From contig JAPLUR010000120.1 of the NCBI GenBank assembly GCA_026397505.1, positions 1 to 37,557 of the forward strand: a stretch of DNA of 37,557 bases, read 5' to 3'. Under the pieces are notes generated by a model, which had not been told where the DNA came from, made no database searches, and saw only the letters and a list, made by a program, of their open reading frames with translations. The translations under genes were made by a program, and so were the position numbers. Origin of the DNA: Candidatus Zixiibacteriota bacterium. GTDB taxonomy: Bacteria > Zixibacteria > MSB-5A5 > GN15 > PGXB01. Positions 1 to 37,557 of the stretch are shown piece by piece; within the stretch, counting starts at the first letter, position 1; the number at the start of each line of letters is the position of its first letter.

Positions 1-250
1 TGCACTTCACCCCTACGGGAAGCTCCTGGCTCAATCTGGTGGAAAGCTGGTTCTCGCAAATCACGCAGAAGCGCATCCGCCGTGGAACCTTTACCTCGGT
101 CAAACAACTAATCATAGCCATCAACGACTATATCAGAGACTATAACCGGAAACCGACCGTCTTTCGCTGGACCAAAAACGCAAATATGATCCTCCGAAAA
201 ATCGATCGCTGTAAAGAAGCGTTAGGGACACCACACTAGTAAATTACTAG
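1..250 (+). mobile_element. IS630-family insertion sequence, right end only
   Basis: The insertion sequence enters from the left edge. Its exact end is uncertain, but the junction must lie between the transposase stop (239) and about 255, where the minus-strand secreted gene again gives convincing protein sequence. The junction contains two direct copies of ACTAGTAA and the 10-bp palindrome TTACTAGTAA. IS630 elements duplicate a TA dinucleotide on insertion, and several TA steps are available here. The other end and the matching flank are outside the window. Confidence 0.6.
3..239 (+). CDS. IS630-family transposase, C-terminal fragment (cut by window edge)
   Basis: The reading frame is open from the left edge, so only the last ~78 codons of a DDE transposase are present. 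The SSWLNLVESWF block is the conserved region around the third catalytic acid (the Glu of LVES) in IS630/Tc1-mariner-type transposases. It is followed by the usual IS630 tail: a basic RRGTFTSV segment, a helix with NDYI, and an FRWTK motif. The stop codon TAG at 237-239 lies within about 15 bp of the probable element end, as is common for this family. The element truncates the secreted-protein gene on the opposite strand. Family assignment is confident; whether the copy is active cannot be judged because most of it lies outside the window. Confidence 0.85.
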   Translation, partial: HFTPTGSSWLNLVESWFSQITQKRIRRGTFTSVKQLIIAINDYIRDYNRKPTVFRWTKNANMILRKIDRCKEALGTPH

Positions 251-2366
251 TAACTGAGAATGCGGAAGGGTTGCTGGTTGTCAATTCGACCAGAGATAGA
301 CCCGATGTAACGCATCTGATCTCAACCTGCTGCTCGGCGGTATCACCCGGAATGATTTCGTCGAAAAGGAGCGAGTCAACGAGCCCAATGGGATTCAAAT
401 GCTGAGCAATTTCAAAAACGATTTTTTGACCGTCAGTCAATTCGTTCAAGGAATGCCCCACCAAAATCTTGAACCACCCTGCATAAAGAAAATCAAAATC
501 GCTGCCGTCACCGAAATCCATAGTGGGATAGGGGAGAGCTCCCGTTCCGGCGTCACCGGGACTATCACCGTCATAGTCGGAGTTCAGAACATAGAGATAT
601 TCGCGTCCACCCTGCGCGGTTGTATCCGGTCCCCAGGTGGAATCCATAACGGCGCTGCCGGTCCATTCGACAAAAGCGGCATTCAATTGTCGATTTTCTT
701 CGATATCCCATACGGTAAATGGTACCTGGCAATAGCCGCCGTAGGGATAGCCGGGGCGTATATATCTGTAGGCCCGTTGCGTAACTGTTCTGGAGAACCT
801 GATTTCAACAGTGTGGAATGAATCCGGCATTGTTTGCGGATTAAGATATCCTCCCCAGAAATTGAAACCATAGTCGGCGCTGTTATAAAAGTAATTTCCA
901 TTCCAGTTGACGCCGGTCAACCATCTCTGCCAAGAGGGTTGGAAGGTGACCCGCTTAAGTTTACGATAGTCGGTCTTCCAGATCTCGGCGGTATTGCACG
1001 GCACGTAATTTACTTCCTGCACAGGGCAGTTCGGATCCAGAATATTTCTTAATTTCGATAATGAATAAAAATGATTTTGCTCGGCATAAGCCCCAATCTT
1101 CAGTACTACCTGCTGGCTGTCTCCAGGGTGGAAAGTGAAGGGGCCAAAGTTAGCCATCAGTCTCTTGTCTGCGGGACTATTATCAAGCCACCCCTGGCCG
1201 GTGATCGGATTTCCGGCGTAGGGAAAAGCAGTGGGGTCGCCGGTGTTGGGATCAATATATGGTTCGCCGGTCATAACGGCATCGAGGCCCTTCATATAAC
1301 CATAAAGCTGCTCCGGGACATCTGGATCGATGCCGTTTATATACCTATTGAAGGATGACATGCCGATATTCTTATATCCCGGCATTGGATGGCCATCAAA
1401 CATGGCGGTACTGGTCGGCGAGGGAACCACCGGGCCGTAGAGAACCTTGCCAACCCAGGCGGCGGGAACGTCACCATACACGGCATCATAAGCATCAGCA
1501 TTGTAGGCAAAGAAGAGGTCGTAGGTTGTGTCGCATCCCACCAGATCGTCGGTGGAGCCTCCAACGTCAGGATCCGCCCAGTACGAAAAATAAAAGCTGT
1601 CGATAACATTGGGGCCACGGTTATAAAGTTTGTATTTCAGGTATACGACATTCTCTTCGCCCGGTATTTCCGATCCCCAGACTGTCTGATACACTTCCAC
1701 GCCCAGCGGCAGGGTCCCGCCTCCATAGCTGTAATTTTGATGTGAGCCACCATCATTGTAAACGCACCAGAGAGTCTGCTGACCCAGAAGCAGGGGATTG
1801 CCGGAAATATCCAACGGGGCGCCGTCTAACACCGCCTCATCTTTCCAGAGCTGCCAATCGTTGAAGTGACGGGTCGAGTCTTGAATGGCGCAGGAAGGTT
1901 TGCTTGGGCTAAGCCAGGCGGCGCTGTCGTGGTCGATTTTGTAAACTTTGAAACGGGAAATATCAGGCAGGGCCATGCCGTTGGAACCGGCCGGCCCCCG
2001 GAAGAACTCCTCTATTCCGTAAGCGCTGACTGCCGTTCGAATCTGGCCGTTGACCTTGCCCCCCAGCATGATGCCGGATGCGAAAAGAACCGTTTTTTTC
2101 AAGTTTCCGCTTGTAATATCGCCGCAGTTTCCGGTGTAAGGATAATATAAACCCGGAACCTGTCCAAATGACATTTGGATATCATAACCGAAGCTGCCCC
2201 TATTGGATGCAAAGGTCAGAAGGTTATTGGCATCAAAATATGATTCAAAATCATCCTGCCGGATGATAGTTTGTTCCCCGTTATTAAGGGTTTGGGATGG
2301 CGGAAGGGCAAATGCCGAAATAGCCGCCAGAAGAATTGAGACGGTTAGCAAATAAGGACGCCACAT
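222..2366 (-). CDS. Large secreted protein, C terminus cut off by IS630 insertion
   Basis: The ORF starts with a Sec signal peptide (hydrophobic core about residues 5-20, ending near AFALP) behind a good ribosome site (GGGAGG, 6 nt before ATG) and a strong promoter at 2454-2481. The body is rich in Tyr, Gly, Asp and Pro like extracellular proteins of FCB bacteria; I recognise no enzyme domain. Near the end, a segment around DTAEQQVEI...TTSNPSAFSVT looks like the first strands of an Ig-like (ASH-type) domain. It stops abruptly: the last seven residues, NLLVWCP, are read through the IS junction and are not native. A type IX sorting domain would normally follow, so the product is probably not exported correctly and the gene may be non-functional. 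Confidence 0.75.
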   Translation of the reverse strand: MWRPYLLTVSILLAAISAFALPPSQTLNNGEQTIIRQDDFESYFDANNLLTFASNRGSFGYDIQMSFGQVPGLYYPYTGNCGDITSGNLKKTVLFASGIMLGGKVNGQIRTAVSAYGIEEFFRGPAGSNGMALPDISRFKVYKIDHDSAAWLSPSKPSCAIQDSTRHFNDWQLWKDEAVLDGAPLDISGNPLLLGQQTLWCVYNDGGSHQNYSYGGGTLPLGVEVYQTVWGSEIPGEENVVYLKYKLYNRGPNVIDSFYFSYWADPDVGGSTDDLVGCDTTYDLFFAYNADAYDAVYGDVPAAWVGKVLYGPVVPSPTSTAMFDGHPMPGYKNIGMSSFNRYINGIDPDVPEQLYGYMKGLDAVMTGEPYIDPNTGDPTAFPYAGNPITGQGWLDNSPADKRLMANFGPFTFHPGDSQQVVLKIGAYAEQNHFYSLSKLRNILDPNCPVQEVNYVPCNTAEIWKTDYRKLKRVTFQPSWQRWLTGVNWNGNYFYNSADYGFNFWGGYLNPQTMPDSFHTVEIRFSRTVTQRAYRYIRPGYPYGGYCQVPFTVWDIEENRQLNAAFVEWTGSAVMDSTWGPDTTAQGGREYLYVLNSDYDGDSPGDAGTGALPYPTMDFGDGSDFDFLYAGWFKILVGHSLNELTDGQKIVFEIAQHLNPIGLVDSLLFDEIIPGDTAEQQVEIRCVTSGLSLVELTTSNPSAFSVTSNLLVWCP

Positions 2367-2453
2367 GATTACCTCCCATGCATGGCGAGTAGATTCACAC
2401 GATTCGACAAGTAATAAGAAATTCGGTGCCAGCGAAACTGTATATTTGTCAAA

Positions 2454-2481
2454 AATATAAGCAAACTCCCATTTTTGTCAA
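2454..2481 (-). promoter_or_regulatory. Sigma70-like promoter of the truncated secreted-protein gene
   Basis: On the minus strand a consensus -35 TTGACA (2481-2476) is followed by a 16-bp spacer and a -10 TATATT (2459-2454). It lies about 90 bp upstream of the start codon at 2366 and downstream of the M16 operon terminator, so the gene can be transcribed on its own. Confidence 0.6.
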
Positions 2482-2513
2482 GGAATAATTTAAACTCACG
2501 GGTTTTGACAGAA

Positions 2514-2539
2514 GAAGGGCTGTCGGAAAACAGCCCTTC
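2514..2539 (-). terminator. Stem-loop terminator after the M16 operon
   Basis: A perfect 10-bp inverted repeat, GAAGGGCTGT / ACAGCCCTTC with a 6-nt loop, begins about 20 bp after the M16 stop codon. The T-tract is weak on both strands, so it may act with Rho or mainly stabilise the mRNA 3' end. Confidence 0.55.
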
Positions 2540-2559
2540 AATCTGCAAATTATAAGATA

Positions 2560-3963
2560 CTATTTGATTTCTATCGGGAAATCGGTCACCGGGCCGAATG
2601 TATCGGGTGGTTTGTCAAACAGAGTCTTATTCCCGGTAATCACAATGGCCATTTTCTGCGGGTCAAGGTATTTGGCCGCAACCTGACGGCAATCCTCAAG
2701 GGTGACCGCCTGGTATGACTCCAAATCTCTTTTCAGTTGGTCGGGCGGAAAGCCGTTCAATTCGAGATAGGCCTTGGCGTTGACAATCTGGTCGGGCGTG
2801 ACATAGTTGAAAATGAAACCGTTCATCATTGACTCTTTTGCCATGTCCATTTCTTCCTGGGTGATGCCGCTATCTTTAACCTTCTTGATAATATCAAGCA
2901 TCATCTGAGTCGCCTGCCCCATCGCCTCGGCTTTGGTCATGCAGAAAGCAAAGAAAGTCCCCATGTCTGGGCGATGGATCGCGTAACTTGCCACCGAGTA
3001 AGCCAGGCCGGCCGTGGTGCGCACCTCGCCGGTCAGCCGCGAGGTGAATCCCCCGCCGCCAAGGGCGAAATTGAGTATATCCATGGCGTAGCGATCGGGA
3101 TTTTTGTCGTTCATGCAGAGATGTCCCATTCGTACCTGTGCCTGATTGATATCTTTCTCGGCATAGTAAACACCCGGTTTGTACTGCATGACCGCCTGCG
3201 GCGGAAGCGGAATAACCCGGTTTCCCTTCGGCCAGTCGCCGAAATATTTCTTCACCAGGCTTTTAACTTCATCCAGCGTCATATCGCCGGAGATCGCCAT
3301 GATGCAGTTGTCGGGATTATAGTAATTCCGATATTGCTCCAGTATTGCCTCGCGGTTGATATTTCCTATCGAGGCCATCGTGGGAAACTGCCCGTAGGGA
3401 TGCCCGGCATAGACAGTCTGATAAAATACTCGCCGCGTCAGTTGCGAGGGATCGTCATTCTGCCGCAGGATTTCATCCTTCTTGTTGGACAGCTCCATGG
3501 CGATCTTGGCCGTGTCGAACCCCGGCCGGCGCATCATATCGGATAATATCTCCAGGCCGAGATTGACATCTTTTTTCAAGCCGCGTAAATCGAGAATGAG
3601 ATAATCGAAAGTGGCCCCGCTGGTGATATTGGCGCCGACAAAATCCAGATCCTGATCAACCTGGTCGGGGGTACGTTTCCCGGCTCCGCCGGTGCGGAGA
3701 AGGCGGGCGGTCAGCTCGGTGAGGCCGGATTTATCGGCCGGGTCATAGGCAGTTCCTCCTTTGAACAGCATGCCGGCGGTGAAGACCGGGAGTTCCTTAT
3801 TCTCAAGGAAATAGACGACCATGCCGTTATCGGTGGTGAATCGAACCGGCTCGGCCGGCTCAAACTTGAGCGGCGGGAATTTCATGTCGCGCGGATTGAC
3901 GGCATTGACGGTCGAGTTCAACAGCAGGGCCAGAGCCGCGAAGATCAGAGTCAGTTTTTTCAT
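2560..3963 (-). CDS. M16 family peptidase-like protein, non-catalytic subunit
   Basis: This is a 467-residue M16 (pitrilysin/processing-peptidase) fold protein with a signal peptide (residues 1-21). The zinc-binding HxxEH motif is replaced by LTELT at about residues 81-85, so it cannot bind catalytic zinc in the usual way. The glycine-rich stretch GGGGFTSRL...GLAYSV is present; it carries the Arg/Tyr substrate-binding pair typical of the partner subunit in two-component M16 proteases. Its ATG overlaps the stop of the upstream active paralogue by 4 bp (ATGA), which favours coupled translation and equal amounts. By family knowledge the pair should form a periplasmic heterodimer that cleaves unfolded peptides; the substrate is unknown. 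Confidence 0.88.
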   Translation of the reverse strand: MKKLTLIFAALALLLNSTVNAVNPRDMKFPPLKFEPAEPVRFTTDNGMVVYFLENKELPVFTAGMLFKGGTAYDPADKSGLTELTARLLRTGGAGKRTPDQVDQDLDFVGANITSGATFDYLILDLRGLKKDVNLGLEILSDMMRRPGFDTAKIAMELSNKKDEILRQNDDPSQLTRRVFYQTVYAGHPYGQFPTMASIGNINREAILEQYRNYYNPDNCIMAISGDMTLDEVKSLVKKYFGDWPKGNRVIPLPPQAVMQYKPGVYYAEKDINQAQVRMGHLCMNDKNPDRYAMDILNFALGGGGFTSRLTGEVRTTAGLAYSVASYAIHRPDMGTFFAFCMTKAEAMGQATQMMLDIIKKVKDSGITQEEMDMAKESMMNGFIFNYVTPDQIVNAKAYLELNGFPPDQLKRDLESYQAVTLEDCRQVAAKYLDPQKMAIVITGNKTLFDKPPDTFGPVTDFPIEIK

Positions 3964-5504
3964 TGGGCATCTCCTGTCTGCTTGGGAATAAGCGTCGCCA
4001 CCGTCCGATTTTCCTTAGTGAAGTATTTTTTGGCGGTACTCATGATATCATTGGCCGTCACGGCCTTGAGGTTGCTGCGGAATTTTAGGAGATAATGCCA
4101 ATCTTGGGCCATATTCTGAGCGACCGCTAGTTTGTCGGCCAGGCCCAGATTGGAATAGAAGCCCCAGACAAATTCGGCATCGATACGATTCTTGATTTTG
4201 GTCAACTCCTTATCGTCAACGGGAGCGGCCGCGAGTTTATTCAACTCAGCATAAATTTCCTTTTCGACATCGGCCGTACTGATCCCCTCTTTAGGATAGG
4301 CATAGATTGTAAAAATTCCGGGGAAATTGTCACCCAGCTCGGCGCCGGGGAAATAACCGGCCGAAATGTCAAGACAGATCTGCTTTTCGAGCACCAGAGT
4401 TTTATACAAACGTGAGGTGCGGCCATCAGCCAGCAGGCGGTTTATTACCTGGAACGCCGGCTGTTCCGGCGAATCAAATGCGGTCATATGATAGGCAATA
4501 AAGACCGTCGGCGAAGATTCAAAAACTACTTCGACACGGCGCTCGCCGGGTTGATCCGGCTCGACAGTATAGATTGGTTCAGGTTCCGGTCCGCCCGGCA
4601 TATCGCCGAAATATTTCTCGGCCAGCATTTTTACTTCCTCGGTTTTGACATCGCCCACGACCGCCACCGTTATTCTTTTTGGGATATAATAGGTCTTGAA
4701 AAAGTCGGCCAGATCATTCCGGCTAAGGTTAAGGACTTCCGATTGCCATTCCCAGAAAAGGCGATAGGGATGGGCAATAAAGGAGGCGCCGATCAGTTGC
4801 TCCATCATCTTACTATCGGCGCTGTTCTCCACCGATCCGCGACGCTCCTCACCGACCACATCGCGCTCGGGAAAAAACTCGCGGAAAGCCGGATATTTCA
4901 TCCGATCCGATTCCATGTTGAACCAGAGCTCAAGACGGTTGGCGGGAAGCGAGACATAGTACTGCGTTCGGTCATAGCCGGTGTTGGCATTGAATTCCCC
5001 CGCTCCGTTGCGGGTGTAAATCCGATCGAACTCATTCTGTAATACATACCGGGAACTTTGCGCGCTGAGCGAATCGAGCACTACTTTCAGGCTATCGATA
5101 TATTTCAAATGCAGATCCAAGTTCTCCGGATGATTAATCTTGATATAGCGGGCCTGCCGCCGGGCCTCATCGATTTTGGCCCAGACCGAATCCTCTTTGA
5201 CCATCAGCGCCGACTCGGCCGGGTAGTCGGTCGTTCCGACTGTCTGCGACCCTTTGAACATCATATGTTCCAGAAGATGGGCCGAGCCGATATTGCCGGT
5301 TTTCTCGTAGGCGGAGCCGACCGCTACGGTGATAAATCCGGAAAAGACCGGCGAGGTGTGACGTTCCACGACCAGGAAAGTCATCCCATTGGCAATCGTA
5401 AACTCGTTGACCGGAAACTGCATTGAATCCTGCGCCATGCCGATGACAGGCAGGGCCAGTCCGATCATTAGTATAAGAGTGACAAATAATAAAGGTTTCT
5501 TCAT
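3960..5504 (-). CDS. M16 family zinc metallopeptidase, catalytic subunit
   Basis: A 514-residue protein with an N-terminal signal peptide (about residues 1-24, ending GMAQD). The inverted zinc motif HLLEH is at residues 76-80, with the family's FKGS(Q)T sequence just after it, and the downstream Glu ligand is expected in the VVGEERR segment. Compared with ordinary M16B enzymes there is a Lys/Glu/Arg-rich helical insertion of roughly 80 residues between the HxxEH motif and the NAxTxYDRT segment, similar to other long bacterial M16 subunits. It overlaps arsC upstream and the inactive M16 partner downstream by 4 bp each, so all three are probably one transcript. Likely location is the periplasm. 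Confidence 0.92.
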   Translation of the reverse strand: MKKPLLFVTLILMIGLALPVIGMAQDSMQFPVNEFTIANGMTFLVVERHTSPVFSGFITVAVGSAYEKTGNIGSAHLLEHMMFKGSQTVGTTDYPAESALMVKEDSVWAKIDEARRQARYIKINHPENLDLHLKYIDSLKVVLDSLSAQSSRYVLQNEFDRIYTRNGAGEFNANTGYDRTQYYVSLPANRLELWFNMESDRMKYPAFREFFPERDVVGEERRGSVENSADSKMMEQLIGASFIAHPYRLFWEWQSEVLNLSRNDLADFFKTYYIPKRITVAVVGDVKTEEVKMLAEKYFGDMPGGPEPEPIYTVEPDQPGERRVEVVFESSPTVFIAYHMTAFDSPEQPAFQVINRLLADGRTSRLYKTLVLEKQICLDISAGYFPGAELGDNFPGIFTIYAYPKEGISTADVEKEIYAELNKLAAAPVDDKELTKIKNRIDAEFVWGFYSNLGLADKLAVAQNMAQDWHYLLKFRSNLKAVTANDIMSTAKKYFTKENRTVATLIPKQTGDAQ

Positions 5505-5926
5505 ATCTCTCCTTTTTCTATTTGGAGGAAAAGTTTCTCTACATATCGTTTAATTTCATCCCTTACTCGGGCAAATTCGCGGCGGCGGTCTTCTTCGGAA
5601 ATATAAAGAATATCGGGATTTTCGATATCCCAGTGGAAATGCTTTACTTTTGGCGGAACGGCGGGGCAGCGATCGCGGGCCGAGCCGCAGAGAGTAATAA
5701 AGTAGTCGCACCACTCAACCATCGCCGGATTCAGCATATCCGAGGTCTGATCGGAGATATCGATGCCGGCTTCCTTCATCGTCTTAACGGTCATCGGATG
5801 AATGCCGGTGGGGAAGAGTCCGGCCGATTTAATCCGGAATCTCCCGTTGGAAAAGTACCGTGCAAATCCCTCGGCCATCTGGCTGCGGCAGGAATTCCCG
5901 GTGCAAACAAAAAGAATATTTATCAT
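5501..5926 (-). CDS. arsC: Arsenate reductase, thioredoxin-coupled (LMW phosphatase fold)
   Basis: 141 residues, the normal length for the pI258-type ArsC family. The phosphate-binding loop C8-TGNSC-R14 sits at the N terminus, with Cys8 as nucleophile. The redox relay cysteines Cys80 and Cys87 lie in LCGSARDRCP, which separates arsenate reductases from plain low-molecular-weight tyrosine phosphatases. The acid Asp is probably Asp100 (HWDIENP). The reaction reduces As(V) to As(III), with the final disulfide recycled by thioredoxin. No arsB/acr3 or arsR gene is nearby, so this copy may be a housekeeping gene rather than part of a resistance operon. It follows the restriction-modification gene by 60 bp and overlaps the M16 gene by 4 bp. 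Confidence 0.88.
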   Translation of the reverse strand: MINILFVCTGNSCRSQMAEGFARYFSNGRFRIKSAGLFPTGIHPMTVKTMKEAGIDISDQTSDMLNPAMVEWCDYFITLCGSARDRCPAVPPKVKHFHWDIENPDILYISEEDRRREFARVRDEIKRYVEKLFLQIEKGEI

Positions 5927-5986
5927 ACAATCTTACTTTGATACGGAATCGCCCAATGTTTAGTTTCCTGGATTGGATAGACTGGA

Positions 5987-8900
5987 TTATTCTTTGTATC
6001 TATCACCCGACACCCAGCGTTTGTGGGGGATTCTTTTGGTTGGTGCGCCCGGAGGTGTGGTGACTATGATTTTATTAAGGGGGTGTGATTTTATTCGTTT
6101 CTTAATATATGCCACGTCCGCTTTGGTCAGCGACTTAGTGTTATCGAAAATGATTTCGTCGAGTTCTTCCTCTTTTTCGTGGAGTTTGTCAAGAAGCAGC
6201 GGCTTTTCATCGAACCACGCCTGCATTTTTTCCAAAGCGAAAAGGAGAATCTCTTTGTCAGCGGGAATAGGAAATCGCTCCAGATAGCCCTTGGACAGTT
6301 CTGGGGCATCAATCAATTCGGAGTAAGATAAGATAAACTGAAGGGTTATTGGATCGCCCTTAATTAATCCCATTTTTTCACCACCGACAAGATTCCCCGA
6401 AATATCTAAAGAAGCCCGCATGGTAGCAATGGGCTCAATATATCCGCTCAGATCTGAATTCGGCAGTAGTCCAAAAGGAATGGTCTTTACATCCGTAATT
6501 TTATTTATGTCGCTTAATAACCGTATGTCTCCATCGAGAATCTTCATTGATATCCGGGCAAATTCCTCATTTAACTTAGCATATGTTGATTTCTGTACAG
6601 CTTTCCAAAGATGCGGGTCCAAGGGGAGGCGGTCGATTACTCGGCTATACATCGTCGAATAGAATTCCTGGACAACGCCGGAACGCAATATTAATGCGGC
6701 ACTAAATCTATTAAGATTGTTGTTCAATAGGCATATTAGCATATCATAATCAATTTTGAGACCTTTCGTTGGACGAACGATCATCACAGTATTCCTGCAA
6801 GCGAACTGCTTATTGTCAAATCCGAGCAGATTTTCCACAAGAGCGGCTTGGATTGTTCTTGATATGCGTGGTAGCAGTACAACCGGCGGCGCAAAAAATT
6901 CAGGCGGTTTAAAATCGGAAATAAGCTCCTTCATATAATTAAGATATCGCCCTTGCCATCTAATCACCCAATTTCTTAATTCTCGGCCATCAAGAAGCGG
7001 GACTGGATTCTCAAACTCATCTGCATTGTCAGAGATCATTTTCTGTCCTTGCGCCTTATCACGCAAAGCTAGACCATAATTTGCCTCGAAAATTCGCTCT
7101 CCTTGAAACAATTTTGAGAATATAACTAAATCCTCTTTTTGAATCTCCACGCGCCACGAATTATCCAAGTCTTTTGTTAAGTCAAGCCAATCCTTCTGTC
7201 GCACCGTACTGGCAGGCCGCTTTCGTTTCAAATCAGCAATATCTTCCAAATCATTTATAATTTCCACTTCCGATTTCGGCGTGACATCTGACTTCTTCAC
7301 GACAACAATAATGGGATTTGTCGAAGCTTCAAATACTCTGATACTTTCGAGGGAGACCGCTTTTTCAATTTGATATTGGGCAATGAATTGCCGTACCTTC
7401 TCGCTGGCGCCCGAATCGGCAATACCCAGCGATACGATTATGCCCATTCTGCCGCCGTTTTCAAGATAATCAATGCCTTTTCGGAGGAAGAAGGTATACA
7501 GGTCGGTATTGCCTTTAGCCACATCGGCGAAAGTTTCTTTATAGAGATTTCGGTAATCCTCGGGAAGCCGTTCGTTACGGACATAGGGGGGATTGCCGAC
7601 CACCCATTTGAACGTGCCCAAATCTTCGGTTATCTCAAAGCTCTGTACAAATTCAGCCGTCCTATCTTCATGAAACAATTCCAGTGCCTCTGCCGCCGGT
7701 GGCATAGAGACTAATGAGTCGGTCGTATATATGGGGATCCGTTTAAGCTCAAAGCTGGGCAGCTTCTCTTTGGCCTCAAGATAAGTCTCAAGAATGACAA
7801 AGAGCATATTCATTTCAGCGATATGAGTAGCAAAGGGGTTAATATCGAGACCAACAATATCCTGTAATGCCTCCAGGCGGAGGTCGGGGCCTATCCCTTT
7901 CTTCTTTAATTGCTCCAGACGCATCCGGGCTGCCGGCACAAGAAAGCCGCCGGAGCCGCATGCAAAATCCAATAATTTGCCTTCACCGGGGTAACCGACC
8001 GACCTGAGAATATACTCGGCGATTTCCGGCGGGGTGTAAAATTCACCAAGGCGCTTCCTCTTTTCAGCCGGCAGGTATTCCTGATAAAGGTCGGCCAGGC
8101 AATTTGAGTCGATACGCGAAAGATCGAAGGAATTCAACAGGTAGAAAATATCTTCCAGAAGATTATTAAGGTCGCCGTCACTATCAATGTACCAATCGAA
8201 GATATTGGCTTCAAAAAAATGCGAATAGATTTCGCCGGTATCTTTGAAGGCGATACGCAGCAGCTCTTGATATTTATCTTTGAGATTCGTTACGAATTTT
8301 CTCCAGGCATGTATTCCACTGTTGGAAATCTTCCTTTCCACCAGTTTCTTGTCTTCGGCAATGCGGATGAAAAGAATGCGATTCAAAGCCGCGTATGCAA
8401 CGTCAGTACAATATATCTCTCTGATTTCATCTTCCCGTTTCTTAAGATCACTGGAAGGCGATTTGGAAAAGGGCTGGAAATGCGAAAATATCTTATAGGA
8501 ATTATCGAATATCTCACGGGCCACCTTATATTTCTTATTTAAAAGCTGCTTGATCTGTATATACTGCCTGTGGCGGCGTTCATAAAATTCGGGCTTAACC
8601 CCGTTTTTCTGCAAAGCGTTGAAAGCCGCATCAAGCGGATCCAACTTTCGGCGATATTCTGCATATTCCAGTTTATATCCTGCAAAAGCCAATTCCACAT
8701 ATTTGATAAGGCGGTCAGAAGAATATCGTAGAATCTTGATCAATTTGTCCAGGTTGGGTTGGTTCTGGCTGTCCACTTTAATCGAACCGCGCCTTAATTG
8801 TCCTTCTCGGAACTTTGCGAGGTTTTTCCTGTTAGTTAAGTACTGCGCATGTAACGTCTGGAAAAAGGCGTCCTCGGTAATTACGGGATCCAAAATCTCC

Positions 8901-9256
8901 AATTCCGTTATGAAACCTCCGAAAGGATCTAATATTCTTATTCGTTGCTTTGAAGCAAGCATCACATATTGTTCGCCGCCCTCCAAATATCCAAGGGCCT
9001 GATCAAGAGTCTTCTGGGAATCAATACTCCTATCTGTTGTCTTTGTCTCCACGATAAAATAGGGAATGAGATTTTCCGAAATTATCCTGAGGTCTGTTCT
9101 GTCTCTTTCGAACTTAACTTGGCTTTCTTTGTATCCCAACCCTTTTAAAAATAGATATCCTCTAAGCGCTACGCGCCATTCATATTCATTCGCTTTCGGA
9201 TTGTCGTCTAACCACTTTCTATAATCAGATTGCCACTTCTTCAGCTTTTCGACCAT
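5987..9256 (-). CDS. Type IIG restriction-modification enzyme (Eco57I-like)
   Basis: One 1089-residue polypeptide appears to hold nuclease, methylase and target recognition. The N terminus has a PD-(D/E)xK-like site: Asp55 and the strand leading to E70-T-K72, in a domain like type I HsdR N termini. The helical middle leads to LGEFYTPPEIA (about 403-413). The SAM motif DFACGSGGF (430-438) and catalytic NPPY (555-558) mark an N6-adenine methylase. The C-terminal ~450 residues are a TaqI/Eco57I-type specificity region. I chose the ATG at 9254-9256, not one 24 bp upstream: it has GGGAG 7 nt before it and starts 2 bp after the secA stop. No separate methylase or specificity gene is adjacent. The target sequence cannot be read from the protein. 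Confidence 0.88.
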   Translation of the reverse strand: MVEKLKKWQSDYRKWLDDNPKANEYEWRVALRGYLFLKGLGYKESQVKFERDRTDLRIISENLIPYFIVETKTTDRSIDSQKTLDQALGYLEGGEQYVMLASKQRIRILDPFGGFITELEILDPVITEDAFFQTLHAQYLTNRKNLAKFREGQLRRGSIKVDSQNQPNLDKLIKILRYSSDRLIKYVELAFAGYKLEYAEYRRKLDPLDAAFNALQKNGVKPEFYERRHRQYIQIKQLLNKKYKVAREIFDNSYKIFSHFQPFSKSPSSDLKKREDEIREIYCTDVAYAALNRILFIRIAEDKKLVERKISNSGIHAWRKFVTNLKDKYQELLRIAFKDTGEIYSHFFEANIFDWYIDSDGDLNNLLEDIFYLLNSFDLSRIDSNCLADLYQEYLPAEKRKRLGEFYTPPEIAEYILRSVGYPGEGKLLDFACGSGGFLVPAARMRLEQLKKKGIGPDLRLEALQDIVGLDINPFATHIAEMNMLFVILETYLEAKEKLPSFELKRIPIYTTDSLVSMPPAAEALELFHEDRTAEFVQSFEITEDLGTFKWVVGNPPYVRNERLPEDYRNLYKETFADVAKGNTDLYTFFLRKGIDYLENGGRMGIIVSLGIADSGASEKVRQFIAQYQIEKAVSLESIRVFEASTNPIIVVVKKSDVTPKSEVEIINDLEDIADLKRKRPASTVRQKDWLDLTKDLDNSWRVEIQKEDLVIFSKLFQGERIFEANYGLALRDKAQGQKMISDNADEFENPVPLLDGRELRNWVIRWQGRYLNYMKELISDFKPPEFFAPPVVLLPRISRTIQAALVENLLGFDNKQFACRNTVMIVRPTKGLKIDYDMLICLLNNNLNRFSAALILRSGVVQEFYSTMYSRVIDRLPLDPHLWKAVQKSTYAKLNEEFARISMKILDGDIRLLSDINKITDVKTIPFGLLPNSDLSGYIEPIATMRASLDISGNLVGGEKMGLIKGDPITLQFILSYSELIDAPELSKGYLERFPIPADKEILLFALEKMQAWFDEKPLLLDKLHEKEEELDEIIFDNTKSLTKADVAYIKKRIKSHPLNKIIVTTPPGAPTKRIPHKRWVSGDRYKE

Positions 9257-9258
9257 TT

Positions 9259-12200
9259 TTATTCTCCCGCGCCGTGGCACTTCTTGTATTTTTTCCCGGA
9301 ACCGCAGGGGCAGGGGTCGTTGCGGCCCACTTTCTCGGCCTGCCGTTTGAACGGTTTGGCTTTGCCTCTTTGCGACGCCTCGGCCATCGGATTGGCCTCA
9401 TCGGGCGGTCGGGCCACACCGTAACCCATGCCGGTCGTCTCCTGGTGCGAGGCTATCAGCGACTGTTGATGCATCTCGCGGCGGCGCTCATCCCGGGATT
9501 TCTCCGGCATATTGACCTGAAGTTTGAACGCCATGCCGACTATCTCCTTGTCGACCATCTCGATCATTTCGGCGAAAAGGCGATATGCCTCGCGCTTGTA
9601 CTCCACCAGCGGGTCGCGCTGGCCGTAAGCGCGCAGGCCGATACCGGTCTTGAGCTGATCCATCTCGTACATATGGTCGCGCCAGTGTTTGTCAATCGTC
9701 ATCAGAACGGCATAACGTTCGAGCCGCCGCATGATATCCTCGCCATAGGCCCGTTCTTTCTGGGCATAGAAATTGAGCACTCCCTGCTGGAGTCTTTCGA
9801 AAAATGATTCATGAGTCAAAGCGGTGATTTCATCCTGCTTCAACTCCAGATTCATGAGGAAAGTATGCAGCAATTCACCCTTCAATCCGGTCCATTCCCA
9901 ATTCTCGGGGTACTCTTTTTCCGGGCAGTATTTTGCAATCATGGTCTCCAGTACCGAATCGATCAATTCCAGCACTTCTTCCTTGATTGAGGTGCGTTCC
10001 AGTGCGGCCAGGCGGCGGCTGTAGATTACCTCCCGCTGGGAATTCATTACATTGTCATAGTCGAGAGTGTGTTTGCGGATGGCGAAGTTCTGAATCTCGA
10101 CCCGCTTCTGCGCCCGCTCAATCGCTTTGGTGACCATGGGATGAGTGATAACCTCGCCCTCCTTCACGCCGAGGCGATCCATTATCCGCCCGATACGGTC
10201 GGAACCGAAAAGGCGCATCAGGTCATCTTCAAGCGAAAGGTAGAAGTGGGAAGAGCCGGGGTCTCCCTGACGGCCGGAACGGCCGCGCAACTGGCGATCG
10301 ATACGGCGCGACTCATGGCGCTCGGTACCGATGATATGCAATCCACAGGGGACATTCTCGCGGCATTTCAGTTCCTTAAAATAAGGGCAGATTTCCTCGT
10401 CGGTGCGCGGATCCAGAAGAGCGCAATTCTGATGTTTGACCACCCCCGGCCCCAGTTTGATATCGGTACCGCGGCCGGCCATATTGGTGGCAATCGTTAT
10501 CGATTTGGCCTGCCCCGCCTTGGAGACAATTTCCGCTTCCATCTGGTGGTATTTGGCGTTGAGAACATTATGCGGTACGCCGGAACGTTTTAGCATGCGC
10601 GATAACGTCTCCGATACTTCGACCGATATGGTTCCGACCAGCACCGGTCGCCCGGAATTGTAGCATTCGATTATCTCTTCGATAATCGAATTATATTTTT
10701 CACGCCGTGTGCGATAAACGACGTCGTTGAAATCTATCCGACGCACCGGTTCGTTGGTCGGGATCGAAACAACATCAAGCTTGTAAATATCCCATAATTC
10801 CTGTGCCTCGGTTTCGGCGGTACCGGTCATACCGGCCAGCTTGGCATACATGCGGAAATAGTTTTGCAGGGTGATAGTGGCCAGGGTCTGCGATTCCCCT
10901 TCGATTTTGACTCCCTCTTTGGCCTCAATCGCCTGATGCAGTCCGTCGGAGTAGCGCCGGCCCGGCATCATCCGCCCGGTGAATTCATCGACAATCAGAA
11001 TCTTGCCGTCCTGCACGACATATTCGACATCCTTTTCAAAAAGGGTATAGGCTTTCAGAATCTGGCTGATGGAATGCACTTTTTCCGAGCGCTCGGCATG
11101 CAGGCGGTACAACTCGTCAATCCGCCGCGTTTTTTCCTCCGGCGAAAGGGAGGTGTCTCCTTCAATTTCGGAAAGCACTTCGGATATATCGGGAATGGTG
11201 AACAGCTCCTGTTCGGCTTTGGAAAACTGGGTGCGGCCGTGGTCGGTCAGATTGATGGAGTTTTCTCTCTCATCGATAACATAGTAAAGAGATTCATCGA
11301 CCTCATATAATTTCTTTTCCCTGAGATAATCCGATTCGACCGAGGTGATCAGGCTTTTTACGCCCGCCTCTTTGACCATTTTAAGATACTTTTTGTTCTT
11401 GGGAGCGCCGCGGCCAACCGCCAGAAGGAGCCGCCCGGCTTCATAGCTTTTGTCGCCGTCACTTTCGCCCAGGAGCTTCTCAGCCGCCGCAATTTTCTCA
11501 TTTATCAGGTTGGACTGTTTGCGCACCAAAGTGGCCACCACCGGCTGCATTTCGGCGAAACGCTGGTCGAGGGTGCTTTCCACCTGCCCGGAGATGATTA
11601 ACGGGGTTCGGGCTTCGTCAACCAGGACCGAGTCAACCTCATCGACAATGGCATAATGATAACCCCGCTGAACCCGGTCATCGACCGTCTGAGCCATGTT
11701 GTCGCGAAGGTAATCGAATCCAAACTCGTTGTTGGTACCGAAGGTTATATCCTTCTTATATTCTTCCTTCCGCTGAGCGTTGTCCATCTCGTTCTGGATG
11801 CAGCCGACCGAAAGCCCCAGATATTCAAATATCTTCCCCATCCACTGGGAGTCGCGCTTGGCCAGATAATCATTAACGGTGACAATATGCACCCCTTTCC
11901 CGCTCAGGGCATTCAGATAGGTCGGGAGGGTCGCTACCAGGGTTTTACCTTCACCGGTGGCCATTTCGGCGATTTTCCCTTGATGCAGAACGATGCCGCC
12001 GATAAGCTGGACATCATAGGGGACCATATTCCAGGGGGTATCAATCCCGGCCACATCCCAGCTTTGGCCGCAAAGACGGCGGCAGGTCTCTTTAACCACA
12101 GCAAAGGCCTCGGGCAGAATGTCATCCAACGTTTCCTCTTCCTCCAGCCGTTTCTTAAGCTCTTCTGTTTTTCCCTTAAGCTGTTCTTCTGTCAGAGCTG

Positions 12201-12303
12201 AAAGGTCTTCGAAATGCCCGTTAATTTCTTCAGCCAGCGGATTGATTTTCTTTACATCCCGATCATGCTTGGTGCCGAATATCCTGGTTATTATATTGGC
12301 CAT
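9259..12303 (-). CDS. secA: Preprotein translocase ATPase SecA
   Basis: A full-length, slightly long SecA (1014 residues). Walker [10 protein letters not shown] is at 114-122, the DEAD-like box VDEVDS follows, and the preprotein cross-linking region and helicase motor 2 ([21 protein letters not shown]) are intact. The C terminus ends in the zinc-binding SEC-C motif [18 protein letters not shown], which contacts SecB and ribosomes. It drives Sec-dependent export through SecYEG, the route used by all the signal-peptide proteins in this window. The start has AGGA 8 nt upstream and a good promoter at 12337-12365. Its 3' end carries the ribosome site of the restriction-modification gene. Confidence 0.97.
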
Positions 12304-12336
12304 ATGAATTCCTGCTTTCTTTAATACTAAAGAGTA

Positions 12337-12365
12337 AATATACCATTTTGTGCGACCATCATCAA
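12337..12365 (-). promoter_or_regulatory. Probable secA promoter
   Basis: Minus strand: -35 TTGATG (12365-12360), 17-bp spacer, -10 TATATT (12342-12337), about 34 bp upstream of the secA start codon. The -10 matches 5 of 6 consensus bases and the spacing is ideal. Confidence 0.55.
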
Positions 12366-12483
12366 CCGCATTTATGATTTGTATGCCAATATAAAATTTT
12401 CGGTTGCCTTTTTGGCATTCTATTGCTAATTTGCGGTGTCAACTTTTGAAGGAATTGGCCTGCAACGGCTTCAGACTCAAATT

Positions 12484-12511
12484 TTTACCTAAAATAATGA
12501 TGGGTTATAAC
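12484..12511 (+). promoter_or_regulatory. Possible promoter of the rsgA transcript
   Basis: Plus strand: TTTACC (12484-12489), 16-bp spacer, TATAAC (12506-12511). The -10 lies inside the perfect palindrome GGTTATAACC (12503-12512), which could also serve as a small operator. The only other gene using this divergent region is secA, on the other strand. Confidence 0.35.
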
Positions 12512-12558
12512 CGATATTTAATATATCTAAACAAGAACTCAATCAAACTATTAAGGGT

Positions 12559-12774
12559 ATGTTTGACGGGAAAGGCCTGAAAAAGCTGCAGAAGCTGCTG
12601 AAGAAAACCCGGCAGAAGCGGGGATGGAATTCCGCGCCGAAAAAGGAACTGGAAAAGAAATTGAACGAAACAAAAGAAAACCGCCAGTCCCCGCGTCGAT
12701 TGCGGGACGAGGATAAAATGGATTTGCGGGATATCCTCATGGAAGAGGGAGACGAAAGCTTACATGGCGGTTGA
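12559..12774 (+). CDS. Small charged hypothetical protein upstream of rsgA
   Basis: 71 codons, very rich in Lys, Arg and Glu and predicted almost wholly helical, with no Cys and no hydrophobic segment. It overlaps the rsgA start by 11 bp, an arrangement that suggests translational coupling. Against it, the AAGGG stretch before the ATG is too close (1-2 nt) to be a good ribosome site. I recognise no family. It could be a small RNA- or ribosome-binding protein, given its basic N-terminal half and its neighbour, but that is speculation. Confidence 0.45.
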   Translation: MFDGKGLKKLQKLLKKTRQKRGWNSAPKKELEKKLNETKENRQSPRRLRDEDKMDLRDILMEEGDESLHGG

Positions 12775-13660
12775 TGGGATTGTTATCCGCGGACATGGCA
12801 AGTCATTTGTAGTTCGTTCTCACGGCAAAGATATTTCTTGTGAACTGAGGGGGAAACTCAAGTTCATGAGCGATGCCGCCACAGCCGTGGCTGTGGGGGA
12901 TTCCGTCACCATTTTGCTCAATGCCGATGGTACCGGAACCATTGAGCAGGTGGAGGAACGATCCTCAATGTTTTTCCGTCCAACCAAAGGGATGGAGAAC
13001 CGAAAGCAAATTATCGCCGCCAATCTCGACCAGTTGGCGGTGGTCGCCTCGGTGCGGAATCCGCCGCTCAATCCGCGTTTCATCGATCGCTTTCTTATCG
13101 CCGCCGAGCTCGGCGATATGAAACCATTAGTCATTATCAACAAGCTTGATTTGGGGCACCCCAAAATCCTTGCCGAGCTGCAAAAAGGGTATGCCGGTAT
13201 AGGAATTCATCTCCTCCCGGTTTCGGCGGTCACCGGTGAGGGGCTCGATTCTCTTGGCCAAGCCCTGAAAGATCATAAAACCATTCTGGCGGGACACTCC
13301 GGAGTCGGGAAAACCGCCCTTATCAATTACCTGATCCCCGGCCTGAATCTCAGAGAGGGAGCAGTTTCGGAATACAGCGATCGAGGCATCCATACCACCT
13401 CACTGGTGGAGCTCTTCCAGCTCCCGACAGGCGGTTTCATAGCCGACACCCCGGGGCTTAAAGTCTTGGGACTCTGGGAAATGGAAAAAGCGGAACTTGC
13501 TCTTTATTTCCCGGAAATGAATCCATTCCTGGAAGATTGCCGGTTTTCCGGTTGTAGCCATACTCATGAGCCGGATTGCGCTGTCATCAAAGCAGTCAGG
13601 GAAGGGAAAATACCCAAATTCCGCTATGACAGCTACCTGGCCATTCGGGAATCACTCTAG
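12764..13660 (+). CDS. rsgA: Ribosome small-subunit-dependent GTPase RsgA
   Basis: 298 residues with the diagnostic circular permutation of this GTPase: an N-terminal OB-fold (residues 1-70), then G4 NKLD (126-129) before G1 GHSGVGKT (177-184) and G3 DTPG (228-231). The C-terminal zinc knuckle is present (C259, C264, H266/H268, C272). RsgA checks late 30S ribosomal subunit maturation and releases assembly factors on GTP hydrolysis. The start is the ATG overlapping the small upstream ORF, with GAGGGAG about 12 nt upstream. Length and motif order are normal. Confidence 0.95.
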   Translation: MAVDGIVIRGHGKSFVVRSHGKDISCELRGKLKFMSDAATAVAVGDSVTILLNADGTGTIEQVEERSSMFFRPTKGMENRKQIIAANLDQLAVVASVRNPPLNPRFIDRFLIAAELGDMKPLVIINKLDLGHPKILAELQKGYAGIGIHLLPVSAVTGEGLDSLGQALKDHKTILAGHSGVGKTALINYLIPGLNLREGAVSEYSDRGIHTTSLVELFQLPTGGFIADTPGLKVLGLWEMEKAELALYFPEMNPFLEDCRFSGCSHTHEPDCAVIKAVREGKIPKFRYDSYLAIRESL

Positions 13661-13744
13661 AAGGTCTTTCTTAAAACCCCGAACTCTGTTTAAGATAAAG
13701 TGTTTCGATAAGTTACCGAAGTATTGTACACGGCATGTAAGAAT

Positions 13745-14647
13745 ATGGCAGCAAAGAATATAGAATTTCGCGTCGGTTTCGTCGTCATCTTGGCCCTGAT
13801 TATTTTCGTCTCGGCCATCCTCTGGATCCAGGGATACCGTTTTGGGAAAAACAATTATAAGGTTTCGGTTCTTTTTGATGAGGTTGGCTCACTGGCCAAG
13901 GGGGACCCGGTGATGGTCTCCGGCATCAGAAAAGGGAAGGTTTATGACCTGGCTCTGACCGAAAGCGGGGTGAAAGTCATACTTATTTTAAGCAATGATG
14001 TTATTCTCAAGGAGGACGCTGCCATAACGGTCAAGAATATTGGATTGATGGGGGAGCGATTTATTGCTGTCAGACCGGGAAAAGGGGATAGAGACTATAA
14101 CCTGAATGTCCCTATCCGAGGGAGTTACGATACCGGCATTCCGGAGGTCATGGGAATGATGGGGGAAATGATTGATGAACTGCGAAACCTGGTCCATTCC
14201 CTGAAGAATTCCATTGCCTCCGATGAGAACCTGGACAAATTCTCGCGAATCGTGACCAACTTTGAGAATCTGTCGCAATCGTTGAACGAATATGTCAATC
14301 GAAACAATAATAAACTGGACCAGACGGCGGAGAATTTTTTCAAAGCCTCGGCCGAATTGCGGCGGGTGACCACCGACAATGCCGGCAAAGTTGATTCGGC
14401 CATGGCTCGGGTAGACAACAGTTCAAAGAAAATAGAAAAGATGGTTGACGACCTGGCTAATGTCGCTGCCACGGCCCGGCAGTTTGCCACCAAACTGGAC
14501 AGCGGCGACGGCACGCTACAAATGCTGGTTGATGACCGCAAGCTATATGATGATTTGCGCCGGACGGCCGATAATATTGATGATTTGGTTAACGACATTC
14601 GTGCCAATCCGCAGAAATATATTCGACTTAAAGTGGAGTTATTTTAA
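13745..14647 (+). CDS. MCE/MlaD-family substrate-binding protein
   Basis: 300 residues from the ATG of MAAKNIEF; an ATG 21 bp upstream is possible but adds a sequence unlike the family. One N-terminal transmembrane anchor (about 10-30) is followed by a single MCE domain (about 38-115) with the typical DEVGSLAKGDPVMVSGIRKG and LMGERFIAV segments. The rest is a long helical, coiled-coil-like region (about 140-290). MCE proteins form rings or tubes that pass phospholipids between the membranes of diderm cells. The usual ABC partners (MlaE, MlaF) are not in this window, so they would act in trans. Its stop codon overlaps the start of the GH57 gene by one base (TAATG). Confidence 0.88.
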   Translation: MAAKNIEFRVGFVVILALIIFVSAILWIQGYRFGKNNYKVSVLFDEVGSLAKGDPVMVSGIRKGKVYDLALTESGVKVILILSNDVILKEDAAITVKNIGLMGERFIAVRPGKGDRDYNLNVPIRGSYDTGIPEVMGMMGEMIDELRNLVHSLKNSIASDENLDKFSRIVTNFENLSQSLNEYVNRNNNKLDQTAENFFKASAELRRVTTDNAGKVDSAMARVDNSSKKIEKMVDDLANVAATARQFATKLDSGDGTLQMLVDDRKLYDDLRRTADNIDDLVNDIRANPQKYIRLKVELF

Positions 14648-16830
14648 TGAGCAAGTTCAAGCTGGCCATTGGTCTTCATAATCATCAGCCGGTCGGTAAT
14701 TTCGATTCGGTTTTCGAGGAGGCGCATCAACAGGCGTACTTGCCTTTTATTCAGCTGCTGGAAAAATTCGATCGTATTAGGCTCTCCCTGCATCAGTCCG
14801 GCATTCTCTGGGACTGGCAGGAAAAACATCATCCCGAATATTTTGAATTGGTGCAGAAATTGGTGAATCGCGGCCGGATAGAGCTTATGACCGGCGGATT
14901 CTACGAGCCGATTCTTCCCTCCATCCCCGACCGCGACAAGTTGGGACAAATATCCTTTCTCAATCATTACCTGAAAAAGCATTTTGGCGCCGATCCTGTC
15001 GGCCTCTGGCTGACCGAACGGGTCTGGGAGCCGCACCTGCCCAAGGTCTTGCATCAGGCGGGAATCGAGTATCTCCCGATTGACGACACCCATTTTCTTT
15101 ATGCCGGCTTGGAGCTGGATGAGCTCAAGGGAGTCTTTGTTACCGAGGAAGAGGGAGCTACGGTTAAACTGCTGCCCATTCAGAAGAAATTGCGTTATCT
15201 GATTCCCTTCGGGACAGTCGATAAGGTCATCGCGGAGTTGAAACGGCAGGCTGATAAAGACAGCGGCGGCATGGCGGTCTATGCCGATGACGGTGAAAAA
15301 TTCGGCGTCTGGCCCAAAACCTTCAAACATTGCTACGGGGATGGCTGGCTGGAGGAGCTCTTTTCGGCTCTCTCCCGCAATTCCGATTGGTTGGAAATCT
15401 GCACTCTCGGTGATGTTTCCCGAACCGAACCGGTCGGCCGGGTTTATCTTCCAACCGCCTCATACGGCGAGATGCTTCACTGGTCGTTGCCGCCGCGTGC
15501 TTTTGCCGAATATGAAGAGTTCGAGAAATGGCTGGAAGAAGCCGGAAAATTCGAAAAGTATGGCCGCTTTGTCCGGGGCGGGCACTGGCGCGGCTTTCTG
15601 GCCAAGTATGATGAAGCCAACCTAATGCACAAGCGGATGCTTTCGGTCTCGGAAAAGCTGAATGAATATATATTGGAGTATCCCGAGGATTACGAGACCA
15701 TTGAAAGAGCGAAACACTATCTTTTTGCCGGACAGTGCAATTGCCCTTACTGGCACGGTGTTTTCGGGGGATTGTACCTTTCGCATCTGAGACAAGCGAT
15801 ATACGAAAATCTGATAAAGGCCGAAAAGCTGCTGAAAGCAAAATCTCCTCGGGAAGTTACCCGGAATGTCACCGATTATGATTGTGATGGTCATGAAGAA
15901 ATCACCCTTGCCACGGCAAAATTCTCGGCGGTATTCAAACCATCGAAGGGGGGTGCGCTCGTTGAACTGGACAGCTATGAGAGCAATTTCAATATGACCG
16001 ATACCCTCAAACGGTACAAAGAGGGGTATCACTGGAAACTGAGCCAGGCCCAACTCGACAGCGGTGAGGCTTCCGCCGAGCAAACCGCCTCCATTCACGA
16101 CCTGGTTCTTACCAAGGAAACCGGGCTGGATAAGCTTCTGGCCGAAGACTGGTATCTGCGGCGCTGTTTCATTGACCATTTCCTGACCGGCGACACCGAT
16201 ATCGAACGATTCCAGACCGGGCAATTCGGCGAAGAGGGGGATTTTGTCCTAGGCCATTATGAGTACCTTCCAAAGAGCGACCCCGGCGTGGTCGCCATGA
16301 AAATGCAGGGGCATCTCTGGCGGCCCGAGGGAGCCAAAGCACTCAACCTTGAAAAAAGATTCTATTTCGGCGCCGAATCGGAGGTGATATCGGCCAATTA
16401 CAGCCTGCTGGCCCCAAATGAAGATATCTATAATGTCCGTCTGGCGGTGGAAAATAATTTCAATTTCCAGGCGGGGCATGCTCATGACCGATACACGATG
16501 TTTAACGGAGTCAGAAGCGAGGGCACCTATCTTGATTCTCTTCTCACCCGGCGTGGTTGCGGTACAGTCATCATTCGTGATGACTGGCGGCAAATCGCAG
16601 TTGCCCTCACCTGTGACCGTGATGCCGAAATCTGGCAGGTGCCGATATTCACCATTTCGCTTTCCGAAGGGGGCTTTGAGAAAGTCTATCAGGGGACTTC
16701 GCTGGTCAACATTTTTCCATTCGACCTGAAGAAAGGGAGACCGTTTGAACTGACTTTCCTTCTTTTTGCCGGGCCGATAAAGAATATGCCGAACCGGTTT
16801 CAGAATGTCCGTGCCGCCGCCGCGGTTTGA
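14647..16830 (+). CDS. GH57 family 4-alpha-glucanotransferase / alpha-amylase
   Basis: 727 residues with the five-region plan of glycoside hydrolase family 57: HNHQP (11-15), GGFYEP (83-88), WLTERVWEP (121-129) with Glu124 as nucleophile, and YADDGEKFG (212-220) with Asp214 as acid/base. These positions nearly match the Thermococcus litoralis 4-alpha-glucanotransferase (Glu123, Asp214), so transglycosylation of maltodextrins or glycogen is the better guess over simple hydrolysis. The C-terminal ~350 residues are the beta-sandwich domain found in this subfamily. There is no signal peptide, so it should be cytoplasmic. It is translationally coupled to the MCE gene, although no functional link between the two is known. 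Confidence 0.9.
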   Translation: MSKFKLAIGLHNHQPVGNFDSVFEEAHQQAYLPFIQLLEKFDRIRLSLHQSGILWDWQEKHHPEYFELVQKLVNRGRIELMTGGFYEPILPSIPDRDKLGQISFLNHYLKKHFGADPVGLWLTERVWEPHLPKVLHQAGIEYLPIDDTHFLYAGLELDELKGVFVTEEEGATVKLLPIQKKLRYLIPFGTVDKVIAELKRQADKDSGGMAVYADDGEKFGVWPKTFKHCYGDGWLEELFSALSRNSDWLEICTLGDVSRTEPVGRVYLPTASYGEMLHWSLPPRAFAEYEEFEKWLEEAGKFEKYGRFVRGGHWRGFLAKYDEANLMHKRMLSVSEKLNEYILEYPEDYETIERAKHYLFAGQCNCPYWHGVFGGLYLSHLRQAIYENLIKAEKLLKAKSPREVTRNVTDYDCDGHEEITLATAKFSAVFKPSKGGALVELDSYESNFNMTDTLKRYKEGYHWKLSQAQLDSGEASAEQTASIHDLVLTKETGLDKLLAEDWYLRRCFIDHFLTGDTDIERFQTGQFGEEGDFVLGHYEYLPKSDPGVVAMKMQGHLWRPEGAKALNLEKRFYFGAESEVISANYSLLAPNEDIYNVRLAVENNFNFQAGHAHDRYTMFNGVRSEGTYLDSLLTRRGCGTVIIRDDWRQIAVALTCDRDAEIWQVPIFTISLSEGGFEKVYQGTSLVNIFPFDLKKGRPFELTFLLFAGPIKNMPNRFQNVRAAAAV

Positions 16831-16855
16831 TCACATAAAGATGCTTCCGAATGCA

Positions 16856-16882
16856 CGGCAGGCCTGGCGGCCTGCCGTTTTT
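16856..16882 (+). terminator. Rho-independent terminator after the GH57 gene
   Basis: A perfect 9-bp GC-rich stem, CGGCAGGCC / GGCCTGCCG with loop TGGC, is followed directly by TTTTT. It begins 26 bp after the stop codon and separates the rsgA-MCE-GH57 group from the dsr-like operon. Confidence 0.9.
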
Positions 16883-16980
16883 CTTATTCTTTCCGAAGCG
16901 GGCGCCGATTAGTCCGAATTTCCAGGCAGATCGATCAGTATCCATGCCGGGGGCTGAAGCATATCAGGGCTGGTTCCGTC

Positions 16981-17009
16981 TTGAGAAATTGGGCGATTGT
17001 TTGTATATT
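16981..17009 (+). promoter_or_regulatory. Promoter of the dsrC-dsrM-dsrK-like operon
   Basis: TTGAGA (16981-16986), a 17-bp spacer and TATATT (17004-17009): 5 of 6 matches in both boxes with optimal spacing. Transcription would start near 17016, just ahead of the AAGGAG site that serves dsrC. Confidence 0.65.
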
Positions 17010-17039
17010 GATATCCGATATTTGCATAAGGAGCCTGGA

Positions 17040-17360
17040 ATGTCTGACATCGAAGTGGACGGAAAAAAATTGGAGTTGAATGAAGAGGGATTCTTACTCA
17101 ACCCCCGGGAATGGGACAACAAGGTGGCTGAAGCCCTGGCCAAATCGCAGGAGGGGTTGGAGCATCTCAGCGAGGAACATTGGGCGGTGATAAATTTTAT
17201 CCGCAACCATTACCTCGAAACCACTATGGCTCCAATGGTTCGTTCGATCTGCAAGACCACCGGCTTCCCTTTGCGAAGAATTTATGAATTGTTCCCCTCC
17301 GGTCCGGCCAAAGGGGCCTGCAAACTTGCCGGTCTCCCGAAACCCGATGGCTGCGTCTAA
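17040..17360 (+). CDS. dsrC: DsrC family sulfur-carrier protein
   Basis: 106 residues from the ATG at 17040, which has AAGGAG 8 nt upstream; longer in-frame starts reach back toward the terminator and are unlikely. The C-terminal arm has both redox cysteines of true DsrC, Cys94 and the penultimate Cys105, 11 residues apart, within KGACKLAGLPKPDGCV. TusE-type relatives keep only the last one. DsrC carries sulfur as a persulfide or trisulfide between sulfur enzymes and the membrane DsrMK complex. The two genes behind it encode DsrM- and DsrK-like proteins, which supports this role. No dsrAB sulfite reductase genes are in the window. Confidence 0.93.
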   Translation: MSDIEVDGKKLELNEEGFLLNPREWDNKVAEALAKSQEGLEHLSEEHWAVINFIRNHYLETTMAPMVRSICKTTGFPLRRIYELFPSGPAKGACKLAGLPKPDGCV

Positions 17361-17366
17361 GGCAAG

Positions 17367-17999
17367 ATGCTTCAATCAATACTCCGCGGGGGGGTAATCG
17401 TTTCCGCCGCTTTCGCCCTCATCGCGCTTATGATCCTGATAGTTCGGACTTTTTCATTCGGTAAAAAGCCGTACCATTCCCAACCTGCGGGAAAACCATT
17501 AAATGGCGTAATTTATGCTTTCGGGCGGGGGATGATGCCATGGGAAAAAGAGAGCGCCGGGAAGCATCTCCCGACCTTTGCGGCCGGAATCATTTATCAC
17601 CTGGCCATTTTCGCCGCACTTCTTTACTTAATAACATCATTGCTTGAAATGGCCATTCCCGCGACTGTGCTATTGGCCTTGCGGGTCATTCTTTTGGCCG
17701 GCCTTCTCTGTGGGTTTGCGCTTCTGCTCAAGAGGATTATTATTCCGTATATGCGGGGAATCAGCTGTTTTGATGATTTCGTGGCCAACATGTTCGTCAA
17801 TCTCTTTCTCGGGGCTGCTTTAGCAGTAACATTGGCGACTGGGCTTAAATCGCTCTTTTTCATTATGGCGATAACTCTCTTTATCTATATCCCGATGGGC
17901 AAAATCCGACATTGTTTTTATTTTTTCTATACCCGGGCATTTTTCGGCATCTTTTTCGGGCGGCGCGGAGTCTTTCCTCATCCCTCGCGGGAGGTTTAG
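17367..17999 (+). CDS. DsrM/NarI-like membrane cytochrome b subunit
   Basis: 210 residues with about five hydrophobic helices (roughly 8-30, 70-90, 96-117, 135-157, 160-180) and a cytoplasmic C-terminal tail. Histidines in GIIYHLAIF and MGKIRHCFYFF are candidate haem b ligands, and the GKIRHCFYFFYTR..FGRRG ending is characteristic of NarI/DsrM/HdrE-type quinone-reactive subunits. It is shorter than typical DsrM and closer to NarI in length. It lies 6 bp after dsrC and 3 bp before the Fe-S subunit gene, so the three are one operon. The likely job is to pass electrons between menaquinone and the DsrK-like subunit. Confidence 0.8.
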   Translation: MLQSILRGGVIVSAAFALIALMILIVRTFSFGKKPYHSQPAGKPLNGVIYAFGRGMMPWEKESAGKHLPTFAAGIIYHLAIFAALLYLITSLLEMAIPATVLLALRVILLAGLLCGFALLLKRIIIPYMRGISCFDDFVANMFVNLFLGAALAVTLATGLKSLFFIMAITLFIYIPMGKIRHCFYFFYTRAFFGIFFGRRGVFPHPSREV

Positions 18000-18002
18000 C
18001 TT

Positions 18003-19337
18003 ATGACGGATATGACCGACAGGAAAGACCCTCTTGATGCAAGAATCGATGCTATCGGCCCCGAAGAGATTCGGAAAGCTCTGCAGATTCTTTCCGAAAA
18101 GATCGACAGCCGGGCGGCGGCCTATCTCAACACCTGTGTGCACTGCGGCCTTTGCGCCGATTCATGCCATTATTACCTGAGTAATGGGGAAATTGAATCG
18201 GTTCCGGCCTACAAACTGAATCTGCTGCTGTCGGCTTTCAAACGGTATTTCACTTTTCTGGGCAGGCATGCTCCCTCTCTGGGCGGGGCGAAAGATTTGG
18301 ACCGGGAAAAACTCCGTGAATGGATTGATTCTCTTTACGGTAGATGCAGTCTTTGCGGCCGTTGCACCATAAACTGCTCGGTCGGCATCGATATTTCCCG
18401 CCTTATCCGGATCGGCCGGAGCGTGCTGGCCTCGATTGATCTGGTGCCTCCGGATCTTCAAGCGACCGTCAATACCGCCCTGGAAAAAGGGAATAACATG
18501 GGAATTCCCCGGACCGAATGGCTGGAGACAGTGCAATGGCTGGAGGAGGAACTTCAGCAGGAGGTGAGGAATGCTGCTGCACGGCTTCCCATTGATCAGA
18601 AGAATGCTCGATATTTATATACGGTCAACCCGCGGGAGCCGAAGTTTTTCCCTCTTTCGCTTGTGGCGACCGCCAAGATATTTTTCGCCGCCCGCGAAAA
18701 CTGGACTCTGGCTTCCGATTTCTATGATGTCACTAACTATGGTCTTTTCAGCGGCGATGATGCCGCCTCCGGTCTGATTTCCAGTCGTCTTCTGGAAACA
18801 ATGAAAAGACTTCAGGCGGAGACCCTGGTTTTGGGAGAATGCGGGCACGGCTTCAATTCTAACCGCTGGGAGGCCCCCGAATGGCTGGCATCAAAGCAGG
18901 ACATCCCAACCATAAGCATCTTACAGGTTATCGCCGATTATATCCATCAGGGGAAAATCAAACTTGATCCAACCCGCAACCGGAAGACTGTCACCCTGCA
19001 CGACCCCTGCAACCTGGTGAGAATGGGCGGCGTAATCGAGGAGCAGCGTTTTATCCTGAAACACGCTGTCGCCAATTTCGTTGAGATGTACCCCAATCGG
19101 GAGAAAAATTTCTGCTGTGGCGGCGGCGGCGGACAGCTTTCCATGAGCCGCTATGCATCGCGAAGGTTAAAGGCGGGGGGGATAAAAGCAGAGCAGATCA
19201 AGAAGACCGGCGCCAGGATAGTCGTTGCCCCCTGTCACAATTGTATTGATCAGTTGAGCGAATTGAATAAAGAATACAAGCTCGGAGTGGAGATCAAAAC
19301 CCTTTCCGAGATTGTGGCCGCTGCCCTGGTAATTTAA
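18003..19337 (+). CDS. DsrK/HdrD-like iron-sulfur protein (heterodisulfide reductase family)
   Basis: 444 residues. Two 4Fe-4S motifs lie in the N-terminal third: Cys45, 48, 51, 55 and Cys115, 118, 121, 125. The C-terminal half has the catalytic cysteine set of the CCG domain: GECGHGF, HDPCN, NFCCGGGGG and APCHNC, which binds the special 4Fe-4S centre that cleaves disulfides in HdrD and DsrK. No transmembrane segment is seen, so it should dock on the preceding membrane subunit from the cytoplasmic side. With DsrC as the first gene, the natural substrate is the DsrC intramolecular disulfide or trisulfide. TmcB or a generic HdrD-like electron-transfer role are alternatives. Confidence 0.88.
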   Translation: MTDMTDRKDPLDARIDAIGPEEIRKALQILSEKIDSRAAAYLNTCVHCGLCADSCHYYLSNGEIESVPAYKLNLLLSAFKRYFTFLGRHAPSLGGAKDLDREKLREWIDSLYGRCSLCGRCTINCSVGIDISRLIRIGRSVLASIDLVPPDLQATVNTALEKGNNMGIPRTEWLETVQWLEEELQQEVRNAAARLPIDQKNARYLYTVNPREPKFFPLSLVATAKIFFAARENWTLASDFYDVTNYGLFSGDDAASGLISSRLLETMKRLQAETLVLGECGHGFNSNRWEAPEWLASKQDIPTISILQVIADYIHQGKIKLDPTRNRKTVTLHDPCNLVRMGGVIEEQRFILKHAVANFVEMYPNREKNFCCGGGGGQLSMSRYASRRLKAGGIKAEQIKKTGARIVVAPCHNCIDQLSELNKEYKLGVEIKTLSEIVAAALVI

Positions 19338-19342
19338 AGCGA

Positions 19343-20509
19343 TTACCGTTTCTTCCGGCTTTCGGCGATTTCCCTGACCGCCTTAATGGCGGCCCTGATA
19401 TCATCCTCAGCATTAAACGGGCCGATTCCAAATCGAACCGAGCCATGAATCTTATCGGTGCCCAATTGCTCATGCACCAGCGGGGCGCAATGGAGCCCCG
19501 TGCGGCTGGCGATATTGTAGTCGACATCGAGCATGGTACCGGTATCGGCCGCCTCCAGTCCATCGATATTGAAAGCGAGCACGCCGATATGGTCGTTTAA
19601 ATCTTCCTGACAGTATAGTATGACCCCCGGTATGCTTTTCAGGCCGTCGCGAAGCATAATGAGCAATCGTGACTCCAGCTCGTGAATGTTGTGCATTCCC
19701 CTTTTTTCAATCCAATCCACTCCGGCTTTCAGGCCGGAAATGCCCGAGAGGTTGGCGGTGCCATATTCAAGGCGATAGGGATACTCCTCCAGATGCGTAC
19801 GAATCGCCGAGCGCACGCCGGTGCCGCCGGCGCGGGTATGGCTGATTTCCACTCCATCGCAGACATACAGTCCTCCAATACCCGTCGGTCCCATGAGCGA
19901 CTTATGCCCAGTGAAAGCGACCACATCAATATTCATTGCCTGAACGTCAATCGGGATTTTTCCAGCCGTCTGTGAGGCATCGATAAGGAATGGAATCCCT
20001 TTTTGGCGGCAGATGGCCCCGATTTCCCCGACCGGCTGAACTGTGCCGATCACATTCGAAGCATGGTTGACTGCCACCAAGCGGGTATTTTTCTTGATCT
20101 TCTTGGCGATATCCTCCGGATGGACAAACCCTTTGCTGTCAAACGGGATATAATCTAACTCGACTCTGCTGTCCCTATAGAGATGATAGAGCGGCCGCAA
20201 CACCGAATTATGCTCGATATTGGTTGTGATAGCGTGATCCCCTTCCTTAAGCAGTCCGAAAATGGCCAGATTCAGCGCATCCGTGGCGTTATAGGAAAAA
20301 ATGAGTCGGTTGGGGTCAGTACCGTTAAAAAATCTGGTGAGAAGTTTTCGGGTATCCTCCACAAGTCCGCCGGCCACGATGCAGAGGTCATAGCCGGAGC
20401 GTCCGGGGTTGACTCCATAGTTGCGGTAAGAGTAATCCATCATTTGGTAGACTTCTTCCGGTTTTGGGAATGTTGTCGCGCCGTTGTCGAGATAAACTAA
20501 TTTGTCCAT
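19343..20509 (-). CDS. Cysteine desulfurase family protein (class V aminotransferase fold)
   Basis: 388 residues from the ATG at 20507-20509 (protein begins MDKLVYLDNGATTFPKP, the classic NifS/SufS opening). The PLP lysine is Lys203 in TGHKSLMGPTG, with His100 and Asp177 (IDASQTAG) positioned for PLP binding. The candidate persulfide cysteine is Cys341 in RTGLHCAPLVHE. This pattern matches the bacterial subgroup annotated as cysteine desulfurase family protein rather than canonical IscS. The ORF could be extended 50 codons upstream, but that would run through the promoter at 20544-20572. The gene is convergent with the dsr-like operon (5 bp between stops). It could supply sulfur to DsrC; that link is inference. 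Confidence 0.9.
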   Translation of the reverse strand: MDKLVYLDNGATTFPKPEEVYQMMDYSYRNYGVNPGRSGYDLCIVAGGLVEDTRKLLTRFFNGTDPNRLIFSYNATDALNLAIFGLLKEGDHAITTNIEHNSVLRPLYHLYRDSRVELDYIPFDSKGFVHPEDIAKKIKKNTRLVAVNHASNVIGTVQPVGEIGAICRQKGIPFLIDASQTAGKIPIDVQAMNIDVVAFTGHKSLMGPTGIGGLYVCDGVEISHTRAGGTGVRSAIRTHLEEYPYRLEYGTANLSGISGLKAGVDWIEKRGMHNIHELESRLLIMLRDGLKSIPGVILYCQEDLNDHIGVLAFNIDGLEAADTGTMLDVDYNIASRTGLHCAPLVHEQLGTDKIHGSVRFGIGPFNAEDDIRAAIKAVREIAESRKKR

Positions 20510-20543
20510 TTTATACTCTGCTTTTCTTTTCAAAATTTTGCCT

Positions 20544-20572
20544 ATTATAACGCCCACCGCCTTAGAAGTCAA
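20544..20572 (-). promoter_or_regulatory. Promoter of the cysteine desulfurase gene
   Basis: Minus strand: -35 TTGACT (20572-20567), exactly 17 bp, then a perfect -10 TATAAT (20549-20544), 35 bp before the start codon. It is one of the best promoter matches in the window and fixes the start of the gene. Confidence 0.75.
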
Positions 20573-20734
20573 CAGGTTGGGACCGAATTCCAGAGGGCAA
20601 TATTTGCGGCTGTATTGACGGTAAGGCGCAGGTTCTACTGGTGAGTAAGAAGGCGACATCCACGAGCGGAGAAATGATCTTTAAATTGACCCGATTAACG
20701 GGGTCATATTTGTCCGCAATACCGTAATTTGGGC

Positions 20735-20763
20735 TTGACAAAAGGTTGTGCAATCAATATGTT
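20735..20763 (+). promoter_or_regulatory. Probable promoter of the N-terminal dockerin protein gene
   Basis: The region 20510-20970 holds no gene other than divergent control signals. On the plus strand a perfect TTGACA (20735-20740) is followed by 17 bp and TATGTT (20758-20763). The predicted leader is about 200 nt long. Within it is an inverted repeat TTTATAG-TGA-CTATAAA (20859-20875) that could be an operator or a leader hairpin. Confidence 0.5.
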
Positions 20764-20970
20764 GTTTTCAGAAACCGTTATCTGACAAGGCGTTCTTCGT
20801 ATATTTGGTATCATTGATCTATGAGGTCAGAGAGTAGTGCCGCGCCAAGAATAGACCGTTTATAGTGACTATAAATCATGAAGACGAAACTTGTGAATTG
20901 GTTGAATTTCATCGAGCAGTCTCAGATGGTTTTCGTCGGTGAAGGAAAAACTGAAAATCTGGAGGTTGCT

Positions 20971-21789
20971 ATGAGTCGGAAACCAATTGCAATCTGCACA
21001 ATTCTGATATTGACGCTCATCTTTATGGCGGGTGCGATTCCGGTCGGCGCCGTATGCGGCGATGTCGATGGAAATGGGAATATTAATATTCAGGATATCG
21101 GTCACCTTATCAGATATGTCTATAAGGCAGGGCCGCCGCCGCCCAATCCGCAGGATGCCGATATCGATGGCTCGGGCGCAGTAAACATTCTTGATATAAC
21201 AAGATTGCTGAACTTCCTTTATCGCGGAGGTCCTCAGCCTACCTGCGCGCCTCCTCCATTCGATTTTCCCAATACGCCCGGCTCATGGTGGAAATACTAT
21301 CGCTATAATTATCTGAATGGAAAACTTGATTCATTTTTGGTAACGGCCAATGAATCGGGTGATTTCGTTTATGGTTTTGACAGCGGGACAGAGACTCAGG
21401 ATATTCGGATAGTGGGTAATCAGGTTTACGCGGGACCGATTTCGGTTTGGAATTGGTGCATGGATGTCCCCTATACTTTTCCGCTGGTCGTCGGCGCAAA
21501 ATGGGGGAATAGCGGCATGTGCCTGCCAAATAGTTGGGAATTTTTTGCAGATTTCGATGTAACCGGGAAGGAAATAGCAACTGTTCCCGCGGGGGTATTC
21601 TCCGAAAGTCATCTTATTTCCAGTACCTGGGCGGTGGATGAAAGTGGACCCTCGGGATTTCGAAATGAGTGGTTTGTACCAGGAGTCGGGACGGTCAAAC
21701 TTGAATTGAAAAACCGCCTGTTGGGACCACCGGACACCTGGTTCTGTAATCAGATTTGGTTTTTGGCTGGTTATTATATAGCCCCATGA
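20971..21789 (+). CDS. Secreted protein with N-terminal dockerin repeats
   Basis: I start this at the ATG of MSRKPIA: GGAGG lies 5 nt upstream and a clear signal peptide follows (hydrophobic core about 8-20, cleavage near VGAVC). An earlier in-frame ATG at 20878 would bury the signal peptide. The 272-residue product has a tandem pair of EF-hand-like dockerin repeats right after the signal (about 29-90: GDVDGNGNINIQD and DADIDGSGAVNILD), each followed by the YxxGGPxP-type turn. The other 180 residues form an unrecognised beta-rich domain with several Trp and Cys. No sorting domain is seen. Dockerins usually sit at the C terminus, so this arrangement is reversed. Confidence 0.82.
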   Translation: MSRKPIAICTILILTLIFMAGAIPVGAVCGDVDGNGNINIQDIGHLIRYVYKAGPPPPNPQDADIDGSGAVNILDITRLLNFLYRGGPQPTCAPPPFDFPNTPGSWWKYYRYNYLNGKLDSFLVTANESGDFVYGFDSGTETQDIRIVGNQVYAGPISVWNWCMDVPYTFPLVVGAKWGNSGMCLPNSWEFFADFDVTGKEIATVPAGVFSESHLISSTWAVDESGPSGFRNEWFVPGVGTVKLELKNRLLGPPDTWFCNQIWFLAGYYIAP

Positions 21790-21892
21790 GTGAACCGATT
21801 CTTGTCGGGGAGATTATTATGGAAATCCTGACATGATCCGGGCCGGAATTTCTCGAATCTGATATAGATCACTTCATTCAAAATGCAAAGGT

Positions 21893-22085
21893 CGCTGCCT
21901 CGGAGCGGCACGGGATAACCCCACAGTTGCGGTAAGCATAATCAATCATATTGCAGACTTCTTCCGATTTCGGGAAGGTTTTCGCCCTGTTATCGAGATA
22001 AATCAATTTGTCCGTTTTATTCTCTGTCATTTATTAAGAGCATTCCCATTCTAACGTCAACGCGTTAGATGTCATCAGGTTGGGG
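21893..22085 (-). pseudogene. Decayed copy of the cysteine desulfurase 5' end and promoter
   Basis: The gene-free stretch 21790-22294 contains a second, diverged copy of 20390-20582. The minus-strand reading gives TDKLIYLDN, then FPKSEEV and YRNCGV, parallel to DKLVYLDN, FPKPEEV and YRNYGV of the intact gene, about 40 codons in all. The start codon is mutated (ATG to ACG) and the reading ends where the similarity ends. The upstream part still aligns over the promoter (ATTATAACG versus ATTCTAACG, then TTAGAAGTCAACAGGTTGGG versus TTAGATGTCATCAGGTTGGG) but the -35 and -10 boxes are broken. It is a partial duplication now under no selection. Outside it, 21790-21892 and 22086-22294 show nothing I can name. 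Confidence 0.8.
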
Positions 22086-22294
22086 GGGGTGTTCTTGATA
22101 TAAGGGCGCACGCACAACCGCGAGAAACCGAATTCTGAAATTCGTATACGGAAAGAGACACCGCTCTTTGATCTATGAAAGAATGGGAAATTGCTGTGAA
22201 ATAGAAAATATTCTGTAAGAATAAGGCCAACTGACAAATCATATATTTGAACTGAACCCTTATTTAACCTTTTTAGCTTACGGGAGGATCATTT

Positions 22295-24853
22295 ATGTGC
22301 AAAGTAAAAAGCATCGTTCTTCTTGCAGCCGTTCTTATAGTGCTTCCGGCATTTGCACTGGCACAGGCGCAAATCATGTGGCCGGATGATGTTACCGATC
22401 TCATAATCAAAGCCGCCTATGTCAAGGGAACGGCCAAATGCAACCTATTTTATAAATACACTCTTGATTACAAAGAAGCCAATGGCCAAACCTATTTTCC
22501 CATATTGACTTCGTATATTCCGGTGACAAGTGGTTATCTCGGCAAATGGATCACCGCTGCATTAGCTCCGGGTGACTATGATCTCCGCCTGCAGGTGTAT
22601 CATACGCTATCACCCAACCCGGCAATTACCAGCATCAAACGGGTCAATGTAACGCCTAACGGAAAAATCGGTGCCAGCTTTTTCAACCTTAGCGGGCAGT
22701 ATTCGGCCATTGCCAATTACTGCGATTATGACAACGACGCCCAGTGGGAAATTATTTATGCAACTGGCAGCGGAATAGATGTCATTAATGCTGATGGGTC
22801 CCAGAGCGTCATAGACCAGTATGGCCATTATTATTTGCCGGTGGCGATCGGAAATCTCAATGCAGGGGATCGAATTGATGACATATTGGCCGTGAAAGAT
22901 GTTGACGGTGAAAACAATGATGCCGTAATTGGATATGGGAAAGACGGAATGATGTTCGCAATTTCTCTGGGGACGGATATCGAAAGGAATTGGGAATATG
23001 AGCGCACCTATGCTTATCCGATGCTGAAGGATGTAAATGGAGACAATATTGACGAAATATTCATCAAGGAAAATGGCGCACGACCTCGCGTCATCGATTG
23101 CCGACTGCCGTCCGGGGTGTTTCATGAAGAGGAGGCTCATGCCTTCATTCCCGCCGACCTCAACCACGATGGGGTCTATCGCATGTACGTTTCCTATGGA
23201 AATCAACTCAAGTCTTACAACAGCAACTGGGGCAGTCCTATAAGTCACAGTTTCACCGATCCGAATCATCAGCCCGACAATTTCAACACCTGGGCAAGAT
23301 TTCTGTCGGCTTATGATATTGATGATGATAATGATGATGAACTGATCTTTCTTGCTCCATGCACGGACAACAACTACCATATCTGGGCATTTAACGAGGA
23401 TGTGAATGGCTTTTTGAGCCCTGTATCATCATGGCCACGTAACACATACATATCGAACAGCAAATTCCCCGCGCCTCCGGTCATCGCCGATATTGGCAAA
23501 GATGGCGACCTTGAATATATGATCAGTTTCTGGGGTTGGGAGAATAATTACGGCTACATTTATGCCTGGCATATTGAAAACGGCAATCCCTACAAGGGTA
23601 CGGAACAATCACCGATCTTTGCGCAGACAATATTCCCTTCAGGGATTACGCAGCCAATTTTGGTCGATATTAACAATGATTTGAGTACGGAGGTTGTAGT
23701 CAGCGGATGCGGCCTTGTCGCCAATCCCGGTCAGAGGCTTATCGCATGGGATAAGAACGGCAACTGGTTGCCGGAATATACCATGGAGCTTGGGATCGGT
23801 GGTACTGATGATTACATGTTTACCCCTTTTATCAACGATTTCGACCAGAACGGTTATATCGATCTGGTTCTGCCTCTCTGGGAAGGCAAACTCTTCGTGA
23901 GAGGTTTCGCAAATGCGGTGCATGATATTTCCGCAACGCCGGCTGCGATGTATCGTTATGTCCGCAATTTTGACTCTCATGGTCCATCGTATGATCAGAG
24001 TAACAATTATATATGCGGTGATGTGAATGACGACAGTTATATTAACAAAGCCGACATCAATTATCTTATCGCCTATATATTCCAGGGCGGTCCTCCACCA
24101 GTGCATCCCGGATCAGGTGATGTGAACTGCGATGGATATGTCAACGTCGGGGATATGGTCTATATCGTAAATTACCTTATTAAAGGCGGTCCGGCCCCCT
24201 GCGATTGTGAGGGAGGCGTACTCAAAGATGGTACGGCGGCGATAAGTTTGCGCGTAACACCCATTGATGGGTATTCTACATTATGTCTCAACTCCACGAT
24301 TGACCTTGCGGCATTGGAACTCACATTTGATAAGGAACTCGCCAAGAATCCAATCAGTTATATGTCCAAAGATATAAAGTTGTTGCGCACCTCTGTCGGG
24401 AATGGCGAGAGAATTACTTATGTCGACCTCGACGGCGGGACACATATTGGAATAGGAGAATATAATATCATTCGCATTGACGGGGTATCATCCTTGGAAT
24501 CTGCCTCGGCTTTCGATGTGCACGGTAAGATGTATTCGGTGAGAGTTACGGAATGCGGGAAAGCAATGTTGCCGACGGAATTCGCCTTTGATCAAAATTA
24601 CCCTAATCCTTTCAATCCGAGTACTATATTCTCATTTTCACTGCCGGTTGAATCTGAGGTCAATTTGACAATATATAACATCCTTGGTCAAGAGATTGCC
24701 ACTATAATCAATAAGGTAATGCCTGCCGGCGAGCACCGCGTTACCTGGGAGGGTAAGGATATCAATGGTAACTCGGTTGGAAGCGGAGTATACTTATCCA
24801 AATTTAAGGCAGGAGATTTCCAAAGTGTGAGAAAAATCTCACTGTTGAAATAG
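22295..24853 (+). CDS. Secreted FG-GAP/VCBS-repeat protein with dockerin and type IX sorting domain
   Basis: 852 residues with a strong ribosome site (GGGAGG, 8 nt before ATG) and a signal peptide ending near FALAQAQ. Residues about 130-560 contain at least six Asp-rich repeats of the FG-GAP/VCBS type (for example DVNGDNIDEIF, DIDDDNDDELIF, DINNDLSTEVVV, DFDQNGYIDLVL), which suggests a calcium-binding beta-propeller. A paired dockerin follows (about 574-634). The end (about 760-852) is a type IX secretion sorting domain: QNYPNPFNPST, then VNLTIYNILGQEI and SGVYLSKFKAG, ending KISLLK. The protein should cross the outer membrane and be cell-attached or released. No enzyme domain is visible; adhesion or a scaffold role is possible. 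Confidence 0.9.
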   Translation: MCKVKSIVLLAAVLIVLPAFALAQAQIMWPDDVTDLIIKAAYVKGTAKCNLFYKYTLDYKEANGQTYFPILTSYIPVTSGYLGKWITAALAPGDYDLRLQVYHTLSPNPAITSIKRVNVTPNGKIGASFFNLSGQYSAIANYCDYDNDAQWEIIYATGSGIDVINADGSQSVIDQYGHYYLPVAIGNLNAGDRIDDILAVKDVDGENNDAVIGYGKDGMMFAISLGTDIERNWEYERTYAYPMLKDVNGDNIDEIFIKENGARPRVIDCRLPSGVFHEEEAHAFIPADLNHDGVYRMYVSYGNQLKSYNSNWGSPISHSFTDPNHQPDNFNTWARFLSAYDIDDDNDDELIFLAPCTDNNYHIWAFNEDVNGFLSPVSSWPRNTYISNSKFPAPPVIADIGKDGDLEYMISFWGWENNYGYIYAWHIENGNPYKGTEQSPIFAQTIFPSGITQPILVDINNDLSTEVVVSGCGLVANPGQRLIAWDKNGNWLPEYTMELGIGGTDDYMFTPFINDFDQNGYIDLVLPLWEGKLFVRGFANAVHDISATPAAMYRYVRNFDSHGPSYDQSNNYICGDVNDDSYINKADINYLIAYIFQGGPPPVHPGSGDVNCDGYVNVGDMVYIVNYLIKGGPAPCDCEGGVLKDGTAAISLRVTPIDGYSTLCLNSTIDLAALELTFDKELAKNPISYMSKDIKLLRTSVGNGERITYVDLDGGTHIGIGEYNIIRIDGVSSLESASAFDVHGKMYSVRVTECGKAMLPTEFAFDQNYPNPFNPSTIFSFSLPVESEVNLTIYNILGQEIATIINKVMPAGEHRVTWEGKDINGNSVGSGVYLSKFKAGDFQSVRKISLLK

Positions 24854-24874
24854 ATGGTGAATGCCAATCCTGCA

Positions 24875-24908
24875 TTCGGGAGTGCTGGCAAATTGCCACA
24901 CTCCCGAA
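24875..24908. terminator. Long hairpin between convergent genes (bidirectional terminator)
   Basis: A perfect 10-bp stem TTCGGGAGTG / CACTCCCGAA encloses a further TGGCAA / TTGCCA pairing. It lies 22 bp after the stop at 24853 and 39 bp from the stop of the opposite-strand gene. Neither side has a good T-tract, so termination may need Rho. Confidence 0.6.
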
Positions 24909-24946
24909 GGATTGTTGCATGGCACAAATGCTTATTGCACCCCTGC

Positions 24947-25240
24947 TTATTCGCCCGGATCGACAGGTATGACATCGATACAGTCAATACAGTAGTGATG
25001 AATCGGGCCGCAGTCATAATATTTCCCAGTCGCCGGGTCATACAGGTACCCCATCCATATGGTCTTGAGGACGCCAATATGTCCATGGGGGTTACAGGAG
25101 CCGCAGTCGCCAAGGGTTGCGCGCTGATTGTAAACATCGCAGTATATGGCGACAGCAGGTTCGGCGAAAAGTCCGGCCACGCCGATCCCAATAACGACCG
25201 CCAGCCCGAGAGTTTCATCCCAGAGAATGGATGTTCTCAC
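24947..25240 (-). CDS. Small cysteine-rich exported protein
   Basis: 97 residues, starting with GTG at 25238-25240 behind a near-perfect ribosome site (GAGGAGGTG, 7 nt upstream), which makes the gene convincing in spite of its size. The N terminus looks like an export signal or membrane anchor (hydrophobic 11-31, AEPAVA). The mature part has six cysteines (34, 46, 49, 77, 84, 87), including two CxxC pairs, CGSC and CIDC, and four histidines (52, 54, 81, 82). This could be a disulfide-rich secreted peptide or a small metal-binding protein. I recognise no family. No modification enzyme or dedicated exporter lies beside it. Confidence 0.65.
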   Translation of the reverse strand: MRTSILWDETLGLAVVIGIGVAGLFAEPAVAIYCDVYNQRATLGDCGSCNPHGHIGVLKTIWMGYLYDPATGKYYDCGPIHHYCIDCIDVIPVDPGE

Positions 25241-25319
25241 TGTTTAACACCTCCTCTCTTTTTTGTCTGGCCATATTCCCGGCCAGTTTATCACAAATAT
25301 CTTCCTGCAATTCTGGATT

Positions 25320-25433
25320 TCATTCTCTCTTTGACGGAATTGAAAATCTCCAGAGCACTCCGGCGACAATAAGCCTAAACGCTATTGCAATCGGTATGAC
25401 AAGGCCGCGCCATGATTGTTTTACGGCCGGCAT
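25320..25433 (-). CDS. Possible 37-residue membrane peptide
   Basis: In the otherwise gene-free stretch 25241-25716 there is a short minus-strand ORF with GGAG 8 nt before its ATG. The product has a basic N terminus and one hydrophobic segment (GLVIPIAIAFRLIVAGVLW). It lies 79 bp upstream of the cysteine-rich gene and points the same way. It could be a real small membrane peptide or a fragment of a lost membrane protein. The rest of the stretch holds only an inverted repeat CGACACC/GGTGTCG (25493-25529). Confidence 0.25.
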   Translation of the reverse strand: MPAVKQSWRGLVIPIAIAFRLIVAGVLWRFSIPSKRE

Positions 25434-25716
25434 TATGGATTCTCCGCGTAGTCGCATCACGCGGCGAGTGATATGTTAAGTATCTTGTCTGACGACACCA
25501 GGGAAGTAGTTCCTTTGGTCAAGGTGTCGCGCCACTGATTGAAGTATAATCTTCAATCCGGGAAACTGTCAATTGAGAAATTGAGAAGTGAATATCTCTA
25601 TGGATACTATCCGGGTCGTCAGCCTCGTCGCTTAATTATTCGAAGAAAAGCAGGATGGGCAAAAATGGCTTTTGAAAACAAACTGTCCGCTGTGGCGGAG
25701 AGTCTATTTACCTCGG

Positions 25717-26109
25717 CTATTTCGGTGTTGCGATTTTATTTTGCGGTATTCCCTCGAATTGCTCCACCTGCTTGGTTACACAGCGACAGAAGCCATGAAA
25801 TATCGCACAAATACCGCCCATGAGCGAAAAAATACCCCAGAAAAGAGGGCGGCCGAAAATATGTGCCATCCTTGGCTCGGAATGAGGCAGAAGCAGAATC
25901 CCCCATGTAATCAAATAAGCGCCGACCACAATACAGGTATGGCCAAAGACCAGCGTTGCCACTCTACCCCGGTTGATGGCCAGAAATAGGAGAGAGGCGC
26001 CAATCAGAAGCGGCACAATTCCGGCAATGCTTAAGGAACCGACGATCCCGAGAACTCCCAGGACTATCAACACCATACCCAGCGCCGCCGTTATTCTGCT
26101 TGGTTTCAT
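25717..26109 (-). CDS. Four-helix membrane protein of unknown function
   Basis: 130 residues from the ATG at 26107-26109, which has AGGAAGGA 8 nt upstream; an in-frame ATG 78 bp further out lacks this and adds an unlikely leader. Four transmembrane helices are predicted (about 8-24, 28-45, 52-74, 88-107), followed by a polar tail with a Cys-Arg-Cys motif near residue 108. The glycine-rich first helix pair resembles small DUF-type membrane proteins with no known role. The stretch upstream, 26110-26434, contains no gene that I can support. Confidence 0.65.
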   Translation of the reverse strand: MKPSRITAALGMVLIVLGVLGIVGSLSIAGIVPLLIGASLLFLAINRGRVATLVFGHTCIVVGAYLITWGILLLPHSEPRMAHIFGRPLFWGIFSLMGGICAIFHGFCRCVTKQVEQFEGIPQNKIATPK

Positions 26110-26434
26110 ATTGAAAATCCTTCCTATAATGAATAGTAAAATCCGACTAAATTCATGCCCACAGAATAATACCCGGCTTATTCTCAAACAAATATTTTAT
26201 CCGCCTTCATGCAGATTTTCTGATTTCGAGCGACCGTGTCACGCATTCTGTCATGACTACGGCAGGACTCATAAGTAAGTTTCATTTCTCCCTGTTGTCA
26301 AGTCACAGAAGGCTTTGCAATCGGTGAAATATGTCCTCAATGAAATAACTTGCGCCGGAAAGGGATCCATTCTAAATTACCCGTGGTATTGCACCGGCTG
26401 ATCCGGCGTAATTTAAAAGGCAGAAGGAGAATAT

Positions 26435-26651
26435 ATGGGACATTTGGTCGGCAAAGATATGTACCGGGAACTGGCCGGGTCTGGTCCTGGATGTCTGGAT
26501 AAACGGCGAATATCGATATATGCTCTCCCCCATGGTAGTGGGGATATTCGAATTCACCATGATGCGAACCGGCGACAATCTTAACACCAAAGAATGGGCC
26601 CGGCTGTTTCAGGATTATTTGCAAATGCTATCCTCTTACCAGACAGCGTGA
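26435..26651 (+). pseudogene. Remnant of a 4Fe-4S protein gene with internal deletion
   Basis: A good ribosome site (AAGGAG, 7 nt) precedes an ATG encoding MGHLVGKDMYRELAG. After about 15 codons sensible protein continues only in another frame: GEYRYMLSP, GIFEFTMMRTG and TKEWARLFQDYLQ, to a stop at 26649-26651. From memory, intact ferredoxin-type proteins in anaerobes begin MGHLVGKD.Y..L and carry the second block about 80-90 residues further on, followed by cysteine clusters. The simplest reading is that a middle piece was deleted out of frame and the C-terminal cluster region lost. The family identification is moderately certain; the frame break is directly visible. Confidence 0.55.
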
Positions 26652-26809
26652 AGGCCAGGACAACATTAAACACTTAAGGACAATAGTAGCAACAAGATAC
26701 GCCGATCCCATTTGCCCCTCGCCTGCCTGCCGAAGGCATGGTTGCCTCTGATTATTGCCTGTTTTGGCCAATTGTGTTAGAAAAATGTTAGAAAGGAGTG
26801 TGTGTTAAA

Positions 26810-26833
26810 ATGGATGAAAATCACAATGATTAA
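26810..26833 (+). other. Seven-codon ORF stub at the edge of the AT-rich block
   Basis: AAGGAG (26793-26798) is followed by ATGGATGAAAATCACAATG and TAA, encoding MDENHND. It looks like the start of a plus-strand gene that was cut off by the AT-rich transporter block, whose last gene ends at 26830 on the other strand. A leader peptide is a weaker alternative. Confidence 0.3.
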
Positions 26834-27579
26834 ATAATCCAGCCGAGGCTCTCTTGAATTTTTTTCACTTCTGACCCTTGATACCATTTCCCATCTCGAT
26901 TTTTCCTTGGAGTATTTATAATAATCTCGTTTTCTCCAAATGGCATGTCACCTGATAACACAATAACTCTATCTGCGGCCATCATTATTTCATATGGTTG
27001 ATGAGTACTTCCAATTACACCTAGTTCTTGATTATCAACTTTGTTAAAGATTTCTCTCATGATGTTCTTGCGCCGATTAAAATCGATACTATGAAATGCT
27101 TCATCTAGAAGTAACAAATTTGGATTTATTGATAATGCGCGAATTAACACTGTTCTATTCAGCATTCCTCCTGAAAGCTCAAATGGTTTTTTCTCTAAAT
27201 CTATCTTAGTAAGTTCAGCGATATTCGCCAAACGATATATCTCCTCTTCGGATACAGTAACATTTCTATAGAATGCTTCGCGTTGAATATTCTTTCTAAT
27301 ATTAAGCCAGGGCAACAGGGTTACTCGTTGCATAACATATGATAAAAATCTTCCTCCAATTGGACTCTCTTTAAGAGTTACTACTCCTGTAGAAGGTCTT
27401 AGAAAACCTGCTATGATATTTAAGATAGTAGTTTTGCCACACCCACTTGGACCAAATAAATAACAAATTTCGCCCTTTTTAACTTTTAAATCCTCGACGA
27501 ATATCTCAAACCCACCAGATGTTTTGGGATACCCAAACCTTATGCCTTCAAGATTAACCAGTAAGTCATTCTCAATCAT
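26830..27579 (-). CDS. ABC transporter ATP-binding protein (SsuB/TauB/ThiZ-like)
   Basis: 249 residues with a complete nucleotide-binding domain: Walker A GPSGCGKT (43-50), Q-loop Gln84 in MQRVTLLPW, signature LSGGM (135-139), Walker B LLLLDE (155-160) and switch His193 in STHQP. The MQxxxLLPW segment is typical of importers for nitrate, sulfonates, taurine and thiamine precursors. It is the last gene of a four-gene minus-strand block, 33 bp after the membrane methyltransferase gene. The AT-rich composition and weak ribosome site differ from the core genes around it. It would power the permease encoded at 30240-30911. Confidence 0.9.
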   Translation of the reverse strand: MIENDLLVNLEGIRFGYPKTSGGFEIFVEDLKVKKGEICYLFGPSGCGKTTILNIIAGFLRPSTGVVTLKESPIGGRFLSYVMQRVTLLPWLNIRKNIQREAFYRNVTVSEEEIYRLANIAELTKIDLEKKPFELSGGMLNRTVLIRALSINPNLLLLDEAFHSIDFNRRKNIMREIFNKVDNQELGVIGSTHQPYEIMMAADRVIVLSGDMPFGENEIIINTPRKNRDGKWYQGSEVKKIQESLGWII

Positions 27580-27612
27580 AACTATTTTTTCTTTTACCGA
27601 CTATAATAAGAA

Positions 27613-29196
27613 TCAGGCTCTCTTTATAACGTATATAATTTCATCATTTCGCAAAACACCGTTATCACTGCTGGTATCAATTAATTCCCTTGCGAAACCT
27701 TTCGCCGTTTCATTATTCTGTATGATAGCAATCGCGGCTGCTAATGTGTTTTTTCGTTCTTCATGAGATTGCTCTATTTGGAAACCCTGTGCACTCCATT
27801 TTGTAATTTGGGGAATTTTGACATTTGTAACCTCTTCCAATCTGTATTTCTCCAATTCTTCGTTCATATGATTGATCCAATTATAAGCTGATTCTCTCTC
27901 TAACCTAAAATCTAGATTAAAGAAAAAAGAATTGCTGGCATAGCTCCGTATAACCAGAATTGGTGATTCTGCTGGTTTCCATTTAATCCGAAGGATCGGG
28001 ATCCACTTGAAAGGTATCCGCCTCAATATCCAAATGATAACGCTTCCCAATTTGCCGTAAAAACCTTTTTCTGAAAAGGAAGACAGAACCTTTTTTCTTA
28101 AGTGATTCGTATACAACACGTTTGAAGCATACACAATGTCATACTTTCTAATATTCCAAAAAAAGAATTTTGTCCATTTTGCCTCTGCCAATTTTACAAG
28201 TTCACTTCTTTCCCGCATAACATAAAATTGCTTCCATCTTTTTGCGGCATCATGCATTTCAATACGTACGTCCTTCATATCCGCAAAGATCAAAAACTCG
28301 CGTATTCTTCTTCCGTTTCCGCATCCAAAGTCCAGTATTTTTAATTCCTTCTTGTTTTTGAAAACATCCGCAACCTGATCTATCTTGGCGAGCGGAACTC
28401 CATCAAGTTCTGTGCAATCCAAATAGTTTTGATAGTGCTTAGGATAATGCTTTCGATAGCCTATTTTCTTAACAGTAAATATGATAAACCACCCTATAAC
28501 TGCTGTTGCCACGGCAATGTCTTTTGCATGAATGTTTTCATAAATTCCATATATATCACGAATAAATGGTATCTCTATAGGATGGTAAAAGCTTAATACT
28601 AATATAAAAATGGCACAGAAGTCAAAAAACATCCAATAATTATGGTATCCATTTAGACTACTTTTTTTTGATGAGTAGTCATAAATTAACCAACATACAT
28701 ATACAACAAGGAATAATATTGTTTCTGCGATTTCAATAAAGCTAACGGAACCGTTATTAACCAGAATGCGGGTAATGCCAAACATATAACACACACAAAG
28801 AGCTAATAATATACCAAATGTGAAACGATATTCCTTTCTAAAAGGTTTTGATAAACCAAATTGATAAACAACGATTAGTAGATATAAACCGTGTATTACT
28901 ACTAGAATCGTTGCTATCTTTTGTCGATAACGATTTACATTAAGACTTTGATAGGAAAGATTTATCCACATCTGAAATTTTTTATCTCTTAAATCGTCGG
29001 CAAAACGAATATCTATTGTTCCGTAACCATCCCTAAATGATGAGGTGAAAGCATATCCTCTATCAGCGTCTTTATCAAAGATTCCAGAATCTTGGTAAAC
29101 ATACTTTGCCTGAACTGCCTCATATTGACGTACTGCCATAATGCATGCGGTCGCAATCATCAAAAGGAAGACAATTATGATTTTGTACCAATACAT
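27613..29196 (-). CDS. Membrane protein with cytosolic SAM-dependent methyltransferase domain
   Basis: 527 residues. Hydrophobic helix 1 (about 4-21) is followed by a ~70-residue outside loop (25-92), five more helices (about 94-113, 125-145, 155-173, 187-205, 227-243) and a cytosolic domain. That domain begins with class I methyltransferase motif I, ILDFGCGNGRRIREFL (287-302), and an acidic motif II region (EMHDAAKR); the YDIVYASNVLYTNHL segment fits motif IV/V. The small region after it is rich in Arg, Trp and Lys. I know no family with this fusion. It sits between the binding-protein and ATPase genes of one ABC transporter, so it may modify the imported compound or sense it through the outside loop. 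Confidence 0.8.
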   Translation of the reverse strand: MYWYKIIIVFLLMIATACIMAVRQYEAVQAKYVYQDSGIFDKDADRGYAFTSSFRDGYGTIDIRFADDLRDKKFQMWINLSYQSLNVNRYRQKIATILVVIHGLYLLIVVYQFGLSKPFRKEYRFTFGILLALCVCYMFGITRILVNNGSVSFIEIAETILFLVVYVCWLIYDYSSKKSSLNGYHNYWMFFDFCAIFILVLSFYHPIEIPFIRDIYGIYENIHAKDIAVATAVIGWFIIFTVKKIGYRKHYPKHYQNYLDCTELDGVPLAKIDQVADVFKNKKELKILDFGCGNGRRIREFLIFADMKDVRIEMHDAAKRWKQFYVMRERSELVKLAEAKWTKFFFWNIRKYDIVYASNVLYTNHLRKKVLSSFSEKGFYGKLGSVIIWILRRIPFKWIPILRIKWKPAESPILVIRSYASNSFFFNLDFRLERESAYNWINHMNEELEKYRLEEVTNVKIPQITKWSAQGFQIEQSHEERKNTLAAAIAIIQNNETAKGFARELIDTSSDNGVLRNDEIIYVIKRA

Positions 29197-29242
29197 ATTA
29201 TTTCATAAATATTCGCATCAGATTCATCCTAGATGTCTGATC

Positions 29243-30247
29243 CTATCTGCATTTAGCCGCCAATGCATCATACCTATAATAACTCTTTGCCAATTGCCGA
29301 TTCCGTTCTGATATATCCTGCTTCCATAGGTCAATGTTTTCCAGATTGGCTTTGCTTTCGGCATTCAGTCTTGTAATTTTATCAATTCCATAAATTATCC
29401 TATCTTCATTCAAACTCGGTTCAATTCCCGCTAGTACTTTTGCAGCATCTATTTTTGAAGCCGCACCTTTTTCATATCCCTCCATTGTAGCTTTAGCAAA
29501 ATGAAACATTTCACATTCGGTGAGATAATCCTCGGATGTGGAATCAATTGGCGCAAAGGCCAGTACTAACCCATAGCTATAAAGCGGTATATTAAGATTT
29601 GAATACAATATAGAAACATAATCCTTACCTTTTGCCTGCAAGTCGACGCCATGATTTGTAATATAACCGAGTATGGCATCCACCTTGCCGGCAACTAAAA
29701 ACTCCGCTCCACCCCATCCGACGGGCACTTCAGAAATTTCGCTTTTATCAATATTCGCATTCCGCAATGCAGTTAAATATTGAGTGTATGTTATGCTTTC
29801 AACGTTTACTCCTATTTTTTTTCCTTTTAGGTCATCTAGACTTCTAACAGGTTTATTTGCTAGGCTTAAAATGGCAAATGGATTAAATTTTAAGAGTGGC
29901 ACACAAAGTGAATACTTCCGTCCTTGCGCGACCTGCGTCAGAATATTATCCGATGTTGTTGTTCCGACCTTGACAGCGCCAAGGCTTATTTCTCCTGCCA
30001 CAATTGGAGCACCTTTGCCATAAATGATTTCAACGTCAAATCCGGCTTCTTTATAGAACCCTTTTTCCTTAGCATAAAATATTCCAAAGTATGTTGGCTC
30101 AGGTGTCCAATCAATTTTCAGGATGATATGCTTTCGAGTTTTTATTATTGATTCGCCCGAACATGAAACCAGAAGACATAACCCCACTGAATAACACAGA
30201 AAAGTGCTAATTAGTATTAATACTGAACCTAAACCTTTCTTACTCAT
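29243..30247 (-). CDS. ABC transporter substrate-binding lipoprotein (NMT1/THI5-like)
   Basis: 334 residues with a lipoprotein signal: lipobox LVSC, Cys29 to be lipidated. The mature N terminus, DWTPEPTYFGIFYAKEKGFYKEAGFDVEI-like, is the hallmark of the NMT1/THI5/SsuA fold used for thiamine-pyrimidine precursors, sulfonates and nitrate. The start has AAAGGAGG 7 nt upstream, within the end of the permease gene, and the two genes overlap by 8 bp. The ligand cannot be named: no thiamine, taurine or sulfonate genes and no riboswitch accompany it. It should be anchored on the outer face of the inner membrane. Confidence 0.88.
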   Translation of the reverse strand: MSKKGLGSVLILISTFLCYSVGLCLLVSCSGESIIKTRKHIILKIDWTPEPTYFGIFYAKEKGFYKEAGFDVEIIYGKGAPIVAGEISLGAVKVGTTTSDNILTQVAQGRKYSLCVPLLKFNPFAILSLANKPVRSLDDLKGKKIGVNVESITYTQYLTALRNANIDKSEISEVPVGWGGAEFLVAGKVDAILGYITNHGVDLQAKGKDYVSILYSNLNIPLYSYGLVLAFAPIDSTSEDYLTECEMFHFAKATMEGYEKGAASKIDAAKVLAGIEPSLNEDRIIYGIDKITRLNAESKANLENIDLWKQDISERNRQLAKSYYRYDALAAKCR

Positions 30248-30911
30248 AAATAGACCTCCTTTGAGCTAGATTGACTTCCAATATACTCAAGAGCCAATAT
30301 ACTACTATCCCTTGAGCTGCAAGTAAGCCTGTACATATGTATATTGTTGGTATATCAAAATTTGACTGCGCAACTAATAGTACATACCCCATTCCTTTAT
30401 CTGGAGAAATAAACTCAGCTACAACAGCTCCTAAGCTTGCAAGAGTGAAACCTACCTTTGAAGAAGCAGCCAACTGAGGTAGGGAATATGGGAATTTGAT
30501 ATCGAGTATTACCTGCCATTTCGTTGCTCCGCATATGCTGGCATAGTTTATTAGTCTCTGAGGAACGGTTTGAAGACTCTCTGAATAAGATGCAAACATA
30601 GGAAAAAATGATATCAATGTTGCCACAATAAATTTGGGGAGATAACCGGAGCCAAACAGAACTATAAATAGTGGTGCTATTGCTTGCAGGGGAAAAGATT
30701 GACTGACACTTATCAGGGGTGCTAACGGTTTCCTTAATAACGGAAACCTGGCCAAGAAGAATGATATCGCTAAAGTGAACATTAGAGCAAATATTGCGGC
30801 GGCAAGAGCCACAAGGAAGGTCGAGCTCCAATGATACAGAAAATAGTCATGCCTTTCAATGATCAGTTTGATTACTTCTTTTGGCGATGGGAAAAGCTGA
30901 AAAATATTCAT
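30240..30911 (-). CDS. ABC transporter permease (SsuC/TauC/ThiX-like)
   Basis: 223 residues from the ATG at 30909-30911. Longer in-frame starts (back to 30980) would place the promoter at 30949-30977 inside the gene, so I prefer the shorter form. Several transmembrane helices surround the EAA loop (ICGATKWQVILDIKFPYSLPQ), the ATPase docking site of BPD-type permeases. It is the first gene of the four-gene block. A homodimer together with the ATPase encoded at the end of the block and the lipoprotein would make a complete importer. Confidence 0.88.
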   Translation of the reverse strand: MNIFQLFPSPKEVIKLIIERHDYFLYHWSSTFLVALAAAIFALMFTLAISFFLARFPLLRKPLAPLISVSQSFPLQAIAPLFIVLFGSGYLPKFIVATLISFFPMFASYSESLQTVPQRLINYASICGATKWQVILDIKFPYSLPQLAASSKVGFTLASLGAVVAEFISPDKGMGYVLLVAQSNFDIPTIYICTGLLAAQGIVVYWLLSILEVNLAQRRSIYE

Positions 30912-30948
30912 TTCGACTACCCGACAATCCACTGGAAATTTTGAATTA

Positions 30949-30977
30949 AATTTAGGCAGTAGCATGGAAAAAGTCAA
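30949..30977 (-). promoter_or_regulatory. Promoter of the ABC/methyltransferase block
   Basis: Minus strand: -35 TTGACT (30977-30972), 17-bp spacer, -10 TAAATT (30954-30949). Transcription would start about 30 nt before the permease ATG at 30911 and can cover all four genes, since no terminator is seen between them. Confidence 0.5.
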
Positions 30978-31139
30978 CACTTAATTTCGCCAAATGGACT
31001 GGACCAATAAATGGTGGAAGGTCATCTTCATGGTATCATAGAGTCTTCAGTATCGGTCCAAGGTGGCAGCCAGTCTCCCCTTTGCCGGACAGCGCCGGGG
31101 TCTCCTCAGCTTGCCGCAGGTTAGCCAAGCATGGGCAAT

Positions 31140-31161
31140 AAAAAAGCCCCATTTGGGGCTT
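31140..31161 (-). terminator. Rho-independent terminator of tRNA-fMet
   Basis: Minus strand: stem AAGCCCC / GGGGCTT with loop AAAT, then a T-run (TTTTTT with the stem end). It begins about 9 nt after the tRNA 3' end. Confidence 0.85.
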
Positions 31162-31169
31162 GGGATTTT

Positions 31170-31246
<77 letters not shown>

Positions 31247-31257
31247 ATCAGATGTCA

Positions 31258-31285
31258 AATATAGAAACCGAATCCGCATTGTCAA
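31258..31285 (-). promoter_or_regulatory. Promoter of tRNA-fMet
   Basis: Minus strand: perfect -35 TTGACA (31285-31280), 16-bp spacer, -10 TATATT (31263-31258), ending 11 bp before the mature tRNA 5' end. The closeness to the tRNA leaves only a very short 5' leader for RNase P. Confidence 0.7.
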
Positions 31286-31327
31286 GATATTGTTGAAACT
31301 ATTTGCAGAATTATGATTTAACTGGGA

Positions 31328-31373
31328 GAGCCCGACGAGCTACTCCCGACCTTCGGTCGGGACTCCACCCCGG
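31328..31373 (-). repeat. Partial, rearranged copy of the tRNA-fMet 5' half
   Basis: A 16-bp exact copy of tRNA sequence (GAGCCCGACGAGCTAC; 31212-31227 and again 31328-31343 on the plus strand) is followed by a 17-nt hairpin CCCGACCTTCGGTCGGG and then CTCCACCCCG, the complement of the tRNA 5' end. In tRNA terms, the acceptor 5' strand, part of the D arm and half of the anticodon stem are kept, with the D-loop replaced by a hairpin. It cannot fold as a tRNA. Confidence 0.7.
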
Positions 31374-31469
31374 GCGCAAGAAGTCCGAATCATCAATGCC
31401 CGCCCCTTTGTCAAGTTATTGAATTATAATTTTTTATCAGCCGCCCCAAACCCCTGCTAATTAACCAAC

Positions 31470-34400
31470 TTAGACCCGATTCAAAACGGCGCGAAGATAC
31501 CCCAGCCGCTTATTCAGTTGAATCTGCGAAATATCAATCTTTATTACCGGCACACTCGTCAGGGCAAATTCCAGCGGCTGTTCCACCGCCTTGCGCCAGG
31601 ACTCAATCTCTTTTCGCTGGAATTTCTTGTGCTCTTTAAAAAGCAATTCCACCCGGCCACTTTTCATCCGCACTTTTTCAATTTCGTTGGCCCAAGCCGA
31701 AATCCGCACCGCCGCCGCCTCAAACAGATTGGCCGCCGGCTCCGGGAGCTTGCCGAAACGATCCTCAACATCCTCGCGGATATTCTCGATCTCCTGAAGC
31801 GTTCGGGCGCCGGCAATCTTCTGGTAAATCTCTACTTTCTGCTGTCTAATATTTATAAAGTAGTCGGGAATAACCAATTCGATATCGCTTTCCAGTTTGG
31901 TATCAGGCGCGCCGACAACTTTCTCGCCCTTTAATTCCGCAATTGCTTCCTCCAATAGCTTAGTATAAAGGTCAAATCCGACTTCCTCGATAAAGCCGGA
32001 TTGCTGCGCCCCGAGAATATTCCCCGCCCCGCGGATCTCCAGATCCTTCATGGCCAGGGCAAAACCGCTTCCCAAATCGGCGTGCGCCTCGATAGCGCGA
32101 AGCCGTTTGCGGGCATCATCAGTCAGAAGGCGATAGGGGGGAGTCAGCAAATAAGCATGGGCCCGAACAGCCGAACGCCCCACCCGCCCGCGAAGCTGGT
32201 ATAGCTGCGCCAGGCCAAACCGGTCGGCCCGGTTTATCAGGATTGTGTTGACCGAGGGGATATCCAGCCCCGATTCAATTATCGAGGTGGAAAGAAGAAC
32301 TTGAAATCTTCCGGCCAGAAAGGCCAGCATGATTCCCTCAAGCGAGCGCTCGTGCATCTGCCCGTGCGCCACTCCGATTTCCACCTGTGGGACAATCTTC
32401 TTCAAGTAACGGTAAATCGCTTCAATACTCTCCACCCGGTTGTGCACGAAGAACACCTGCCCACCGCGGTCGATCTCACGCAGAATTGACTCGGCAATTA
32501 TCTCCGGCTCAAATTCGCAGATTTCGGTCATGATTGGAAGACGATCTTTCGGCGAAGTGTTAATCAGCGACATATCACGCGCGCCCATGAGCGACATCTG
32601 AAGTGTCCGCGGTATCGGTGTGGCGGTCATGGCGATCGTGTCAACCGTTGTGCGGAGTTTCCGCAGTTCCTCTTTATGCTTCACCCCGAACCGCTGCTCC
32701 TCATCGATTACCAGAAGCCCCAGGTCGGCGAATTTCACATCTTTGGACAGAAGGCGATGGGTTCCGATGACGATATCGACAGTTCCCTTAGCCAATTGCT
32801 CGACAATCGCCGCCTGCTCCTTGCGGTTGCGAAACCGGGAAAGCATTTCGATTTTAACCGGAAAATCCGTTAACCTTTGGGTGAAAGTAGTCAGGTGCTG
32901 CTGGGCCAAAATGGTCGTGGGAACCAATACGACCACCTGCTTGCCCGCCTCCACCGCCTTGAATGCCGCCCGCACCGCCACCTCGGTCTTGCCATATCCC
33001 ACATCGCCGCAGATAAGGCGATCCATCGGTGTTGCCCTCTCCATATCGTTTTTGATATCCGCTATCGCTTTCAACTGGTCGGGCGTTTCATCATAGATAA
33101 AAGAGGCTTCCAACTGCTTCATCCAGGTGGTATCGGGACCGAATGCAAAACCGGCTCGGGTTTTTCTCTCCGCATAAATCTTAATCAGGTCGGCGGCCAT
33201 ATCGGCAATCGCTTTCTTGGTGCGCGCTTTAACCTTCTCCCAACCGGTGCCGCCCAGTGCCGACAACTTCGGGGCGGCATCTTTCCCGGCATATTTGCCC
33301 ACCCGGTTGAATTCCTCGATCGGGACATACAGCTTATCGCTTTCGGCATAAACCAGCAGAAGACAATCCCGCTCGCGGCCATCGACATTAATAGTCTTCA
33401 ATCCGCTGTACCGTGCGATACCAAAATCGGCATGAACCACAAAGTCGCCCTCAGACAGACTCGTGTAATTCTGTATGGCTACGCCTTCCTTGAATTTCTT
33501 CTTGCGGGTGCGGCGGAAATATCGTCCGAAAATCTGGTGGTCGGTCAGGATCGCCAGATGGTTTTCGCGGGAAACAAATCCCCCTTTGAGAAGCGCCACC
33601 TCGATCGGCAGGGGTATGGGAGCGCTAATCTTCTCGGCCAGAAGTTCACCCAGACGGGTTGCTTGGCCGGTGTTGTCGGCGGCGATGAGGAAATTTATGT
33701 TGTCGTTGATATAACTATTGATAGTTGTGCCGAGAAGATCCAGCCGCGAGCCGATTGCGGGATGATCGTGGCATTGAAAATCGATTATATCCTCGCGGCC
33801 ACCTCTGAATGGAACGACATCGATTCGCAATGAGGTGTCAACCTTTTCCCAGACTCTTTCCCGACCGATATAGTAATCATCGACTGACGGGGGATTATCC
33901 ATCCTGTCGCAAATTCGTTCATAATGACGCCGGGCCTCTCTGAAAGTATCGTCAATCGCTCCTTTGAGGTTGGCGATGCCATCCAAAAAGAATAGGACCT
34001 CCCCGGAGATAAAATCGGTCAGGTTTCCCGGCTCAAGGCCAAAGGAAATTGCCAGCCACTCCAGCCCGGGGAGCTCCGGGTCGTTCAGGTAGCGGGCGCG
34101 AACCAGGTCGCCGTCTTTTTGCGGCAGTTGCTCAATAAATTGCTCAATACTCATGGTTGTAATCGGCACCTCGCGGCGGGGGAGAAGGATGACCTCCTCG
34201 AGTCGGCCGGTAGTTCTCTGAGTCGCCACATCGAAATGCCGGATCGTGTCGACCGTATCGCCGAAAAATTCCACTCGCACCGGGAAATCGAAGCCGGGGG
34301 AGAAGAAATCAATCAGGCCGCCGCGCTGGGCAAAATCGCCGACCTCTTCCACCATGGTCACTTTCTGAAAACCGAGCATCACCAGTTTCTCGCTCAGAAA

Positions 34401-34889
34401 ATCAATATCAGTCTCCTCACCGGTTCGAATCTGCAAGCAGCCCTTTTCAAAATCCGACCTCGAAATGGTCGGCTCGATAACCGCCGGAATAGAGGTCACC
34501 AGAATTTTGATTTCATTATTAATGAGACCCGAAAGAGCCGCCAGCCTCTGGCCGACAATTTCGGCCGCCGGCGAACGGAATTCATAGGGCGGCGTCATCC
34601 GGGATGGGAAATGGGCAACATCCTTCTCATTCATCAGGAAAGAGAGGTCATCAAAAAGATTGTTGGCTTCGTCCGTGCCGGTCATGATAGCGATTATCGG
34701 CCGGGCGGAATTCTCGGCCAGATTGGCCAGAAGAATCCCCTGTGACGACCCGGCGAGTCCGGTAACCGTCACTGGCGAGGGTGAAGGCACCTCTATTGCA
34801 TCCGTAAGCTTCCGAAAGGGGAGAGAGGCGCGGAAACGGTTGATAACGGTATCTAGGAGGTTTCTTTTTCTATCAACTACAATGTTCAT
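31470..34889 (-). CDS. mfd: Transcription-repair coupling factor Mfd
   Basis: 1139 residues from the ATG of MNIVVDRKRN. A frame extending 33 codons upstream would translate through the hairpin at 34913-34940 and is less likely. The N-terminal part is UvrB-like. The CarD-like RNA polymerase-interacting domain is at about 480-540 (GDFVVHADFGIARYSG). The RecG-type translocase follows, with Walker A GDVGYGKTE (628-636) and DEEQRFG (729-735), then the TRG region and the C-terminal autoinhibitory domain. Mfd removes RNA polymerase stalled at DNA damage and recruits UvrA. The ribosome site is weak (GGAAAG, 11 nt). tRNA-fMet lies downstream but has its own promoter. Confidence 0.96.
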   Translation of the reverse strand: MNIVVDRKRNLLDTVINRFRASLPFRKLTDAIEVPSPSPVTVTGLAGSSQGILLANLAENSARPIIAIMTGTDEANNLFDDLSFLMNEKDVAHFPSRMTPPYEFRSPAAEIVGQRLAALSGLINNEIKILVTSIPAVIEPTISRSDFEKGCLQIRTGEETDIDFLSEKLVMLGFQKVTMVEEVGDFAQRGGLIDFFSPGFDFPVRVEFFGDTVDTIRHFDVATQRTTGRLEEVILLPRREVPITTMSIEQFIEQLPQKDGDLVRARYLNDPELPGLEWLAISFGLEPGNLTDFISGEVLFFLDGIANLKGAIDDTFREARRHYERICDRMDNPPSVDDYYIGRERVWEKVDTSLRIDVVPFRGGREDIIDFQCHDHPAIGSRLDLLGTTINSYINDNINFLIAADNTGQATRLGELLAEKISAPIPLPIEVALLKGGFVSRENHLAILTDHQIFGRYFRRTRKKKFKEGVAIQNYTSLSEGDFVVHADFGIARYSGLKTINVDGRERDCLLLVYAESDKLYVPIEEFNRVGKYAGKDAAPKLSALGGTGWEKVKARTKKAIADMAADLIKIYAERKTRAGFAFGPDTTWMKQLEASFIYDETPDQLKAIADIKNDMERATPMDRLICGDVGYGKTEVAVRAAFKAVEAGKQVVVLVPTTILAQQHLTTFTQRLTDFPVKIEMLSRFRNRKEQAAIVEQLAKGTVDIVIGTHRLLSKDVKFADLGLLVIDEEQRFGVKHKEELRKLRTTVDTIAMTATPIPRTLQMSLMGARDMSLINTSPKDRLPIMTEICEFEPEIIAESILREIDRGGQVFFVHNRVESIEAIYRYLKKIVPQVEIGVAHGQMHERSLEGIMLAFLAGRFQVLLSTSIIESGLDIPSVNTILINRADRFGLAQLYQLRGRVGRSAVRAHAYLLTPPYRLLTDDARKRLRAIEAHADLGSGFALAMKDLEIRGAGNILGAQQSGFIEEVGFDLYTKLLEEAIAELKGEKVVGAPDTKLESDIELVIPDYFINIRQQKVEIYQKIAGARTLQEIENIREDVEDRFGKLPEPAANLFEAAAVRISAWANEIEKVRMKSGRVELLFKEHKKFQRKEIESWRKAVEQPLEFALTSVPVIKIDISQIQLNKRLGYLRAVLNRV

Positions 34890-34912
34890 ACAAAGACAAT
34901 CTTTCCAAGCAC

Positions 34913-34940
34913 AAAAGCCCCACCCGAAATTCGGGAGGGG
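34913..34940 (-). terminator. Terminator-like hairpin in the mfd leader
   Basis: Minus strand: CCCC-T-CCCGA / TCGGG-T-GGGG with an ATT loop and a single T-T mismatch, followed by the T-run in GCTTTTG. It lies 24 bp upstream of the mfd start codon. As no minus-strand gene lies upstream (the neighbour at 35097 is divergent), the natural reading is an attenuator or mRNA-stabilising element of mfd. Confidence 0.55.
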
Positions 34941-35096
34941 TGTCTGCAGTTCTAATATCGGGTGGAAATTTAGCAAATTGAGGCTCAAAGCGCAATTGCT
35001 TTGTCAAATTTGTCGCCTGAAACGGCATCTTTACTTGACTTCCGGACGCTTTTCTCCTTTTCTTGAGAAATAATTTTTGTGTATGAAGAGAAATTT

Positions 35097-36482
35097 ATGA
35101 CTGACGCTGCATTTAAAGGTTACAAGGGAAAGGCCCGCGAGGTTCTTCAGGCGCTTGGCGGGCGGGTTTGGGCTAATGTTGTCCTGAAAACCAACGAGGG
35201 GGACTTTGAGGGGGTCATCCTGCCCCGGTCAGAGACCGCCGATGGCGACCATATCGTTCTGAAGATTAAGTCCGGTTATAATATCGGCATTCGCGCCGAC
35301 CGTATCAACGAAATTACGGAAACCAGTTATAAAGAAGCAATCTACAAAATTCCCGAGAAAGAGTTCCCGGTCAGCCCGGATAAGCCGAGCGTGACCCTTT
35401 TGGGAACGGGCGGGACTATTGCCTCGCGGCTGGACTACCGCACCGGCGCCGTGATTCCGGCCTTTACCCCCGGTGAGCTTTATGGCGCCGTCCCGGAACT
35501 GGCCGATATCTGCAATCTGGAGACTCTGAAACTCTTTGGCGTTTTTTCCGAAAACATGGGGCCGATGCAATGGATCACCCTGGCCGAGGAAATCGGCCGC
35601 CAGATAGAGAAAGGGGTGCATGGGATCGTTATCGGTCACGGTACCGACACCATGCATCATACCTCGGCTATTCTCTCCTTCATGGTGCAAAACAGTCCCG
35701 TACCGATTGTCATGGTCGGCTCGCAACGCTCCTCCGACAGGCCCTCATCCGATGCCGCTTTCAACCTCCGCTGTGCCGCTTTTACCGCCGGACATTCCGA
35801 TATTGCCGAAATCATGGTCTGCATGTTTGGCCCGACCTCCGATGAATATAATCTTCTTCACCGCGGCACCCGGGTGCGCAAGATGCATTCTTCCTATCGC
35901 TCCACTTTCCGCACCATCGGCGATGTTCCCATTGCCATGGTTACTCCCAGCCAGGTAACGCCGATCAAGGCCGATTATAAGCGGCGCCGGGACGACCGTC
36001 AGGTCAATGTCAATGCGGCCTTTGAAGAGATGGTTTCCATAGTCTACTATTATCCCAATATGCGCCCCGACATTATCGAATCGCTTATCGACAACGGCTA
36101 CAAGGGCATTATTATCGCCGGAACCGGTTTGGGGCATGTCAATAAACGGCTTTATCCGGCGCTCAAAAAAGCGTATGACAAAGGCATCACCGTCTTTATG
36201 ACCGTTCAAACCCTCTGGGGTTATGTGCAGATGTATGTCTATGATACCGGGCGCGACATGATGGAACTGGGCGTCGTGCCGGCGGGGAATATGCTTCCGG
36301 AGGTGGCCTATGTCAAACTCGGCTGGGTTCTGGCCCAGACCACCGACCCGGAGAAAGTCAAAGAAATGATGCTTGCCCCTATCGCCGGTGAAATAACCGA
36401 ACGTGAACCTTTTGATGGTTATTTGATATTACAGGGAGGAATACCGGAGGTCGAGAAATTTATCGGGCAGTACCATCGCTGA
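35097..36482 (+). CDS. GatD-type glutamyl-tRNA(Gln) amidotransferase subunit / L-asparaginase
   Basis: 461 residues from the ATG of MTDAAFKGYK; a GTG six codons upstream is possible. The N-terminal ~75 residues form a small beta-barrel (VLKTNEGDFEGVILPR) as in archaeal GatD and not in ordinary bacterial asparaginases. The asparaginase domain follows: nucleophile Thr107 in GTGGTIAS and the Thr183-Asp184 pair in GHGTDTMHHT. Archaeal GatD liberates ammonia from glutamine for GatE, which amidates Glu-tRNA(Gln). GatE is not adjacent. If it is absent from the genome, the protein is better called a type I-like asparaginase/glutaminase. Length and domain order fit GatD well. Confidence 0.82.
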   Translation: MTDAAFKGYKGKAREVLQALGGRVWANVVLKTNEGDFEGVILPRSETADGDHIVLKIKSGYNIGIRADRINEITETSYKEAIYKIPEKEFPVSPDKPSVTLLGTGGTIASRLDYRTGAVIPAFTPGELYGAVPELADICNLETLKLFGVFSENMGPMQWITLAEEIGRQIEKGVHGIVIGHGTDTMHHTSAILSFMVQNSPVPIVMVGSQRSSDRPSSDAAFNLRCAAFTAGHSDIAEIMVCMFGPTSDEYNLLHRGTRVRKMHSSYRSTFRTIGDVPIAMVTPSQVTPIKADYKRRRDDRQVNVNAAFEEMVSIVYYYPNMRPDIIESLIDNGYKGIIIAGTGLGHVNKRLYPALKKAYDKGITVFMTVQTLWGYVQMYVYDTGRDMMELGVVPAGNMLPEVAYVKLGWVLAQTTDPEKVKEMMLAPIAGEITEREPFDGYLILQGGIPEVEKFIGQYHR

Positions 36483-37557
36483 CCGGGGAACCGGGCTGCG
36501 CCTGCATCCTGCAATTATCGGCGGAGATCTCTTTGCTTTTTCCCGATAACAATTCGTGCAATGCTTTGCTGAGTTGCTGAACCTTGTACGGTTTGGGAAC
36601 GAATCCCTTGAATCCATATTTCCAGTATTCGGCCATGATCGGGTCGTTCGAATAGCCGCTCGAAACAATCGCCTTTACTTCGGGATCGATTTGAGTCAGT
36701 CCGGCAATCGTCTCTTTCCCGCCCATGCCGCCGGGAATGGTTAAATCAATAATGACTGCATCAAAGGGCCGGCCGGATTCCATGGCCTGTCGATATAATT
36801 CAATTGCCTTATTCCCATCGCAGGCGGTCTCGATACTGTAACCGAGATTGGAAAGCGCCATGCCCGCTACCAAACGTATTGTCTCATCATCATCCATAAT
36901 AAGGATTTTTCCGCTTCCCGGGATAGCCGCTTCCTCGCTTTTCCTCTGTGTCGATAGCTTTTTTCCCGATGCCGGTAGATAGACATGAAACGTGGTTCCA
37001 ACCCCGACTTCCGATTCCACTTCGATATGTCCCTCGTGCCGCTTTATGATGGAATAGGTTGTGGCCAGCCCCAGGCCGCTCCCTTTTTGCTTGGTAGTAA
37101 AGAAGGGGTCGAATATTTTCCTGATATATGGCTCCGGAATGCCGATGCCCTGATCTGAAACCGTGATTTTTATATAATTCCCGCATTTTACTGGGAGGCA
37201 ATCCTCCTGCTTAATAACCATGTTTTCGGCCGATATTTCGATCGCGCCTCCCTGCGGCATGGCCTGGTCGGCATTGATGATCAGGTTGTTTATCACCTGG
37301 CTAATTTGTCCCTCATCGATTTCCACCGGCTGGAGGTTGTCGGGGAGATCGAATTTGCATTTGACATTAGACCCGCGCAAAGCAAACTCCGCCGTCTCTT
37401 TGACAATATCATTGATAGAAGCTGTCCGTCTGACCGGCGCACCACCCTTCGAGAAAGTCAGCAGTTGCTGAGTCAATTCCTGCGCCCGCATGGAGGCTCG
37501 CTCGGCTTCGGTCAGGCGCTTACAGAGTTCATTGTTTTCTTCCAGGTTCATTTTAAC
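36460..37557 (-). CDS. Hybrid sensor histidine kinase, C-terminal part (runs off the right edge)
   Basis: The frame is open to the window end, so the sensor region and the phospho-accepting histidine (expected in an HDFNN-type box just upstream) are missing. What remains (numbering from Met at 37551) is the end of the dimerisation helix (TQQLLTFSKGGAPV), the ATPase domain with N box (N89-N93, NLIINAD), G1 DQGIG (133-137), F box and G2 GSGLGLA (157-163), and a C-terminal receiver with the acidic triad D220-D222, phosphoacceptor Asp269 and Lys320. This is the arrangement of PAS-containing hybrid kinases common in deltaproteobacteria and FCB bacteria. Its 3' end overlaps the convergent GatD gene by 23 bp. 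Confidence 0.9.
   Translation of the reverse strand, partial: VKMNLEENNELCKRLTEAERASMRAQELTQQLLTFSKGGAPVRRTASINDIVKETAEFALRGSNVKCKFDLPDNLQPVEIDEGQISQVINNLIINADQAMPQGGAIEISAENMVIKQEDCLPVKCGNYIKITVSDQGIGIPEPYIRKIFDPFFTTKQKGSGLGLATTYSIIKRHEGHIEVESEVGVGTTFHVYLPASGKKLSTQRKSEEAAIPGSGKILIMDDDETIRLVAGMALSNLGYSIETACDGNKAIELYRQAMESGRPFDAVIIDLTIPGGMGGKETIAGLTQIDPEVKAIVSSGYSNDPIMAEYWKYGFKGFVPKPYKVQQLSKALHELLSGKSKEISADNCRMQAQPGSPVSDGTAR

Follow-up and report, generated by a model that had tools for sequence, protein, structure and literature searches.

The analysed stretch of DNA, hereafter the window, spans 37,557 nucleotides and carries at positions 17040-19337 a tightly spaced run of genes for DsrC, a 210-residue membrane protein (M), and a 444-residue iron-sulfur protein (K). 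The dsrC open reading frame (17040..17360, + strand) encodes a protein of 106 residues with the C-terminal tail KPDGCV, which passes the TIGR03342 profile (109.6 bits against a cut-off of 53.5) and scores 124 bits with PF04358. As originally predicted, it contains both redox cysteines, i.e., C94 (codon 17319-17321) and C105 (codon 17352-17354). An assignment as TusE was ruled out, since the TusE equivalog score is under the cut-off (75.7 against 191 bits) and the first cysteine is present. M is encoded at 17367..17999 and K at 18003..19337, both on the + strand, and these coordinates bear out the 6-bp (17361-17366) and 3-bp (18000-18002) gaps of the proposed three-gene operon.

A Shine-Dalgarno-like AGGAG lies just 5′ of position 17040, a terminator-like stem (16855-16878) follows the upstream GH57 gene, and a weak candidate promoter (TTGAGA-17-TATATT, 16981..17009, + strand) matches the consensus at 10 of 12 positions. 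The stem and the promoter-like site are compatible with dsrC, M, and K forming a separate transcription unit. The single promoter put forward originally thus has one candidate site upstream, but such matches around the operon (7, compared with 3.9 +/- 2.0 in shuffles) were not clearly above chance. None of dsrJ, dsrO, dsrP, dsrA, and dsrB was seen in the window, in agreement with their earlier reported absence from the locus. Elsewhere in the window, we noted an ABC transporter (26830-30980, - strand) with SaoA/SaoP-like and SsuA-type-like components, all under cut-offs, whose substrate is possibly a sulfur compound; an Eco57I-like methylase/restriction protein gene beside secA (5987-9280, - strand); and an archaeal-type GatD gene in this bacterium (35079-36479, + strand; 521.7 bits against a cut-off of 324).

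Identity of the K and M subunits

K comprises two 4Fe-4S motifs (Fer4_8) and a C-terminal CCG domain (PF02754), the single one that Pfam recognised. Against NCBIfam profiles it scored 308 bits for HmcF, 302 for TmcB, and 239 for DsrK, all under the respective equivalog cut-offs of 750, 735, and 400 bits, and three other module Ks gave the same or nearly the same order. No grouping with lactate or glycolate dehydrogenase subunits, a possibility raised earlier, was found (66 and 43 bits only). Cysteines 45/48/51/55, 115/118/121/125, 280, 336, 371/372, and 411/414 were conserved in 99-100% of 82 sequences. In a 42-row tree, the module Ks formed a single clade (99/97), apart from the DsrK clade of relatives (100/100; these reference proteins reach 333 bits, close to the DsrK cut-off without passing it) and on the side of TmcB-like proteins and of the longer Ks described below. 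The TmcB-like protein of a relative itself reached 717 bits, against the cut-off of 735. The phylogeny that had been suggested as a check therefore places K towards TmcB/HmcF rather than DsrK, in a clade of its own and below every equivalog cut-off. With a K that neither belongs to the DsrK clade nor reaches the DsrK cut-off, the complex is not the stripped-down DsrMK of the original prediction, and the label “DsrMK without JOP” was ruled out by the same scores and tree. The two subunits are indeed shorter than Zixibacterial DsrM (310-328 residues) and DsrK (537-549 residues), as had been remarked, but their lengths are typical of TmcC/HmcE and TmcB/HmcF, and M and K are therefore not truncated DsrMK.

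The only PDB sequence match to K was mycobacterial EtfD (PDB 9ojn; phmmer E 2e-10), whose iron-sulfur/CCG part can be aligned to K but which is one fused protein of 1042 residues; we know of no link between EtfD and DsrC or a desulfurase. M-K pairs with a longer K (~590 residues) occur at further loci (L155-L162), mostly in dsrAB-bearing Zixibacteria; these Ks form their own clade near module K, and several of the loci continue with a PAS-like protein.

M matched HmcE and TmcC weakly (22 bits each with the NCBIfam profiles), and a Pfam search recognised no family in it. Its AlphaFold model (pLDDT 87) was compared with known structures, and the best eight PDB matches were all NarI (probability 1.00, E ~0.01-0.07, TM ~0.5). 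From this predicted fold and its modest scores, M may be a NarI-like membrane partner of K. Two of its histidines, H78 and H182, are invariant, and a third, H67, is present in 73/77 sequences. With two invariant and one near-invariant histidines, not four, at least one b heme in M is plausible and a second uncertain, and any quinone chemistry of M is putative.

Occurrence of the module and of sulfite reductase genes

A scan of species genomes returned 80 related loci, in which K is 51-70% identical over nearly its full length. Nearly all loci with long enough contigs have the same dsrC-M-K order and spacing, a recurrence far beyond chance. The hosts belong to about ten phyla: Zixibacteria, Aminicenantes, Acidobacteria/Holophagaceae, Eisenbacteria, Fermentibacteria, Krumholzibacteria, Latescibacterota, Bacteroidales (Bacteroidota), Planctomycetota, and one Bacillota bin, with the close relatives in the collections falling in Candidatus Zixiibacteriota. 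As most hosts are metagenome-assembled genomes (MAGs), an isolated odd host could reflect a binning error; Geothrix limicola, in contrast, is a cultured isolate and carries both the module and the adjacent desulfurase described below. Farther neighbours in Aminicenantes (deacylase, cupin, FolK-like) look lineage-specific, and a cluster of opposite-strand open reading frames near the loci was dismissed as an overlap artefact. In the open-access literature, most subscription papers lying outside the search, we found no description of a module combining a desulfurase, DsrC, and TmcBC-like subunits. A few assemblies had already been observed to contain DsrMK but no DsrAB (PMC10504309), and no desulfurase linked to such a DsrMK was found in the open-access literature.

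The assembly from which the window derives (3.44 Mb, 147 contigs, 100% complete, 3.6% contamination) has no match to PF01077 (NIR_SIR) or to dsrA (TIGR02064). The genome-wide search for dsrAB proposed with the original prediction thus did not turn up a sulfite reductase domain of any type. The same genome holds a single DsrC, with no second copy, and a single protein of the DsrK/TmcB/HmcF type at E <= 1e-30, its other CCG proteins lying outside this type. Without a sulfite reductase, the genes must serve something other than the respiration of sulfate or sulfite, which supports the original suggestion of such a use. Among 132 genomes of the phylum, 11 contain the module (K > 650 bits), and dsrA was found in 0/11 of these compared with 53/121 of the others (Fisher p = 0.003, uncorrected for kinship). 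PF01077 was also absent from 49 of the 50 genomes reached through module loci; these are mostly MAGs of unstated completeness, yet missing contigs are an unlikely explanation for all 49. The sole match, in G. limicola, consists of two domains in one 729-residue frame, unlike the separate dsrA and dsrB. Together, the 0/11 and 49/50 results argue strongly against DsrC substrates made by DsrAB.

The module DsrCs have C94 in 68/73, C105 in 73/73, and D103 in 73/73 sequences. The DsrC cysteine preceding the penultimate one has been described as limited, with few exceptions, to organisms that also have DsrAB (PMC3397948). The module contradicts this rule on a large scale, with both cysteines in 68/73 DsrCs and no DsrAB where genomes were tested. 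Only the KPDGCV tail distinguishes module DsrC from the classical DsrC of relatives, which ends in KPTGCV; Cys71 was rejected as a module-specific residue, the classical protein having it too. The five DsrCs with alanine in place of C94 (L048, L049, L051, L058, and L062) form one Aminicenantes/Acidobacteriota clade with large assemblies, corresponding to one event. Other DsrC arrangements were seen in Zixibacteria relatives, most of them with dsrAB. Fusions of two DsrC domains (~218-286 residues, several copies per genome; L024-L041) have a second domain that matches to about position 99 only and seems to be without the C-terminal cysteine tail. In dsrAB-bearing relatives (L164:3841-7035 and L166:2989-7336), a single DsrC (103 residues in L164), a membrane protein, and a DsrK-like protein are followed by such a double-DsrC protein.

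With regard to possible redox partners, MenA is present in the genome (127.7 bits against a cut-off of 102), MqnC was not found, and MenB had no match over the cut-off; a naphthoquinone pool is therefore likely, its synthesis route being only partly traced, and menaquinone may be the partner of the complex, as originally suggested. On another contig (C74; locus L209), a gene cluster called by eye reads as HdrA, a fused HdrC-HdrB, and MvhD and adjoins genes for a 2-oxoacid:ferredoxin oxidoreductase, heme o synthase, and alternative-complex-III-like proteins. These Hdr-like proteins are possibly another partner of DsrC.

A cysteine desulfurase family gene beside the operon

The strongest clue to function, absent from the original prediction, is an adjacent gene of the cysteine desulfurase family (TIGR01977; 19343..20659, - strand), which converges on K at a distance of 5 bp. 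Its start is probably at 20509, and a candidate promoter (TTGACT-17-TATAAT, 20544..20572, - strand; 11 of 12 consensus positions) lies 35 bp before this inferred start. The protein passes TIGR01977 (428 bits against a cut-off of 377), a hypothetical equivalog, so that cysteine desulfurase activity is here predicted from the family; the selenocysteine lyase SclA profile gave 306 bits against a cut-off of 525. The pyridoxal phosphate (PLP) lysine and the catalytic cysteine were both present in 67/67 sequences.

Of the 77 loci that could be assessed, 68 have a TIGR01977 gene directly adjoining the operon, and in the other 9 none was found nearby, while 5 further contigs were too short to judge. 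The gene lies convergently downstream in 42 loci, co-directionally downstream in 21, and co-directionally upstream in 5, and mapping these arrangements on the K tree requires at least 7 changes. The loci share gene content, catalytic residues, and a lasting physical linkage in the absence of sulfite reductase, and there is good support for the four genes being linked. Two loci (L077 and L078) have kept M-K with neither DsrC nor desulfurase in view. In the Ala94 clade, the adjacent desulfurase is missing from 3/5 loci and kept in 2/5. The genome under study has two other strong class-V/desulfurase matches (contigs C88 and C52), for which reason the operon-adjacent enzyme looks dedicated. Among the 132 phylum genomes, TIGR01977 followed the presence of Dsr-type systems, being found in 52/64 with dsrA or the module and in 8/68 with neither (Fisher p ~1e-16, uncorrected for kinship); in the dsrAB-bearing Zixibacteria examined, the gene does not adjoin the dsr genes. 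In three loci of Aminicenantes/Acidobacteria (L053, L069, and L073), K is separated from the desulfurase by a further PLP-dependent, cysteine-synthase-like gene (PF00291), and such a gene stands elsewhere in or beside several more loci.

Possible roles of the module

We propose that desulfurase, two-cysteine DsrC, K, and M form a sulfur-relay and redox module that passes cysteine sulfur through DsrC to sulfide, with quinol driving the re-reduction of DsrC, a reading whose chances we judge to be about evenly balanced. The desulfurase would take sulfur off L-cysteine, hold it as an enzyme persulfide, and hand it to C105, the penultimate DsrC cysteine. Attack by C94 would then release H2S and leave a C94-C105 disulfide, or alternatively a trisulfide might be handed on. 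K, as a putative CCG-type iron-sulfur thiol-disulfide oxidoreductase, would reduce the DsrC bond with electrons drawn from quinol via M, for a net reaction of cysteine + QH2 -> alanine + H2S + Q. Sulfur transfer, the direction of electron flow, and the sulfide product are deduced from the chemistry of the protein families, and the purpose of such a cycle is likewise putative. The loading step has a precedent in vitro, where E. coli IscS and cysteine persulfurate A. vinosum DsrC at the penultimate cysteine (PMC3397948). Given that 2/5 loci with Ala94 still keep the desulfurase, the C94 step cannot be universal; this clade is a useful natural variant, though no proof.

By profile scores, the module belongs to the DsrC family and TIGR01977, and curated cut-offs exclude DsrMK, Tmc, and Hmc. 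It resembles DsrMK(JOP)-DsrC in its cytoplasmic two-cysteine DsrC, CCG-type iron-sulfur protein, and cytochrome-b-like membrane subunit but differs by having no DsrAB, no DsrJOP nearby, a K outside the DsrK clade, and an adjacent desulfurase. TmcBC and HmcEF of Desulfovibrio-type sulfate reducers provide the best matches to K, weak matches to M, and similar subunit sizes; unlike them, module K is far below the cut-offs of 735 and 750 bits and dsrC lies inside the operon. The immediate neighbours of the operon are the GH57 and desulfurase genes, and no multiheme cytochrome c (TmcA), TmcD, other Tmc/Hmc subunit, or TusA/TusBCD gene was found beside it. As in IscS-TusA-TusBCD-TusE, a cysteine desulfurase is predicted to feed a DsrC-family protein, whereas here DsrC has two cysteines, the enzyme belongs to TIGR01977 rather than IscS, and the partner is a membrane oxidoreductase. 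In HdrDE of methanogens, too, a CCG iron-sulfur protein and a membrane cytochrome b together act on a disulfide; the carrier in the module would be a DsrC protein disulfide instead of CoM-S-S-CoB, and K has one Pfam-recognised CCG domain. Overall, the module would begin as the Tus relay begins and end as the Dsr pathway ends.

The same genes can be read in other ways. DsrC might be a dithiol-disulfide electron shuttle between a cytosolic HdrABC-type complex and K-M, the desulfurase serving, e.g., DsrC maturation. A CCG-type K, a DsrC with both cysteines, the Hdr-like cluster by the 2-oxoacid oxidoreductase, and the proposal that Flx-HdrABC of D. vulgaris has DsrC as its disulfide partner (PMC6687939) would all fit, but a shuttle leaves unexplained both the adjacency of the desulfurase through at least 7 rearrangements and the fact that L077 and L078 show neither DsrC nor desulfurase, and we consider it rather unlikely. 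The desulfurase linkage would fit equally well with a biosynthetic relay like IscS-Tus, in which the desulfurase loads DsrC for a thiolation enzyme encoded elsewhere and K-M merely re-reduces the DsrC disulfide, TusE being homologous to DsrC and receiving its sulfur from IscS (PMC3397948). Yet TusE-type proteins are without the first cysteine (PMC3397948), a residue that 68/73 DsrCs retain here, and the TusE score falls far under its cut-off; moreover, a membrane quinone complex would be unusual for tRNA thiolation, and no acceptor enzyme is conserved near the loci, all of which makes such a relay distinctly improbable.

K-M might also work oxidatively, taking electrons from DsrC thiols or persulfide into the quinone pool while sulfane sulfur is stored or exported. 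Mycobacterial EtfD, the PDB match to K with its related architecture, passes electrons into quinone. The heme o synthase gene in the genome makes an oxidase possible, and DsrMKJOP has been proposed to run oxidatively in sulfide oxidation (PMC6018796). Against this, sulfur from a desulfurase is already oxidised (sulfane), and its further oxidation would need, e.g., DsrAB, which is absent; we regard an oxidative module as very unlikely. The presence of dsrAB in close relatives of the same family could finally suggest that the module is a decaying relic of sulfate respiration since lost, but K forms a clade separate from DsrK, and its ~50-70% identity across phyla with invariant catalytic cysteines contradicts decay, so that this explanation deserves hardly any weight.

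Several points count against the relay cycle from cysteine to sulfide as well: a simple desulfhydrase could convert cysteine to sulfide, 9/77 loci have no nearby desulfurase, TIGR01977 genes are not beside the dsr genes of dsrAB-bearing Zixibacteria, and the HdrA/HdrB-like proteins of this genome might use DsrC differently. A bolder version of the cycle, which we advance tentatively as a minority possibility, would make cysteine a respiratory electron acceptor: desulfurase-loaded DsrC would be reduced from the quinone pool with release of H2S, perhaps conserving energy, in many uncultured phyla without sulfite reductase.

A DsrC that has both cysteines has counted as the companion of DsrAB and served as a marker of sulfate/sulfur respiration. 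Because the module has DsrC as a core component in about ten phyla, in carrier genomes without dsrAB, metagenome inventories may misread it. The module offers a testable function for DsrC beyond sulfite reduction, as an acceptor of cysteine sulfur and a link to the quinone pool, and G. limicola, as a cultured carrier, makes direct testing of this idea possible. These results suggest that DsrC, although known as a hallmark of sulfate respiration, is also widely at work in organisms incapable of such respiration.
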